In this document: positions 1 through 64,000 of the stretch, in pieces
Layout: every line of letters begins with the position of its first letter
Position numbering within the stretch: position 1 is the first letter of the stretch
Origin: Streptomyces davaonensis JCM 4913
GTDB taxonomy: Bacteria > Actinomycetota > Actinomycetes > Streptomycetales > Streptomycetaceae
NCBI RefSeq assembly: GCF_000349325.1
Contig: NC_020504.1
Span: forward strand, 4,436,053 to 4,500,052
Direction: 5' to 3'
DNA length: 64,000 nt
Position numbers and translations under genes: made by a program
The notes under the pieces: generated by a model
The model's input: only the letters and a program-made list of their open reading frames with translations
Databases searched by the model: none
What the model was told of the DNA's origin: nothing

Positions 1-221
1 GCACGGTCTTCGAGGCGGCCGCCGAGTACGCGCCGCACAAGCTGGCCGCGTACCTGTACCAGCTGGCCTCGCTGTACACGACGTTCTACGACCAGTGCCC
101 GGTCCTCAAGGCCGACACCGAGGAGCAGAAGGAGAACCGCCTCTTCCTCTGCGACCTCACCGCCCGGACCCTGCACCAGGGCATGGCCCTGCTCGGCATC
201 CGGACCCCCGAGCGGCTCTAG
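1..221 (+). CDS. argS: Arginyl-tRNA synthetase, C-terminal end (partial)
   Basis: The last 73 codons of a gene that begins outside the window; the reading frame enters at base 3 and ends at TAG 219-221. The visible part is the all-helical anticodon-binding domain of class I arginyl-tRNA synthetase: it keeps the family features [11 protein letters not shown], a FYDQCPVL segment, [12 protein letters not shown] and the closing [10 protein letters not shown]. The enzyme charges tRNA-Arg in the cytoplasm. The gene is followed by a strong hairpin, so transcription probably ends there. Identification is secure for the family; the catalytic core is not in view. Confidence 0.95.
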
Positions 222-236
222 TCCTTGTAGGACACA

Positions 237-270
237 CGGCCCGTCCTCTCCCCCGCGGGAGGACGGGCCG
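237..270. terminator. Rho-independent type hairpin after argS
   Basis: A perfect 12-bp inverted repeat (cggcccgtcctc / gaggacgggccg) with a 10-base loop lies between the argS stop and the convergent gene ending at 294. There is no U-tract, as is usual in Streptomyces. It is placed to stop transcription from both sides. Confidence 0.85.
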
Positions 271-293
271 CGGCGTATTCAGGCGACGCCGGC

Positions 294-743
294 TCAGCCG
301 TGGTCGTTGGCGAACCGCTTGAACGCCGCCTTGGTCTGCGGACCGGCGATGTCGTCGATGGCGCCCCGATAGCCGTAGTGCTGCTTGAGCATCCGCTGGA
401 GACCCTTGACGGTGCCGCTGCCGACGATGCCGTCGATCGGGCCGCGGTACTGCCAGTGCTTCTTCAGATAGCGCTGCATCGCCTGCCAGCTCTGGGTGCC
501 GAGCAGGCCGTCGATCGGACCCGGGTAGCCCCAGTCCCGGTGGAGCACACGCTGGAGGTTCTTGGCCTGCGCCTTGCTCAGGCCGAGGTTGTTCACGGCG
601 AGCGGCGCCACGCTCTCGGCGGCCACCGCCGGTTTGGTGTCCTGTGCGGTGGCCGCGGCGCCGGTGCCCGCTGCCGCCAGGCTTCCCACCGCGATCCCCA
701 CGGCGGTGCCCGCTCCGACGAGGGTCCTCGTCACTGCTCGCAT
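294..743 (-). CDS. Secreted protein with three peptidoglycan-binding-like repeats
   Basis: 149 residues. The ATG at 743 was chosen because it is preceded by a strong ribosome-binding site (gggggaagg) and starts a classic signal peptide (MRAVTRTLVGAGTAVGIAVGS then a run of Ala, probable cleavage after residues 33-35). The mature part carries three degenerate repeats of about 30 residues, each with the pattern W/Y-x-Y-x-G-P/A-I-D-G/D-x-x-G-x-x-T/S, the core of the PG_binding_1 fold. It therefore probably binds cell wall or another extracellular glycan. No catalytic domain is present. The gene is divergent from a membrane-tethered HTH protein that itself ends in a PG_binding_1 domain, so the two may be functionally linked (inference). 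Confidence 0.75.
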   Translation of the reverse strand: MRAVTRTLVGAGTAVGIAVGSLAAAGTGAAATAQDTKPAVAAESVAPLAVNNLGLSKAQAKNLQRVLHRDWGYPGPIDGLLGTQSWQAMQRYLKKHWQYRGPIDGIVGSGTVKGLQRMLKQHYGYRGAIDDIAGPQTKAAFKRFANDHG

Positions 744-964
744 TGCCTTCCCCCTTCGCTGGTCGGTCGGCGTTCGGTTGCCATCGAGACTGCGGGCCGG
801 GGAGCGAGGGCCGCCAGCCTCGCCGGGCAGCTGACGGCGTCCCGGGACGTCCCGCGCGCTGACCTGCGGGGACACCGGCCGCCGGGACGGTACGGCGGGA
901 CGCCGGGTGGCCGGTTCCGTACCGCCCCCGGAACCACGCACCGTCCTCGTCCGTGATTTCAGGC

Positions 965-1696
965 ATGTCGCGTTGGAAAGAGCTGCCCGCCGAACTCAGC
1001 ACGCCGGTGCGCCAGTTGGTGATACGCCTGCGCCGGCTGAAGGACCACAGCGGGCTGAGCCTGCGGCAGTTGGCCGCGAAGACCGGGTACAGCGCGAAGT
1101 CCTGGGAGCGGTATCTGGGCGGCCGTTCGCTGCCGCCCCGGGAGGCCGTGGAGGCGATGGCCCGGACCGCCGGCGACGACCCGGACCGGCTGCTCGCCCT
1201 GCACGAGGTCGCAGCGGAGGCATGGAGCCGACGCACCACACCGGAACCGGAGGCGGAGCCGGAGCGGTCGCACGGCCGGCCGCTGCGCGCTGCGTTCGTG
1301 GCAGGGACGGTGGCCCTGGTGGTGGCCGTCGCCGCCTCGGTGGTGCTGATAGTGCGATTCACGGACGGCGGCGAGAATCCGGCGGCACCCTCACCGCCGC
1401 CCCGATCCGCGTCAGCATCGAAGCGGACGTACGAGTGCCGGGTGGAGCGGGGCCCGGACGGCCTCTGGTACGCGGGCAACAGCCGTACGCGGGAGGCGAT
1501 CCTGGCGTACGGCCACGCCGGGCCCGAGGTCGCGGAGGCGCAGTGTCTGCTGCTGCGGGCCGGATTCCCGCCGGGGGAAATCGACGGTATCTACGGCCCG
1601 TTGACGCAAGGAGCGGTCAAGCGGATCCAGCGCCGGGAGGATCTGGTCGTGGACGGCATCATCGGCCCGCACACCTGGAAGGCGCTGCGCACGTGA
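965..1696 (+). CDS. Membrane-anchored XRE-family HTH protein with extracellular peptidoglycan-binding domain
   Basis: 243 residues from ATG 965 (a GTG at 953 would add four residues; neither has a clear ribosome-binding site, but related proteins begin MSRWK). Domains in order: HTH of the XRE type at about residues 15-75 with the sequence SLRQLAAKTGYSAKSWERYL; a basic/acidic linker; one TM helix at about 109-131; and an outside PG_binding_1 domain at 187-241 with E-I-D-G-I-Y-G-P-L-T and D-G-I-I-G-P-H-T-W. The topology suggests a one-component sensor that couples a cell-wall ligand to DNA binding at the membrane. Its stop overlaps the start of the next gene by 4 bases (GTGA), so the two are translationally coupled. 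Family role unknown. Confidence 0.75.
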   Translation: MSRWKELPAELSTPVRQLVIRLRRLKDHSGLSLRQLAAKTGYSAKSWERYLGGRSLPPREAVEAMARTAGDDPDRLLALHEVAAEAWSRRTTPEPEAEPERSHGRPLRAAFVAGTVALVVAVAASVVLIVRFTDGGENPAAPSPPPRSASASKRTYECRVERGPDGLWYAGNSRTREAILAYGHAGPEVAEAQCLLLRAGFPPGEIDGIYGPLTQGAVKRIQRREDLVVDGIIGPHTWKALRT

Positions 1697-2523
1697 CGCC
1701 CGCCCGACTGGCCGCCGAGCTACGGGAGTTACGGTCCCGCACCGGCCTGAGCCTGAAGGCGCTCGCGGACCGGACGACGTACAGCAAGTCCTCCTGGGAG
1801 CGTTACCTCAACGGCAGAACACTGCCACCCCGGCAGGCCGTCCAGGACCTGTGCCGGATCGCCCGGGAACCGGAGGGCCGGCTGCTGGCGCTGTGGGAGA
1901 TCGCGGAGTCGGAGTGGAGCGGCAGGGCACGGGAGACACCGACCCCGAACCCGAAACCGGACCCGCCGCATCCGATCCCCCGCCGACGCACCCCACTCCT
2001 GGCCGCCTCCGCCGTACTGCTCGCCGCGGTAGGGACAGCGGCGCTCGCCCTTCTCCTCCCCAGCGAGGACAACGCCCCCTCCGCCTCCCCCTCCCCCACC
2101 GGCCCCCGCTGCCGAGCCGCAGCCTGCGAGGGCCAGGACCCCATGCACATGGGCTGCGGCAAGAGCCCCGCCAACCTCTCCGAGCACCGAACGGCCTCCG
2201 GCGCCTGGGTGGCACTGCGCTACAACGAGGCGTGCGGGACCAGTTGGGCCCGGATGTGGGGCACGCGGGTCGGCGACCGTCTGGAGGTCAGCGCGGGCGG
2301 CGGCGGCCGGACCCAGTCGACCCGGATCAAGGACGCCATCGACGCGGAGTCGTACGTCTACACCCCCATGACCGCGACGCGCCCAGGCGCCACGGTCCGG
2401 GCGTGCTTCCGGCCCACCGAAGGCAGAAGGGAGTGCGTGGACGCCCACGCCACCGGTCAGAGTTCGATGCCGAACTCCTCCGCCAACAGCCGCTCGACGT
2501 CATCCTCCGCGACCTTGCGCTGA
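1693..2523 (+). CDS. Membrane-anchored XRE-family HTH protein with DUF2690 domain
   Basis: 276 residues from GTG 1693, which shares 4 bases with the stop of the upstream gene. The N-terminus is an XRE HTH very like its neighbour (SLKALADRTTYSKSSWERYLNGRTLPP, about residues 10-60). A Pro-rich linker and one TM helix (about 100-122) follow, then an extracytoplasmic Cys-containing domain (about 138-250) with CxGxDPxxMGC and LRYNxACGTSWARxWGxxxGD. I recognise this domain as DUF2690, whose function is not known. The paired Cys suggest disulfides outside the cell. The last 67 bases overlap the convergent acetyltransferase gene. Probably a tandem duplication of the upstream HTH-TM module joined to a different sensor domain. 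Confidence 0.75.
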   Translation: MTPARLAAELRELRSRTGLSLKALADRTTYSKSSWERYLNGRTLPPRQAVQDLCRIAREPEGRLLALWEIAESEWSGRARETPTPNPKPDPPHPIPRRRTPLLAASAVLLAAVGTAALALLLPSEDNAPSASPSPTGPRCRAAACEGQDPMHMGCGKSPANLSEHRTASGAWVALRYNEACGTSWARMWGTRVGDRLEVSAGGGGRTQSTRIKDAIDAESYVYTPMTATRPGATVRACFRPTEGRRECVDAHATGQSSMPNSSANSRSTSSSATLR

Positions 2524-3260
2524 TGCACAGTCCCGTCGGCGAACGTCGTCTCGGTGAGGACTTCGCCGTACAGCAGGATGTGCCGTTCGGCGGTCACACG
2601 CTGGATGTACCGGTTCTGGGTGAACGGCGAGCGCGGGTTGGCGCCCACATGCCAGTTGAAGACCTCGTAGTCGGGCGCCTCGAAGGGATCAAGAGTGAAG
2701 GCGTACTGCGGCTCCCAGCCCTTCCCGTCGTGCGCCTGAAGCACCCACAGCTCCAGCGGCCCGTGGTGCGGGGCATGGACGAGCCGGTGCCGACGGCCCG
2801 CGCCCCGGAACTCCACGTCGGCGGTCAGCGGCACCGGTTCCAGCAGCGCGCCGATCGACCCGAAGCCGACGTCGGCGAGGTAGGGCTGCGGGTCACCAGG
2901 GACGTGAACGAGCAAGGTCATATGGGCGCGAGGGCGACTCTCGGGCCGCTCGGCCCCGAGCACAACACGCGCGGCGAGGCCGGTCACTTGGAAGCCGAGG
3001 GCCTCCAGGGCGGTACGGAAGAGCGTGTTGTGCTCGTAGCAGTACCCCCCGCGGCGGCGCCCGTACACCAACTTGGCCATGAGATCCCCGAGATCGAGCG
3101 AGGGCGCCGAACCCCCGAACGCATCCAGGTTCTCAAACGGAATGGCCCGGGAATGCGCCAGGTGAACGCCCCGCAGGGTGCCCAGATCGGCCCCGCGTCC
3201 CCCCTCCCAGCCGATCCGGCCGAGATACGCGTCAAGGTCGAACTCCACAGTGTCGGACAT
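2457..3260 (-). CDS. nat: Arylamine N-acetyltransferase
   Basis: 267 residues, the normal length of the family. The Cys-His-Asp catalytic triad is visible: Cys74 in RRGGYCYEHN, His113 in PRAHMTLLV and Asp130 in YLADVGFGS. NATs transfer an acetyl (or other acyl) group from CoA to aromatic amines and hydrazines; in actinomycetes close relatives also act as amide synthases in ansamycin assembly. No polyketide gene is nearby, so a stand-alone detoxifying or metabolic enzyme is more likely. The start ATG 3260 fits the conserved N-terminus (DLDAYLGRIGW). Its 3' end overlaps the convergent HTH gene. Confidence 0.93.
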   Translation of the reverse strand: MSDTVEFDLDAYLGRIGWEGGRGADLGTLRGVHLAHSRAIPFENLDAFGGSAPSLDLGDLMAKLVYGRRRGGYCYEHNTLFRTALEALGFQVTGLAARVVLGAERPESRPRAHMTLLVHVPGDPQPYLADVGFGSIGALLEPVPLTADVEFRGAGRRHRLVHAPHHGPLELWVLQAHDGKGWEPQYAFTLDPFEAPDYEVFNWHVGANPRSPFTQNRYIQRVTAERHILLYGEVLTETTFADGTVHQRKVAEDDVERLLAEEFGIEL

Positions 3261-3330
3261 GCCCCAACCCTAGGCAGCCACCCGGGCCCCGTCGGCGGTC
3301 CCCAGCCGCATCGGCCCCGGGACTTCGGTC

Positions 3331-4527
3331 CTAGTCCCCCAGTCCCCGCCCCAACCTCCGCAACCCCTCCCCGATCCGCTCCGGCGTCTCCGTGACGAAG
3401 CACAGGCGCAGGGTCGAGCGATCGGGGTCACCGGCGTAGAAGGGCGCGCCCGGCACGTAGGCAACGTCCTGCCGCACCACCTGCGCCAACAGCGCAGCCG
3501 TGTCGTACGACTCCGGCAGCCGGGCCCAGAGGAACATGCCGCCCTCCGGACGGTTCCAGGTCGAGCCCGGCGGAAGCGCGTCCGCCAGCCCCGCCAGCAT
3601 GGCGTCGCGCCGCTCGCCGTAGACCCGCGCCACCCGCGCCACGTGGGCATCGAGGTCCCGGTCGGCCAAGTACCGTGCCGCGGCGAGCTGGTTGACGGTC
3701 GGGGTGTGCAGATCCGCCGCCTGCTTGGCGACCGCGCACGCGCGACGCAGCGCCGCCGGGGCCCGCAGCCAGCCGAGCCGCAGACCGGGTGCCATGACCT
3801 TGGAGAAGGAGCCGAGCAGGACGGTACGGTCCTCGGCACCCGGATGCGCGGCGATCCACGGCACCCGCTCGCCCTCGAAGCGCAGTTCGCCGTACGGGTC
3901 GTCCTCGACGAGCCACAGCCCGTGCCGGGCGGCGACGGAGGCGACGGCGGCCCGGCGGTCGGCGGGCATGGTGCGTCCGGTGGGGTTCTGGAAGGTGGGG
4001 ACGGTGTAGAGCAACTTGGGCCGCTCCCGTACCACCAGCTCCTCCAGCGCGGCGGGATCGACGCCGTCCCCGTCGCCGGGCACGGCCACCACCCGGGCGC
4101 CGGTGAAGGCGAAGGCCTGAAGTGCCGCCAGATAACAGGGACTTTCGACGAGGACTACGTCACCCGGTTCCAGCAGCGCGGTGGCGAGGAGGGACAGCGC
4201 CTGTTGTGAACCGGTGGTGACCAGGACGTCGTCGGCGTCAGTGGGGAGCCCTCGGACGGACGTACGGTCGGCGAGCGCGGCCCGCAGACTCGGCTCGCCC
4301 TCGGTCGTGGAGTACTGGAGCGCCCGCTCTGGCACCTCGGCGAGGACCGCCCGGTAGGACGCCGCGATCCCGTCCACGTCGAACAGCTCCGGCGCCGGCA
4401 GCCCACCCGCGAAGTTGATCACCTCGGGGCGGGCGGTGACGGCCAGGATGTCCCGTACCGGTGAACCACCGACGGACCGGGCCCGCGCAGCGAGCGGCGG
4501 AACGGGCGCGGGCTCGACAACGATCAT
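3331..4527 (-). CDS. PLP-dependent class I/II aminotransferase
   Basis: 398 residues, fold type I aminotransferase. Seen: the conserved start of the PLP domain (INFAGGLPAPELF), TTGSQQALSL for phosphate contact, the NPTG motif at 181-184, DDPYGEL around 209-215 and the Schiff-base lysine in SFSKVMAPGLRLGW (Lys243). The closest well-known relatives are the 2-aminoadipate / aromatic aminotransferases of the LysN and MocR-domain type. There is no N-terminal GntR DNA-binding domain here, so it is an enzyme and not a regulator. Substrate cannot be told from sequence alone. It stands alone between the NAT gene and a short lipoprotein gene. Confidence 0.88.
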   Translation of the reverse strand: MIVVEPAPVPPLAARARSVGGSPVRDILAVTARPEVINFAGGLPAPELFDVDGIAASYRAVLAEVPERALQYSTTEGEPSLRAALADRTSVRGLPTDADDVLVTTGSQQALSLLATALLEPGDVVLVESPCYLAALQAFAFTGARVVAVPGDGDGVDPAALEELVVRERPKLLYTVPTFQNPTGRTMPADRRAAVASVAARHGLWLVEDDPYGELRFEGERVPWIAAHPGAEDRTVLLGSFSKVMAPGLRLGWLRAPAALRRACAVAKQAADLHTPTVNQLAAARYLADRDLDAHVARVARVYGERRDAMLAGLADALPPGSTWNRPEGGMFLWARLPESYDTAALLAQVVRQDVAYVPGAPFYAGDPDRSTLRLCFVTETPERIGEGLRRLGRGLGD

Positions 4528-4788
4528 GCGGCGGCTCCTCGAATACGCGACACGGCTGTTGCCCGCACCCTAGGCAACTAAGTGCCGTCTACAAGGAGCT
4601 TTTCACGATACGGACGCGGCCGCACCGCTTCCAGCGTCCCGACCCACCCTCCCGGGATGTCATATCCGTGCAGGTCAGAGCCCATTCCATCCGTCCCGCG
4701 TCCCGAATTCCCGCGCGAAGCTGGCTTCCGCGCCGACGCGCATCGCACGCTGAGACCTCCCCCGGAACCGTCCTCGAAAGGGCCCGCC

Positions 4789-4962
4789 ATGTCCGCACTG
4801 CGCCTACGCCCAGGCCTGCGCCTGCGCCTGCGTCTGCGTTTGCGTCTGATAGCCGCGACAGTCCTGCTGGGCGTGCTGGCAGGCGCCCTCACCGGCTGCG
4901 AGGACGGCAAGGGCCTGCGCGACGAAGGCCCGTCGACCGGCGTCCAGCAAGAGCAGCCTTAG
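4789..4962 (+). CDS. Small lipoprotein with Arg-Leu repeat in the signal peptide
   Basis: 57 residues from ATG 4789. The N-terminus is an unusual signal peptide in which Leu-Arg dipeptides are repeated about seven times (RLRPGLRLRLRLRLRL), followed by the hydrophobic core and a lipobox LTGC with the lipidated Cys at 37. Only about 20 residues remain after cleavage. The RL stretch is encoded by a tandem cgcctg/cgtctg repeat that can slip. The stop overlaps the stop of the convergent HTH gene. It may be a small exported partner of that gene, but this is inference from position only. The ORF could in principle be non-coding; the lipobox argues for it. Confidence 0.55.
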   Translation: MSALRLRPGLRLRLRLRLRLIAATVLLGVLAGALTGCEDGKGLRDEGPSTGVQQEQP

Positions 4963-6221
4963 GAGCCTTCGCCACTCGACGGGAGCCACTTCTCCCCGCC
5001 GAGCGGGAACTCGTACGCCGGACGGCCGTTGTTGCCGCTCGTACGGAACGGCTCACCCCCGTCATCGAGGACGAGCTTGCCGCTCCGGCCGCCGCTGGAC
5101 CAGGCCAGCTCCAGCACCCAACGCACGTCGTACGCCGAGGCGTCGGCGGTGATCCGGAAGACCTCCGGATCCGACTCGCTCACCGAGAACGGGAAGTCCC
5201 GCTGCCCAGCCCCGGCCACCACGACCGGACGAGCCGCGTCCAGGGCGACGGAGAAGGGGCGGGTAGGCACATTGCCGCCACAGCCGACACCCATGACGTA
5301 GTCGTTCCAGGGCAGCGGCGTGTCCTTGGCGACAACGCGCACGGTCAGGCTGTCCAGCACCACGGTCTCCGCCCCGGTCCCCTGCACGGTCAGCGTCACC
5401 AACTGCTCCTTCGCCGACACCGCCCCATGCGCCCCGACCCAGGCAGGCGCCTCCTGCTCGAACGGCGGCGGAGGCACCTTGGCCGCCTCCCGGTCGATCA
5501 AGTAGTGCTGGGAACAGGGGCCTTCCCAGGCGTACGGCCGGGTGGTGACGGTCAGCGGCACGGAGTCGCTCTGCGAACGGCTCGCGGAGGGCGGCGCCGC
5601 GGGCGGGGTGCTCTTGTCGGCGCCGGTGCTCTTGGAGGGGGACGGGGAGGCGGACGGTGAGGACTTGTCCGGCGACGGGGGGACGTCACGGGACGCCGCA
5701 GCGCCGAGGGGACTTCGCCGACCGGCGTCGCTCGTACCGCCGTTGCGGCTGTCGTCACCGTTGAACGGGCTTACGGCGAAGGCGACTCCGGCGAGAACGG
5801 CGGCGAGCGCGACTCCGGCGAGGACGGCGGTACGGCGAGGGAGGCGGGGACGGCGACGAGGCGCGGGGCCGGTCTCAGGTTCTACGACTTCTGCGACCTC
5901 CGCGGCTTCTGCAATTTCCGCGGCCTCTGCAACTTCCTCGACTTCTACGACCGTTGGCGGCGTCGCATCCGCCGCCCTCTTCCCTCGCGCCGCATCGGCC
6001 AGCACCCAACGCCGATGCAGCTCGACCAACTCCTCCGGAGATGCCTTGCAGAGCCGGGCGAGCCGTTCGACGGGCGCGTAATCAGTAGGTACGGCATCCC
6101 CGTTGCAGTACCGGTGGAGTGTCGACGTACTCATGTGCAGCCGTTTGGCGAGCACCCCGTAGCTGAGCCCGGAACGGTCCTTCAACTCCCGCAGAAACGC
6201 GGCGAACCCGTCCCCCGTCAT
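4959..6221 (-). CDS. Membrane-anchored XRE-family HTH protein with exported C-terminal domain
   Basis: 420 residues from ATG 6221, supported by a gggggaa ribosome-binding site; the longer upstream reading frame is not protein-like. Order: XRE HTH at 1-60 (GVLAKRLHMSTSTLHRYCNGDAVP), a low-complexity Val-Ala-Glu segment at about 91-115 built from repeated EVAEAAE units, one TM helix at 131-151, a long Ser/Pro/Lys linker to about residue 220, and an exported domain of about 200 residues (TTRPYAWEGPCSQHYLIDR ... WVLELAWSSGGRSGKLVLDDGG) that I cannot assign to a named family. This is the third HTH-TM-exported-domain protein in 6 kb. It is divergent from the lipoprotein gene at 6384. Confidence 0.75.
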   Translation of the reverse strand: MTGDGFAAFLRELKDRSGLSYGVLAKRLHMSTSTLHRYCNGDAVPTDYAPVERLARLCKASPEELVELHRRWVLADAARGKRAADATPPTVVEVEEVAEAAEIAEAAEVAEVVEPETGPAPRRRPRLPRRTAVLAGVALAAVLAGVAFAVSPFNGDDSRNGGTSDAGRRSPLGAAASRDVPPSPDKSSPSASPSPSKSTGADKSTPPAAPPSASRSQSDSVPLTVTTRPYAWEGPCSQHYLIDREAAKVPPPPFEQEAPAWVGAHGAVSAKEQLVTLTVQGTGAETVVLDSLTVRVVAKDTPLPWNDYVMGVGCGGNVPTRPFSVALDAARPVVVAGAGQRDFPFSVSESDPEVFRITADASAYDVRWVLELAWSSGGRSGKLVLDDGGEPFRTSGNNGRPAYEFPLGGEKWLPSSGEGS

Positions 6222-6383
6222 CCCATTCCCCCGTTCCAGGGGAAAGGTGTTTCCCCACGTCAGACGCATCGCAGGCGTTCCAGTGTCCCGTATCCCCCAA
6301 CGGTGGCTGCGCCCGGGACAAAAGATCGCACAAGCTCTCCTCATCCACAGCAGAGCCCCGTAGACACGGACAAGGAACCAGCC

Positions 6384-7067
6384 ATGCGCACCTTCCGCCA
6401 CGCCCGCCTGCTCGCCGCCACGGGCGCAGCCCTCGCCACCCTCGCCCTGACCGCGTGCGACAACGGCACAGGCGCCGAAGACGAGGGCGCGGCGAAGCCG
6501 ACGGCAACGCAGCCTTCGCAGACGGACCAGACGGAGCAGACAGAACGGCCGGATGGAGAGTCCGCCCCGGAGCCGCAGCAGACGAACGAGTCGGACGATT
6601 CCGAGCCCTCGGACTCGAACGAGCCCGCCGCGTCCTCGGAGCAGCCGGCCATCTGCAACGGCTCGAACACCAAGGTCACCGCCCAGACGGTGTCCCGCCC
6701 CCTGAACCACATGCTGCTGACGGTGACGAACACCGGCTCGAAGCCGTGCTCGCTGATGTACTACCCGGTGCTGCGCTTCGACGAGATGCAGTGGGCGCCG
6801 CAGGCCCGGCCGGAGAGCAAGCCCCAGGCGGTGCCGACCCTGGCCCCCGGTGACTCCGGCTACGCGGGCGTGCTGCTCAGCGCGGCCGACGGCAGCGGGG
6901 ACGGCGGGATGACCGCCAAGAAGCTGACGGTCATGTTCCAGGGCAGGACCCCGAACAGCGAGGGCGGCGCCGCGGCGCTCCCGAGCCTGCCGGCGAAGGG
7001 CGTGTACTACGACAGCTCGCTGACGGTGACGTACTGGCAGACGGACCCGGAGGACGCCCTGAACTGA
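6384..7067 (+). CDS. DUF4232-type lipoprotein
   Basis: 227 residues from ATG 6384 (aaggaa ribosome-binding site). The signal peptide ends in the lipobox LTAC, lipid Cys at 25, followed by a Glu/Ser/Thr/Gln-rich low-complexity linker to about residue 88. The folded domain (about 90-225) starts with Cys and has TxxxVSRPLNHMLLTVTNTGSKPCSLxxYPVLRFD, the pattern of the DUF4232 beta-sandwich common in actinomycete lipoproteins. It is anchored on the outer face of the membrane; the ligand is unknown. It is divergent from the membrane-tethered HTH gene, the same arrangement as other HTH/lipoprotein pairs here. Confidence 0.75.
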   Translation: MRTFRHARLLAATGAALATLALTACDNGTGAEDEGAAKPTATQPSQTDQTEQTERPDGESAPEPQQTNESDDSEPSDSNEPAASSEQPAICNGSNTKVTAQTVSRPLNHMLLTVTNTGSKPCSLMYYPVLRFDEMQWAPQARPESKPQAVPTLAPGDSGYAGVLLSAADGSGDGGMTAKKLTVMFQGRTPNSEGGAAALPSLPAKGVYYDSSLTVTYWQTDPEDALN

Positions 7068-7083
7068 ACCGCCCTGACGTGAA

Positions 7084-8076
7084 CTACCGCAGCTTCTGGG
7101 CCACTTCGGTGGCCCAGTAGGTGAGGATGTTCCGGGCGCCGGCCCGCTTGATCCCGGTGAGGGCTTCCAGAATGGCCCGATCCCGATCGATCCAGCCCTT
7201 CTCGGCGGCGGCCTCGATCATGGAGTACTCACCGGAGATCTGATAGGCGGCAACCGGCACGTCGACAGCGTCGGCGACCCGCGCAAGGACGTCGAGATAG
7301 GGCCCGGCAGGCTTGACCATCACCATGTCGGCCCCTTCCTCCAGATCGAGGGCCAACTCCCGCATGGACTCCCGTACGTTGGCGGGGTCCTGCTGGTAGG
7401 TCTTGCGGTCCCCCTTGAGCGAGGAGCCAACAGCCTCCCGGAACGGACCGTAGAAGGCGGAGGCGTACTTGACGGTGTAGGCCAGGATCGCGACATCCTC
7501 CCGCCCGATCTGATCGAGGGCGTCGCGAATGACCCCGATCTGCCCGTCCATCATCCCGCTGGGCCCGACGACATGGGCACCGGCGTCGGCCTGGACCTGA
7601 GCCATCTCGGCATACCGCTCGAGAGTGGCGTCGTTGTCGACCCGCCCGTGCTCGTCAAGCACCCCGCAGTGCCCGTGATCAGTGGTCTCGTCGAGACACA
7701 GATCGGACATCACAAGAAGCTCGTCCCCCACCTCGGCACGAACATCCCGCAGAGCAACCTGAAGAATCCCATCGGGATCGGTCCCGGCGGTCCCCAGAGC
7801 ATCCTTCTTGGATTCCTCCGGCACCCCGAACAACATGATCCCGGAAACCCCGGCGGCAACAGCCTCCGCGGCGGCCTTCTTCAAACTGTCCCGAGTGTGC
7901 TGCACAACCCCGGGCATCGCGGCAATAGGCACCGGCTCGCTGACGCCCTCCCGCACGAACGCAGGAAGGATGAAGTCCGCGGGGTCCAACCGAGTCTCGG
8001 CAACCATCCGCCGCATCGCCACACTGCCCCGCAACCGCCGCGGCCGAGTACCGGGAAAGGATCCATACGTCGTCAT
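7084..8076 (-). CDS. hemB: Delta-aminolevulinic acid dehydratase (porphobilinogen synthase)
   Basis: 330 residues. It condenses two 5-aminolevulinate molecules into porphobilinogen, the second committed step of haem, sirohaem and cobalamin synthesis. The two active-site lysines are seen at Lys203 ([17 protein letters not shown]) and Lys255 ([13 protein letters not shown]). The metal-binding loop reads [14 protein letters not shown] with Cys127, Asp129 and Cys137, intermediate between the three-Cys zinc type and the Asp-rich magnesium type. ATG 8076 was chosen over an upstream extension because homologues start at MTTYGSFPG. It lies in the haem cluster but is separated from the rex-hemA-hemC-hemD operon by one convergent gene. 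Confidence 0.96.
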
Positions 8077-8316
8077 ACCGCCTACGCTACGCCCGCCCCA
8101 CCCACCCCGATGCCGACGCAATGTCGGCCACACGGCACGAGAGAACGTGCGCAGCTACGTAGCTGCGCCTACCCCTACGGCAACCCCAGCGAACCCGTAC
8201 CCACCAACCTGCACAGCCCACCCCCACAGGCCATCCTGGAAGAACACGAACCCAGGACCCCGACGGCCGCCCCCCGACCGCCGCCGTCCCTCCGTAAGCC
8301 CACCGCGGAGGACCCC

Positions 8317-9711
8317 ATGACCGCCCCAGCCCGCCACCACGACACCCCCGACCTCTTCGCCCTCTCGGACATCCACGGCCAGGTCCTACGCCCCGGCGAG
8401 GACGACTACGCCGAAGCAGTCACCGGCTTCAACCTCGCCGCCCTGCACACCCCGGACATAGTCATCCGCGCAACAGGCCCCGACGACATCGTCACCGCCC
8501 TGCGCTGGGCATCCGCCACCAACACCCCCGTCGCCGTACAGGCCACCGGCCACGGCGCCAACTTCCCCATCAGCCACGGCCTGCTGATCAACACCGCCGG
8601 CATGACCGAGGTGACCGTCAACCCGGACGAAAACACCGCGACGATCTCCGCGGGAGCGAAATGGCGGCACGTCCTCGACGCCGCCACCCCCCACGGCCTC
8701 GCCGCCCTCAACGGCTCCTCCACCGACGCGGGCGCCATCGGCTACACCCTCGGCGGCGGCCTCCCCGTCCTGGGCCGGACGTACGGCTACGCAGCAGACA
8801 TGGTCCGCTCATTCCAGGTAGCCACACCCGACGGCACCCTGTACGAGGCAGACGCGGACCACGAAGCCGACCTCTTCTGGGCCCTACGCGGCGGGAAGGG
8901 AAACGTAGGAGTCGTCACCTCGCTGGTCACAGAGCTGCCCCGCCTGTCGAACATCCTCGGCGGCGGAATCTACTGCGCGGGCCAGGACGCCGAGCCCCTC
9001 CTACGCACCTGGGCGGACTGGACACGCACGGTACCGACGCAGATGAACAGCACCTTCAGCCTGCTGAGACTGCCCCCGTTCCCGGAGATCCCCGAGCCCT
9101 TCCGAGGGGGCTTCTGGGCCCGAGTCTGCCTGGCCTGGATCGGCGACACGGCAGAGGGCGAAAACCTCCTCGCACCGCTCCGCGCAGCCGCACCGGTAGT
9201 CGTCGACACGGTGGAGGACATGCCGTACACAGCCGTGGACCGCATCTTCCTGGACCCCCAGGACCCACTCCCCGCCCGCGAATCCTGCGCCCTGCTCCGC
9301 GAACTGCCCCCGGACGCGGTGCAGACTTTCCTCGCCGAGGTAGGACCCGACGTCCCGGACTGCCCCCTGCTGATGATCGAGATCCGGCACATGGGCGGCG
9401 CGCTCTCCCGCCCCGCCGCCATCGACGACGCGGTCTGCTCCCGTGACGCCGAGTACCTGCTGGAAGCCGTAGGAGTCCTGGCCGCACCCCCCGCGGCAGA
9501 GGCGGTGGAACACGCCACCCGCTCCCTGTACACGGCGATGTCCCCGTACGGCACCGGCCGCACCATGGTCAACCTCCACGGCACCCCGGGCAGCGCAGAG
9601 GACCGGGCCCGAGCCTGGACCCCCGAGGTCTACCAGCGCCTCCAGCAGACGAAGACCAGGTACGACCCCAAAAACCTACTGAGCCTCGGCCACACCGTTC
9701 CCCCGACATAG
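8317..9711 (+). CDS. FAD-binding oxidoreductase of the berberine-bridge-enzyme type
   Basis: 464 residues from ATG 8317 (ggagg ribosome-binding site). The FAD_binding_4 (PCMH) domain occupies about residues 40-220 with VQATGHGANF (His79 at the position of the 8-alpha-histidyl FAD link), GYTLGGGLPVLGRTYGYAAD and ALRGGKGNVGVVT. The C-terminal BBE segment YDPKNLLSLGHTV closes the protein. The Cys that forms a second covalent bond to FAD in bicovalent relatives is absent (STDAGAIGYTLGGG), so a single covalent link is expected. Such enzymes oxidise sugars, alkaloids or antibiotic intermediates; the substrate here is unknown. It sits between the convergent cobA/hemD gene and the divergent hemB with no clear pathway link. 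Confidence 0.88.
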   Translation: MTAPARHHDTPDLFALSDIHGQVLRPGEDDYAEAVTGFNLAALHTPDIVIRATGPDDIVTALRWASATNTPVAVQATGHGANFPISHGLLINTAGMTEVTVNPDENTATISAGAKWRHVLDAATPHGLAALNGSSTDAGAIGYTLGGGLPVLGRTYGYAADMVRSFQVATPDGTLYEADADHEADLFWALRGGKGNVGVVTSLVTELPRLSNILGGGIYCAGQDAEPLLRTWADWTRTVPTQMNSTFSLLRLPPFPEIPEPFRGGFWARVCLAWIGDTAEGENLLAPLRAAAPVVVDTVEDMPYTAVDRIFLDPQDPLPARESCALLRELPPDAVQTFLAEVGPDVPDCPLLMIEIRHMGGALSRPAAIDDAVCSRDAEYLLEAVGVLAAPPAAEAVEHATRSLYTAMSPYGTGRTMVNLHGTPGSAEDRARAWTPEVYQRLQQTKTRYDPKNLLSLGHTVPPT

Positions 9712-9726
9712 GTGTGGCCAAGGCTC
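9681..9726. terminator. Long bidirectional terminator hairpin overlapping a gene end
   Basis: A 16-bp stem with one mismatch (9681-9696 with 9711-9726; core ggccacacc / ggtgtggcc) encloses the stop codon of the FAD oxidoreductase and the gap before the convergent cobA/hemD gene. It can terminate from either direction. The 5' arm is coding sequence. Confidence 0.85.
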
Positions 9727-9735
9727 AAGGTCAGA

Positions 9736-11436
9736 TCACGTCGTCGAACGACGCCTCCGCGCCCCCGGCCGACGCTCACTCGGCCGAGTGACCGGATCCC
9801 CGGCCTCCACCGCCGCGTCCCGCCGCTTCGCGCCGAAGTCGGCCAGCGCCTCAGCCAGCTTGTGCACGGACGGCTCCGGAGCCATCACATCGACCCGCAG
9901 CCCGTGTTCCTCGGCGGTCTTCGCCGTGGCGGGACCGATACAGGCGATCACCGTCACGTTGTGCGGCTTACCGGCGATACCCACCAGGTTCCGGACGGTC
10001 GACGACGAGGTGAAGAGGACCGCGTCGAAGCCACCGCCCTTGATCGCCTCCCGCGTCTCCGCCGGCGGCGGCGACGCCCGCACGGTCCGGTAGGCCGTGA
10101 CGTCGTCCACCTCCCACCCGAGCTCGATCAGCCCGGCGACCAGCGTCTCCGTGGCGATGTCCGCCCGCGGCAGGAACACCCGGTCGATCGGGTCGAAGAC
10201 GGGGTCGTACGGCGGCCAGTCCTCCAGCAGACCCGCGGCCGACTGCTCGCCCGACGGCACGAGATCCGGCTTCACACCGAACGCGATCAGCGCCTTCGCC
10301 GTCTGCTCGCCCACCGCGGCGACCTTGATACCGGCGAACGCCCGCGCGTCGAGCCCGTACTCCTCGAACTTCTCGCGCACCGCCTTGACCGCGTTCACCG
10401 AGGTGAAGGCGATCCATTCGTAGCGGCCGGTCACCAGGCCCTTGACCGCGCGCTCCATCTGCTGCGGCGTCCGCGGCGGCTCGACGGCGATCGTCGGCAC
10501 CTCGTGCGGAACCGCCCCGTACGACCGAAGCTGGTCGGAGAGCGAAGCCGCCTGCTCCTTGGTGCGCGGCACCAGCACCCGCCACCCGAAGAGCGGCTTG
10601 GACTCGAACCACGACAGCTGCTCACGCTGAGCCGCCGCGGACCGCTCACCGACCACGGCTATCACCGGCCGCCCGCCTTCCGGCGAGGGCAGCACCTTGG
10701 CCTGCTTCAGCGTCTGCGCGATGGTGCCGAGCGTCGCGGTCCAGGTCCGCTGACGCGTGGTCGTACCGGCGACGGTGACCGTCATCGGGGTGTCCGGCTT
10801 ACGACCGGCGGCCACCAGCTCACCGGCCGCAGCGCCCACGGAGTCGAGCGTCGTCGTGACGACGACCGTCCCGTCCGAGGCACCGACCTCCGTCCAGCAC
10901 CGGTCCGACGCCGTCCGCGCGTCCACGAACCGCACATCCGCGCCGTGCGCGTCGCGCAGCGGCACACCGGCGTACGCGGGCACACCGACCGCGGCCGCGA
11001 CACCGGGGACCACCTCGAAAGGCACCCCGGCCGCGGCGCACGCCAGCATCTCCTCGGCGGCGTACGTGTCGAGCCCGGGGTCCCCGGACACCGCACGCAC
11101 GACCCGCCTGCCGCCCCGCGCGGCCTCCATGACAAGATGTGCCGCATCCCGCACAGCGGGTGCACCAGCGGTTGTTGACGCGCCGTCAACAACCGCCAGC
11201 TGAGGCGTGCCTGTGCCCGGACCCGGCTCCGCAGAGGGATCCGTGTTCACGACGGCGACGCCTGTCCTGGCGTGGACGCGGACGACGTCGAGCACCTCGT
11301 GCTCGGCGACGAGAACATCCGCGTTCGCCAGCGCCTCAACGGCGCGCAGAGTCAGCAGTCCCGGATCCCCGGGTCCGGCACCCAGGAAGGTGACGTGCCC
11401 GTGTTCAAGGCCGGCGGGAAGGGTGGTGGGGCTCAC
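9736..11436 (-). CDS. cobA-hemD: Bifunctional uroporphyrinogen-III C-methyltransferase / uroporphyrinogen-III synthase
   Basis: 566 residues, a natural fusion of two pathway enzymes. Residues about 13-255 are the SUMT (CobA/CysG-type) methylase with the signature GAGPGDPGLLTLRAVEAL and AVSGDPG; they make precorrin-2 on the way to sirohaem and B12. Residues about 290-545 are HemD, which closes and inverts hydroxymethylbilane to uroporphyrinogen III (WIAFTSVNAVKAV, VAAVGEQTAKAL, FTSSSTVRNL). The basic Arg-rich C-terminal tail is typical of Streptomyces. It starts in a 4-base overlap with hemC and is last in the rex operon. Such fusions are known in actinobacteria. Confidence 0.94.
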   Translation of the reverse strand: MSPTTLPAGLEHGHVTFLGAGPGDPGLLTLRAVEALANADVLVAEHEVLDVVRVHARTGVAVVNTDPSAEPGPGTGTPQLAVVDGASTTAGAPAVRDAAHLVMEAARGGRRVVRAVSGDPGLDTYAAEEMLACAAAGVPFEVVPGVAAAVGVPAYAGVPLRDAHGADVRFVDARTASDRCWTEVGASDGTVVVTTTLDSVGAAAGELVAAGRKPDTPMTVTVAGTTTRQRTWTATLGTIAQTLKQAKVLPSPEGGRPVIAVVGERSAAAQREQLSWFESKPLFGWRVLVPRTKEQAASLSDQLRSYGAVPHEVPTIAVEPPRTPQQMERAVKGLVTGRYEWIAFTSVNAVKAVREKFEEYGLDARAFAGIKVAAVGEQTAKALIAFGVKPDLVPSGEQSAAGLLEDWPPYDPVFDPIDRVFLPRADIATETLVAGLIELGWEVDDVTAYRTVRASPPPAETREAIKGGGFDAVLFTSSSTVRNLVGIAGKPHNVTVIACIGPATAKTAEEHGLRVDVMAPEPSVHKLAEALADFGAKRRDAAVEAGDPVTRPSERRPGARRRRSTT

Positions 11437-12392
11437 TGTGCTCGCTCCCCCATCAGACCGGCCGCGCCCTGCGCAAGCATCTCGGCGGCGAGTTCGCGAC
11501 CGAGTGCCAGCGCCTGCTCGTGCGTCTCGGGCACGGGACCGGTGGTGGACAGCTGCACCGTGCGGGTGCCGTCGGTCGTGCCGACGACGCCGCGCAGGCG
11601 CATTTCCTTGACAATCTGCCCGTCAGTCAAAAGGTCGGCCAACGCGCCCACGGGGGCGGAGCAGCCGGCCTCCAGGGCGGCGAGCAGTGACCGCTCGGCG
11701 GTGACGGCGACCCGGGTGAAGGGGTCGTCGAGCTCACCGAGCGCGGCGATGAGGTCCGCGTTGTCCGCGGTGCACTCGATCGCCAGGGCCCCCTGGCCGG
11801 GGGCGGGCAAAACCGTGTCGACCGACAGGAAGTCGGTCACCTCGTCGATGCGACCGATCCGGTTCAGTCCGGCGGCGGCCAGCACGACCGCATCGAGCTC
11901 ACCATCGTGCACGTACCGGATCCGCGTGTCGACGTTCCCGCGGATCGCAACCGTCTCGATATCGAGGCCGTGCGCGCGGGCGTACGCGTTCAGCTGCGCC
12001 ATGCGGCGCGGCGAACCGGTACCGATGCGCGCCCCGCGCGGCAGGTCGGTGAACTTCAGCGCGTCCCGGGCGACGATCACGTCGCGCGGGTCCTCGCGCA
12101 GCGGAATGGCGGCCAGCGCCAGCTCCTCGGGCTGCGTGGTCGGCAGGTCCTTCAGCGAGTGCACGGCGAAGTCGACCTCGCCGCGCACCAGCGCGTCGCG
12201 CAGCGCGGTCACGAACACACCCGTGCCGCCGATCTGCGCGAGGTGCTCCCGCGATACATCCCCGTACGTGGTGATCTCGACGAGCTCGACGGGCCGTCCG
12301 GTCACCTGGCTCACGGCGTCCGCCACCTGCCCGGACTGGGCCATGGCGAGCTTGCTCCGCCGAGTCCCGAGCCGTAGTGCCTTGTCGTTCAT
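11433..12392 (-). CDS. hemC: Porphobilinogen deaminase (hydroxymethylbilane synthase)
   Basis: 319 residues. It joins four porphobilinogen units head to tail on a dipyrromethane cofactor. Seen: LGTRRSKLAMAQ at the N-terminus, FVHSLKDLPT-like AVHSLKDLPTT, RIGTGSPRRMAQL, the catalytic Asp loop LPAPGQGALAIE, and Cys244 in LEAGCSAPVGA that carries the cofactor. The gene overlaps hemA upstream and cobA-hemD downstream by four bases each, so translation is coupled along the operon. Confidence 0.96.
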   Translation of the reverse strand: MNDKALRLGTRRSKLAMAQSGQVADAVSQVTGRPVELVEITTYGDVSREHLAQIGGTGVFVTALRDALVRGEVDFAVHSLKDLPTTQPEELALAAIPLREDPRDVIVARDALKFTDLPRGARIGTGSPRRMAQLNAYARAHGLDIETVAIRGNVDTRIRYVHDGELDAVVLAAAGLNRIGRIDEVTDFLSVDTVLPAPGQGALAIECTADNADLIAALGELDDPFTRVAVTAERSLLAALEAGCSAPVGALADLLTDGQIVKEMRLRGVVGTTDGTRTVQLSTTGPVPETHEQALALGRELAAEMLAQGAAGLMGERAQ

Positions 12393-14086
12393 GCCGGCCC
12401 TCGGTTCTGGTCGTGCTTCTCTGTGCTGTCCTCGGCCCGGGAGACGGCGGCCACCGTCTCGGGGTCGAGGTCGAACAGGGTCCGCAGCGCGTCCGCGTAC
12501 CCGGCGCCGCCGGGTTCGGCCGCGAGCTGCTTGACCCGTACGGTCGGCGCGTGCAGGAGCTTGTCCACGACGCGCTTCACGGTCTGGGTGATCTCGCTGC
12601 GGTGCTTGTCGTCAAGACCCGGCAGCCGCCCTTCGAGCCGGGCGATCTCACCGGCGACGACATCGGCGGCCATGGTCCGCAGCGCGACCACGGTGGGCGT
12701 GATGTGCGCGGCCCGAAGCGCCGCGCCGAAGGCGGCGACCTCGTCGGAGACGATCCGCCGCACCTGGTCGACGTCGGCGGCCATGGGAGCGTCGGCGGAA
12801 GCCTCGGCCAACGACTCGATGTCCACGAGCCGAACCCCGCCGAGCCGATGCACGGCGGCGTCGATGTCCCGAGGCATGGCGAGATCGAGCAGATAGAGCA
12901 CGGGCTCCGGCCGCGGCACCTCGACAACCGCCTCAGGCTTACGCCGCTCAGGAATCCGCCCGACGGTGGCAACAGCGGCAGCGAGCGCGGCGATGGCCTC
13001 GGTCTCGTCGGCAGGGCTGTACGGCCGAGGAATCCCGTTGTCGACCCAGGCGGCGTGCTGCTCAAGCGTGGCCGCGTCCATACCGGCGACGGCTGCCTCA
13101 CCCATCACGGAGAAGCCGGGCTGGATGGAAGTGAGGTCCAGCGGACAGTTCTCTTCGTTGGCAGAGCCTGCGGGCAGTCGTGCCGCTTGGGCGGCCCCCG
13201 CAACCACAGAGGGCGGCGCCGCGTAAGCGCCGGGCTGCGCAATCGCCCCACGGCCCTTCAGCGCCGCCGCGATCATCTCGGACCCCAGTACAAGCCCCGT
13301 GGCCCCCGTACAGGAAACCGCCACATCGGCACGTGTCAGTTCATCCCGCACCGCGTCCATGGACACCGCACGGGCCACCCCGCCCGTACCGCCCTCGTTG
13401 AGGATCTCCACAAGCCGCTCGGCCCGATCAGCCGTACGGTTGGCGATCACGACCTCCGCGACCCCCGCCCGCACCAGCGTCGCGGCAGCCAGCGAGGACA
13501 TCGACCCGGCGCCGATGACGAGCGCGGACTTCCCACGCGCCCAGTCCTGCACAGCCGTACCACCGGAGAGCTGCTCAAGCCCGAAGGTGACCAGCGACTG
13601 GCCGGCCCGGTCGATCCCGGTCTCGGAGTGCGCCCGCTTGCCGACCCGCAGAGCCTGCTGGAAGAGGTCGTTCAGCAGCCGCCCGGCGGTGTGCAGATCC
13701 TGCGCCCGGGCCAGGGAGTCCTTGATCTGCCCGAGGATCTGGCCTTCGCCGACGACCATCGAGTCCAGACCGCAGGCCACCGAGAACAGGTGGTGGACGG
13801 CCCGGTCCTCGTAATGGACGTACAAGTAAGGCGTCAGCTCATCGAGCCCCACCCCGCTGTGCTGAGCCAGCAGCGTCGACAGCTCGGCGACACCGGCATG
13901 GAACTTGTCCACGTCGGCGTACAGCTCGATCCGGTTGCAGGTCGCGAGCACCGCGGCCTCGCCGGCCGGCTCCGCCGCGACGGTGTCCTGAAGCAGCTTG
14001 ATCTGCGCGTCCGCGCTCAGCGCGGCCCGCTCCAGCACGCTCACCGGAGCGCTGCGGTGGCTCAGTCCTACGACGAGAAGACTCAT
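12389..14086 (-). CDS. hemA: Glutamyl-tRNA reductase
   Basis: 565 residues. It reduces Glu-tRNA to glutamate-1-semialdehyde with NADPH, the entry point of tetrapyrrole synthesis in the C5 pathway. Seen: LSHRSAPVSVLER, the catalytic Cys50 in LATCNRIELYADV, VGEGQILGQIKDSL, and the nucleotide-binding ALVIGAGSMSSLAA. It is about 140 residues longer than the E. coli enzyme because of an insertion between about 295 and 410 rich in Ala/Pro, as in other Streptomyces. The C-terminal dimerisation domain is intact. It is coupled to rex by a 4-base overlap and therefore under Rex control. Confidence 0.96.
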   Translation of the reverse strand: MSLLVVGLSHRSAPVSVLERAALSADAQIKLLQDTVAAEPAGEAAVLATCNRIELYADVDKFHAGVAELSTLLAQHSGVGLDELTPYLYVHYEDRAVHHLFSVACGLDSMVVGEGQILGQIKDSLARAQDLHTAGRLLNDLFQQALRVGKRAHSETGIDRAGQSLVTFGLEQLSGGTAVQDWARGKSALVIGAGSMSSLAAATLVRAGVAEVVIANRTADRAERLVEILNEGGTGGVARAVSMDAVRDELTRADVAVSCTGATGLVLGSEMIAAALKGRGAIAQPGAYAAPPSVVAGAAQAARLPAGSANEENCPLDLTSIQPGFSVMGEAAVAGMDAATLEQHAAWVDNGIPRPYSPADETEAIAALAAAVATVGRIPERRKPEAVVEVPRPEPVLYLLDLAMPRDIDAAVHRLGGVRLVDIESLAEASADAPMAADVDQVRRIVSDEVAAFGAALRAAHITPTVVALRTMAADVVAGEIARLEGRLPGLDDKHRSEITQTVKRVVDKLLHAPTVRVKQLAAEPGGAGYADALRTLFDLDPETVAAVSRAEDSTEKHDQNRGPA

Positions 14087-14847
14087 GCCGGCATCACGGC
14101 GGGTACGTCCCCGTCGGGTCCCTTGTCGCCGGAGTCACCGCGCACCGCGGGCACCGCACCGGCGCCCTCGTTGGCCGCGGCCTCCTCGCCGGCCTTGCGC
14201 TGCTCGTGGAAGGCGAGGATCTGAAGCTCGATGGAGAGATCGACCTTGCGCACGTCCACGCCGTCCGGGACGGTCAGCACGGTCGGCGCGAAGTTCAGGA
14301 TGGACGTGACCCCGGCGGCCACCAGCCGGTCGCACACCTGCTGCGCGGCACCGGCCGGGGTGGCGATGACGCCGATGGACACGCCGTTGTCCTCGATGAT
14401 CTTCTCGAGGTCGTCGGTGTGCTGCACGGGGATCCCGGCGACAGGCTTTCCGGCCATTGCGGGATCGGCGTCGATCAGCGCCGCGACCCGGAAACCACGG
14501 GACGCGAACCCGCCGTAGTTGGCCAGCGCGGCGCCGAGGTTACCGATTCCTACGATCACAACCGGCCAGTCCTGGGTCAGCCCCAGTTCGCGGGAGATCT
14601 GGTACACGAGATACTCGACGTCGTACCCCACACCGCGCGTCCCGTAGGAGCCGAGGTAGGAGAAGTCCTTGCGCAGCTTGGCGGAGTTGACCCCCGCCGC
14701 GGCCGCGAGCTCCTCGGAGGAGACCGTGGGTACCGAGCGCTCCGACAGTGCGGTCAGCGCGCGGAGGTACAGCGGAAGCCTGGCGACGGTGGCCTCGGGA
14801 ATCCCTCGGCTACGGGTCGCCGGTCGGTGAGTTCGGCCAGTTGCCAC
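14083..14847 (-). CDS. rex: Redox-sensing transcriptional repressor Rex
   Basis: 254 residues from GTG 14847, chosen because aggag lies just upstream and because it gives the conserved start (M)ATGRTHRPATRSRGIPEATVARLPLYLRAL. The N-terminal winged helix (about 20-75, with ELAAAAGVNSAKLRKDFSYLG) binds DNA. The Rossmann domain (VIVGIGNLGAALANY, about 98-110) binds NADH, which releases the protein from its operator when the NADH/NAD+ ratio rises under oxygen limitation. In S. coelicolor Rex controls respiratory genes and its own rex-hemACD operon; the same gene order and an operator are present here. Confidence 0.97.
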   Translation of the reverse strand: MATGRTHRPATRSRGIPEATVARLPLYLRALTALSERSVPTVSSEELAAAAGVNSAKLRKDFSYLGSYGTRGVGYDVEYLVYQISRELGLTQDWPVVIVGIGNLGAALANYGGFASRGFRVAALIDADPAMAGKPVAGIPVQHTDDLEKIIEDNGVSIGVIATPAGAAQQVCDRLVAAGVTSILNFAPTVLTVPDGVDVRKVDLSIELQILAFHEQRKAGEEAAANEGAGAVPAVRGDSGDKGPDGDVPAVMPA

Positions 14848-14922
14848 GGTGCTCCTGCGGGTAGAGCGGGGCTGTGGGCGGTCGTACGTCCCCAGACCGC
14901 CCCGTCGAAAGCAGGCTATGTC

Positions 14923-14942
14923 TTTGTGAACGCGTGCACAAA
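14923..14942. promoter_or_regulatory. Rex operator (ROP) upstream of rex
   Basis: The near-perfect palindrome TTTGTGAACGCGTGCACAAA (one mismatch between the arms) lies about 75 bases upstream of the rex start. It matches the Rex operator consensus TGTGAAC-N4-GTTCACA closely. It implies autoregulation of rex-hemA-hemC-cobA/hemD by NADH/NAD+ balance. Confidence 0.85.
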
Positions 14943-15082
14943 GATGGTGTCCGATTTGCCCGGCCAACGTGACCGGGGTCACGCGCGTCTCTCCTGGAGG
15001 CAAAACCGCACACTTCCCTCGTCAATCCCGCCCCCAAGACCACTTCACCATCGATCCTAAGCGACCGGCCGGACCAGTTGTA

Positions 15083-15370
15083 CTAGTCGGTCAGTGCCCG
15101 GCGAAGGCGGTCCTCGTTCACCCGCCAGAAGGTGTGCTGCTCCCCGTCGACGAGCACCACGGGGATCTGTTCCCAGTACTCGTCGTGGAGTTGGCGGTCC
15201 TCGGTGATGTCCTTCTGCTCCCAGGGGACCCCGAGATCGGCGCAGACCTTCTCGATGACGATCTGTGCGTCATCACACAGATGACAGCCCGGCTTGCGGA
15301 TGAGGGTGACGAGCCGCTCCTGGGGCGCCCTGGCCCCGCTGCGGCGGAAGAGGGGAGTCATGTCGGCCAT
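15083..15370 (-). CDS. Glutaredoxin-like protein
   Basis: 95 residues from ATG 15370; ATG 15361 (three residues shorter) is equally possible. A thioredoxin fold with the dithiol motif C29-H-L-C32 in LIRKPGCHLCDDAQ, then IPVVLVDGEQ with the cis-Pro, and FWRVNEDRLRRAL. It belongs to the short glutaredoxin-like group (DUF836/Glrx-like) found next to rex or HAD genes in actinobacteria. Its electron donor is not known; Streptomyces uses mycothiol rather than glutathione, so a mycoredoxin-like role is possible. It shares the upstream region with the divergent HAD phosphatase gene. Confidence 0.8.
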   Translation of the reverse strand: MADMTPLFRRSGARAPQERLVTLIRKPGCHLCDDAQIVIEKVCADLGVPWEQKDITEDRQLHDEYWEQIPVVLVDGEQHTFWRVNEDRLRRALTD

Positions 15371-15521
15371 TCTCGCCCGACGGGCGGCCGGGCGGACCCG
15401 CGTAAAACCGTCGGAGAACACGCTGACCGGATCAGTTCTTTAACGACACGGTCGCGGAGAGTTCACAGCCTTCAAACCTCTCGACTCCGGAAGCACCGAA
15501 CAAACTGGCTATGCTCACGCC

Positions 15522-16436
15522 ATGGCCGCTCTCGGATGGCTCACCCCTCGTAGGCGCTCCGCCACGGCGCGGAGCGTGTTGGCAGGCGAGGCCTCGGCGG
15601 AGGCCGCGCGCAAGTCGGTCCCCGACACAGTGCCGGAGGAGGAACCGGAGTTCCCGGTGCTCGGGGACGACAAGGCAGCCGCGTTCTTCGACCTGGACAA
15701 CACCGTGATGCAGGGCGCCGCGCTGTTCCACTTCGGCCGGGGCCTGTACAAGCGGAAGTTCTTCGAGACCCGCGACCTGGCCAAGTTCGCCTGGCAGCAG
15801 GCGTGGTTCCGGCTCGCCGGGGTCGAGGATCCGGAACACATGCAGGAGGCCCGGGACTCCGCGCTGTCGATCGTGAAGGGGCATCGGGTCTCCGAGCTCC
15901 AGTCGATCGGCGAGGAGATCTACGACGAGTACATGGCGGAGCGGATCTGGCCGGGCACCCGGGCGCTGGCCCAGGCTCACCTGGACGCGGGCCAGAAGGT
16001 GTGGCTGGTGACGGCGGCGCCGGTGGAGATCGCGCAGGTGATCGCGCGGCGACTGGGGCTGACCGGTGCGCTGGGCACGGTCGCCGAGTCGGTGGACGGC
16101 GTCTACACGGGCAAGCTGGTCGGCGAACCGCTGCACGGCCCGGCCAAGGCGGAGGCGGTGCGCGCCCTCGCGTCGGCGGAGGGCCTGGACCTGACCCGCT
16201 GCGCGGCGTACAGCGACAGCCACAACGACATCCCGATGCTGTCCCTGGTGGGCCACCCCTACGCGATCAACCCGGACACCAAGCTCCGCAAGCACGCCCG
16301 TCAACTGGACTGGCGGCTGCGCGACTACCGCACCGGCCGCAAGGCGGCGAAGGTCGGCATCCCGGCCGCGGCGGGCGTCGGCGCGGTGGCCGGTGGTACG
16401 GCGGCGGCGATCGCCCTGTCCCGCCGCAAGCGGTAG
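15522..16436 (+). CDS. HAD-IB family hydrolase (SerB-like) with C-terminal membrane anchor
   Basis: 304 residues. The haloacid dehalogenase motifs are all present: motif I FFDLDNTV with nucleophile Asp57 and Asp59, motif II VTAAP, the motif III Lys (HGPAKAEAV) and motif IV YSDSHNDIPML. This is the HAD-IB group that includes phosphoserine phosphatase and small-molecule phosphatases. About 45 residues precede the domain, and a single Ala/Val/Gly-rich hydrophobic segment (about 280-300) followed by RRKR ends it, so it is probably tethered to the membrane inner face. The gene is conserved upstream of bldN in Streptomyces; substrate unknown. Confidence 0.85.
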   Translation: MAALGWLTPRRRSATARSVLAGEASAEAARKSVPDTVPEEEPEFPVLGDDKAAAFFDLDNTVMQGAALFHFGRGLYKRKFFETRDLAKFAWQQAWFRLAGVEDPEHMQEARDSALSIVKGHRVSELQSIGEEIYDEYMAERIWPGTRALAQAHLDAGQKVWLVTAAPVEIAQVIARRLGLTGALGTVAESVDGVYTGKLVGEPLHGPAKAEAVRALASAEGLDLTRCAAYSDSHNDIPMLSLVGHPYAINPDTKLRKHARQLDWRLRDYRTGRKAAKVGIPAAAGVGAVAGGTAAAIALSRRKR

Positions 16437-16795
16437 TTCGCGGTCCAGCTCCGTACAGCTCTGATCAACAGCGGCCCACGCCGGGCGAACACGGCCAATC
16501 ACGGTGTCGTACCCGCACAACGCCCTGTCCAGTCACCTTGGCTGCACACGGCCACAACACGCCCTGGACCCGGCCGAAAGCCGATCGTTTTTGATCAACA
16601 AGTGGTCACTGTGCGGCACTTGATCGGACGTCAATCGGTTACAGAAGCGACGTAATCGATGATTTGAGCAACTGGGTGTAGCAGCGCCTGCACGAAGCGT
16701 TATTCTCCTCAGACGCAAACCGGTACCCCTCCGTCGCTACGACGGGTGAACGGTCCCGCACTGCACGTGATGGAAGCTCTGCCTCTGGGAGTCCC
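16437..16795 (+). promoter_or_regulatory. bldN upstream regulatory region
   Basis: A 359-base gene-free stretch ahead of bldN. It contains two copies of tgatcaaca (near 16463 and 16591) and the imperfect palindrome TTAC-N9-GTAA at 16639-16655. In S. coelicolor the bldN promoter is a direct BldD target, and this palindrome resembles BldD boxes, so it is the best candidate operator here; the assignment is tentative. No gene, tRNA or terminator is seen. Confidence 0.4.
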
Positions 16796-17569
16796 GTGTA
16801 CCCACACGTCGGGGTTGACGCCTCGGGCCTGGCTACGCTGCGCGCAACGGTCCAAGACCTGTTGCGCGGCTTCGTCCCCACCGCGTACGCCGTCCCCGCA
16901 CTCGCCGTAGCCGCCGCCCCCGTCGGCCCTTGCTACGCGCTCGCCGACGGCGGTGCCGCCGTCGGCAGACGGGGGCGCTCGGCCGGTGCCACGACCACCC
17001 GGCGCCCGGCCGCGGACAGCGACAGCGCCCGCATGATGGATCTCGTGGAGCGCGCACAGGCCGGCGAGGCCGACGCCTTCGGGCGGCTCTACGACCAGTA
17101 CAGCGACACCGTCTATCGGTACATCTATTACCGGGTCGGAGGTAAGGCCACCGCCGAGGACCTCACCAGCGAGACCTTTCTGCGGGCCCTGCGCCGGATC
17201 GGCACCTTCACCTGGCAGGGCCGGGACTTCGGCGCCTGGCTCGTCACCATCGCCCGCAATCTTGTCGCCGACCACTTCAAGTCCAGCCGCTTCCGGCTGG
17301 AGGTCACCACCGGCGAGATGCTCGACGCCAACGAGGTCGAGCGCTCCCCCGAGGACTCGGTGCTGGAGTCGCTCTCCAACGCCGCCCTGCTCGACGCCGT
17401 ACGACGGCTCAACCCGCAGCAGCAGGAGTGCGTCACGCTCCGCTTCCTCCAGGGTCTGTCCGTCGCCGAGACCGCCCGCGTGATGGGCAAGAACGAGGGC
17501 GCCATCAAAACGCTCCAGTACCGGGCCGTGCGCACCCTAGCCCGGCTCCTGCCGGACGACGCCCGCTGA
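16796..17569 (+). CDS. bldN: Developmental ECF sigma factor BldN with N-terminal pro-sequence
   Basis: 257 residues from GTG 16796 (ggga ribosome-binding site). It has an N-terminal extension of about 80 residues (VGVDASGLATLRATVQDLLRGFVPTAYAVPAL...), then sigma region 2 (about 81-155, DAFGRLYDQYSDTVYRYIYYRV and AEDLTSETFLRAL) and region 4 (about 195-252, LNPQQQECVTLRFLQGLSVAETARVMGKNEGAIKTLQYRAV). The extension is the hallmark of BldN, which is made as a proprotein and processed. The sigma factor drives chaplin and rodlin genes and aerial mycelium formation. The next gene is its anti-sigma factor RsbN. Identification is strong because both extension and neighbour match. Confidence 0.96.
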   Translation: MYPHVGVDASGLATLRATVQDLLRGFVPTAYAVPALAVAAAPVGPCYALADGGAAVGRRGRSAGATTTRRPAADSDSARMMDLVERAQAGEADAFGRLYDQYSDTVYRYIYYRVGGKATAEDLTSETFLRALRRIGTFTWQGRDFGAWLVTIARNLVADHFKSSRFRLEVTTGEMLDANEVERSPEDSVLESLSNAALLDAVRRLNPQQQECVTLRFLQGLSVAETARVMGKNEGAIKTLQYRAVRTLARLLPDDAR

Positions 17570-17643
17570 CCGCCCACGCTCGGTAGCGTTCAACTCGCTG
17601 TCCGTGAAAGTCCGTTGACTCCCCGATCCGATCATCCGCCGTC

Positions 17644-17672
17644 CGTAACCCAAGTGCCGCGACGCTCGTTGT
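17644..17672 (+). promoter_or_regulatory. Candidate BldN-dependent promoter of rsbN
   Basis: The sequence CGTAACC, a 16-base spacer, then CGTTGT lies about 130 bases before the rsbN start. It differs at one base from the CGTAACC-N16-CGTTGA pattern described for sigma-BldN promoters in S. venezuelae. It fits the known feedback in which sigma-BldN transcribes the gene for its own antagonist. Confidence 0.65.
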
Positions 17673-17802
17673 GCGGGATGCAGGCTCCCTGTGGTCACTA
17701 CCCGGCCGCCACTGATCACTCGATCGTGTGGATGTGGTCGGGTCGTGCAACCCTCAGGACCCCCTGGGGAGTCGACCGTCATGACGAGAGGAGGTGCCGC
17801 CA

Positions 17803-19032
17803 GTGATCGCGAACGTATCGGCGCACCGGCGGGCGAACGCCTTCGCCCAGGCCCTGGAGGAGCAGTCCGACCGGGGCACGGCGGCCGAGCAGCCAGAAGG
17901 ATCGGCACCGGCCCCGGCAGCTGCGGAACCGACCGAGCAGGGCCGCCTGTTGGCCCTCACCTCGGGTCTCGGCGAGCTGCCAAGACCGGAGCTGGATCCC
18001 GAGGTCAAGGTCGTCCAGCGGGCCCAGCTCGTGGCCGCGATGGAGGCCATGCTGCTGGAGGGCGCAGGAGGCGGGGCGGATTCGGTACCGGAGCAGCGCT
18101 CCCACCGGGCCCGGGGCGCACACCGGGCGAGCCCACTGGGCAAGCTGCGCCCGCGGTCCCGGCTCGCCAAGGGCCTCACCGCGGGCGGCCTCAGTGTCGG
18201 GGTGGCCGCCGGAGCCTTCGGCGGCGTCGCCGCGGCCAGCGGCGACGCCCTGCCCGGGGACTCGCTCTACGGCCTCAAGCGCGGCATCGAGGACTTCAAG
18301 CGCGGCCTCGCCGACGGCGACCGCGAGCGCGGCCAGGTCTACCTCGACCAGGCCTCCACCCGGCTGAACGAGGCCCGTCGACTGATGGAGCGCGACCGCG
18401 GCGGCCCGCTCGACCACGAGTCCCTCGGCGAGATCCGGCGCGCCCTGTCCGGAATGCATCACGACGCCTCCGAGGGCCACCGGCTGCTCTCCGCGGTCTA
18501 CGAGGCCGACCCGGACTCCCTCGGCCCCATCCAGGCGCTGTCCAACTTCTCCAGCTCGAACCGCGACGCCTGGGGCGCCCTCCGCGACCGCCTCCCCGTC
18601 CAGCTCGGCGACGTCGGCGAGCAGGTGTCGTCGGTCTTCGCCGCCATAGACGAAGAAGTGGCCCCGCTCCAGTCCCTGCTGCCCGAGCCCCCGGCCCGGG
18701 GCGGCGGCAGCGGGCGGCAGGGCGGACCCGGAGCGTCCTCCCCTGGCTCCTCCTCCGGTACGGGCCGCTCGGCGGCCCCCAGCAGCGGCAACAGCACCTC
18801 CGACGGCCAGTCCAGCAGCGGCAGCCCCAGCAGGTCCGCGGGCTCCGACAGCTCGGACGACGGACTGCTCGGCGGCAGCACCGGCGGCCTGCTCGACCCG
18901 CCGCAGGACAGCACGGGCAGCAGCGCCCCGTCCTCCAGCAGCCCGCCCATCACCGAGCCCGACGTCACCCTGCCGCCCCTGCTCCCGGGCCTGCTCCCCG
19001 GTCTCGGCATCGACGGCGAGGACGCGAACTAG
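17803..19032 (+). CDS. rsbN: Anti-sigma factor RsbN (DUF5667 membrane protein)
   Basis: 409 residues from GTG 17803, chosen over GTG 17794 because the gaggagg ribosome-binding site is correctly spaced for it. The cytoplasmic N-terminus (IANVSAHRRANAFAQALEEQ, about 1-120) is the part expected to hold sigma-BldN. One TM helix spans about 122-146. The outside part starts with the DUF5667 domain (about 147-265, GDSLYGLKRGIEDFKRGLADG) and ends in a long Ser/Gly/Pro-rich tail to residue 409. It has no classic ZAS zinc motif, in line with RsbN being a novel type of anti-sigma factor. It follows bldN after 233 bases with its own likely promoter. Confidence 0.92.
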   Translation: MIANVSAHRRANAFAQALEEQSDRGTAAEQPEGSAPAPAAAEPTEQGRLLALTSGLGELPRPELDPEVKVVQRAQLVAAMEAMLLEGAGGGADSVPEQRSHRARGAHRASPLGKLRPRSRLAKGLTAGGLSVGVAAGAFGGVAAASGDALPGDSLYGLKRGIEDFKRGLADGDRERGQVYLDQASTRLNEARRLMERDRGGPLDHESLGEIRRALSGMHHDASEGHRLLSAVYEADPDSLGPIQALSNFSSSNRDAWGALRDRLPVQLGDVGEQVSSVFAAIDEEVAPLQSLLPEPPARGGGSGRQGGPGASSPGSSSGTGRSAAPSSGNSTSDGQSSSGSPSRSAGSDSSDDGLLGGSTGGLLDPPQDSTGSSAPSSSSPPITEPDVTLPPLLPGLLPGLGIDGEDAN

Positions 19033-19042
19033 GCGGTACGCG

Positions 19043-19084
19043 AACGAGGGGCGCCCTTCCTTCTCGGGAAGGGCGCCCCTCGTT
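19043..19084. terminator. Strong terminator between rsbN and the convergent acyltransferase
   Basis: A perfect 18-bp inverted repeat (aacgaggggcgcccttcc / ggaagggcgcccctcgtt) with a 6-base loop sits just after rsbN and ends in cgtt. One of the strongest hairpins in the window, usable by both flanking genes. Confidence 0.92.
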
Positions 19085-19129
19085 GCCGTATAAACGTTTC
19101 TTCTGTCTGCGAATATCTGGGCGAGGTGC

Positions 19130-20182
19130 TCAGAAGAAGACCGACCGGCGCTGGACCAGCAGCTTGTACAGGGTGTGCTGGATCTGTTCCCTGACCTGGT
19201 CGGTCAGGTTGAACATCAGCATCGGGTCCTCGGCCGCCTCCGGCGGATAGCCGTCCGTGCGGATCGGTTCGCCGAACTGGATCGTCCACTTGGTCGGCAG
19301 CGGGACCGCGCCCAGCGGGCCGAGCCAGGGGAAGGTCGGGGTCAGCGGGAAGTACGGGAAGCCGAGCACGCGGGCCAGCGTCTTGGCGTTGCCGATCATC
19401 GGGTAGATCTCCTCCGCGCCCACGATCGAGCACGGGATGATCGGCGCGCCCTGCCGCAGCGCCGTCGAGACAAAGCCGCCCCGGCCGAACCGCTGGAGCT
19501 TGTAGCGCTCGCTGAAGGGCTTGCCGATGCCCTTGAAGCCCTCCGGCATGACCCCGACCAGCTCGCCCTGGCCGAGCAGCCGCTCCGCGTCCTCCGCGCA
19601 CGCCAGGGTGTGGCCCAGCTTGCGGGCGAGCTCGTTGACCACCGGCAGCATGAAGACCAGGTCCGCCGCGAGCAGCCGTAGATGACGGCCCGTGGGGTGG
19701 TTGTCATGGACGGCGACCTGCATCATCAGGCCGTCGAGCGGCAGCGTGCCGGAGTGGTTGGCGACGATCAGGGCGCCGCCCTCGGACGGGATGTTCTCCA
19801 CGCCCTTCACCTCGACCCGGAAGTACTTCTCGTACACCGGCCGCAGCAGCGACATCAGGACCTGGTCGGTCAGCTCCTCGTCGTAGCCGAAGTCATCGAC
19901 CTCGTAGTCCCCCGTCAGCCGGCGGCGCAGGAAGGCCAGGCCGCCCGCGATCCGCCGCTCCAGACCGCCGCCGTCCTGCGGCTCCGGCTTCTCCGGCTTC
20001 TCTTGTGTCACCGGTACATCATCCTGCGGGACCGCCCTGCCGGGCAGGGGCTGGACCTCACCCACCAGCGTGGGCTCCGCGCTCTTGCGCCGGCTCCCCG
20101 TGCTCCGGCGGCGCGGCGGCCGCGTCACGGCGCCCGCGCGGGACCGGTCGTCGTCGAACGGAATGACCTTGGCGTCCGCCAT
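19130..20182 (-). CDS. Lysophospholipid acyltransferase family protein (PlsC-like)
   Basis: 350 residues. The first 75 residues are basic/Pro-rich and probably disordered. The PlsC fold (about 110-335) has ANHSGTLPLDGLMM in the catalytic position: His143 is seven residues before Asp150, whereas the classic motif is H-x4-D. The next motif is GVMPEGFKGIGKPF, then RFGRGGFVSTALRQGAPIIPCSIVGAEE. Members transfer fatty acyl groups from acyl-CoA or acyl-ACP to lysophosphatidate or related lipids at the membrane. The gene lies 14 bases after the epimerase gene on the same strand, so the two are probably co-transcribed. Exact acceptor not known. Confidence 0.85.
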   Translation of the reverse strand: MADAKVIPFDDDRSRAGAVTRPPRRRSTGSRRKSAEPTLVGEVQPLPGRAVPQDDVPVTQEKPEKPEPQDGGGLERRIAGGLAFLRRRLTGDYEVDDFGYDEELTDQVLMSLLRPVYEKYFRVEVKGVENIPSEGGALIVANHSGTLPLDGLMMQVAVHDNHPTGRHLRLLAADLVFMLPVVNELARKLGHTLACAEDAERLLGQGELVGVMPEGFKGIGKPFSERYKLQRFGRGGFVSTALRQGAPIIPCSIVGAEEIYPMIGNAKTLARVLGFPYFPLTPTFPWLGPLGAVPLPTKWTIQFGEPIRTDGYPPEAAEDPMLMFNLTDQVREQIQHTLYKLLVQRRSVFF

Positions 20183-20196
20183 CGTTGATGCGCTCC

Positions 20197-21258
20197 TCAG
20201 TTGGCGCTCTGCGTCGGGGGGTGACCGCTGCCCGGAAGGGACAGCGCGGCGATCCGGTCGACGGCCCCCGCGAGGGCCTCCGGCGGGAGCAGCCCGGGTC
20301 CGCGGCTGCGGGTGAACTCCGCGAAGGTCTCCGCGGTCGTGTACTTGGGCCGGAAGCCGAGGGTCTCCCGCATCTGGTCCGTCGCCACGACCCTGCCATG
20401 GGTGAGCAGCCGGATCTGTTCGGGCGAGAAGTCCGTCATGCCGAGCGTGCGCACCAGCGAGCCGGCCCAGGTGACGGCGGGCAGCAGCAGGGGCACGGTG
20501 GGCCGGCCGAGCCGTCGCGAGCACTGCGACAGCAGCAGGACTCCGTCACCGGCGATATTGAAGGTACCGCTGTTGAGGCTGCCGCGCGCCGGCTCGTGCG
20601 AGGCGATCCGCAGCACCTCGATCACATCGTCCTCGTGCACGAACTGAAGCCTCGGGTCGTAGCCGAAGACGGTCGGCAGGACCGGCAGCGAGAAGTACGC
20701 GGCGAGCGGCGAGTCCGCGGTCGGCCCGAGGATGTTGGCGAACCGCAGCACACACACGGCCACGTCCGGCCGCCGCCGCGCGAACCCGCGCACATAGCCC
20801 TCGACCTCGACGGTGTCCTTGGCGAACCCACCGCTGGGCAGGGACTTGGGCGGAGTGGTCTCGGTGAACACGGCAGGGTCGCGAGGCGCGGAGCCGTACA
20901 CGTTCGTACTGGACTTCACCACCAGCCGTTTCACCGTCGGGGACTTCTGACACGCCCCGAGCAGCTGCATGGTGCCGATGACGTTGGTCTCCTTGACCGT
21001 GGTCCGGCTGCCGCTGCCGAGCGCCGTCCCCGTCACATCCATGTGTACGACGGTGTCCGCGGCCGTCTCGGCCAGGACCCGCGCTATGGTCGGCTGCCGG
21101 ATGTCGGCCTGGATGAAGTCCGCGCCGCCCAGATGGTGCTCGGGCGGTACCGCGTCCACGGCGACGACCCGGTCCACTTCCGGGTCCCGCTGGATCCGTC
21201 GTACGAACCGGCCCCCCAGTTGACGGGCCACTCCGGTCACGAGCACGACCTTGCCCAA
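20197..21258 (-). CDS. NAD-dependent epimerase/dehydratase family protein
   Basis: 353 residues, beginning with the rare start TTG at 21258; there is no ATG or GTG near the conserved Rossmann start (GKVVLVTGVARQLGGRFVRRI) and a ggaaggaagg ribosome-binding site lies 9 bases upstream. It is an extended short-chain dehydrogenase: NAD-binding TGVARQLGG at about 8-16, VVHMDVTGT, and VVKSSTNVYGSAP. The Tyr-x3-Lys position is not clearly kept (the segment GGFAKDTVEVEGYVRGF lies where it is expected), so the catalytic role is uncertain. It is the first gene of a probable pair with the PlsC-like acyltransferase, which suggests a role in lipid or glycolipid metabolism (inference). Confidence 0.82.
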   Translation of the reverse strand: MGKVVLVTGVARQLGGRFVRRIQRDPEVDRVVAVDAVPPEHHLGGADFIQADIRQPTIARVLAETAADTVVHMDVTGTALGSGSRTTVKETNVIGTMQLLGACQKSPTVKRLVVKSSTNVYGSAPRDPAVFTETTPPKSLPSGGFAKDTVEVEGYVRGFARRRPDVAVCVLRFANILGPTADSPLAAYFSLPVLPTVFGYDPRLQFVHEDDVIEVLRIASHEPARGSLNSGTFNIAGDGVLLLSQCSRRLGRPTVPLLLPAVTWAGSLVRTLGMTDFSPEQIRLLTHGRVVATDQMRETLGFRPKYTTAETFAEFTRSRGPGLLPPEALAGAVDRIAALSLPGSGHPPTQSAN

Positions 21259-21416
21259 GATCAGCGCCTTCCTTCCAGGGATCGTCTCCTCAACCTAGCG
21301 GTTCGATGTTGCGCTGTGATGACTGCCCGCTGCACGAAGTGACGGCGTCCGCAGACGTACGAACAGACCAAGCCAAGTTGATGCCGGGGCTCCCGGGGGC
21401 CGGGGCCGAAAGGCGC

Positions 21417-21453
21417 GTGGCCCCCATCCGAATCTGCATCCGGTGGGGGCCAC
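21417..21453. terminator. Terminator hairpin after the bS22 gene
   Basis: A 10-bp perfect stem (gtggccccca / tgggggccac) with a 17-base loop about 30 bases after the bS22 stop codon on the minus strand. Confidence 0.75.
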
Positions 21454-21482
21454 ACTCACACTCTCGCGGCTCGCGTCGCGAA

Positions 21483-21581
21483 TTACTTCTTGTTGCGACG
21501 CTGAACGCGCGTGCGCTTGAGCAGCTTGCGGTGCTTCTTCTTGGCCATCCGCTTGCGCCGCTTCTTGATAACAGAGCCCAC
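21483..21581 (-). CDS. 30S ribosomal protein bS22 (AURKAIP1/COX24-type)
   Basis: 32 residues, too short for most gene finders, starting at GTG 21581 with an upstream gagggta ribosome-binding site. The product is extremely basic ([19 protein letters not shown]... ending RRNKK) and has the signature of the AURKAIP1/COX24 family. In mycobacteria this tiny protein is a stable part of the 30S subunit (bS22). It is followed by a terminator and preceded, on the same strand, by the small HTH gene about 160 bases away. Confidence 0.93.
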
Positions 21582-21738
21582 GACTACCCTCGCTCACTTC
21601 TCATCACTCGGTGTTTGGGCGCCATGGGCCCACACGACCTACGAGGGGCTAGCCTACCCGCCCGAGCGCTGAGGTCGTAATCGAGGTGAACGGGAGGGAT
21701 CCGCCGGCACCCCGAGGATCCCCCCGAACCTCTTGCCG

Positions 21739-21951
21739 TCAGGCGGTTTCCACCCCCACATAGCTCTCACGGAGGTACTCGTGTACCGCTTGCTCGGGGA
21801 CGCGGAAGGACCGCCCCACCCGGATCGCGGGCAGATGACCGCTGTGCACCAGCCGGTACACGGTCATCTTCGACACTCGCATCACCGAGGCGACTTCCGC
21901 CACGGTAAGGAACTGAACCTCGTTCAGAGGCCTCTCGCCAGCTGCACCCAT
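21739..21951 (-). CDS. Small excisionase-family / BldC-like HTH DNA-binding protein
   Basis: 70 residues from ATG 21951. The whole protein is a MerR-like winged-helix of the excisionase type: FLTVAEVASVMRVSKMTVYRLVHSGHLPAIRVGRSFRVPEQAVHEYL. The position between proC-side genes and bldN matches a gene in S. coelicolor (SCO3328) that I recall as a BldD target called bdtA, so a developmental regulator is likely. The longer reading frame up to 22032 is less likely because it has no conserved sequence. A BldD-like inverted repeat lies 48 bases upstream. Target genes unknown. Confidence 0.85.
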   Translation of the reverse strand: MGAAGERPLNEVQFLTVAEVASVMRVSKMTVYRLVHSGHLPAIRVGRSFRVPEQAVHEYLRESYVGVETA

Positions 21952-21998
21952 GACACACCTGAACCTTCCGCACTCGACGGCCACCGGCTTCCCCTTCC

Positions 21999-22026
21999 GG
22001 TGACTCTTCGTCGCTGCGTGCTCACT
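21999..22026. promoter_or_regulatory. Candidate BldD operator upstream of the small HTH gene
   Basis: The inverted pair GGTGA ... TCACT (21999-22003 and 22022-22026) matches the AGTGA-N-TCACC pattern described for BldD targets in S. coelicolor. It lies 48-75 bases before the start. Short half-sites make a chance match possible. Confidence 0.35.
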
Positions 22027-22080
22027 CCCCAATGTAGGGGCGGGTGATGCGAGTGGGGAAGAGGTGCACCCATCGGCGGC

Positions 22081-22896
22081 CTACTGTGACAGACACGCTC
22101 GATTGAGTACGTAGCGGGTAAGCGGCCGGTAGTAAACAGACCGCACAGCGTCATCAAGTGGAACGACGACGGACACGACCCCCTCGGCCTCCCCCACGAA
22201 GAGCGCGGGGTCATCGGTATCGGCGAGCCCAATGGCCTCAAACCCCAGCTGACCTGCCCCGCAGACCCACCCGTGATCCCCGATCACCAGCTCCGGCAGC
22301 CTCCCGTCGCCCTCGGCCGCGGCCGCCAGCGCGATACGAACCGGGAGCGGCGAATGCGTGTGTGCGCCGGGCTCACGCCCGGAGCTTTCGGTGCCGGGTT
22401 CACGTACCAGCGCGACTCCTCTGACGTAGTCCAGGTTGTACGTGCGTAGACCGAACCGGGTCGCTATGTCGACACAGCGACCCTGCGCCGGTGTGAGTAC
22501 GGCACATCCGGCCGCCGAGAGAGCGTCCGCGAGGGCGGCGTAGAAACCAAGCAGCCGATGCGGGTGCCCGGTACCGATCAGCACCGCCCCACGGCACTCG
22601 ACAACCGCCCGAATCCGCCCGGCGAAGGCATCGAGCCCGGCCAACGTCCGCTCGGGATCGATCACATCATGCCCATCAACGCGCATCGGATCGCCGGAAA
22701 CCCCACACCTGTCGGCCATCAGCGCAACCAAGTCCCGCTGCCCCCAGTCGGCACAAGGATCAATCCCCATCAAAACCCGAGGATCCCGAGCAGCAAACAA
22801 CCGATAACTACGCAAACTGGCTTCCCGAGAGGTAGCCACCACCCCAGCCAGCCGAGCAGCAACGAGATGCCCCCGCAAAGCCCCAATGGACAACAC
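22081..22896 (-). CDS. Conserved actinobacterial protein, often annotated as a phosphatase
   Basis: 271 residues from GTG 22896, chosen because conservation appears to begin at VLSIGALRGHLVAARLAG; an upstream GTG at 22992 would add 32 Pro-rich residues. I do not recognise a characterised family. Seen: DPCADWGQRDLVALMADRCG, the glycine-rich IGTGHPHRLLGFYAALADALSAAGC, LRTYNLDYVRGVALVRE, and PELVIGDHGWVCGAGQLGFEAIGLADTDDPALFVGEA near the C-terminus. The DHGW and GTGHPHR segments hold His and Asp that could bind metal or phosphate. It is cytoplasmic, without signal or TM. Conserved next to the HTH gene; function not assigned. Confidence 0.75.
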   Translation of the reverse strand: MLSIGALRGHLVAARLAGVVATSREASLRSYRLFAARDPRVLMGIDPCADWGQRDLVALMADRCGVSGDPMRVDGHDVIDPERTLAGLDAFAGRIRAVVECRGAVLIGTGHPHRLLGFYAALADALSAAGCAVLTPAQGRCVDIATRFGLRTYNLDYVRGVALVREPGTESSGREPGAHTHSPLPVRIALAAAAEGDGRLPELVIGDHGWVCGAGQLGFEAIGLADTDDPALFVGEAEGVVSVVVPLDDAVRSVYYRPLTRYVLNRACLSQ

Positions 22897-23000
22897 GAGA
22901 CCGATGCTGACGGACTGGGGGTGCGGGGGCCGGGGGAACGGGGGAAGTGCGCACGGTTGGCGTAACGGGGGCGGCGCAGCAACTACGCACACCAGCCGCT

Positions 23001-23160
23001 GTCAGCCCGTCCGGAGTTCGAGGCCGAGCCTGCAGCCGTCCCGAGCCCCCACCCACCCTTGTCAGCCCGTCCGGCGTTTGAGGACGAGGCCCCCTTCAGG
23101 GCCGACGGGGGTCCAGGGGGCGGAGCCCCCTGTCGGGGTGGAAGGGGCGGAGCCCCTTCC
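23001..23160. repeat. Dispersed Streptomyces intergenic repeat, two partial copies with hairpins
   Basis: The motif gtcagcccgtccgg (a/c) gtt (c/t) gagg occurs at 23001 and again at 23061, 60 bases apart. After the second copy come two perfect hairpins with the same loop: cagggggc-gga-gccccctg (near 23114-23131) and ggaaggggc-gga-gccccttcc (23140-23160). This arrangement is a common dispersed intergenic element in Streptomyces genomes. It fills the gap between the two minus-strand genes and probably also acts as a terminator. Confidence 0.7.
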
Positions 23161-23196
23161 AGATGGGACGGGTAGGGGCGGCGGGGGCGAAAACCC

Positions 23197-24372
23197 CTAC
23201 GGCAACAACCCCCGCAGTGGAAACACCGCCCGCCGAGCCGCCAGCACCGCCTGATCCAGCCGGTCCGCAGGGTCGTACCCCGCCTCCCAGGGCGCCCACT
23301 TCACAGGCCACCGCCCATCAGTCATCCGCACCGGCGCCAACTGCCGCGTACGCGCGAACACTTCCTGCCGCCACTCCTCAGGAATCGACGCCTCAGGAGC
23401 AATCTCCCGCCCCGCAGCAATCCCCACCAGATGAGTCCACGACCGCGGCACAACCTCCACCACCGCGTACCCCCCACCCCCGAGCGCCACCCACCGCCCA
23501 TCGGCGTACTCATGCGCCAACTCATGACAGGCAACCTGCACAGCCCGCTGCGCATCCAACGACACCGCCAGATGCGCCAACGGATCCTCGAAGTGCGTAT
23601 CCGCCCCATGCTGCGTCACCAACACCTGAGGCCGAAACTCAGCCATCAACTCCGGCACCACAGCATGAAACGCGCGCAACCACCCCGCGTCCCCCGTCCC
23701 CGCCGGCAACGCCACATTCACCGCCGACCCCTCCGCAACCCCCTCCGCCCCGGTCTCCTCCGGCCACCCGGTCTGCGGAAACAACGTCCGAGGATGCTCA
23801 TGCAGCGAAATCGTCAGAACTCGCGGATCCTCCCAGAACGCCGCCTGCACCCCGTCCCCGTGATGCACATCGACATCCACATACGCGACCCGCTCAGCCC
23901 CCAGCTCCAACAACCGCGCAATCGCGAGCGACGCATCGTTGTAGATGCAGAACCCCGACGCACCCCCAGGCATCGCATGATGCAACCCACCCGCGAAGTT
24001 CACCGCATGCAGCGCTTCCCCCCGCCACACAGCCTCGGCAGCCCCCACCGACTGCCCGGCGATCAACGCGGAAACCTCGTGCATCCCGGCAAACGCCGGA
24101 TCATCCAGCGTCCCGATCCCGTACGCCCCATCCGCACCCCGCGGATCGACCGACGCAGCCTTCACGGCCGCGATGTAGTCCTCCCGGTGCACCAGCCGCA
24201 AGGTCGACTCCCCGGCCGCCTTCGCCGCGACCACATCCACGTCCTGGTCGAGCCCGAAGGACTCCACGAGTCGACGGGTGAGGGCAAGCCGGACCGGATC
24301 CATCGGATGCTCCGGCCCGAAGTCATAGCCCGTTACTGCCTCGTCCCACATCAGCTGTGCGCGGCCGCTCAT
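23197..24372 (-). CDS. acuC: Acetoin utilization protein AcuC (class I histone-deacetylase fold)
   Basis: 391 residues from ATG 24372. The zinc deacetylase motifs are in order: HPMDPVRLALT near the start, NFAGGLHHAMPGGASGFCIYND, VDVDVHHGDGVQAAFW (metal Asp/His), TISLHEHPRTLFP, THFEDPLAHLAVS and WVALGGGGYAVVEVV. AcuC deacetylates acetyl-lysines, in Bacillus those of acetyl-CoA synthetase, so it may link to acetate use and to reversible protein acetylation. The start lies 50 bases inside the 3' end of the MFS gene on the same strand, which implies cotranscription and coupled translation. Confidence 0.92.
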   Translation of the reverse strand: MSGRAQLMWDEAVTGYDFGPEHPMDPVRLALTRRLVESFGLDQDVDVVAAKAAGESTLRLVHREDYIAAVKAASVDPRGADGAYGIGTLDDPAFAGMHEVSALIAGQSVGAAEAVWRGEALHAVNFAGGLHHAMPGGASGFCIYNDASLAIARLLELGAERVAYVDVDVHHGDGVQAAFWEDPRVLTISLHEHPRTLFPQTGWPEETGAEGVAEGSAVNVALPAGTGDAGWLRAFHAVVPELMAEFRPQVLVTQHGADTHFEDPLAHLAVSLDAQRAVQVACHELAHEYADGRWVALGGGGYAVVEVVPRSWTHLVGIAAGREIAPEASIPEEWRQEVFARTRQLAPVRMTDGRWPVKWAPWEAGYDPADRLDQAVLAARRAVFPLRGLLP

Positions 24373-25534
24373 GCCCGCCACCGTATCGGTCCGGTTGAGC
24401 TTCGAACGATCGGGCATACACAAGCGTCACCAGCACCAACACCATCGGCACAAGCATCGCCCCGCGATAACTCCACGCATCGCCCAAGGCCCCCACCAAC
24501 GGCGAACCGATCAAAAAGCCCACATAGTTGAACACATTCAGCCGAGCCACAGCCACGTCAGACGAACCCGGGAACAACCGCCCAGCCGCCGCGAAGGTCT
24601 GCGGCACGAGCACGCACAACCCCAGCCCCAACAAGGTGAACCCGAGCATCCCGACCCACGCCCCGGGCGCCACAGCCACCACGGCGAACCCACCCGCGGC
24701 CACCACGGCTCCGACCCGCACCACAGCCACGGCCCCGAACCGCCGTACCCCGAAGTCCCCGATGGCCCGCCCCAGCAGGGTCGTCACCATGTAGACGTTG
24801 TACGGCACGGTCGCGAGCTGCTCACTGCTCCCCAGCACATCCTGGAGATACTTCGCGCTCCAGTTGGAGACCGTCGAATCCCCGATGTACGCGAAGGTCA
24901 TCACCAGACACAGCGGCAACAGCACCTTGAACCCGACACTGGCGCCCTTCACAGCCCCCTCCCGCACCGGCTCGGGCTCCCCGTCGGCGTACCACCGACT
25001 CCCCACGAACGCGGCCGGCAACAACACCACGACAACCGGCAGATACGACACGAACAGCGCGACATCCCACCGCGCCCCCACCCACGCCAGCGAGGCCCCC
25101 AGAATCCCGCCCAGGCTGTACGCGGCGTGAAAACTGAGCATGATGCTGCGCCCGTACGACCGCTGGAGACTGACCCCGAGCATGTTCATCGAGGCGTCCA
25201 ACGCCCCCACGGACAGCCCGAAGGCCCCGAGCGCCACCCCCAGCTCGACCATCCGGTCCCCGGCCGAGACCCCCAGCAGCGCCAGGAACACCACCGGCTG
25301 GGACCACCGCAGCACCAGACTCGGCGGCACCCGCTTCACCAGCCGCTCGGTCGCCACACTCCCGGCACCGGCAAGGATCGGCACGGCAGCAAGGAAGGCA
25401 GGCAGCAGCGCGTCAGAGACCCCGTACCGATCCTGGATGGCCGGGATACGGGTCACCAGCAGCGCGAACGCCACGCCCTGGGCGAAGAAGCCGAACGCCA
25501 ACGAGGCCCTGCCGCGCCGCAGCACATCAGTCAT
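24323..25534 (-). CDS. MFS transporter
   Basis: 403 residues with about 12 hydrophobic helices. N-terminal features AFGFFAQGVAFALLVTRIPAIQDRYGVSDA and a central charged loop (WYADGEPEPVREGAVKG) between the two six-helix halves identify a major facilitator of the small-solute exporter type (FucP/YbjJ-like architecture: SMNMLGVSLQRSYGRSIMLSFHAAYSLGG). The substrate cannot be named. Its last 17 codons overlap the beginning of acuC. The C-terminus is Arg/Gly-rich and cytoplasmic. Confidence 0.85.
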   Translation of the reverse strand: MTDVLRRGRASLAFGFFAQGVAFALLVTRIPAIQDRYGVSDALLPAFLAAVPILAGAGSVATERLVKRVPPSLVLRWSQPVVFLALLGVSAGDRMVELGVALGAFGLSVGALDASMNMLGVSLQRSYGRSIMLSFHAAYSLGGILGASLAWVGARWDVALFVSYLPVVVVLLPAAFVGSRWYADGEPEPVREGAVKGASVGFKVLLPLCLVMTFAYIGDSTVSNWSAKYLQDVLGSSEQLATVPYNVYMVTTLLGRAIGDFGVRRFGAVAVVRVGAVVAAGGFAVVAVAPGAWVGMLGFTLLGLGLCVLVPQTFAAAGRLFPGSSDVAVARLNVFNYVGFLIGSPLVGALGDAWSYRGAMLVPMVLVLVTLVYARSFEAQPDRYGGGHERPRTADVGRGSNGL

Positions 25535-25617
25535 GGCGGCGAGCGTAGGGCCCCGGCGTACTCGTGGGTAGATCCAGCCAAAGATGAATTTCCCTCAGCT
25601 TCGGACCATCGCTCGGT

Positions 25618-26259
25618 TCAGAGCAGATCGATCAACTCACCCATGTCACCGAAGAGTCCGGTGGCCCCCTCCAACCGCGAGGCCGGAGTCATCGCCGTGA
25701 ACCCGTAGACGTCCATCCCGGCCGCGACGGCCGCCTGCACGCCCAGCGGACTGTCCTCGACCACGACACAGCGCTCGGGAGCGACCCCCATCCGCTCAGC
25801 GGCGTACAGAAACAGATCCGGCTCCGGCTTCCCCCGCCCGACATCCTGCGAGCTGAAAATCCGCTCGTCCTCGAACCACCGCGTCAGTCCGGTCGTCCGA
25901 TGCCCCACCCGAATCCGCTCATGGCTCCCCGAGGACGCCACGCAGTACGGCACCCCGTCCGCGGCCAGCTTCTCCAGCACCCCTTCGGCCCCCACCACAG
26001 GCTTCAACTCCCGCTCGAAAGCGGCGAACACCCGAGCGTGAAAGACATCGTCGAAGTCCGCCGGCAACCGCTCCCCGGTCCGCTCCTCGACCAGATCGTG
26101 TACGCGATGCATGGCGGAGCCCATGTAGTCCCGCAGCGAGTCCTCGTAGGACGTCGGGTACCCCAGCTCTGTGAGGTAGGCGGCGAGGTGCCGGTTGGAG
26201 ATGGGCTCACTGTCGACGAGCACACCGTCGTTGTCGAAGATGACGAGGTCATAGCGCAT
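25618..26259 (-). CDS. HAD family hydrolase (beta-phosphoglucomutase-like)
   Basis: 213 residues. HAD motif I is VIFDNDGVLVDSEP (Asp9 nucleophile, Asp11), motif II VASSGS, motif III GRGKPEPDLFLYAAERMG, motif IV VVEDSPLGVQAAVAAGM. The cap domain between about 17 and 80 is the small helical C1 type, as in beta-phosphoglucomutase and sugar-phosphate phosphatases. Substrate unknown. It lies directly downstream of the rRNA operon on the same strand, separated only by the strong rrn terminator. Confidence 0.88.
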   Translation of the reverse strand: MRYDLVIFDNDGVLVDSEPISNRHLAAYLTELGYPTSYEDSLRDYMGSAMHRVHDLVEERTGERLPADFDDVFHARVFAAFERELKPVVGAEGVLEKLAADGVPYCVASSGSHERIRVGHRTTGLTRWFEDERIFSSQDVGRGKPEPDLFLYAAERMGVAPERCVVVEDSPLGVQAAVAAGMDVYGFTAMTPASRLEGATGLFGDMGELIDLL

Positions 26260-26278
26260 GACAAAGACCCTAAACGCA

Positions 26279-26310
26279 GAAAACCCCGCACCGAAAGGTG
26301 CGGGGTTTTC
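26279..26310 (-). terminator. rRNA operon terminator
   Basis: A perfect 14-bp stem gaaaaccccgcacc / ggtgcggggttttc closed by a GAAA (GNRA) tetraloop, just after the 5S gene. Read from the minus strand it ends in a run of T (gcggggttttct), so it is a true intrinsic terminator of the rRNA operon; it works from the opposite strand as well. Confidence 0.95.
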
Positions 26311-26319
26311 TCACAATTT

Positions 26320-26438
26320 GTTCGGCGGCGTCCTACTCTCCCACAGGGTCCCCCCTGCAGTACCATCGGCGCTGTAAGGCTTAGCTTCCGGGTTCGGAAT
26401 GTAACCGGGCGTTTCCCTCACGCTATGACCACCGAAAC
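26320..26438 (-). rRNA. rrf: 5S ribosomal RNA
   Basis: About 119 nt. The 5' end GUUUCGGUGGUCAUAGCG pairs with the 3' end CGCCGCCGAAC, and the conserved loop C sequence CCGAACCCGGAAGC is seen. It is the last gene of the 16S-23S-5S operon. Ends are set from the terminal stem and are good to a few bases. Confidence 0.95.
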
Positions 26439-26515
26439 ACTATGAAACTGTCGAACAATGCCGCACCGCATGAAGCCATATGGCCATACGGGGCCGTTCG
26501 TGGTTTCAGAACCAA

Positions 26516-26532
26516 CACAGTGGACGCGAGCA
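26516..26532 (-). other. 23S processing stem, 3' arm
   Basis: In the transcript the 17-base UGCUCGCGUCCACUGUG here is the exact complement of CACAGUGGACGCGAGCA at 29665-29681 on the other side of the 23S gene. The two arms form the long duplex that RNase III cuts to release pre-23S. Confidence 0.85.
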
Positions 26533-26540
26533 ACTGAGGA

Positions 26541-31497
<4,957 letters not shown>

Positions 31498-32000
31498 ATG
31501 TTTACCGGTAATCCGGTGCAACACCACGAGAGCGGTGCGAGAGGAGGAATAATCCCCTCGCACACAGCGTCCTCGCTGTGTTATTTCAAAGGAACCTCGT
31601 CCTCCCGAACGGGAGAGACGGGGTATCAACATATCTGGCGTTGATTTTTGGCACGCTGTTGAGTTCTCAAGGAACGGTCGCTTCCTTTGTACTCACCCTC
31701 TCGGGCTTTCCTCCGGGCTTCCCTTCGGTCTTGCGTTTCCGACTCTATCAGATCTTTCCGATCCGATTTCCTCGGTGCTTTCCAGGTTCTCGCTCTCGCG
31801 TTTCCCTTTCCGGCGGTTCCGACTCTATCAGATCCTTTCGGGCCCTGATTCCCAGTCAGCGGGAGTTGTCTTTCCGGCCGTTGCGGGCCGTTCCGACGAG
31901 TGAGACTTTAGCGGATTCCCGGCTCCCGAGCTAATCGGGGGCCGCGCCCTTTCGAACGTGGATTCCTCATTTCGCGAATACGCACGCCAATGACACGACG
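31498..32000 (-). promoter_or_regulatory. rRNA operon promoter and leader region
   Basis: About 500 bases without genes upstream of 16S. The leader conserved in Streptomyces (TTGAGAACTCAACAGCGTGCC, near 31645-31670 in reverse) is seen, next to an AAGGAACC box. Two copies of GATCTGATAGAGTC, on the minus strand at 31741-31754 and 31821-31834, are 80 bases apart and contain TAGAGT; they probably are the -10 elements of two tandem promoters, since rRNA operons here use several. A third -10-like TAAAGT occurs near 31910. Promoter strengths and start points cannot be told. Confidence 0.7.
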
Positions 32001-32167
32001 GCAGACAGATTGACTGTCGTCGAGCGTTGGTTGGTACCTGCGGAATGGCTGTCCGGGGACCGACCGGAGTCGGCGCTCACGTCGGACAACTCGGAGAACA
32101 CTACGGACCGCGTCGAGGAGTGTCAACTCAAGCCCGGAGGGCTCCCTGGGGGCGTACTCTGGCCCGC

Positions 32168-32209
32168 ATGACAACGCGTACGTGCACCCAACTGTGGTGG
32201 GCCGCCTGA
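32168..32209 (+). CDS. Trp-rich leader peptide of the trpS attenuator
   Basis: A 13-codon reading frame MTTRTCTQLWWAA with two adjacent Trp codons at residues 10-11, ending in TGA 32207-32209. It is followed by overlapping hairpins. Its purpose is to sense Trp-tRNA supply: a ribosome stalling at the Trp codons changes RNA folding downstream. Regulation of this kind has been shown for the auxiliary tryptophanyl-tRNA synthetase gene of S. coelicolor. No clear ribosome-binding site is seen; it may be read from a leaderless start. Confidence 0.85.
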   Translation: MTTRTCTQLWWAA

Positions 32210-32267
32210 CGGCGGCCGTACTCACGTATGTACTCAACGGCCGCCGCCTCGGCGGCCGTTTTCGTTT
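32200..32267 (+). promoter_or_regulatory. Ribosome-mediated transcription attenuator of trpS
   Basis: Four segments can be named. Segment 1 ggccgcc (32200-32206) pairs with segment 2 ggcggcc (32211-32217) around the leader stop codon. Segment 2 (ggcggccgt, 32211-32219) also pairs with segment 3 (acggccgcc, 32237-32245). Segment 3 pairs with segment 4 as the terminator aacggccgcc-gcctc-ggcggccgtt (32236-32260), followed by ttcgttt. Trp-tRNA shortage stalls the ribosome on segment 1, frees segment 2 for 2:3 pairing and removes the terminator, so trpS is read. Confidence 0.85.
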
Positions 32268-32332
32268 CTCCCTCCGGAGCTCCAGAGGGTCGGCCGACCG
32301 GGACGGCGGCTTCGACCAGGAGGTGGAGAGAG

Positions 32333-33352
32333 ATGACGCGGGTCTTCAGTGGGGTCAAGCCGACCGGGCATCTGACGCTGGGGAACTACCTGGGAGCCAT
32401 GCGGCGGTGGGCGGACGTCGACCAGCACCGGGCCGACGCGCTGTTCTGCATCGTGGATCTGCACGCGCTCACCGTGGAGCACGATCCCGCACGGGTGCGC
32501 AGGCTCAGTCGGCAGGCGGCGACCTTGTTGCTTGCGACTGGGCTGGATCCCGAGCTGTGCACCGTGTTCGTACAGAGTCATGTGGACGAGCACGCGCGGC
32601 TGTCGTATCTGCTGGAGTGCGTGGCCACCGACGGCGAGATGCGGCGGATGATCCAGTACAAGGAGAAGGCCGGGCGGGAGCGGGAGCGCGGTGGGAGTGT
32701 GCGGTTGTCGCTGCTCACCTATCCGGTGCTGATGGCGGCGGACATCCTGGCGTACGGCAGTGACGAGGTGCCGGTCGGGGACGACCAGGCGCAGCATGTG
32801 GAGCTGACGCGGGATCTCGCGGTGCGGTTCAACCAGCGGTACGGGAACACGTTCGTGGTGCCGCGGGCCACGCATCCGGCGGTGGCTGCGCGGGTGATGA
32901 ACCTCCAGGAGCCGGCGTCGAAGATGGGCAAGAGTGATGACGTCGGGCCGGGAATCGTCTATCTGCTGGATGAGCCGGACGTGGTGCGCAAGAAGGTGAT
33001 GCGGGCCGTCACCGACAGCGGGCGGGAGGTCGTGTACGACCGGGAGGGGCGGCCCGGGCTCGCGAATCTGCTGGAGATTCTCGCGGCGTGCACGGGTGGG
33101 AACCCCGAGGGCCTGAGCGGTGTATATGAGTCGTATGGCTCTTTGAAGAAGGACACCGCGGACGCCGTGGTGGAGGTTCTGAGGCCGGTGCAGGAGCGGC
33201 ACAGGGAGCTGTGTGCTGATCCTGGCTATGTGGAGGGGGTGCTGCGGGATGGAGCGGAGCGGGCTCGGGCGATGGCGCGGCCGACCGTGGATGCCGCGTA
33301 TCGGGCGATCGGGCTGTTGCCCGCGGCTGCGGATATCGAGGTGACCGCTTAG
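32333..33352 (+). CDS. trpS: Tryptophanyl-tRNA synthetase, attenuator-controlled auxiliary form
   Basis: 339 residues from ATG 32333, behind an aggagg ribosome-binding site. Class I synthetase: the HIGH-type signature is PTGHLTLGN (10-18) and the KMSKS loop reads KMGKSDD (197-203). It charges tRNA-Trp. Streptomyces carry two such genes; the one with a WW leader and attenuator is the inducible isoform that gives resistance to indolmycin, and the synteny with proC and the rRNA operon agrees. The attenuator just upstream links expression to Trp-tRNA charging. Confidence 0.94.
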   Translation: MTRVFSGVKPTGHLTLGNYLGAMRRWADVDQHRADALFCIVDLHALTVEHDPARVRRLSRQAATLLLATGLDPELCTVFVQSHVDEHARLSYLLECVATDGEMRRMIQYKEKAGRERERGGSVRLSLLTYPVLMAADILAYGSDEVPVGDDQAQHVELTRDLAVRFNQRYGNTFVVPRATHPAVAARVMNLQEPASKMGKSDDVGPGIVYLLDEPDVVRKKVMRAVTDSGREVVYDREGRPGLANLLEILAACTGGNPEGLSGVYESYGSLKKDTADAVVEVLRPVQERHRELCADPGYVEGVLRDGAERARAMARPTVDAAYRAIGLLPAAADIEVTA

Positions 33353-33375
33353 CGGCGGTCCGAGGTGGCGTGCTG

Positions 33376-33401
33376 GGCCGCCCCTGGGGTCAGGGGCGGC
33401 C
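33376..33401. terminator. Terminator between trpS and proC
   Basis: A perfect 11-bp stem ggccgcccctg / caggggcggcc with a GGGT loop in the gap between two convergent genes. Confidence 0.88.
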
Positions 33402-33407
33402 GGGTCG

Positions 33408-34220
33408 TCAGCCGTTGTTGCCGGAGGCCAGTTCGCGGCTGCGGTCGCGGGCGGCTTCGAGGGCGGCGATGAGGGCGGCTCGTACGCCGTGGTTCTCCAG
33501 CTCGCGGATGGCGTTGATGGTGGTGCCGGCCGGTGACGTGACGTTCTCGCGGAGCTTGACGGGGTGCTCGCCGCTGTCGCGGAGCATCGTCGCGGCGCCG
33601 ATCGCGGACTGGACGATCAGATCGTGCGCCTTGTCGCGGGGCAGGCCGAGCAGGATGCCGGCGTCGGTCATGGCTTCGACCAGATAGAAGAAGTACGCCG
33701 GTCCCGAGCCCGACAGGGCGGTGCAGGCGTCCTGCTGGGACTCGGGGACGCGGAGGGTCTTGCCGACGGCGCCGAAGATCTCCTCGGCGTGGGCGAGGTG
33801 GGCCTCGGTGGCGTGGCTGCCGGCGGAGATGACGGACATGGCCTCGTCGACGAGGGCGGGTGTGTTCGTCATGACGCGGACGACGGGGGTGCCCGCGGTG
33901 AGGCGCTCCTCGAAGAAGGAGGTGGGGATGCCCGCGGCGCCGCTGATGACCAGGCGGTCGGCGGGGACGTGCGGGGCGAGTTCGTCGAGGAGGGTGCCCA
34001 TGTCCTGCGGCTTGACCGTGAGGATCAGGGTGTCGGCGGTCTTGGCGGCTTCGGGGTTGCTGACCGGGGTGACTCCGTAGCGGTTGCGGAGTTCCTCGGC
34101 CCGCTCCGGGCGGCGGGCGGTGACCAGGAGGTCGGCCGGGCCCCAGCCTGCTCGGATCATTCCGCTGAGCAGGGCTTCGCCGATCTTTCCGGTGCCGAGG
34201 ACTGCGACTTTCTGAGTCAT
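33408..34220 (-). CDS. proC: Pyrroline-5-carboxylate reductase
   Basis: 270 residues. It reduces pyrroline-5-carboxylate to proline with NAD(P)H. The Rossmann N-terminus is VAVLGTGKIGEALLSGM (5-21); AVKP-type ILTVKPQDMG and the C-terminal ProC signature with ALSGSGPAYFFYLVEAM and ENVTSPAGTTINAI are all seen. Complete and of normal length. Stand-alone gene, convergent to trpS. Confidence 0.95.
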   Translation of the reverse strand: MTQKVAVLGTGKIGEALLSGMIRAGWGPADLLVTARRPERAEELRNRYGVTPVSNPEAAKTADTLILTVKPQDMGTLLDELAPHVPADRLVISGAAGIPTSFFEERLTAGTPVVRVMTNTPALVDEAMSVISAGSHATEAHLAHAEEIFGAVGKTLRVPESQQDACTALSGSGPAYFFYLVEAMTDAGILLGLPRDKAHDLIVQSAIGAATMLRDSGEHPVKLRENVTSPAGTTINAIRELENHGVRAALIAALEAARDRSRELASGNNG

Positions 34221-34320
34221 GGCTGGGGTGCCCTCCGGGTGTTCGTCGTCCGGTGTTCATCCTCCCATCGGGGGCTTGAGTGCGGGTGGGGTGTCCGGTG
34301 GGCGGACGTGGGCTCGAGGG

Positions 34321-35121
34321 TCAGGTGGTGCGGCGGCGCAGGGTGGCGGCGCCGAGGGCGAGGACGAAGAGGGCGCAGCCGGCGACGATCAGGGCGTCGC
34401 GGACGAAGGCGGCCGTCATGTCGGTGTGCTTGAGGACTTCGTTCATGCCGTCCACGGCGTAGGACATGGGGAGGACGTTGGAAATGGCCTCCAGGACGGG
34501 GTGCATGTTGTCGCGCGGGGTGAACAGTCCGCAGAGGAGGAGTTGGGGGAAGATCACGGCTGGCATGAACTGGACGGCCTGGAATTCGGAGGCCGCGAAC
34601 GCGGAGACGAAGAGGCCGAGTGCGGTGCCGAGGAGTGCGTCGAGGAGGGCGACCAGGAGCAGCAGCCAGGGGCTGCCGGTGACGTCCAGACCGAGGCCCC
34701 ACAGGGCGAGGGCGGTGGCGAGGGCGGACTGGATGATCGCGATGGTGCCGAAGGCGAGGGCGTAGCCGGCGATCAGGTCGCCTTTGCCGAGGGGCATGGC
34801 GAGGAGCCGTTCGAGGGTGCCCGAGGTGCGTTCGCGCAGGGTGGCGATGGAGGTGACCAGGAACATCGTGATCAGCGGGAAGATCCCGAGGAGTGATGCG
34901 CCGATGTTGTCGAAGGTCTGCGGGTTGCCGTCGAAGACGTAGCGCAGCAGGAAGAGCATCACGCACGGGACAAGGATCATCAGCGCGATGCTGCGCGGGT
35001 CGTGGCGGAGCTGGCGCAGGACCCGGGCCGCGGTGGCGGTGGTGCGGGAGAGGTTCAGGGCGCTGGTCGGGGCGGCGCTGACCGTGGCGGGTGCGCCGGT
35101 TGGGTGCGTCGTGGTGCTCAT
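34321..35121 (-). CDS. ABC-2 type transporter permease
   Basis: 266 residues with about six TM helices. The DrrB/YhhJ-type features are seen: an N-terminal amphipathic start, RDPRSIALMILVPCVMLFLLRYVF, the cytoplasmic ERTSGTLERLLAMPLGKGDLIAGY motif and PAVIFPQLLLCGLFTPRDNMHPVLEAISNVLPMSYAVDGMNEVL. It forms the membrane part of an exporter with the ATPase encoded just upstream; the genes overlap by 4 bases (ATGA). Probable role: export of a drug, lipid or secondary metabolite. Substrate unknown. Confidence 0.9.
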   Translation of the reverse strand: MSTTTHPTGAPATVSAAPTSALNLSRTTATAARVLRQLRHDPRSIALMILVPCVMLFLLRYVFDGNPQTFDNIGASLLGIFPLITMFLVTSIATLRERTSGTLERLLAMPLGKGDLIAGYALAFGTIAIIQSALATALALWGLGLDVTGSPWLLLLVALLDALLGTALGLFVSAFAASEFQAVQFMPAVIFPQLLLCGLFTPRDNMHPVLEAISNVLPMSYAVDGMNEVLKHTDMTAAFVRDALIVAGCALFVLALGAATLRRRTT

Positions 35122-35939
35122 CGGGTGGTCTCTTTCTCGCGGGCGGCGGCCGCGACCGCCTCGTCCACCAGGTGCAGGAACGCCGCTTCGACGGTCTCGG
35201 AGTCGGTGCGGGTGCGCAGGGCGTCGGGGGTGTCGTCGGCGAGGATCTGGCCTTCGCGCATGAGGAGGAGGCGGTGGCAGCGCTCGGCCTCGTCCATGAC
35301 GTGGGAGGAGATGAGGAGGGTGGCGCCGCGGCGGGCGGCGATGTCGTGGAAGAGGTTCCACAGGTCGCGGCGCAGGACGGGGTCGAGGCCGACGGTGGGT
35401 TCGTCGAGGACCAGGAGTTCGGGGGTGCCGAGGAGGGCGACGGCGAGGGAGACGCGGCTGCGCTGGCCGCCGGAGAGGTTTCCGGCGAGGGCGTCGGTGT
35501 GGCTGGTGAGGTCGACGTCCTGGATGGCGCGGGTGACGTTCTCGTGGCGCCGGTCGGCGGCGCCGTGGCCAGGGGCGAGGATCGCCGCGAAATAGTCGAG
35601 GTTCTGGCGGACCGTCAGGTCGTCGTAGACGGAGGGGGCTTGGGTGACGTATCCGATGCGGGTGCGCAGTTCGGGGTGGCCGGCGGGGTGGCCGAGGACG
35701 TCGAGGGTGCCGGTGACCTTGGCCTGGGTGCCGACGATGGAGCGCATGAGGGTTGATTTGCCGCAGCCGGAGGGGCCGAGGAGGCCGGTGATCTGGCCTC
35801 GGGGGACGGTGAAGTCGATGCCGCGCAGGACGGTGCGGCTGCCGCGGGCGACGGTGAGGCCCTCGGCGCGGACGGCGGGCGATTTATCCATGTTTGGAGG
35901 TGTTCCCGTGAGTGGTGGGCCGGAACTGATATTCATCAT
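35118..35939 (-). CDS. ABC transporter ATP-binding protein (DrrA-like)
   Basis: 273 residues from ATG 35939; a later ATG at 35891 is possible and neither has a good ribosome-binding site. The Walker A box GPSGCGKST (55-63), the signature NLSGGQRSRVSLAVALLG, Walker B LLVLDEPTVGLDP and the switch His (ISSHVMDEAERC) are complete. A promoter-like TTGACG lies 31 bases upstream, so translation may start on a leaderless mRNA. It powers the ABC-2 permease encoded by the next gene. Confidence 0.9.
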   Translation of the reverse strand: MMNISSGPPLTGTPPNMDKSPAVRAEGLTVARGSRTVLRGIDFTVPRGQITGLLGPSGCGKSTLMRSIVGTQAKVTGTLDVLGHPAGHPELRTRIGYVTQAPSVYDDLTVRQNLDYFAAILAPGHGAADRRHENVTRAIQDVDLTSHTDALAGNLSGGQRSRVSLAVALLGTPELLVLDEPTVGLDPVLRRDLWNLFHDIAARRGATLLISSHVMDEAERCHRLLLMREGQILADDTPDALRTRTDSETVEAAFLHLVDEAVAAAAREKETTR

Positions 35940-35975
35940 GTGCTGATTAGCCACCCGAGCAAGGGGTGTCGTCAA
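35939..35975 (-). promoter_or_regulatory. Candidate leaderless promoter of the ABC exporter
   Basis: On the minus strand TTGACG, 17 bases, then GGCTAA lies just before the ATGATG start. The -35 box is good, the -10 box weak. If correct, the mRNA begins at or within a base or two of the ATG, which explains the missing ribosome-binding site. Confidence 0.4.
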
Positions 35976-36178
35976 GTGGTTGCACTGAACGGCGCAGGCG
36001 CGTGGCGGAGTGATCGGAGTCAGGTGGTCCGGTTTGTGCGCCTCCATCGACCTCGGGGCGTCGCCGGAAGTCGATGCGGGAGGGGCCGTCTGTTCCTGAC
36101 AATGGGTTTCAGTTCGCCGTGCACTCCCCCGGTGCGGCGCCCGCGCATCTCCCTTTCGCAACCGGAGGTGCTGTTGTG

Positions 36179-37633
36179 ATGCGCCGTGGCGTAGGCAAGG
36201 CCGATCTGTTCGCTTCTCTCGTCGTGTTCCTCGTGGCCCTGCCGCTCTGTGTGGGCGTGGCCGTGGCCTCCGGTGTGCCCGCCGAGCTGGGGCTGATGAC
36301 CGGGATAGTCGGCGGGCTGGTCGCCGGGGCGCTGCCCGGCAGCAGCCTTCAGGTCAGCGGCCCCGCGGCGGGGCTGACCGTGCTGGTGTACGAGGCCGTG
36401 CGGGCGCATGGGATCGAGGTGCTCGGGGTGCTGGTGCTCGGGGCGGGGCTGGTGCAGCTCGCGCTGGGGGCGCTGCGGCTCGGGCGGTGGTTCCGGGCCG
36501 TGTCCGTGGCCGTGGTGCAAGGGATGCTCGCCGGGATCGGGCTGGTGCTGGTCGCCGGGCAGGTGTACGCGCTCGGGGACGCGGCGGCGCCCGCCGACGG
36601 GCTCGGGAAGCTCGTCGGGCTGGTGTCGCTGCCGGGGCGGGTGGATCCGGTGGCGTTGTCAGTGGGGGCCGCCACCATGGCCGTACTGCTGCTGTGGCCG
36701 AGGTGGCGGCGGGGGGCTCGGCTGGTGCCCGCGCCGCTGGTGGCGGTGGCGCTGGTGGCGGCGGTGACCGGGGTGTTCGACCTGGAGGTGCGGCGGGTCG
36801 AGGTGCGGGGGCTGTGGGAGTCGGTGCGGGTGCCCGAGGCGGCGGATCTCGGGCGGCTCACGGAAGTGGGGGTGATCGGGACCGTGGTGGCGTTCGCGCT
36901 GATCGCGTCGGCGGAGTCGTTGTTCAGCGCGGCGGCGGTGGACCGGCTGCACCAGGGGCGGCGGACCGACTACGACCGGGAGTTGATCGCGCAGGGCGCC
37001 GGGAACACGGTGTGCGGGGCGCTCGGGGCGCTGCCGATGACGGCGGTGATCGTGCGGAGTGCGGCGAATCTCCAGGCCGGGGCGCGGACCAAGGCCTCGC
37101 GAGTGCTGCACGGGGTGTGGCTGCTGGTGTTCACGGCCGTACTGCCGGGGGTTCTCGGGGTGATTCCGGTGGCCGCGCTGGCCGGGCTGCTGGTGCACGC
37201 CGGCTGCAAGCTCGTGCCGGTGCGGGAGGTGGTGGCGCTGTGGCGCGGGCACCGGGGAGAAGTGGTCGTGCTGGGGGTGACGGCCGGGGCGATCGTGCTG
37301 GGGAATCTGTTCGAGGGGGTGCTGTTGGGGCTGGCGCTTGCCGTGGCGAAGACGGCGTGGGACGCGAGCCATGTGCACGTGGAGACCGAGGACCGGGGGG
37401 ACGCCGGGATCGTCGTACGGGTGCTGGGGCATGCGACGTTCCTGCGGCTGCCGAAGCTGCTCGACGCGTTGGAGGCGCTGCCCCGGGACCGTGAGGTGCG
37501 GCTGGAGCTGGGCGGGCTGCGGCATCTGGACCATGCCTGTGCCGCGGCCCTGGAGGGGTGGGCCGCGGCGCGCGGAAAGGCCGGCGGAGAGGAGGGTTAT
37601 GGCTTGGTCGCGACCAGGAGGTCGACGTCGTAG
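36179..37633 (+). CDS. SulP-family anion transporter with STAS domain
   Basis: 484 residues from ATG 36179 (GTG 36176 is an equally spaced alternative behind ggagg). The SulP core opens with RGVGKADLFASLVVFLVALPLCVGVAVASGVPAELGL and has about 10-11 TM helices; the SLF-region AQGAGNTVCGALGALPMTAVIVRSAANLQAGARTKASRVLHG is characteristic. A short STAS domain ends the protein (about 400-484, VLGHATFLRLPKLLDALEALPRDREVRLELGGLRHLDHACAAALEGWA). Likely substrates are bicarbonate or sulphate; no carbonic anhydrase gene adjoins here. The 3' end overlaps the convergent methyltransferase gene by 37 bases. Confidence 0.9.
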   Translation: MRRGVGKADLFASLVVFLVALPLCVGVAVASGVPAELGLMTGIVGGLVAGALPGSSLQVSGPAAGLTVLVYEAVRAHGIEVLGVLVLGAGLVQLALGALRLGRWFRAVSVAVVQGMLAGIGLVLVAGQVYALGDAAAPADGLGKLVGLVSLPGRVDPVALSVGAATMAVLLLWPRWRRGARLVPAPLVAVALVAAVTGVFDLEVRRVEVRGLWESVRVPEAADLGRLTEVGVIGTVVAFALIASAESLFSAAAVDRLHQGRRTDYDRELIAQGAGNTVCGALGALPMTAVIVRSAANLQAGARTKASRVLHGVWLLVFTAVLPGVLGVIPVAALAGLLVHAGCKLVPVREVVALWRGHRGEVVVLGVTAGAIVLGNLFEGVLLGLALAVAKTAWDASHVHVETEDRGDAGIVVRVLGHATFLRLPKLLDALEALPRDREVRLELGGLRHLDHACAAALEGWAAARGKAGGEEGYGLVATRRSTS

Positions 37634-38364
37634 GTCTCCTCGACGGTGCCCTCGGGGAAGGCGCTCAGCAAGCGGGCGCGCTCCTCGGTGAGGAAGGTGG
37701 TGCTCGCCTCCTCGCCGTGCACCAGGAAGATCGAGTGGCTGCCGAGGTTGGCCAGGTGGGTGTCGACGGGGACGTGGCGGCTCCAGCGGACCACGCGCCG
37801 GGTGAAGTCGAGGCGGCCGTCGGGATCGGCGGCGCGGCTGCCGGTGCCGCTCTTCTCCACGACGGGGTCGATGCCGAAGTGGCTCTGGATGCGCTCGGCC
37901 TGGGCGGCGATCCAGGGGATGTCGAGGGCGTAGGTGTTCCACCACAGGGCGAGCGCGCCACCGGGACGCAGGACGCGCAGGGCCTCGGGGATCGCCCGGA
38001 CCGGGTCGGTCCAGTGCCAGGCCTGGGCGCTGGTGAGGAGGTCGGCGCTGGAGTCGGCGAGGGGCAGGGCGTTGCCGTCGCCGCGGACGATGGGGATGCC
38101 GGGGTGGGCCCGGCGGAACTGGGCGGCCATGCCTTCGCCGGGTTCCACGGCGATGACGTCGGCGCCGCGGGCGTGCAGCAGGGCGGTGGCGATGCCCGTA
38201 CCGGCGCCGATGTCCACGACCCGGGCTCCGGCGAGCGGGCGGCCGGCGAGTTCCTCGACGGCGTCCAGGAGGGCGGGCGGGTAGGAGGGGCGGTTGGCGG
38301 CGTACTGGGCCGCGGCGGCGTTGAAGGAGTGGGCGCGGCCGGGGTGGAAGGAGGCTGCCGTCAT
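37597..38364 (-). CDS. Class I SAM-dependent methyltransferase
   Basis: 255 residues with a UbiE/Methyltransf_11-type core. The SAM motif I is VVDIGAGTGIATALL (49-63), then VIAVEPGEGMAAQFR, DLLTSAQAWHWTDPVRAIPEALRVLRPGGALALWW. The AQAWHW motif is typical of the subgroup with unknown small-molecule acceptors. No pathway partner is adjacent, so the substrate is not known. Confidence 0.88.
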   Translation of the reverse strand: MTAASFHPGRAHSFNAAAAQYAANRPSYPPALLDAVEELAGRPLAGARVVDIGAGTGIATALLHARGADVIAVEPGEGMAAQFRRAHPGIPIVRGDGNALPLADSSADLLTSAQAWHWTDPVRAIPEALRVLRPGGALALWWNTYALDIPWIAAQAERIQSHFGIDPVVEKSGTGSRAADPDGRLDFTRRVVRWSRHVPVDTHLANLGSHSIFLVHGEEASTTFLTEERARLLSAFPEGTVEETYDVDLLVATKP

Positions 38365-38419
38365 GGGGCCATGGTGGACGGGGTGGGCCGTGGGGGCGAT
38401 GGGTTTTCGGTAAGAGGCG

Positions 38420-38479
38420 ACCGGCTGGGAGGCAACCGGCTGGGAGGTGCCCGGCCGGCAGGTGCCCGGCTGGGAGGGA
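38420..38479. repeat. 15-bp tandem repeat, four units
   Basis: Four copies of 15 bp (accggctgggaggca, accggctgggaggtg, cccggccggcaggtg, cccggctgggaggga) lie back to back between the methyltransferase start and the end of the next gene. The unit length is a multiple of three but no gene is present. Confidence 0.8.
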
Positions 38480-38482
38480 GGT

Positions 38483-38977
38483 TCAGGCGCGGCGGCGCTT
38501 CTTCGACGGGTTGCCCGAGCGGCGCTTGGTGCGCTTCTCGTACTGCTCCCGGGCGGTCTCGTACTCCTCGCGGTGGAGCTTCTCGCCGGGGGCCTCGGTG
38601 AGGGCGCGGAAGAAGTAGGCGAGCAGGGAGCCGACGAAGCCGATGGTGAGCAGGCCGCGCAGAGAGGCCTGGCGGGCGGGATCGGGGCGCCGGGTGAAGC
38701 CGTCCCAAGTGTTGCGGAAGGCGAGGGCGCTGCAGATCGCGAACATCACGACCATCAGGACCGTGACGAGGCTGCCGACCGCGGCGATCTGAAGGCCCTG
38801 ATAGGCGAACCGGAGCACCAGGCAGGACACCGCCGCGGCAACCAGCGCGCCGACGGCGACGCCGATCCGGCGGGCCGTGTACCCGTCCGTGTGGTCGACC
38901 CAGGTCGTGCCGAAGAAGCGGATGGGCTCGGGGCGGGGGCCCGCGGCCGGGTCTGGGGTGCCGTTCTCGTCGCTCAC
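38483..38977 (-). CDS. Conserved membrane protein, unknown function
   Basis: 164 residues. The N-terminal 45 residues are acidic/Pro-rich and cytoplasmic, with FFGTTWVDHTDGYTARRIGVAVGALVAAAVSCLVLRF leading into the membrane. Three TM helices are predicted (about 38-58, 65-87, 107-126), and the C-terminal 40 residues are very basic (EKRTKRRSGNPSKKRRRA). This is an architecture seen in a conserved Streptomyces family with no assigned role. It is probably not an enzyme. Confidence 0.7.
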   Translation of the reverse strand: MSDENGTPDPAAGPRPEPIRFFGTTWVDHTDGYTARRIGVAVGALVAAAVSCLVLRFAYQGLQIAAVGSLVTVLMVVMFAICSALAFRNTWDGFTRRPDPARQASLRGLLTIGFVGSLLAYFFRALTEAPGEKLHREEYETAREQYEKRTKRRSGNPSKKRRRA

Positions 38978-39020
38978 GCGTCGATTATGGCTCCGCCCGG
39001 CCGTGGGCCTCCGAAGGGGT

Positions 39021-39362
39021 TCAGGCGCAGCGCGGACGGACGTAGCCGTCGCTGCCCGTCTTCACGTACGCGTCCGCGACGTACTCGCCGCTGTCGATGT
39101 TGTCCCAGATGTTGCTGGTGCCGTACGGGCCGGTCACGGTCTCGCCCGGCGTCTGGCAGTAGATCGCGACCTTGGCGCCCACCGGCAGGGTGCGCACGAT
39201 GGGGTACTGCGTGCCCGGGCCCCGGCGCACATTGAGCTGAACGCCCGGGGCGACGTCGTAGTACGTGGCGGCGCTGGCCGTCGGCGAGATGCCGAGGACC
39301 ATGAGAAAGGCGCCGGTGGTGGCGCCGGCGAGGAGGAGGGATCTACGACCGCGCGAGGTCAT
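39021..39362 (-). CDS. Secreted SH3-domain-like protein
   Basis: 113 residues. A signal peptide (MTSRGRRSLLLAGATTGAFLMVLG, cleavage after ASA around residue 31) is followed by one bacterial SH3-like domain (about 33-113) with LNVRRGPGTQYPIVRTLPVGAKVAIYCQTPG, IWDNI and VADAYVKTGSDGYVRPRCA. Two Cys in the domain probably form a disulfide. Such domains bind cell-wall peptides. It is the first of three related units in 1 kb, the second being broken. Confidence 0.8.
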   Translation of the reverse strand: MTSRGRRSLLLAGATTGAFLMVLGISPTASAATYYDVAPGVQLNVRRGPGTQYPIVRTLPVGAKVAIYCQTPGETVTGPYGTSNIWDNIDSGEYVADAYVKTGSDGYVRPRCA

Positions 39363-39389
39363 GTTGTTCTTGTTCCTTTTCTGTGGGGG

Positions 39390-39643
39390 TCAGCCGCAGC
39401 GGGAGGCCACGTAGCCGTCGCTGCCGGTGTTCACGTACGCGTCCGAGACGAACTCGCCGTTGCTGATGTTGTCCCAGATCCTGCTGGTGCCGTACGGGCC
39501 GGTCACGGTCTCGCCCGGCGTCTGGCAGTAGATGGAGACACGGGAGCCTTCGGGCAACACGCGCACGATGCTGTATCCCGGACCATGAGAAACGCGCCCG
39601 CAACCGCGGCGAGAAGGACGGCCGTGCGTCTACGGCGAAGCGT
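39390..39643 (-). pseudogene. Broken copy of the SH3-like secreted protein gene
   Basis: The C-terminal half is intact and nearly identical to its neighbours: GYSIVRVLPEGSRVSIYCQ, then a GPYGTSRIWDNI segment and SDAYVNTGSDGYVASRCG ending at TGA 39390-39392. Upstream, in another frame, a signal-peptide-like RRRRTAVLLAAVAGAFLMV remains. Between them about 30 codons (end of the signal peptide and start of the SH3 domain) are missing and the frame is shifted. At the expected start position behind a ggaggg ribosome-binding site the codon is ACG, not ATG. Therefore a deletion, a frameshift and probable loss of the start codon have inactivated it. Confidence 0.75.
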
Positions 39644-39668
39644 GTGTGCCCTCCGTGATCGGCGATTG

Positions 39669-40001
39669 TCAGAGCGAGCAGCGCGGACGGACGTAGCCGT
39701 CGCTGCCGGTGTTCACGTACGCGTCTGAGACAAACTCGTAATTGGCGATGTTGTCCCAGATGTTCGACGTGCCGTAAGGACCGCTGACCCACGTGCCGGG
39801 CGACTGGCAGTAGATCGGGACCTTGACGCCCTCGGACAGGACGCGGGTGATGGGGTAGTTGGTGCCCGGTCCGCTGCGGACGTTGAGGCGGACGCCCGGT
39901 GCGACCGAGTAGTAGCGCACCGCCTCGGCGGCCATGGCGACTGCCTCCGTCGCGTCTCCGCTCTCCGCCTCGGACACTTCGTCGACACGGTCAACAGACA
40001 T
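39669..40001 (-). CDS. SH3-like protein without a signal peptide
   Basis: 110 residues from ATG 40001 (ggggagg ribosome-binding site). The C-terminal SH3-like domain (about 30-110) is closely related to that of the gene at 39021 (LNVRSGPGTNYPITRVLSEGVKVPIYCQSPGTWVSGPYG...). The N-terminus, MSVDRVDEVSEAESGDATEAVAMAAEAVRYYS, is acidic with no hydrophobic core, so no Sec signal is seen. Either it is exported by another route, or it acts inside the cell. Third member of the tandem SH3 cluster. Confidence 0.75.
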   Translation of the reverse strand: MSVDRVDEVSEAESGDATEAVAMAAEAVRYYSVAPGVRLNVRSGPGTNYPITRVLSEGVKVPIYCQSPGTWVSGPYGTSNIWDNIANYEFVSDAYVNTGSDGYVRPRCSL

Positions 40002-40183
40002 GAAAGACCTCCCCCGTTGAACCCCATGGCTGCCATGGGGCCCCGATGATTCCCCTGAATCACGCCACGAAACACGCGTACGTAATTCGCACGCAGAGGC
40101 TAGCAAGCCGCCTCTGTCCCGTACGAATCATCGACTAGGCTCCGTGCGTCGCGCGCGCGGACGAACAGCACGGGGGTGGTCCC

Positions 40184-42280
40184 ATGGCGCCACAGCGGAA
40201 CGCCGGAGCGGGCGCGGAAGCGGAACTTCCCGAGTACGCCGGTCACTACCGTCTTGAGTCCTGCCTGGGCTCCGGCGGCATGGGTGTCGTGCATCTGGCG
40301 CGCAGCACCTCGGGGATGAAGCTCGCGGTGAAGGTCGTGCATGCCGAGTTCGCCAGGGATCGCGAGTTCAGAGGGCGTTTTCGGCAGGAGATAGCGGCGG
40401 CGCGGAAGGTCAGCGGCGCCTTCACCGCGTCCGTCGTCGATGCCGATCCGGATGCCGAACGGCCCTGGATGGCCACGCTGTTCATACCCGGGCCGACGCT
40501 CTCCGACCAGGTGAAGCGGAATGGCGCCATGGCCCCGGAGCAGTTGCGTCGGCTGATGGCCGGGCTGGCGGAGGCGCTGCGTGACATCCATCGCGTGGGA
40601 GTCGTGCACCGGGATCTGAAGCCGAGCAACGTGCTGCTCGCCGAGGACGGGCCGAAGGTCATCGACTTCGGCATTTCTCGGCCAAAGGACAGTGAACTGC
40701 GGACCGAGACCGGGAAGTTGATCGGGACGCCGCCGTTCATGGCGCCGGAGCAGTTCCGGCGGCCGCGCGAGGTGGGGCCCGCCGCCGACATCTTCGCGCT
40801 GGGGTCGGTGATGGTGCACGCGGCGACGGGGCGGGGGCCGTTCGACTCCGACAGTCCGTATGTCGTCGCGTACCAAGTCGTCCACGACGAGCCGGATTTG
40901 ACCGGGGTGCCGGAGAATCTCGCGCCGCTGATCGGCCGGTGCCTCGCCAAGGAGCCCGAGGACCGGCCCACGCCGGACGAGTTGATGCGTGAGCTGCGGT
41001 CGGTGGCGGCCTCGTACGACACGCAGGCGTTCATTCCGGCTCAGCGGACGAGCCCGGAGCCCAAGGCTCCCCGAGTCCCCGCCGAGAAGCCGGAGGTGCG
41101 GCGGCGGCTCGGGAAGTTCCGGGGCCGACGGACGGCCCTCACAGCAGCCGTGCTGGCGCTCGTCATGGGCGGGGCGTTCACGGCGGTTCGGATGGCGGGC
41201 GACGAGCCGGCACCCGCGGGGAACGGCACCGGAAAGACCTCGGCCGCGTTCAGTTCGTGGGAGACCGCGTCGGTCTCGGGGTCGGCTACCGTGCCCCAGT
41301 GTTCGTACGGGGCAAGCAAGTTGCTCTGCGCGCAGTCCGGTGTGGTGTTCGCTCTGGACCCCCTCGACGGACGGGTGCTGTGGCGACACGCCGTTTCCGG
41401 GACTCGGGTCGGGCCACCTGCCGTCACTGGTGGACTCGTACATCCCTGGCTGGACCTCAGCCGCAGCCTGAAGGCGCTCGACCCGGCCACGGGCAAGCCC
41501 AAGTGGCAGCGGGACGTGCCTCCGTACAGCGGGCTCGCGTACGCAGGCGGCAGCCTCCTGCTCACCGGCACCGACGGCGCGGTGAGCGGGGTGGACGGCG
41601 CGACCGGCGCGCCACGGTGGAGCCACCACGTCCCCGGCCATGAGCTGCCCTACTTCGCCTCCTTTCCCGGCGACCCGCTGGCCTACGCGATCAGCAGGTC
41701 CCAGGACGACGCGACCACGCGCGTCACAGCCGTGGAGCCCGACACGGGTGACGTGCGGTGGGATGCCCTGCTGGACGGCGCGCTGAAGCCCGTCGGAACG
41801 GCCGACGGGTCCGTCTACTTCGTCGCCCTCGGCAAGGTCTACGAGGACGCGACGAGCGTGGTCCGCTACTCGCCCGACACCAAGAACTCCGTGCGCGTGG
41901 AGTTGCCCGTACCGGTCCAGCAGCCGGAAGGCACCGTGCGCGGGGACGTCGTCTACCTTCTGGGCAACGGCGGATCGCTGGTGGCCGTCGACATGGACGC
42001 ACGCCGACAGCGGTGGAGTACGGAGACAGGGGTGACCCGGGGGTCGGCTCCGGTGACCGACGAGCGGCATGTGTTCTTCACGGCCTTGGACGGACGGCTG
42101 CTCGCCATGGACGCCCAGGACGGCAGCCTCGCCGGGCAGACGCCCCCGCGGCTCGGTTCGAAACCGGACCAGGTCGCGGTCGGACTGCCCGCCCCAGTGA
42201 TCGTCGGTCGCCACATCTACGCCTCCGCCCCCAACGGCTCAGTCTTCGCCGTAGACGCCCGCAACCCCTCCACCTGGTGA
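40184..42280 (+). CDS. Membrane Ser/Thr protein kinase with PQQ-type beta-propeller sensor
   Basis: 698 residues. Kinase domain at about 22-270: glycine loop LGSGGMGVVHLAR, Lys50 in LAVKVV, Glu69, HRDLKPSN (Asp144), DFG (Asp161), APEQF. A linker follows, then one TM helix at 316-337. The outside part (about 360-698) is a PQQ/quinoprotein-like propeller with repeats of the form VVFALDPLDGRVLWRH, LKALDPATGKPKWQR and VSGVDGATGAPRWSHH. The kinase is Hanks type. The propeller probably senses a ligand or the cell wall. It is convergent with ilvD and preceded by the divergent SH3-like gene. Confidence 0.9.
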   Translation: MAPQRNAGAGAEAELPEYAGHYRLESCLGSGGMGVVHLARSTSGMKLAVKVVHAEFARDREFRGRFRQEIAAARKVSGAFTASVVDADPDAERPWMATLFIPGPTLSDQVKRNGAMAPEQLRRLMAGLAEALRDIHRVGVVHRDLKPSNVLLAEDGPKVIDFGISRPKDSELRTETGKLIGTPPFMAPEQFRRPREVGPAADIFALGSVMVHAATGRGPFDSDSPYVVAYQVVHDEPDLTGVPENLAPLIGRCLAKEPEDRPTPDELMRELRSVAASYDTQAFIPAQRTSPEPKAPRVPAEKPEVRRRLGKFRGRRTALTAAVLALVMGGAFTAVRMAGDEPAPAGNGTGKTSAAFSSWETASVSGSATVPQCSYGASKLLCAQSGVVFALDPLDGRVLWRHAVSGTRVGPPAVTGGLVHPWLDLSRSLKALDPATGKPKWQRDVPPYSGLAYAGGSLLLTGTDGAVSGVDGATGAPRWSHHVPGHELPYFASFPGDPLAYAISRSQDDATTRVTAVEPDTGDVRWDALLDGALKPVGTADGSVYFVALGKVYEDATSVVRYSPDTKNSVRVELPVPVQQPEGTVRGDVVYLLGNGGSLVAVDMDARRQRWSTETGVTRGSAPVTDERHVFFTALDGRLLAMDAQDGSLAGQTPPRLGSKPDQVAVGLPAPVIVGRHIYASAPNGSVFAVDARNPSTW

Positions 42281-42289
42281 CATGACGAA

Positions 42290-42319
42290 GGGCCGCCCCC
42301 AGCCAACGGGAGGCGGCCC
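42290..42319. terminator. Terminator between the kinase gene and ilvD
   Basis: Arms gggccgcc (42290-42297) and ggcggccc (42312-42319) pair perfectly in the 53-base gap between two convergent genes. Confidence 0.75.
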
Positions 42320-42333
42320 CGACACCCAACCCC

Positions 42334-44187
42334 TCAGCCCAGCTTGCTCACATCCCGCACCGCGCCCTTGTCCGCGCTCGTCGCCATCGCCGCGTAGGCC
42401 CGAAGCGCCGCCGACACCTTGCGGTCGCGGTTCTTGGGGGCGTACACCCCGTTCAACGCCTGCTCGCGGCGGGCGAGTTCCGCGTCGTCGACCAGCAACT
42501 CGATCGAGCGACCAGGGATGTCGATGCGGATGCGGTCGCCGTCCTCGACGAGGGCGATCGTGCCGCCGCCCGCCGCCTCCGGGGAGGCGTGGCCGATCGA
42601 CAGGCCCGAAGTGCCACCGGAGAAGCGGCCGTCGGTGATGAGGGCGCAGGCCTTGCCCAGGCCGCGGCCCTTCAGGTACGAGGTCGGGTAGAGCATCTCC
42701 TGCATACCGGGGCCGCCCTTGGGGCCCTCGTAGCGGATGACGACGACGTCGCCCTCCTTGACCTGCTGGGTCAGGATCTTCTGGACGGCTTCCTCCTGCG
42801 ACTCGCAGACGACCGCCGGGCCCTCGAAGGTCCAGATCGACTCGTCGACACCCGCCGTCTTCACCACGCAGCCGTCGACCGCCAGGTTGCCCTTGAGGAC
42901 CGCGAGGCCGCCGTCCTTGGAGTACGCGTGCTCGGCGGAGCGGATGCAGCCGCCCTCGGCGTCCTCGTCCAGGGAGTCCCAGCGCTCGGACTGGGAGAAG
43001 GCCTCGGCGGAGCGGGCGCAGCCGGGGGCCGCGTGCCACAGTTCGACGGCCTCCGGCGAGGGCGAGCCGCCGCGGACGTCCCAGGTCTTGAGCCAGTCGG
43101 CGAGAGACGGGCTGTGAACCGAGTTCACGTCCTCGTTCAGCAGGCCCGCGCGATGCAACTCGCCCAGCAGGGCCGGGATGCCGCCGGCGCGGTGCACGTC
43201 CTCCATGTAGTACGTGCGGTTCTTGGCGACGTTCGGCGCGACCTTCGCCAGGCACGGCACCCGGCGCGAGACCGCGTCGATCTCGTTGAGGCCGAAGGGG
43301 ACGCCCGCCTCCTGGGCCGCGGCCAGCAGGTGCAGGATCGTGTTGGTGGATCCGCCCATGGCGATGTCGAGGGCCATGGCGTTCTCGAAGGCCGCGAAGT
43401 TGGCGATCGAGCGAGGCAGGACCGTCTCGTCGTCCTGCTCGTAGTAGCGCCGGGTGATGTCCATGACCGTGCGCGCGGCGTCGACGTAGAGCTGCTTGCG
43501 CGCGGTGTGCGTGGCCAGGACCGAGCCGTTGCCGGGCAGGGAGAGGCCGATGGCCTCCGTCAGGCAGTTCATCGAGTTGGCGGTGAACATGCCGGAACAG
43601 GAGCCGCAGGTCGGACAGGCGTTCTCCTCGATACGGAGGATGTCCTCGTCGGAGATCTTGTCGTTCACCGCGTCGGAGATCGCGTCGACCAGGTCGAGCG
43701 TACGGACCGTGCCGTCGACCAGCGTCGCGCGGCCGGACTCCATCGGGCCGCCGGAGACGAAGACCGTGGGGATGTTCAGCCGCAGGGCGGCGTTGAGCAT
43801 GCCCGGGGTGATCTTGTCGCAGTTGGAGATGCAGATCAGGGCGTCGGCGCAGTGGGCCTCGACCATGTACTCGACCGAGTCCGCGATCAGGTCGCGGGAG
43901 GGGAGGGAGTAGAGCATCCCGCCGTGACCCATCGCGATGCCGTCGTCGACCGCGATCGTGTTGAACTCGCGCGGGATGCCGCCCGCCTCGACGATCGCCT
44001 CGCTGACGATCCGGCCGACCGGCTGGAGGTGGGTGTGGCCCGGCACGAACTCGGTGAAGGAGTTCGCGACGGCGATGATCGGCTTACGGCCGATGTCCGC
44101 ACCCGGTACACCGGAGGCGCGCATAAGGGCGCGGGCGCCCGCCATGTTGCGGCCGTGGGTGACTGTGCGGGACCTCAGCTCGGGCAT
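42334..44187 (-). CDS. ilvD: Dihydroxy-acid dehydratase
   Basis: 617 residues, the full length. It dehydrates 2,3-dihydroxy-isovalerate and -methylvalerate in branched-chain amino acid synthesis using an iron-sulphur cluster. Seen: [13 protein letters not shown] at the start, Cys123 in [11 protein letters not shown], the cluster of Cys191/194/197 in [19 protein letters not shown], and [13 protein letters not shown] [25 protein letters not shown]. Probably the long-chain variety with a [4Fe-4S] cluster. It stands alone here, away from the ilvBNC genes. Confidence 0.96.
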
Positions 44188-44321
44188 CGTCGCTCGCTCC
44201 TTCAGACAGATAGGGCTGATATCGAGCGTACGCCGGTCATCCAGGGGCCGGACACGTTGTCCGCAATACGGGACGTACGTCTCGTTCGCCGGGCCTCACG
44301 GATTGACTCTGTCGCCCGGCC

Positions 44322-44933
44322 TCAGGGATTGGTCAGATGCCCCTGCACCACGGGGGCCACCCGCGCGATGATCTGCTCGGGATCCGCCGACGCGATCGGC
44401 TCGATCTTGATGACGTACCGCATCATCGCGACACCCACCAGCTGCGCCGCCGCGAGCTCGGTGCGCAGATCGGCGTCGGGCAGGTCGAGCTGTTCGACGA
44501 TACGGCGCAGCAACTGGGCCGAGATCAGCTTGCGGAAGACCGCGGCCGCGCTCTCGTTGTTCACCGCCGAGCGGACGATCGCGAGCAGCGGGGCCCTCGT
44601 CACCGGGTTCTCCCAGAGCCCGAAGATCATCCGGGTGAGCCGCTCGCCCACGCCGTCGAGGGGGCCGTCGACGACGGTGTCGCGGGCCCGGAACGCGGGG
44701 GCGAAGGCGACCTCCACGGCCGCCTCGAAGATCTGTTCCTTGGTGCCGAAGTAGTGGTGCACGAGCGCGGAGTCCACCCCGGCCGCCTTGGCGATCCCGC
44801 GTACGGACGTCTTCTCGTATCCCCGCTCGGAGAACTCCTCGCGGGCCACGGCCAGGATCCGGGCTCGGGTGTCGGCGGACTCACTGCGCGTACGGCGGCC
44901 CCGCCCCCGGCGCGGAGCGGCGGTGTCGGTCAC
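44322..44933 (-). CDS. TetR-family transcriptional regulator
   Basis: 203 residues from GTG 44933. HTH at about 24-70: [52 protein letters not shown]. The C-terminal ligand domain is the TetR_C type with [22 protein letters not shown] sequence. It overlaps the stop of the TIM-barrel gene by 4 bases (GTGA), so it is coupled to it and may regulate that operon. Ligand and target unknown. Confidence 0.9.
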
Positions 44934-45754
44934 GGCCGGGGCACCTTCACGGCGGAGGCCAGATGGAGCCGGGTGAAGGCGAGCGCCTCGGCGAGATCGG
45001 CCTCGCGCTCGGCGCTGGACATGGCGCGGCGGGTGTTGACCTCGATGACGACATGACCGTCGAACCCGGTCAGGGCGAGACGTTCCAGCACCTCGGCGCA
45101 CGGCTGAGTACCGCGGCCGGGGACCAGATGCTCGTCCTTGGCCGAGCCGCGCCCGTCGGCGAGGTGCACATGTCCCAGTCGGTCACCCATACGGTCGATC
45201 ATATGGATGGCATCGGTGCGGGCGGTCGCCGTGTGGCTGAGATCGACCGTGAAGTGACGGTAGTCGTCCTTCGTGACATCCCACTCGGGGGCGTACGCGA
45301 GCATCTCGCGGTCGCGGTAGCGCCAGGGGTACATGTTCTCGACGGCGAACCGCACATCCGTCTCGTTCGCCATGCGCCAGATTCCGGCGACGAAGTCCCG
45401 CGCGTACTGGCGCTGCCAGCGGAACGGGGGGTGCACCACGACCGTACTGGCGCCCAGCTTCTCGGCCGCCGCCTGGGCGCGCTGGAGTTTGGTCCAGGGG
45501 TCGGTGGACCACACGCGCTGGGTGATGAGCAGGCAGGGGGCGTGCACGGCGAGGATCGGGATGCGGTGGTAGTCGCTGAGCCGGCGCAGGGCCTCGATGT
45601 CCTGGCTGACGGGATCGGTCCACACCATGACCTCGACGCCGTCGTACCCGAGGCGCGCCGCGATCTCGAAGGCCGTCGCCGTCGACTCCGGATAGACCGA
45701 GGCCGTCGACAGAGCGACCTTCGCATCCGGGATGCGCACCACTGGTTCTGCCAC
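44930..45754 (-). CDS. Sugar phosphate isomerase/epimerase (xylose isomerase-like TIM barrel)
   Basis: 274 residues from GTG 45754, taken because the conserved part starts [24 protein letters not shown]; an ATG at 45814 would add 20 unconserved residues. TIM-barrel metal-site features are seen: [42 protein letters not shown] and [23 protein letters not shown], with Glu, Asp and His ligands. The substrate is not known. First gene of a probable pair with the TetR gene. Confidence 0.85.
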
Positions 45755-45917
45755 GAGGGACAGAGTAAGGGGCACACCTGGGCACCGGGGCTCCGATGCC
45801 GCTGCGGGAGACATAGGGCACAGAAACCGGCCAGTGCGCCGGAGGCGACGGGGCAGCAAGGGGCGTACGGCCTGATGGGGGAGCGAATCGAGGGCGACCC
45901 TTGGCGTACGCCCCCAC

Positions 45918-46850
45918 TCACGCCGTAGGCATGTGGTCCAGCCGCCGCAGGATCACGCCCTCGCGCAGCGCCCACGGGCAGATCTCCAGCGTCTCCACGC
46001 CGAACAGGTCCATCGCGCCCTCCGCGACCAGCGCGCCCGCCAGCAGCTGCCCCGCGCGCCCCTCCGAGACGCCGGGGAGCTCGGCGCGCTGCGCCGCGGT
46101 CATCCCGGCGAGCTGGGGGACCCACGCCTCCAGGGACTCCCGCTTGAGATCGCGCTGGACGTACAGGCCCTCCGCGGAGCGCGCCGCACCGGCGATCCGG
46201 GCGAGCTGCTTGAACGTCTTCGACGTGGCCACGACATGATCGGGGCGCCCGAAGCGGCTGAACTCCCCGACCGTACGAGCGATCTGGGCGCGGACATGCC
46301 GACGCAGCGCCCGGATGTCCTCGGGCTCGGGCGGATCGGCCGGCAGCCACCCGGCGGTCAGCCGTCCCGCGCCCAGCGGCAGCGACACCGCCGCGTCCGG
46401 CTCCTCGTCGATGCCGTAGGCGATCTCCAGGGAGCCGCCGCCGATGTCCAGCACCAGCAGCTTCCCGGCCGACCAGCCGAACCAGCGGCGCACGGCGAGG
46501 AAGGTCAGCCGGGCCTCCTCGGCGCCGGTCAGCACCTGGAGCTCGACCCCCGTCTCGGCCTTCACGCGCGCGAGGACGTCGTCCGCGTTGCTCGCCTCCC
46601 GCACCGCGGACGTGGCGAAGGGCAGCAGATCCTCCACGCCCTTGTCCTCGGCCGCCTGAAGCGCCTCCTGGACGACCGAGATCAGCTTGTCGACCCCGTC
46701 GGGACCGATCGCTCCGCTCTCGTCGAGCAGTTGGGCAAGGCGCAGATCCGCCTTGTGCGAGTGCGCGGGCAGCGGTCGCGCGCCCGGGTGCGCATCCACC
46801 ACCAGGAGATGCACCGTGTTAGATCCCACGTCGAGGACACCGAGTCTCAT
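45918..46850 (-). CDS. Ppx/GppA-family phosphatase
   Basis: 310 residues from ATG 46850. An actin-fold (ASKHA) exopolyphosphatase / pppGpp phosphatase: [14 protein letters not shown] (7-20), [36 protein letters not shown] and the second phosphate loop [16 protein letters not shown]. It is the short form that lacks the HD domain of GppA. It may degrade polyphosphate or act on pppGpp. The absence of a ribosome-binding site suggests a leaderless mRNA. It is divergent from the Cys-rich gene at 46934. Confidence 0.9.
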
Positions 46851-46933
46851 GTACGGAACGCTACTGCCAGCCGCGCCATCTACCTCCCCCGGAGCGGTCC
46901 CTGCCGGGGTCCCGGGCGACTTACCCTGGACGA

Positions 46934-47785
46934 GTGCCAAAGACGAAAAAGGCGAAGGACCCGAAGACGGCCAAATCATCCGGCGGTTCTTCGCAGGTGA
47001 AGCCATCGAAGAAGGCGAAGCGGAAGGCCTCGGCAGCGGACGAGCAGGGCCTGGACTTCGCACGCGCGTGGGTGGAGTTCCCCGATCCGGCAGACGACGA
47101 GCAGATCTTCCGGTGCGATCTGACATGGCTGACCTCTCGTTGGAACTGCATCTTCGGCAGCGGCTGCCAGGGCATCCAAGCAGGTCGCGCGGACGACGGC
47201 TGCTGCACCCTGGGCGCCCACTTCTCCGACGAGGACGACGAGAAGCGGGTCTCCGAGTACGTGGCGAGGCTCACGCCGGAGATCTGGCAGCACCATGACG
47301 TGGGCATGGAGACCGGCTGGGTCTCCACGGACGAGGACGGCGAGCGCCAGACCCGCCCGTACCAGGGTTCGTGCATCTTCCAGAACCGTCCCGGCTTCGC
47401 CGGTGGCGCGGGCTGCTCGCTGCACATCCTCGCCCTCAAGGAGGGCCGGGAGCCGCTGGAGACCAAGCCGGACGTCTGCTGGCAGCTTCCGGTCCGGCGG
47501 ACCTACGACTGGATCGACCGGCCCGACGACACGCGCGTGCTCCAGGTGTCGATCGGCGAGTACGACCGCCGCGGCTGGGGCCCGGGCGGCCATGACCTGC
47601 ACTGGTGGTGCACCTCGGCGACCTCGGCACACGGCGCCGGGGACCCGGTGTACGTCTCCTACCGCGCGGAGCTGACCGAGCTGATGGGCAAGGCCGGCTA
47701 CGACCGCCTGGTCGAACTGTGCGAGCAGCGCCTGGCCTCGCAGCTGCCGCTGGTGGCACCGCATCCCGCGGACCCGGTGGGCTGA
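46934..47785 (+). CDS. Conserved Cys-rich protein, unknown function
   Basis: 283 residues from GTG 46934. A Lys-rich N-terminal tail (1-35) precedes a domain with closely spaced Cys at 61, 72, 78, 90 and 91 ([12 protein letters not shown] ... GSGCQGI ... [11 protein letters not shown]), then [27 protein letters not shown] and WWCTSATS further on. The spacing resembles the iron-sulphur/zinc group of the DUF3109/YkgJ kind. It is common in Streptomyces at this place. No signal peptide, so cytoplasmic. Function not known. Confidence 0.72.
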
Positions 47786-47800
47786 CGGCCGGGGCAGCTA

Positions 47801-47934
47801 GGGCCTGTCGGGATCTGGTGCGTGCAACTGCAAGGCGGAGGAGGGCGGCGACGGGGAGCGTCGGCAACCGACGACAACGCCGCAGATGCACGCACCAGAG
47901 CCCGCGACGCCGGACTGATCCAAACGACAGGCCC
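47801..47934. mobile_element. MITE-like palindromic element with terminal inverted repeats
   Basis: About 134 bases bounded by GGGCCTGTCG at one end and CGACAGGCCC at the other, with TA on both outer sides (a possible 2-bp target duplication, as with IS630/mariner elements). A second nested inverted repeat, tctggtgcgtgca (47814-47826) and tgcacgcaccaga (47887-47899), lies inside. No protein is encoded. The GGGCCTGTCG ends are known to me from many dispersed copies in Streptomyces genomes. It sits between two convergent genes and may act as their terminator. Confidence 0.6.
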
Positions 47935-47936
47935 TA

Positions 47937-49703
47937 CTAGGACTGGGAGGGGCTCGGGTCGCCGCTGTCGCTCGGCGGCGGCGGCGATGACGAGCCTTCC
48001 GGATCGGTCGGCTCTCCCGTCCCGGACGGCGGCGGATCCGGGTCGGAGGACGAGGGCGGCGGATCGGTCGGCGTGGGTTCGGTCGGCGCCGGATCGGTGG
48101 GCGTCGGTTCCGGATCGGTGGGCGTGGGATCGGGCGTCGTCGGGGGCGGGTCGCTCGGCGTGGGGTCGGTGGGCGCCGGATCGGGACTGCCGGGACCGGG
48201 GCCCGGGTCGGAGGGGCTCGGCGCGGTGCCGTAGCCCTCGATGCGGACGACGGCTCCGGCGGGCGACACGGCGACCCGTGCGGTCCAGTACCCGGACGGC
48301 TCCCGCAGCGGATCGACGTACACCTTGATCGTGAACGACTTGCCGGGCGCGAGGGTTCCCGACGAGCGGCTCAGGTACAGCCAGGGCGCACCGGTGGTGG
48401 CGGACCAGCGCACGGGGGCGTCGCCGGTGGCGGTCAGGGTGATGAGCGTGGTGTCGCCGCTGTTGTCGGCGGTGACGTCGAGCTGTCCCGCGCCCTTCTT
48501 CCCGGCGCCGGTGACGCTGATGACCTCGACAGTGACGTCGGGCCTGGCGCCCTTGGCGTGGCGGCCGCCGGGGCTGCTGGCGTTGCCCGCGTTCTCGTAG
48601 CCGCCGCCCGCCGCCTCGCCGTCGAGGGCGTCCGGGCCCTGCGCCTCGCTGGCGCTGGCCGCCCGGCCCTCGACGTCCTCGCCGGTGGGCGTGGAGCGGT
48701 AGGCGGCCCACAGGGCGAGCACGGGCGCGGCGACGACGGTGGCGACGACGGTCGTGGTGACGGCACGCGCGCGCAGCCGGTCCCGGCGGGCGGCCCGGTC
48801 CTTGGGGTCCATCGGGAATCCGCGCCGGTCGAACCGGGGCGCGGTGCCCCGCGCGCGTGGGACGTGCGCCATGGCGGCGTGCAGGGCCGCGCGGGGTGCC
48901 TCCAGGACGGGCAGTTCGGCGGGGGTGACGGTGGCGCCGGGCCAACGGCCGGGGACCGCGCGCTCGGCGGTACGGCGGCAGCGGGGGCAGTCGTCGACAT
49001 GCCGGACCAGCTCGCGGCGCAGGGCGGTGGACAGGACGAGCTGGTTGTCGCCGGTGAGGCGGGCGACGCTCGGGCAGGTGCCGGTCTCCACCACGGCGAG
49101 GGCCGCGCGCGTGCGCTCCACCTCGCAGGCGGCGGAGGCGAGCAGCTCGCGGGCGGCGGCGGGGTCGGTGCCGAGGACGGCGGCGACCTCGTGGGCGGCG
49201 AGGTGGTGGCGTACGGCGAGTTCGAGCGCCTCGCGCTGTTCGGGGGTGGTGCCGGCGGCCTCCGGCCAGGCGAGCAGGGCGAGTTGCCTCCTGCGCTCCT
49301 CCTGGGCCCGCTCGGAGACGGGCGGGGCGGCGGGCGGTGGCCGGTGGGTGCCGTGGCGGCCCGCGGCGTGGGTGGCCTGACGTTTCTGCTTGGCCTCGGC
49401 GAGCTTGCGCAGACAGGACCAGCGGGCGAGGGCGTACAGCCAGGCACGGCGGTCGGCGGCGGACTCCGGGACGCGCTGACCGCGCCGCTCCGCCAGGGCG
49501 AGGACGTCGCCGAGGGCGGCGGTCGCGGCGTCGTGGTCGCACAGCACGGAGAGGCAGTAGGTGAACAGGCCGTCCAGGTACGGCTCGTAGCGCGCGGGCG
49601 GGCGCTGCGCCAGGGTGCGCGCCGCGCCTCGGTCGCGCGCCTCTCGGTGCGCTCGGTGTGCGCCGGTGGTGCGGGCGGAGGTCTCCGGGCGGCTGCTCGT
49701 CAT
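47937..49703 (-). CDS. Sigma-like / zinc-finger / TM / BACON-domain protein
   Basis: 588 residues from ATG 49703 (a GTG at 49754 would add 17 residues). About 40-210 looks like a degenerate ECF-sigma type helical region (DGLFTYCLSVLCDHDAATAALGDVL ... EQREALELAVRHHLAAHEVAAVLGTD). Next is an anti-sigma-like zinc motif H235-x3-C239-x2-C242. One TM helix spans 314-334. Outside lies a beta-sandwich of the BACON type (about 405-492, WSATTGAPWLYLSRSSGTLAPGKSFTIKVYVDP), and the C-terminus is a long PTDP/SDPPP repeat to the end. The fusion of sigma-like and ZAS-like parts in one membrane protein is unusual. Function unknown. Confidence 0.75.
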   Translation of the reverse strand: MTSSRPETSARTTGAHRAHREARDRGAARTLAQRPPARYEPYLDGLFTYCLSVLCDHDAATAALGDVLALAERRGQRVPESAADRRAWLYALARWSCLRKLAEAKQKRQATHAAGRHGTHRPPPAAPPVSERAQEERRRQLALLAWPEAAGTTPEQREALELAVRHHLAAHEVAAVLGTDPAAARELLASAACEVERTRAALAVVETGTCPSVARLTGDNQLVLSTALRRELVRHVDDCPRCRRTAERAVPGRWPGATVTPAELPVLEAPRAALHAAMAHVPRARGTAPRFDRRGFPMDPKDRAARRDRLRARAVTTTVVATVVAAPVLALWAAYRSTPTGEDVEGRAASASEAQGPDALDGEAAGGGYENAGNASSPGGRHAKGARPDVTVEVISVTGAGKKGAGQLDVTADNSGDTTLITLTATGDAPVRWSATTGAPWLYLSRSSGTLAPGKSFTIKVYVDPLREPSGYWTARVAVSPAGAVVRIEGYGTAPSPSDPGPGPGSPDPAPTDPTPSDPPPTTPDPTPTDPEPTPTDPAPTEPTPTDPPPSSSDPDPPPSGTGEPTDPEGSSSPPPPSDSGDPSPSQS

Positions 49704-49840
49704 CCGTGGACCGTAGGCGCGTCGGGGAGGCACCTTCTCCCACCTTGAGCACATTTAATTCGTACGGGTGAAACGATCCCTCATAAGGGGACAGGAACGC
49801 CTCGTTCCATGGCCGGTTCCCGGTCGTCGTGGCTGGTTCC

Positions 49841-52800
49841 TTACTCGGGTACGTCGAAGCCGGGGAGGTGCATGCCCGGTTCGTCGTAGAGCAGGGAGAG
49901 CTGGTGATCGCCACCCTGGACACGCAGCCACCACAGGGCCCGCGGGAGCTCCGCGACGGAACCGACGCCGCTGAGGAAGCGGTCGACGAACGCCCGGAGG
50001 CGGTCGCACTCCGAGCCGCAGCTCCCCGGGTGGGGGGCCGTCGTCCACAGGACCACGCCGTGGCCGCGCGTGAGCAGCCGGGACATGATCTCCCGGCCCG
50101 GGCCACGGCTGACGGGGCCGCAGAGAACCGGGAACGCACCCCGCGGACAGCCGCCCACCGACGCCGGATTCGCGCCGATCGGGACATGCCACGCGGAGAC
50201 GCCTTCCGCGCGACGCAGCGCAGCGTCGACGGAGGACCATTGCTTCGCCGACGACACGGGCCGGTCCGCGAAGCGGATCGTCACCGGCCGCTGCGTCCCC
50301 AGGGACTGCCACTCGCGTCCGGGGGCGGGCCAGGTGTGCGGTGCCAGGTCGAAGGACCTCAGAGGCAGGGCGAACGCCACCGGCGTCGGACGGTACTGCG
50401 TGTCCGTACCGGCCAGAACACCGCGCAGCGGATTCGCCAGCTCACGCATCAACGCCTCGCGCCTGGTCCACGAGTAGCTCACGTGCTTGGGGTCCCACCG
50501 GGATCCCTTGGACACGTAGATGCTCCAGCGGACGGACGAACGCCGCATGGCCGCGCCGGACGCCATCACCAGGACACTGGCGTCGGAGCGGACCCGCGAG
50601 GCGCCGCGGATGACCACGCCCGAACGCCTGTCGGCCCGGGACGCGGCCGTCGTGTCCCCGGCCTGTTCGTACGCCTCCTTGGCCGCTTCCCAGTCGTCGC
50701 GGGCCGCCGGGTACTGATGCAGTTCCTCACGAGCCCGGGCACGCACCTCGATGGCCTGGGCCTGCGCGTGCACGTCGCCGAGTTCGCCGTACAGGGCGAT
50801 GGCCTCGTCCGCCGGACCGATGGCCTCCTGCACGCCCCCGGTGCTGCACAGCGCCTCGGCCCGGATGAGCAGAGCCCGTGCCGTGCCCGGGCGGTCGCCG
50901 AGCGAGCGGCTGATCTCGGTGGCCCGCCGCAGGGTGTCGAACCCCTCCGCGTAGCCGCCCATTTTGAGGAGAGTCGAGCCGAGGCTCAGCTCCACCGCCG
51001 CCTCACCCCGACGGTCGCCCACTCGCGCCAGTGCGTCCCGCGCCGCGGTGTAGTGGTCCCTCGCCGACTCCCACTGTCCCCCGACCTCGGCCACCCGGCC
51101 CAGGGCTTCGCGCGCCTTCGCGGCCCCCCACGCGTCGCCAGCTTCCTCGTGCAGGGCCAGTGCGCGCAGGTGCGCCGCGGTCGCGTCGGCCAACTGGCCC
51201 GTCCCGCACAGCGCCTCGCCCCTCAGGTTCCACAGCTGCGCCGACTCCCGCGGCCCCGTGTCCCGCTCCAGGGCCGCCGTGCAGCAGTCGAGGCTCAGCG
51301 CGAAGTGCCTGCGCCAGTTCAGGTAGGCGACCAGGTGCAGGGTGAGGTCGACGATCTGCGCGTCCACGGCGTCCGCGGGCGACTCGCGGATCTGCGCGAT
51401 CAGGCTGGGGTGCTCGCCGTCCAGCCAGGCCAGCGCGTCCTCCCGCCGCTCGGGACGGTCGTCCCCCGGGCGGCCTTCCGTGCCCAGAACCCGTACGGCG
51501 TCCTTGGTGCGGTCGAGGCAGTAGGACAGCAGCTGTGCCCGGGCCTGAGCCGCCTCCGACCGGACCTCCTCGTCCTCCGTCAGCACCTGTTGGACGTACG
51601 CCTTGGGCAGTTCCAGCACACGCAGGCGTCTGTCGCGCCGGACGGCCATGCCGGTGTCGAGCAATGCGCGAACGGCCTCGTCGTCCCCGAAGAACAGCTC
51701 CTCGGTGGGCTCCGGTCCGAGGTCGTCGCCCGGTACCGCCGCAAGCAGCCGCAGGGTCCGTGCGCACCGGGAGGTGAGGCTCGCGTACTCGGCGTCGAAG
51801 ACGTCCCTGAGATCGTCGAAGGCATGGAAGATCCCGCCCGACCCCTCGATGTGGGTACGCGTCTCGGCGAGCCGACCGGGCTGGTGCGCCGCGATACGCA
51901 GGGCGAGCGGCACGCCCCCGCACAGGTCGGCCAGCGCCTCCGCCGCTCGGCGTTCGGAGCCCGGTGCGTCGAGAACCGCCGTCGAGGCCGCCAGGGACAG
52001 GGGATGCAGCACCCTGCGTCGTTCTTCGGGAACCCCGCTCCCGCCGCGGGAGGTGAGCAGTACGTGGAAGCGGCTGCGGGCGGTGATGTTCCAGGTCCGG
52101 GTCGCCTCTTCCCAGGTCGTCCCGTCGTGCACGATCAGCACGGGCCAGCGGCCCTCGCGCAGCCGCGAGCGGGCGAGGGCCACGGCGCCGGCCGCGTCGG
52201 GCCCGCTCGGGATCCAGTAGGCGCCGCCGGGGAACCAGCCGCGTTCCACCGCCGCTCGCGCCGCCGCCACCGCGAGCGCCGACTTGCCGATTCCCGGCAT
52301 GCCGTTCACCAGGGTGTAGCGCTGCTCGGTGATCGTCGCACGGGCGTCGAGGAGCCCCAGCACATAATTGAGATCGCTCTCCCGTCCGGTGAACGCCGCC
52401 GGCACCGGGGGCAACGACAGGCGGTCGGTGCGTGGCGCGTCGTTGCCGAGTACCCGGGTCAGCACCTCGGCGGCCCGGTCCACGGCTGCCCGGCCGACCG
52501 CGCAGACGGTGAAGTGCTCGGCGGCGGGAGTGGCATACGCGGCGGTGAGGCAGACCTCGTCCCTCGGGTTGTCCGCACGCACCCGCTCGTAGTAGGCGCT
52601 GTTGCCCATGACCACGCGTGCCGTGTCCACCAGCCGTGGGGAAGGTCTGACGGTCAGGCCGGGCAACTCGACCTCGGTGGCCACGACGACGTCGCCGAAC
52701 TCCAGCCTGCGCTGCGCCCCTTGCCCGTGCACCAAGGACATCACCAGCGTCGCACCGTGGTCGCGACCGGCCGCCATGGCCACCTGCCGGTACGGCGCGT

Positions 52801-53434
52801 GCCGGTTCAGGGCGGTGACGGCGGGCATGAGGACCGCATGCCGTTCGGTGCCGACGAGAGTGCCACTGATCAGGCCGTCACCGAGCCGTCTCCGGTCGGT
52901 CAGCCGGGCGGCCACCGCCGCGTGCAACGTGTCGGACGCGGTCAGGATGAGGACGGTCCCGGTCTCCTCCTCGGCCTCCTCCTCGTCGGGCTCGGGGACC
53001 TCCGGTTCGCCCGGCGCCGGCAGTGCCACCTCGATCTCGGTCACCGGCGAGCCCTGGCCCGCGCCGTTCAGCCGGACCGGAAGACGCTCGCTGCGGAACG
53101 GCACTCCGCCCGCGGTGATCAGGGTCAGCCGCAGTGCCGTGTCACCGCCGGGGCCGTCGCCGACCGGGTAGGTGACGAAGCGGACCGGGCCGTAGGTTCC
53201 GCCGAAGCGGTGCAGGACCAGCGTGGTGTTGCCGACGGACTCGACGGCGAGGCGGGGTTCGCCCTCGAGCATGCAGCCGATGGCGTACTCCTCGCTGTCG
53301 TACGGCCAGGCGCCGTCGGCCGCGTCGAACTCGACGTCGACCGTGACGAGGTACCGCCGCCCGGCCTCGGCCTCCTCGGGCCAGCTCACGAGGGGCCGCA
53401 GGGGGACGGACGGCCGGTCCGTCCGAGTGGTCAC
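49841..53434 (-). CDS. NB-ARC/TPR STAND ATPase with VMAP-C-like domain
   Basis: 1197 residues, last gene of the operon, starting GTG 53434 in a 4-base overlap with the CHAT gene. Order: a beta-rich N-terminal domain (1-130), an acidic linker (145-158), an uncharacterised alpha/beta region (159-330) that could be a degenerate nucleoside-phosphorylase-like fold (LEFGDVVVATEV), then NB-ARC: Walker A GMPGIGKSA (378-386), Walker B PVLIVHD (431-437), FHVLLTSR, GGVPLALRIAA. TPR repeats follow (about 700-910). The last 270 residues end LPRALWWLRVQG then LSLLYDEPGMHLPGF and include GHGVVLWTTAP, matching the pattern of VMAP-C domains. Probable switch/sensor of a conflict system. Confidence 0.8.
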   Translation of the reverse strand: MTTRTDRPSVPLRPLVSWPEEAEAGRRYLVTVDVEFDAADGAWPYDSEEYAIGCMLEGEPRLAVESVGNTTLVLHRFGGTYGPVRFVTYPVGDGPGGDTALRLTLITAGGVPFRSERLPVRLNGAGQGSPVTEIEVALPAPGEPEVPEPDEEEAEEETGTVLILTASDTLHAAVAARLTDRRRLGDGLISGTLVGTERHAVLMPAVTALNRHAPYRQVAMAAGRDHGATLVMSLVHGQGAQRRLEFGDVVVATEVELPGLTVRPSPRLVDTARVVMGNSAYYERVRADNPRDEVCLTAAYATPAAEHFTVCAVGRAAVDRAAEVLTRVLGNDAPRTDRLSLPPVPAAFTGRESDLNYVLGLLDARATITEQRYTLVNGMPGIGKSALAVAAARAAVERGWFPGGAYWIPSGPDAAGAVALARSRLREGRWPVLIVHDGTTWEEATRTWNITARSRFHVLLTSRGGSGVPEERRRVLHPLSLAASTAVLDAPGSERRAAEALADLCGGVPLALRIAAHQPGRLAETRTHIEGSGGIFHAFDDLRDVFDAEYASLTSRCARTLRLLAAVPGDDLGPEPTEELFFGDDEAVRALLDTGMAVRRDRRLRVLELPKAYVQQVLTEDEEVRSEAAQARAQLLSYCLDRTKDAVRVLGTEGRPGDDRPERREDALAWLDGEHPSLIAQIRESPADAVDAQIVDLTLHLVAYLNWRRHFALSLDCCTAALERDTGPRESAQLWNLRGEALCGTGQLADATAAHLRALALHEEAGDAWGAAKAREALGRVAEVGGQWESARDHYTAARDALARVGDRRGEAAVELSLGSTLLKMGGYAEGFDTLRRATEISRSLGDRPGTARALLIRAEALCSTGGVQEAIGPADEAIALYGELGDVHAQAQAIEVRARAREELHQYPAARDDWEAAKEAYEQAGDTTAASRADRRSGVVIRGASRVRSDASVLVMASGAAMRRSSVRWSIYVSKGSRWDPKHVSYSWTRREALMRELANPLRGVLAGTDTQYRPTPVAFALPLRSFDLAPHTWPAPGREWQSLGTQRPVTIRFADRPVSSAKQWSSVDAALRRAEGVSAWHVPIGANPASVGGCPRGAFPVLCGPVSRGPGREIMSRLLTRGHGVVLWTTAPHPGSCGSECDRLRAFVDRFLSGVGSVAELPRALWWLRVQGGDHQLSLLYDEPGMHLPGFDVPE

Positions 53435-54747
53435 GGCCTCTCACCCCCCGCGCATGCCTGTGCGTGCGGCGCCTCCAGGGACAGTGTGGTCCCCGGATGG
53501 CCGAAGTAGGCGTACATGAAGCCGTTGAAGAATCCCTCGATCGCCGTTTCGGCGCGCTCCGCGTCACCCGCGACGATCGCCGCCTCGGCCTCGCGGGCGT
53601 GGTGGGCGCGGTGCTCGGTGAGGGCTTCCGCGAGGTTGACCGGTCGCTTGCGTGCGCCGGCGAGCAGGCGCACCGCGAAGTCGTGCGCGTCGGCCTTGCT
53701 GACCTCCGCGAGCGTGGCGATGACCGCGCCGGCGCCCCAGCGGAGGAAGACCTCGGCGAAGGTGGCGGGCACGGCGGCGTTGTACCGGTCGTCCGCGACG
53801 GGACGCGCCGAGACGCAGGAGTTGATGAGGACGGCCGCGCCGTTCTCGTACAGGGCGTCCATCCGCCAGTCCTCCGACAGCTCGGGCAGCGAGACGTCGC
53901 CGAGCGTGAACTTGTCGGGGTCCGTGGAGTAGGTGCCGTGGCAGCGCATGAGGAGCAGCCCGAAGGTGGTCCGCCGGTCCCTGAGACGGTGGTGCAGCTC
54001 CGTCATGGTGGTGGCGCGGGTCCCCGTCTCGTGCTCGCCGACGCGGTCGTGGGGGACGGCGAACTCGGGGTCCTCGTAGACCAGCACCCCGCCCCGGGGC
54101 TTTCGGGGCTGCGGGACGTAGTGCGAGGCGCGGGTGCCGTCCCACACCGTGGTCCAGCGGACCACGGGCACCGAGGCGCCGACCCAGCCGCCGGTGTCAC
54201 CGGCCGGGTCGAGGGCCGGGGCGCTTCCGATCCGCTGCCGGTAGAGCAGCTCCCAGGGGATCTCGTACGGCGTCTGGTCCCAGACCACCAGCGTCGGGCG
54301 CTCGGCCGATCTCAGCCAGTCGACCCAGGCCATCAGCGTCGGCTCCGTCTTCCACCAGCCCTTGAGCCGGCGGTAGGCGGAACGCCAGCCGGAGTGGGCC
54401 GCCAGTTCGACGAGGCGCGGCAGGCCGATGTCGGGCCGGCCGCGATGGTCGAGGTCGCTGGGCCGATTGGCGGTGCGCACATCGCCTCGGTGGTGGAGAT
54501 ACAGCTCGAAGTTGGGGCGGCCCGCGTACGTGGTGCTCTTGACGCACAACAGAGCCGTACCGGCCGGGAGTTCGTCGGACAGGTGGGCGTTCTCGGGGTC
54601 GAACCCCTGGGCCTCGGGCGGCTCTTCGACTCCGTCGAGATCGTAGTGGGGGGCGCCGGTCGAGTCGGTGCTGTCGTCCGGTAATCCGCTCACCGCACCC
54701 ATGTCGGCGTGGAGTCTGCTGCGCAGGCTCGTCGACTCCGTGGTCAT
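53431..54747 (-). CDS. CHAT-domain caspase-like protease
   Basis: 438 residues from ATG 54747, overlapping the vWA gene by 4 bases. The C-terminal half is a CHAT domain: IPWELLYRQRIGS (163-175), His270 in LLMRCHGTYS and Cys311 in AVLINSCVSARPV form the probable catalytic dyad, followed by FAEVFLRWGAGAVIATLAEVSKADAHDFAVRL. CHAT proteins are the bacterial relatives of caspases and gasdermin-activating proteases, and they serve as effectors of abortive systems. The N-terminal 60 residues are disordered and acidic. No signal peptide. It is expected to be kept inactive until the STAND and ATPase parts are triggered (inference). Confidence 0.88.
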   Translation of the reverse strand: MTTESTSLRSRLHADMGAVSGLPDDSTDSTGAPHYDLDGVEEPPEAQGFDPENAHLSDELPAGTALLCVKSTTYAGRPNFELYLHHRGDVRTANRPSDLDHRGRPDIGLPRLVELAAHSGWRSAYRRLKGWWKTEPTLMAWVDWLRSAERPTLVVWDQTPYEIPWELLYRQRIGSAPALDPAGDTGGWVGASVPVVRWTTVWDGTRASHYVPQPRKPRGGVLVYEDPEFAVPHDRVGEHETGTRATTMTELHHRLRDRRTTFGLLLMRCHGTYSTDPDKFTLGDVSLPELSEDWRMDALYENGAAVLINSCVSARPVADDRYNAAVPATFAEVFLRWGAGAVIATLAEVSKADAHDFAVRLLAGARKRPVNLAEALTEHRAHHAREAEAAIVAGDAERAETAIEGFFNGFMYAYFGHPGTTLSLEAPHAQACAGGERP

Positions 54748-56618
54748 CGTCGCGCCCCCGGTCTGCTCCTGGGCGTCACGACCAGCGTCGCGCCGAGGGC
54801 CTCGGCGAGTTCGGCGGGCAGTTCGGCGTAGTGGTCGAGGTCGGGTGCGATGACCACCGCCCGCATCCGGTTCAGCGGCGCCGCCGTGGCCGCGACGTAC
54901 AGGGCATCGTCGACGCCCTCGCGGTGCACGCCGCTCGGCGGACGGCCGCGCAGACTGGCGTCCAGGGGGACGTTGCCCCGGCCGTCGGTGACCACGACGA
55001 ACAGCACCTCGTCCACCACCGCGCGTCCTCGGCGCAGGAAGCGCCGCAGTTCGTGGACGCCGAGGTCGAGGGCGTGGGCGAGCGGGCTGGCGGTGCCCGG
55101 CGCGCGTTCCAGCGCTTCCAGCAGCCCGGGGTGGAGCAGCGAGGGCGCCCGGAAGCGCTCGGCGCACAGCTCGAGTTCGGCACCGCTGTGCCCGAACTCC
55201 ACCACGGTCACCGCGGCGTTCGACTCGTAGGCCCAGCGCAGATGCGGGGCGAGCGCGGCGCTGTGGTCCCAGTCCCGGCAGGAGTGGTCGAGGACCAGGA
55301 CCAGGGCGTGGGCCGGTTCGGGGCGCCGCCGGTACTGGCGCAGGTCCTTCGCGCGCAGGGTGAGCGGTCCGGTGCGCAGTGACTTGTCGAGCACCCGGGT
55401 CTTGGCCGCCTCCACCAGGCTCGGCACCAGGGCGAGGTCGTGGACGTCACGAGCGCGCATCGTGCCGACCGGGCGGCCGTTGAGCCGCTTGGCCACGGTG
55501 CGGCGGCGGTTCGGGGGGCGCAGGGAGCCGAGTTGGGGCAGGGCGTCCGGGGAGTCCTCGGGGTAGGGGGCCGGCTCCTTGGCCGCGCGCGGGGTGACCG
55601 CGGTCTCGGGCAGCGCGAGGGGTGGTTCGGGTTCGACCGCGAGGCCGGGGGCGTAGGAGACCTCGGGAGGCGGCGGCTCCGGTCCCATCGGCGGCACGAC
55701 GGTGGGATGTGATCCGGCGTGCGGTTCCGGGAGCAGCGGGTCGAGGGAGGGGCGGGGAAGCGGGATGCCGAGCAGGTCGGCGGCCGCCATGACATGCCGT
55801 ACCTCGGTGCGGCGGGCACCCGCGTGGGCGGCGAGTGCCCGTGCGGTCCGGGCCAGGGCCAGGCCGCGCCGCATGCCCGCCACCCCGGCGACCATGGCCG
55901 CCACCCGGTGGCCCGCTCCCGGCGTCAGCAGGGGGCGCGGCCCGTCCTCCGGTACGTAGGGAAGGAGAGGGAGCGCCGAGACGAGGGACTCGCGTTCGGC
56001 GGGGAGGTCCCAGAACCGTTCGGTACCCAGGCTCCACAGGGCGTCGTTCAGGTGTTCCGCCTCGACCCGTAGCGGAAACCGGTCCAGCAGGTGCGGGGAG
56101 AGCCGGGGTGCCTCGGCCCGGTCCACGGCCGCCAGCCAGCGTGCCCGGGGGTGCCAGCGCAGACTGTGGTCGTGCATCTCGACGTGTCCGACGTCGGCGC
56201 CGATCAGCGTCACGGCGGCCCGGACAACGGCGGGACCGGCCTGGGCGAGGTCGGGGACGAGGACCACGGGGGGCGGCTCGCCGGGCTTCTCCACCAGCAG
56301 GCCCGGCACCAGACGCAGCCCTCTGTCGTCCAGCCGGGGCCGCAGCCACAGCTCGTCCTCCCCGAGCCAGGAGCCCAGGGTGTGTACGTCCCGCCCCGCT
56401 CCCATGTGCCGGGCCAGCCAGCTCCCCAGGGCCGGCAGCAGCTCCGGGTCGAGGTCGAGGAACAGCACTCCGCCGGCGTCGGGTTCCGTGGCGACGCAGC
56501 CGAGCAGGGTCAGGGCACGGGTGACGGCACGCTCCCTCGGGGACTCTCCGTCCGACGGCTCCGGGCGGGCGAGGGCCCGCGGGCCGTCCGGTGTCGCGGG
56601 TGCGGGGCTGTCCTGCAT
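54744..56618 (-). CDS. BchD-like protein: degenerate AAA domain plus vWA domain
   Basis: 624 residues. The N-terminal part (about 30-290) follows the Mg-chelatase D pattern of an AAA domain without Walker A; it keeps GGVLFLDLDPELLP and a LSPHLLDRFPLRVEAEH segment like the sensor/arginine-finger region. A Pro-rich linker (290-370) follows. The C-terminal vWA domain (about 430-610) begins ALVLVLDHSCRDWDH (Asp444); the MIDAS motif D-x-S-x-S is incomplete because the third position is Arg448. Later FVVVTDGRGNVPL is kept. It probably forms a complex with the MoxR-type ATPase encoded 3 bases upstream. Role: ATPase-linked adaptor. Confidence 0.82.
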   Translation of the reverse strand: MQDSPAPATPDGPRALARPEPSDGESPRERAVTRALTLLGCVATEPDAGGVLFLDLDPELLPALGSWLARHMGAGRDVHTLGSWLGEDELWLRPRLDDRGLRLVPGLLVEKPGEPPPVVLVPDLAQAGPAVVRAAVTLIGADVGHVEMHDHSLRWHPRARWLAAVDRAEAPRLSPHLLDRFPLRVEAEHLNDALWSLGTERFWDLPAERESLVSALPLLPYVPEDGPRPLLTPGAGHRVAAMVAGVAGMRRGLALARTARALAAHAGARRTEVRHVMAAADLLGIPLPRPSLDPLLPEPHAGSHPTVVPPMGPEPPPPEVSYAPGLAVEPEPPLALPETAVTPRAAKEPAPYPEDSPDALPQLGSLRPPNRRRTVAKRLNGRPVGTMRARDVHDLALVPSLVEAAKTRVLDKSLRTGPLTLRAKDLRQYRRRPEPAHALVLVLDHSCRDWDHSAALAPHLRWAYESNAAVTVVEFGHSGAELELCAERFRAPSLLHPGLLEALERAPGTASPLAHALDLGVHELRRFLRRGRAVVDEVLFVVVTDGRGNVPLDASLRGRPPSGVHREGVDDALYVAATAAPLNRMRAVVIAPDLDHYAELPAELAEALGATLVVTPRSRPGARR

Positions 56619-56621
56619 GGA

Positions 56622-57671
56622 TCAGCCCCGGACGCCCGCGAGCAGGTCCCGCACCTGGTCGTCGTCCTCCTCGCCCCACAACGGCAGGGTGCCCGTGTCG
56701 CCCCTGCCCCGGCGGTGGAACAGGGCCGATTTCGCCACGTCGTTCAGGTGCTGGACGGTCACGTGCGACGCGCCCTCGATCGCCGCGAGGGCATGGGCGG
56801 CGCGCAGCAGGACGATCTCCCCACGGTGACCGGCGAGTTGGAAGCCCTCGGCGAGCACGGCACAGCCGGTGTAGACGACGGGCTCGATCACGACGCCGCC
56901 CAGGCGGCCTCGTGCGGCCTCCAGAGCGGCACGTTTGTCGGCGTCGGCCTGGAGTGCCTCGGCCATGAACTGCGAGGACGGGTCACCGCGTTCGGTCTCG
57001 AATCTGAGCACCGTCTCGACGATGCGCTGACGCTGCCTCGCCTCGGACTCGGACTCGACCGCGGCCACGAGCCCGAAGCGGTCCAGCAGTTGGGGCCGCA
57101 GCCCGCCCTCGTCCGGGTTCATGGTCCCGACCAGGGTGAACTCCACGTGCTGCGTCTGTTCCGAGCGGTGGTCGCGTTCCAGGGCGAGGATGCCGGTCGA
57201 GGCCGCGTCCAGGATGATGTTGACCAGGTAGTCGTCGAGCAGGTTGATCTCGTCGACGTACAGCATGCGGGCCTTGGACTGCGAAGCCCGCACCAGCAGA
57301 CCGTCGGACTTGTGGGTGTTGCCCCGCATGAGTTCCTTGATCTTCCAGCCGCCCAGCACCCGGTCGTCGGTCGCGCCGATCGGCATGGTCACGGGCAGGC
57401 CGCCCACCGCCATCTTGGTGAAGGCACGCACGGTGGTCGTCTTCGCCGTGCCGCGCTGCCCGGTGGCGAGCACACCTCCGACAGCCGGACAGACATACGC
57501 GATCTCCAGCGCGGTGCGCAGCTCCTCCTGGCCGACGATCAGTGAGTACGGCAGGACGGTCGCCAGGGCAGCCGCCTCCTGGGCGGCCTCGCGTTCCCAC
57601 TCCTCGGCGTACTCGGTGTCCTCCTGGGCCGGGTGGCCGTGGTCGTCCCGCACGTCGTCCGTGTCCGTCAT
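56622..57671 (-). CDS. MoxR/BchI-type AAA+ ATPase
   Basis: 349 residues from ATG 57671, overlapping the membrane protein gene by 4 bases. AAA+ features: Walker A GQRGTAKTTT (71-80; the usual Gly before Lys is Ala), Walker B MLYVDEINLLDD (136-147), sensor 1 GTMNPDEGGLRPQLLDRFG (182-200) with the arginine finger. The sequence is of the ChlI/BchI magnesium-chelatase group, but no tetrapyrrole gene is here. In combination with a vWA partner such ATPases remodel protein complexes. The N-terminal 35 residues are acidic. Confidence 0.9.
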   Translation of the reverse strand: MTDTDDVRDDHGHPAQEDTEYAEEWEREAAQEAAALATVLPYSLIVGQEELRTALEIAYVCPAVGGVLATGQRGTAKTTTVRAFTKMAVGGLPVTMPIGATDDRVLGGWKIKELMRGNTHKSDGLLVRASQSKARMLYVDEINLLDDYLVNIILDAASTGILALERDHRSEQTQHVEFTLVGTMNPDEGGLRPQLLDRFGLVAAVESESEARQRQRIVETVLRFETERGDPSSQFMAEALQADADKRAALEAARGRLGGVVIEPVVYTGCAVLAEGFQLAGHRGEIVLLRAAHALAAIEGASHVTVQHLNDVAKSALFHRRGRGDTGTLPLWGEEDDDQVRDLLAGVRG

Positions 57672-58696
57672 GGCTGTCCCTGTCCGCCGGTGGTGCCCTG
57701 GTCCTGAGGCGTGGTGTAGCGGAAGCCGGGCGGCAGGGGCACGCCCTGGCGCCACAGGTCGCACCACGCGGCCGCGGTCCTGCGTTCCTCGTCGGGCTCC
57801 TCGGGCACCGGTGCGCGCAGGGCCTCCAGCAGCGCGAACCGGTGCAGGTCGAAGGCGACGTTCAGGGACTCGCCGTAGGCCATGGCCGCCCGCACCGCTC
57901 CGCGGTAGGCCACCCACGACACGGCCAGCGGCAGGAGCGCCAGCGTCAGCCACCAGCCGGTCCGCGCCAAGGCGGCGGCCGCGATCAGGGCGGTGACCAA
58001 GGTGGTCACCGCCATCCTGGCCGCGGCGTCCATGGTGTCCCGGCGGTCGTCGACGACCGCCCGGACCGGCTCCCCCAGCACCGCGTACAGGCGCGGCCAC
58101 GCCACCACGGCGTCGTATCCGAACGAGCGCCCCGCGGTGTCCTCGGCGGCGGCAAGGGCGTTGCCCAGCGCGGTGGGCCGGATCAGGTGGTCGCGCAGCG
58201 GATAGCGCCGACGCAGTTCGTCGGCGGCCACTCCAGCGCGCTGTACGACCTCCGGCGCGACGGGGACGGACTGCGTCCAGACACCGGAGGGACCGGGCGG
58301 GACGGGGACGACGGCGGGCAGTTCGGTCCGCCGCTCCCAGGCCTGCTTCTTGCGCAACTGTCGCCCGCGGATCCAGCGGGCCCGGGTGAGCCACTCGGGC
58401 CAGGCGCCCTCCAGCAGCCGGACGACGGAGGTCTGGAGCGGGGCCAGCAGGACGGCGACGAGGGTGACGCCCAGCACGAGCAGCAATATCTCCCCGACAC
58501 CCAGAGCGGCGGCCGTCGCCCAGGCTCGGCTGAATCGGAGGGTCCCGTCGACCGGGGGCCGCCAGCCGCGTGCCCCCGCCCAGAACAGCACGAGGAGGAA
58601 GAAGGCCGCCGCGTACGTCGGCAGATAGCCCACCAGGAAGAACCGTCGTCCCCCGGCGAGCCCGGCGGGCGGCTGCATCGATGCGCCGAGCTTCAC
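57668..58696 (-). CDS. Multi-pass membrane protein of the VMAP-like operon
   Basis: 342 residues from GTG 58696, which overlaps the upstream stop by 4 bases (GTGA). TM helices are predicted at about 18-41, 65-88, and two more near 235-285 (MAVTTLVTALIAAAALARTGWWLTLALLPLAVSWVAYRG). Between the second and third is a soluble section of about 140 residues rich in charged residues. No family is recognised. It may anchor the ATPase/vWA complex to the membrane, or act as the membrane target of the response. Confidence 0.7.
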   Translation of the reverse strand: MKLGASMQPPAGLAGGRRFFLVGYLPTYAAAFFLLVLFWAGARGWRPPVDGTLRFSRAWATAAALGVGEILLLVLGVTLVAVLLAPLQTSVVRLLEGAWPEWLTRARWIRGRQLRKKQAWERRTELPAVVPVPPGPSGVWTQSVPVAPEVVQRAGVAADELRRRYPLRDHLIRPTALGNALAAAEDTAGRSFGYDAVVAWPRLYAVLGEPVRAVVDDRRDTMDAAARMAVTTLVTALIAAAALARTGWWLTLALLPLAVSWVAYRGAVRAAMAYGESLNVAFDLHRFALLEALRAPVPEEPDEERRTAAAWCDLWRQGVPLPPGFRYTTPQDQGTTGGQGQP

Positions 58697-59148
58697 CGCA
58701 CCAGCTCCATCACTCCGTGGGCGGTGCACCGGGGGAGGTTTCCGGCGTCGTAGTACGCGCGTAACTCGCCTCCGCCGCAGGTCCGGCACACGAACAGCAG
58801 GGCCCGGTAGTGCGTCGACACGCCCGGCAGGCCGGCGCGGTCACCGGCCCCCCAGTCCGCGGCGGCGCCGCCCGGGGGCGCCTGGGTTCCTGCCACGCCC
58901 AGGGACTCGCGGATGCGCGCACGCGTGCTGATGCCTATGCCGGCGCCGTCGGCGGCTCCGGGGACCCGGATCGCCACGCCCTCGTAGGTGGGATGGTCCC
59001 GGAAGAGGGCCGCGATCCGGCGGGCGAGGGGTGCCACGCGGTCCTGGTGCGGATCCGCGTCGACGGCGACGTCATACGTGGTCAGTCCGGGATCGACGAG
59101 TCCGCCGTACAGTTCCCGCGCCAAGGCGGCCAAGTCGTCGTCCGGCAC
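58693..59148 (-). CDS. Small zinc-ribbon-like protein, first gene of the VMAP-like operon
   Basis: 151 residues from GTG 59148, chosen for its aggagg ribosome-binding site. The N-terminal half (DDDLAALARELYGG ... FRDHPTYEGVAIRVP) is alpha/beta with no known match. The end has C-x2-C (FVCRTCGGGE) and C-x2-H (PRCTAHG), a probable zinc ribbon. It starts the operon of six coupled genes. No function can be given. Confidence 0.7.
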   Translation of the reverse strand: MPDDDLAALARELYGGLVDPGLTTYDVAVDADPHQDRVAPLARRIAALFRDHPTYEGVAIRVPGAADGAGIGISTRARIRESLGVAGTQAPPGGAAADWGAGDRAGLPGVSTHYRALLFVCRTCGGGELRAYYDAGNLPRCTAHGVMELVR

Positions 59149-59320
59149 CGGCCCACCCTCCTGCCCCCGCGGCGCGGCCACGCCACCACATGCCCTTCGT
59201 GGTGTTCGGTAAGCGCCGATTGTACGGAGATCCAACCGGGCGGGAAGGCCTGTTGCCCCAACTTCCCACGCTGTCCCGGGGCTCGGCGGGCTTGTCAGTG
59301 GCCCGCGTTACGGTGTGCGC

Positions 59321-60730
59321 ATGGCTGCCCGTACGAAGACCGCCAAGGAGCGTCCGTCCTACCGCTGCACCGAGTGCGGCTGGCAGACGGCCAAGTGGCT
59401 CGGTCGGTGCCCCGAGTGTCAGGCCTGGGGGACGATCGAGGAGTACGGCGCGCCCGCGGTCCGTACGACGGCGCCGGGGCGTGTCACGACGTCCGCGCTG
59501 CCCATCGGCCAGGTCGACGGACGGCAGGCCACCGCCCGCCCCACCGGAGTGCCCGAGCTGGACCGCGTCCTCGGTGGCGGCCTCGTGCCCGGCGCCGTGG
59601 TGCTGCTCGCGGGCGAACCCGGCGTCGGCAAGTCCACGCTGCTGCTGGACGTCGCGGCCAAGTCGGCCAGTGACGAGCACCGCACCCTCTATGTGACCGG
59701 CGAGGAGTCGGCGAGCCAGGTGCGGCTGCGCGCCGACCGCATCAAGGCCCTCGACGATCATCTGTACCTCGCCGCCGAGACGGATCTGGCGGCCGTGCTC
59801 GGCCACTTGGACGCGGTCAAGCCGTCCCTGCTGATCCTCGACTCCGTGCAGACGGTCGCCTCACCGGAGATCGACGGCGCCCCCGGCGGCATGGCGCAGG
59901 TGCGGGAGGTCGCGGGCGCGCTGATCCGGGCCTCCAAGGACCGCGGGATGTCCACGCTGCTCGTGGGCCATGTCACCAAGGACGGCGCCATCGCGGGCCC
60001 CCGCCTGCTGGAGCACCTCGTGGACGTCGTCCTGCACTTCGAGGGCGACCGGCACGCGCGCCTGCGCCTGGTGCGCGGCGTCAAGAACCGCTACGGCGCG
60101 ACCGACGAGGTCGGCTGCTTCGAACTGCACGACGAGGGCATTACGGGCCTTGCCGACCCGAGCGGACTTTTCCTGACCCGTCGTGACGAACCGGTCCCCG
60201 GCACCTGTCTGACGGTCACCCTGGAGGGCCGCCGCCCGCTCGTCGCCGAAGTGCAGGCGCTCACCGTCGACTCGCAGATCCCCTCCCCGCGCCGCACCAC
60301 CTCCGGACTGGAGACCTCCCGGGTGTCGATGATGCTCGCGGTCCTGGAGCAGCGGGGCCGGATCAGCGCGCTCGGCAAGCGGGACATCTACTCCGCGACG
60401 GTCGGCGGAGTGAAGCTCTCCGAGCCCGCCGCGGACCTCGCCATCGCCCTCGCGCTGGCCAGCGCCGCCAGCGACACCCCGCTGCCCAAGAACCTCGTCG
60501 CGATCGGCGAGGTGGGCCTCGCCGGCGAGGTCAGACGGGTCACGGGCGTGCAGCGACGGCTCGCCGAAGCGCACCGGCTGGGCTTCACGCACGCGCTCGT
60601 GCCGGGCGATCCCGGCAAGATCCCTCCCGGTATGAAGGTGCTGGAAGTCGCGGACATAGGGGACGCTCTCCGGGTCCTTCCGCGCTCGCGTCGCCGAGAG
60701 GCCCCACGGGACGAGGAGGACCGCCGGTAG
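59321..60730 (+). CDS. radA: DNA repair protein RadA
   Basis: 469 residues from ATG 59321. N-terminal C4 zinc finger (Cys16, 19, 30, 33: YRCTECGWQTAKWLGRCPEC), RecA-like ATPase with Walker A GEPGVGKST (98-106) and the RadA-specific KNRYG motif, then a Lon-protease-like C-terminal domain (NLVAIGEVGLAGEVRRV). RadA promotes branch migration during recombination. No ribosome-binding site precedes it, so translation may be leaderless. It is followed by disA 81 bases further on, a constant pair. Confidence 0.96.
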   Translation: MAARTKTAKERPSYRCTECGWQTAKWLGRCPECQAWGTIEEYGAPAVRTTAPGRVTTSALPIGQVDGRQATARPTGVPELDRVLGGGLVPGAVVLLAGEPGVGKSTLLLDVAAKSASDEHRTLYVTGEESASQVRLRADRIKALDDHLYLAAETDLAAVLGHLDAVKPSLLILDSVQTVASPEIDGAPGGMAQVREVAGALIRASKDRGMSTLLVGHVTKDGAIAGPRLLEHLVDVVLHFEGDRHARLRLVRGVKNRYGATDEVGCFELHDEGITGLADPSGLFLTRRDEPVPGTCLTVTLEGRRPLVAEVQALTVDSQIPSPRRTTSGLETSRVSMMLAVLEQRGRISALGKRDIYSATVGGVKLSEPAADLAIALALASAASDTPLPKNLVAIGEVGLAGEVRRVTGVQRRLAEAHRLGFTHALVPGDPGKIPPGMKVLEVADIGDALRVLPRSRRREAPRDEEDRR

Positions 60731-60811
60731 ACTTTGCCCTGGTCTCGCCCGTCCGTACGAACCGAGTGTGCGAAACGGGAGCGCCCCAGAACCTGCGACC
60801 GGAGGAGTGCA

Positions 60812-61936
60812 GTGGCAGCCAACGACCGGGCAGCAGCTCCCGGAAAGTCCGGTGGGAGCTCCGGTGCCGATGGCCTGATGCGCGCCTCACTGAGCGCCGT
60901 GGCACCCGGCACGGCCCTGCGCGACGGCCTTGAGCGGATCCTCCGCGGCAACACCGGAGGACTCATCGTGCTGGGCTCCGACAAGACCGTCGAGGCCATG
61001 TGCACGGGCGGATTCGTGCTGGACGTCGAGTTCACGGCGACCCGGCTGCGGGAGCTGTGCAAGCTCGACGGCGGCATCGTGGTCTCCTCGGACCTGTCGA
61101 AGATCCTGCGCGCGGGCGTGCAGCTGGTGCCGGATCCGACGATCCCGACGGAGGAGACGGGCACCCGGCACCGTACGGCGGACCGGGTCAGCAAGCAGGT
61201 CGGATTCCCGGTCGTCTCCGTGTCCCAGTCGATGCGGCTGATCGCGCTGTACGTCGACGGTCAGCGCCGGGTCCTGGAGGACTCGGCCGCGATCCTCTCC
61301 CGCGCGAACCAGGCCCTCGCGACCCTGGAGCGGTACAAGCTGCGGCTGGACGAGGTCGCGGGAACGTTGTCAGCGCTGGAGATCGAGGACCTGGTGACGG
61401 TCCGGGACGTCTCCGCGGTGGCGCAGCGTCTTGAGATGGTCCGGCGGATCGCCACCGAGATCGCCGAGTACGTGGTGGAGCTGGGCACCGACGGGCGGCT
61501 CCTCGCGCTTCAGCTGGACGAGCTGATCGCGGGCGTCGAGCCCGAGAGGGAGCTGGTCGTACGGGACTACGTGCCCGAGCCGACGGCGAAGCGGTCCCGT
61601 ACGGTCGAGGAGGCGCTGTACGAGCTGGACGCACTGAGCCATGCGGAGCTGCTGGAACTGCCTACCGTGGCACGGGCGTTGGGGTACACCGGGTCTCCTG
61701 AGGCGCTGGACTCCGCGGTGTCGCCGCGCGGGTTCCGGCTGCTGGCGAAGGTGCCGCGGCTGCCCGGGGCCATCATCGACCGGCTGGTGGAGCACTTCGG
61801 CGGGCTCCAGAAGCTGCTCGCCGCGAGTGTGGACGATCTCCAGACGGTGGACGGGGTCGGCGAGGCCCGGGCACGGAGCGTGCGCGAGGGGCTGTCGCGG
61901 CTGGCGGAGTCCTCGATTCTGGAGCGGTACGTCTAG
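60812..61936 (+). CDS. disA: DNA integrity scanning diadenylate cyclase DisA
   Basis: 374 residues from GTG 60812 (ggaggag ribosome-binding site). The DAC domain has [11 protein letters not shown] (the DGA position reads DGG) and GTRHRTADR (RHR motif); it makes c-di-AMP from two ATP. The linker and C-terminal helix-hairpin-helix (about 340-370, [19 protein letters not shown]) bind branched DNA. c-di-AMP controls potassium and osmotic balance and development in Streptomyces. Downstream partner of radA, which acts with DisA at recombination structures. Confidence 0.96.
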
Positions 61937-61943
61937 CTGTCGC

Positions 61944-61982
61944 GGGGGGTGGGCGCAGGCTGGGCGCCTGGCCCCTGCCCCC
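61944..61982. terminator. Imperfect terminator hairpin after disA
   Basis: GGGGGTGGGCGCAGG pairs with CCTGGCCCCTGCCCCC with small bulges, in the gap between disA and the convergent gene. Weaker than the other hairpins in the window. Confidence 0.4.
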
Positions 61983-61990
61983 TAGTCCTT

Positions 61991-62809
61991 CTAGTCCTTC
62001 TCCAGTACGAACGACGTCTGCGCCTTCGCGAAGCCCGGAGTGGTCGCCTCGACCAGGTACGTGCCCGCCCCTGCCGAACCCGCCGGAGGCGTCGCGCACT
62101 CGGGGGCGCTCGGCTTGCGGTCCCACTTGACCGTGTAGGTGACGCTGCTGTCGGCCGCCACCCGGAAGATCAGGTTGCCCGCCGTCTTGGGGCAGTGCTC
62201 CGAGGACCAGTAGTCCTCGTCGCTGTCGGCCTGAGTGATCGTCAGGACCGCGTTCTTCGGGCCGAGATCGACCTTGCAGTCGCCGCCGGAGGAGTTGGTC
62301 GCGGTGAGTTCCAGCGTGGGGGTCTCACCGGGGTCGTAGGTGTTACGGGCGCTGCGGACCGTCAACTTCACCGCGCTCGCAGTGCAGTTGGGCAGCGAGG
62401 AGCCCGCCGGAAGCGTGTCGCCCGCGCCGACCCCCGTACCGCCGGCGGAGCCGCCACCGGCGCTTCCCTCGGCCCCCGAGCCGCCGGAACCGGCGCCGTC
62501 GTCGGTCCCGGAGCCGTCACCGGAGCCCGAACCCGCCGTGTCCCCCGAGCCGCCGTCCTCCGACTCGTCGCGCCCGCCCGGCGCCTGGCTGATCGCCGGA
62601 CCGGAGCCGGAGGGCCCCGGTGTGATGGTCGACGGCGCGGGATTCTTGCCGTTGGACCCGTTGGCGCCGTTCTTGCCGCCCCCTCCGCCCGAGGCGAGCA
62701 CCCACGCGATCAGCAGCGCCAACAGGGCTAGTACGGACAGCAGTACGGCCCTCCGTCGCCAGTAGATGGAGGAGGGAAGCGGCCCGACCGGATTGCGCAG
62801 AGATCCCAC
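61991..62809 (-). CDS. Membrane-anchored protein with low-complexity linker and exported domain
   Basis: 272 residues from GTG 62809. A short inner tail, one TM helix at about 20-40, a Gly/Ser/Asp/Pro low-complexity stalk (41-140), and a Cys-containing extracytoplasmic beta domain (about 140-272) with KLTVRSARNTYDPGETPTLELTATNSSGGDCKVDLGPKN ... YTVKWDRKPSAPECATPP. The domain looks immunoglobulin-like. TACAGT stands 7 bases before the GTG, so the mRNA may be leaderless. It is a conserved neighbour of disA; function not known. Confidence 0.75.
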   Translation of the reverse strand: MGSLRNPVGPLPSSIYWRRRAVLLSVLALLALLIAWVLASGGGGGKNGANGSNGKNPAPSTITPGPSGSGPAISQAPGGRDESEDGGSGDTAGSGSGDGSGTDDGAGSGGSGAEGSAGGGSAGGTGVGAGDTLPAGSSLPNCTASAVKLTVRSARNTYDPGETPTLELTATNSSGGDCKVDLGPKNAVLTITQADSDEDYWSSEHCPKTAGNLIFRVAADSSVTYTVKWDRKPSAPECATPPAGSAGAGTYLVEATTPGFAKAQTSFVLEKD

Positions 62810-63105
62810 GGCGCAAACTGTACGAGAGATCGGCGGGTTCGCTTGCCCTACCCGCCGCCCTGGGCCACAACTTTTCCGGATCATCATCCCGGAGAGCCGC
62901 CGCGACCGGCGGGGAACTCCACGCCGGGGCCCGTCCGTTGATGAGAACGACGGTCGTGCCGCCCGGCCTCCTCGCGACTCCGCCCAGCGGTACGGCCGTC
63001 CCGGCCCGGTCCGCTTCCCGGCGAACCCGCGGAGCAGGTCCCGTACCCCCATGGGGTGGCGGTCCCCCCGTGCCCCCGTCCCCGCATGGCAGGATCGGTA
63101 GGGCC

Positions 63106-64000
63106 ATGACTGCGCCCACAGAGTCCGAAGCCCGCCCCGAGCCCCTAGGCGGCGAGGCGTCCCGCGGAGAGCCGCTGCACGCCCCCGTCATCGACTGGTT
63201 CGACGACCACGCCCGCGATCTGCCCTGGCGGCGGCCGGAGGCCGGACCATGGGGGGTGATGGTCAGCGAGTTCATGCTCCAGCAGACCCCGGTGAACCGG
63301 GTCCTGCCCGTCTACGAACAGTGGCTGGCCCGCTGGCCGCGCCCCGCCGGCCTCGCCGAGGAGGCACCCGGCGAGGCCGTCCGGGCCTGGGGACGGCTCG
63401 GCTATCCCCGCCGCGCACTGCGGCTGCACGGCGCCGCGGTGGCGATAACGGAACGGCACGGCGGTGACGTACCGACCGATCACGCGCAACTGCTCGCGCT
63501 GCCCGGCATCGGGGAGTACACCGCCGCGGCGGTCGCCTCCTTCGCGTACGGGCAGCGGCATCCGGTGCTCGACACCAACGTCCGCCGGGTGTTCGCGCGA
63601 GCGGTGACCGGGGTGCGGTACCCGCCGAACGCGACCACCGCCGCCGAGCGCAAGCTGGCCCGCGCGCTGCTGCCCGAGGACGAGCCGACGGCCGCGCGCT
63701 GGGCCGCCGCCTCCATGGAGCTGGGCGCGCTGGTGTGCACGGCGAAGAACGAGTCGTGCCACCGCTGTCCGATCGCCGCGCAGTGCGCCTGGCGCGTTGC
63801 GGGCAAGCCGGAGCACGAAGGTCCGCCGCGCCGCGGCCAGACCTACGCCGGCACCGACCGCCAGGTCCGCGGCAAGCTGCTCGCCGTACTGCGGGAGGCG
63901 CACGCGCCCGTGCCGCAGGCGGCCCTCGACCGGGTGTGGCACGAGCCGGTGCAGCGCGCCCGCGCGCTGGACGGACTGGTCTCGGACGGACTGGTCGAGC
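63106..64000 (+). CDS. mutY: A/G-specific adenine glycosylase MutY (partial, 3' end outside)
   Basis: The first 298 codons. The HhH-GPD fold is complete: catalytic Glu55 in SEFMLQQTPV, the helix-hairpin-helix LPGIGEYTAAAV, Asp156 in VLDTNVRRVF, and the iron-sulphur loop C211-x6-C218-x2-C221-x5-C227. MutY removes adenine opposite 8-oxoguanine. The C-terminal 8-oxoG-recognition domain begins near residue 260 and is cut by the window edge. Start ATG 63106 is fixed by the aggatcgg sequence upstream. Confidence 0.95.
   Translation, partial: MTAPTESEARPEPLGGEASRGEPLHAPVIDWFDDHARDLPWRRPEAGPWGVMVSEFMLQQTPVNRVLPVYEQWLARWPRPAGLAEEAPGEAVRAWGRLGYPRRALRLHGAAVAITERHGGDVPTDHAQLLALPGIGEYTAAAVASFAYGQRHPVLDTNVRRVFARAVTGVRYPPNATTAAERKLARALLPEDEPTAARWAAASMELGALVCTAKNESCHRCPIAAQCAWRVAGKPEHEGPPRRGQTYAGTDRQVRGKLLAVLREAHAPVPQAALDRVWHEPVQRARALDGLVSDGLVE

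What the first reader, a model, noticed from the sequence alone, without database searches (positions are those of the whole stretch)
49841..59148. Six-gene coupled operon that looks like a vWA-MoxR-VMAP/CHAT conflict system
Seen: six minus-strand genes joined by 4-base ATGA/GTGA overlaps (one 3-base gap) encode a zinc-ribbon protein, a four-TM protein, a BchI/MoxR AAA+ ATPase, a BchD-like degenerate AAA plus vWA protein, a CHAT protease with His/Cys dyad, and a 1197-residue NB-ARC/TPR STAND protein. Known: vWA-MoxR-VMAP ternary systems with peptidase effectors were predicted by comparative genomics (Kaur, Burroughs, Iyer and Aravind, 2020), and CHAT proteases are caspase-like effectors. Inference: here the VMAP-like C-terminal domain is fused to an NB-ARC-TPR module, the CHAT protease is a separate protein, and a membrane protein is added, so this may be a form of the system that has not been studied. 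The trigger and target are unknown.
Basis: partly seen in the sequence, partly recalled or inferred. Interest (0 to 1): 0.9.

Follow-up and report, generated by a model that had tools for sequence, protein, structure and literature searches.

The report
Caspase-like cassette with swappable sensor protein
A Streptomyces chromosome carries an accessory six-gene cassette in which a chelatase-like motor and a caspase-like protease are paired with a large, CED-4-like sensor protein; related cassettes keep the motor, the protease and a small adaptor domain but swap the rest of that large protein, which looks like a modular bacterial cell-death or immune device.

The parts
58693..59148 (-). gene A: small protein with C-terminal zinc ribbon (CRTC...CTAH), 151 aa
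   Evidence: 33% identical over 143 residues to the equivalent gene beside B and a TPR-CHAT gene in L055
57668..58696 (-). gene B: membrane protein (3-4 TM), 342 aa; member of a large actinobacterial family
   Evidence: CHAT gene verified next to B in 7 of 15 fetched loci
56622..57671 (-). gene C: AAA+ ATPase of the chelatase-I type (Walker A GQRGTAKT, Walker B LYVDE, GTMNPDEGGLRPQLLDRFG)
   Evidence: 47-52% identical to C of related loci
54744..56618 (-). gene D: chelatase-D-like protein, degenerate AAA region plus C-terminal vWA with partly degenerate MIDAS (DHSCR; SPLAHA; TDGRGN; MIDAS consensus recalled)
53431..54747 (-). gene E: CHAT (caspase-like) protease, His270/Cys311
49841..53434 (-). 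gene F: adaptor-nucleosidase fold-NB-ARC-TPR-VMAP-C protein, 1197 aa
53072..53434 (-). F residues 1-121: constant adaptor domain (HRFGGTYGP; one change in the motif in each of L084 and L085), no Pfam hit in the scans made
   Evidence: 75% all-pairs identity in 15 F proteins against 40-44% for the other domains; fused to other cargo elsewhere
52436..52960 (-). F residues 159-333: nucleosidase (MTAN/PNP) fold, catalytic-Asp loop missing
51365..52408 (-). F residues 343-690: NB-ARC and following helical region, Walker A GMPGIGKS
50585..51364 (-). F residues 691-950: TPR superhelix
49856..50578 (-). F residues 953-1193: VMAP-C domain
   Evidence: PF20028 72.0 bits, 2.9e-19, cut-off 27, profile 3-226 of 226
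49821..59274 (.). inserted accessory segment (approximate edges) between the BACON-domain gene (47937-49754, -) and radA (59315-60730, +)
   Evidence: edges by comparison with 5 empty sites

Best explanation
An accessory, protease-centred conflict (cell-death or anti-invader) system. Shown by sequence: a constant core of chelatase-I-like ATPase (C), chelatase-D-like vWA protein (D), CHAT protease (E) and a constant adaptor domain (F 1-121), with the rest of the adaptor protein swapped between loci. Inferred mechanism: the adaptor domain docks F onto the C/D/E core. F is held off by ADP-bound NB-ARC; its TPR, VMAP-C and pseudo-nucleosidase parts sense a trigger; nucleotide exchange then oligomerises F in the manner of CED-4/Apaf-1. 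The ATPase C acts through the vWA of D as a threshold-setting remodeller, and E is activated by induced proximity and cleaves cell proteins, or the variable linker of F itself, to free the cargo. A and B (zinc ribbon and membrane protein) are a module that elsewhere accompanies CHAT proteases and probably tethers or executes the response at the membrane.
For: C-D-E-adaptor order in 10 of 10 loci where all four could be seen: L022-L026, L081-L083, L084, L085; L021 and L027 show D-E-adaptor at contig ends. Adaptor-first search: 3 of 3 non-own hits carry C-D-E. CHAT dyad kept in 13 of 13. Adaptor 75% identical among 15 F proteins, other domains 40-44%. Cargo swaps: TIR-NB-ARC-TPR, trypsin-EAD2 and GlgX-like, Roc-COR in a database protein whose neighbours were not seen. 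Trypco1, VMAP-C and effector-associated domains belong to the conflict network of Kaur et al. (PMC7159879, passages read). CED-4 fold. Accessory insertion; D found in 7 of 150 genus genomes, own included.
Against: No phenotype, expression or binding data. PADLOC gave only a generic TPR hit and a marginal one. No phage or defence island shown beside it; the insertion site holds metabolic-looking cargo in one relative (L036). Adaptor docking to C/D/E is inferred from genomic constancy only; the adaptor was modelled poorly (pLDDT 27-65). The MIDAS of D is partly degenerate. E falls 0.3 bits under Pfam's CHAT cut-off. Full-length F is rare: of 61 relatives only the own genome has it, the other 5 with hits match TPR or VMAP-C parts.
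Confidence: 0.55

Rival explanations
1. A vWA-MoxR-VMAP ternary system, with C as MoxR, D as vWA, F as the VMAP and a stand-alone caspase-like peptidase.
For: VMAP-C in F; Kaur et al. note nucleoside phosphorylase domains at VMAP N-termini and occasional stand-alone peptidases (passages); Trypco1 beside related loci.
Against: C is chelatase-type and does not align significantly with the one VMAP-linked MoxR compared; D carries no detected C-terminal effector; VMAP-C was not detected in the 11 other C-D-E loci outside the window lineage while the adaptor is there each time.
Confidence: 0.2
2. Same machinery, but used for developmental or stress-induced programmed death in the Streptomyces mycelium rather than against phages.
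For: Caspase-like protease and CED-4-like protein; the named carriers of the core or adaptor are actinobacteria: Streptomyces, Kitasatospora, Actinoplanes, Nonomuraea. Genomes outside the class were not searched apart from the protein and plasmid databases.
Against: Patchy distribution (D in 7 of 150 genus genomes) and faster divergence of F at the same site (43% against 81% for the last 277 residues of D and 79% for the flanking gene) fit conflict better than development.
Confidence: 0.2
3. A regulator or immunity part of FxSxx-COOH peptide (RiPP) systems.
For: FxsB gene in 8 of 11 related loci outside the window lineage; cargo there is the FxSxx_TPR family in the three scanned plus L026.
Against: No FxsB, Trypco1 or TIR match in the 64-kb window and no FxsB in the held DNA of L084 and L085 (L027 is cut by the contig end); window F does not match FxSxx_TPR.
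Confidence: 0.07
4. C and D are a metal-chelatase motor for cobalt or magnesium insertion.
For: Best NCBIfam models are chelatase subunits.
Against: Scores are far under the curated cut-offs (243 of 779 bits); none of the six genes resembles a porphyrin-binding large subunit; coupled to CHAT in all 10 fully seen related loci.
Confidence: 0.03

Closest known systems
[quoted passage not shown] 2020, PMC7159879; abstract and passages read)
   Same: AAA+/vWA pair, VMAP-C domain, peptidase, Trypco1 and EAD2 in relatives, inactive enzymes as cargo, accessory in actinobacteria
   Different: AAA/vWA of the chelatase type; CHAT as a constant separate gene; constant adaptor domain in place of VMAP; VMAP-C only one of several cargo ends
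FxSxx-COOH peptide systems (NCBIfam FxSxx_TPR, FxsB)
   Same: eight related loci lie beside FxsB and carry TIR-NB-ARC-TPR cargo
   Different: no match to these genes in the window; cargo here has a nucleosidase fold and VMAP-C
CED-4/CED-3 and Apaf-1/caspase-9 (apoptosome)
   Same: NB-ARC protein next to a caspase-like protease
   Different: CHAT rather than caspase proper; no CARD detected; another kind of adaptor domain; a chelatase-like ATPase added
Magnesium/cobalt chelatase I-D pair
   Same: C and D sequences
   Different: no large subunit in the operon, partly degenerate MIDAS, operon of a protease system

Membership tests
vWA-MoxR-VMAP ternary system | VMAP-C domain at the C-terminus of the third component | tested here: met
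   PF20028 72 bits over cut-off 27 in F; over cut-off also in P0002, P0128, P0132, P0133, P0134, but not reported by hmmscan for F itself, P0003, P0004, P0125
vWA-MoxR-VMAP ternary system | MoxR ATPase of the VMAP-linked type | tested here: not met
   C matches chelatase models; two VMAP-linked MoxRs (L006, L013) match MadB; C against L013 17.7 bits. Only two comparators used
vWA-MoxR-VMAP ternary system | vWA protein with variable effector domains behind the vWA | tested here: not met
   vWA of D lies at the end of the protein; no effector domain found
CHAT protease | CHAT domain with His/Cys dyad | tested here: met
   23.7 bits against cut-off 24 in E, 38-49 in L024, L084, L085; dyad 13 of 13
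STAND NTPase (NB-ARC) | NB-ARC fold with Walker A | tested here: met
PNP/MTAN nucleosidases | fold | tested here: met
PNP/MTAN nucleosidases | catalytic aspartate in the RxxSD-like loop (motif recalled) | tested here: not met
   loop absent in 12 of the 14 F proteins that have the domain, altered in the other two
FxSxx-COOH system | FxsB radical-SAM gene nearby | tested here: not met
   no match in the window; rest of the genome not searched
Magnesium/cobalt chelatase | curated cut-off of chelatase subunit models | tested here: not met
   243 of 779 and 208 of 467 bits
Anti-phage defence system | protection against phage | not testable with these tools
   no experiment possible; PADLOC gave only a generic TPR and a marginal hit

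The most novel reading that the evidence does not exclude
A previously undescribed class of bacterial apoptosome-like system: a universal adaptor domain (HRFGG motif) plugs interchangeable sensors, some of them dead copies of host enzymes acting as decoys (pseudo-GlgX, pseudo-nucleosidase), into one chelatase-driven CHAT protease core; the window version is a mosaic that captured a VMAP-C end and a CHAT-associated zinc-ribbon/membrane module.
Probability: 0.35. Interest if true: 0.85.

Novelty: new variant of a known kind. Interest (0 to 1): 0.68.

Why it matters
It separates what is constant (chelatase-type motor, caspase-like protease, adaptor domain) from what is exchanged (sensor or effector), which makes the logic of AAA/vWA conflict systems testable in one operon: one protease mutant, one ATPase mutant and one adaptor pull-down would show who activates whom. 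It also puts a CED-4-like protein and a caspase-like protease in one operon, and shows a metabolic enzyme captured without its catalytic nucleophile as a candidate decoy.

Tried and rejected
Hmmscan of F for VMAP-C gave nothing; the genome search with the same family found it, so a hmmscan miss is weak evidence. The first AlphaFold model of F from 5 sequences was poor (pLDDT 56); 15 sequences gave 78.8. A profile of the nucleosidase-like region alone against PDB sequences gave only non-significant hits (8-amino-7-oxononanoate synthase E 0.029, MTAN E 0.2 and 0.5); fold and ortholog Pfam hits decided it. Metal chelatase as function: rejected on scores and context. Phage origin: no match of F in the phage collection at E 1e-10. 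Plasmids: no record covers 80% of F (17 records match, mostly NB-ARC/TPR); two core loci in the plasmid collection, one an 11.85-Mb record that looks like a chromosome by size. Three B-like loci (L068, L070, L071) lie beside genes that I read, by recall, as succinate dehydrogenase genes, so the B family is not only CHAT-linked. Repeats of 12 bases or more inside the two edge regions scanned: none. The adaptor fold: no statement; it was modelled badly and not searched alone.

Papers: Kaur 2020 (PMC7159879) abstract and found passages; Kaur 2021 (PMC8195603) passages; PNAS 2024 (PMC10907252) passages; Science 2023 (PMC10910872) passages; other papers seen only in search listings. Supplements were not open to me. 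'No description found' rests on the searches in an open-licence library.
Full report
1. Observation. The window is 69.7% G+C and lies in a 9.56-Mb genome in 2 contigs. Named close relatives of its proteins are Streptomyces.

2. The cassette is accessory. The gene downstream of F (47937-49754, BACON domain) matches in 37 of 41 genus genomes, own included. I fetched 20 regions, picked by me from the 36 non-own genomes (20 is the cap per call). The ends of the radA and BACON matches lie 114-214 bases apart in 18, 577 in one (L038), and about 5 kb in one (L036), which holds a transporter-like gene and others instead (gene names in L036 by eye). Against five of the empty sites, homology ends near 49798-49820 on the left and resumes near 59275-59292 on the right, so the insert is the six genes and little else. 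S. olivochromogenes (L021, named) has D-E-F followed by the same BACON gene; its contig begins inside D, so A-C cannot be seen there.

3. C and D are chelatase-like. C: NCBIfam Cob-chelat-sub 243 bits, BchI-ChlI 208. D: 67 bits to Cob-chelat-sub and 55 to BchD-ChlD, with the vWA motifs listed in parts. The ATPases beside two trypsin-VMAP-C genes of relatives (L006, L013; Pfam VMAP-C) match MadB, and C against one of them gives 17.7 bits. Kaur et al. place MoxR and chelatase in one clade of AAA+ proteins (passage), so 'MoxR clade' is fair and 'VMAP-type MoxR' is not.

4. E is a CHAT protease with His270/Cys311 aligned in 13 of 13 members (window, L021-L027, L081-L085).

6. Related loci. D as query: 7 of 150 genus genomes including its own, 1 of 148 in the class (own only). 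Adaptor as query: 4 of 147 in the order including its own, all of this genus, 1 of 188 in the class (own only). Two further loci come from the plasmid collection: Streptomyces sp. NBC_01483 (L084) and Nonomuraea gerenzanensis (L085). C-D-E-adaptor stand in this order in 10 of 10 loci where all could be seen; L027 is cut inside D by its contig end. Cargo behind the adaptor: TIR-NB-ARC-TPR in nine (Pfam for L023-L026 and L022; tblastn for L027 and L081-L083), trypsin-EAD2 in L084 and CBM48/alpha-amylase (GlgX) in L085. FxsB lies in 8 of these 11. Trypco1 matches upstream of C in 10 of 10 with that side held (tblastn; Pfam and NCBIfam checked only for L023). VMAP-C was not detected in any of the 11 (and Pfam for 7 of them). 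Among database proteins, whose neighbours I could not see, P0137 has adaptor-Roc-COR, P0139 adaptor-NB-ARC-TPR, P0140 adaptor-TIR-NB-ARC-TPR.

7. The L085 cargo is a GlgX relative (990 bits to 7u39) in which DGFRFD reads DGFRFA and DVVYNHT reads DVDYTHT; that this Asp is the nucleophile is recalled knowledge of the family. With the nucleosidase fold of F this fits the theme of inactive enzymes as decoys that Kaur et al. propose (passages). The trypsin of L084 keeps His and Ser motifs, so not all cargo is dead; the TIR domains were not checked for catalytic residues.

8. A and B. B belongs to a large family (315 proteins at E 1e-5 among the candidates scored, 120 listed): 13 of 150 genus genomes and 5 of 148 class genomes, own included. 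I fetched 15 loci: all 4 non-own places (L055-L058, one of which, G111, is also) and 11 more of the 14 non-own places (L061-L071); two places (in G004 and G086:C61) were not fetched. A CHAT protein is verified by Pfam next to B in 7 of 15: L055, L058, L062, L063, L065, L067, L069. The large ORFs beside B in L061 and L064 were not scanned. L056, L066, L068, L070, L071 showed no CHAT by a weak tblastn search, and L057 was searched with E only. Small Cys-rich proteins like A stand before B in L055, L061 and L062 (tblastn) and, by eye, in L063, L065, L067, L069. So A-B looks like a CHAT-linked module that takes the place of Trypco1 in the window-type operon. In five cases B and F homologs have the same longest-contig length (92312, 428488, 660395, 8541354, 151019), and in NPDC046915 the locus tags are 42555 and 42535; I infer linkage from this and did not read those contigs. 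A sixth match (72678) pairs a B homolog with P0139 in Kitasatospora sp. NPDC058406. No such partner is among the 120 listed rows for P0002 and P0003.

9. Reading. The evidence supports a modular protease system with a constant core and adaptor, and exchangeable cargo; the window version is a mosaic. Between the window and L021, at the same site, D (last 277 residues) is 81%, the BACON gene 79%, E 62% and F 43% identical, while the adaptor alone is 78%. This is what a sensor under conflict would show, but relaxed constraint or replacement are not excluded. Eight VMAP-C matches, F included, lie in the own genome, so cross-talk of F with other VMAP systems is possible.

10. Verdict. Real, accessory, conserved in the order C-D-E-F, and not simply a vWA-MoxR-VMAP system. 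I found no description of the chelatase-type core with CHAT and adaptor in the papers and passages listed, but supplementary tables were not readable, so priority is open.

Noticed in passing
L085:12061-14559: Nonomuraea gerenzanensis: adaptor domain fused to a full-length GlgX-like glycogen debranching enzyme with Asp-to-Ala at the nucleophile motif, right after a CHAT gene.
   Followed up: partly
L084:12013-13494: Adaptor-trypsin-EAD2 protein in the same core on a 1.56-Mb linear plasmid of Streptomyces sp. NBC_01483.
   Followed up: partly
L055:8560-15702; L062, L063, L065, L067, L069: Actinobacterial trio of CHAT protein, small zinc-ribbon-like protein and 3-4 TM membrane protein, apparently a system of its own.
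   Followed up: partly
G000 (window genome): Eight VMAP-C matches in one genome; 49 of 61 genus genomes have at least one.
   Followed up: no
L036:10284-15320: A different ~5-kb cargo (MFS-like transporter, secreted hydrolase-like, PaaX-like regulator by eye) in the same radA/BACON gap: perhaps a small insertion hotspot.
   Followed up: no
L057:8498-10582: A B-like match in two pieces lies next to an IS30-like ORF (identity of the ORF by recall).
   Followed up: no
window:10588-10679: ARAGORN tRNA-Ala (AGC) call lies inside long ORFs on both strands; probably a false positive.
   Followed up: no
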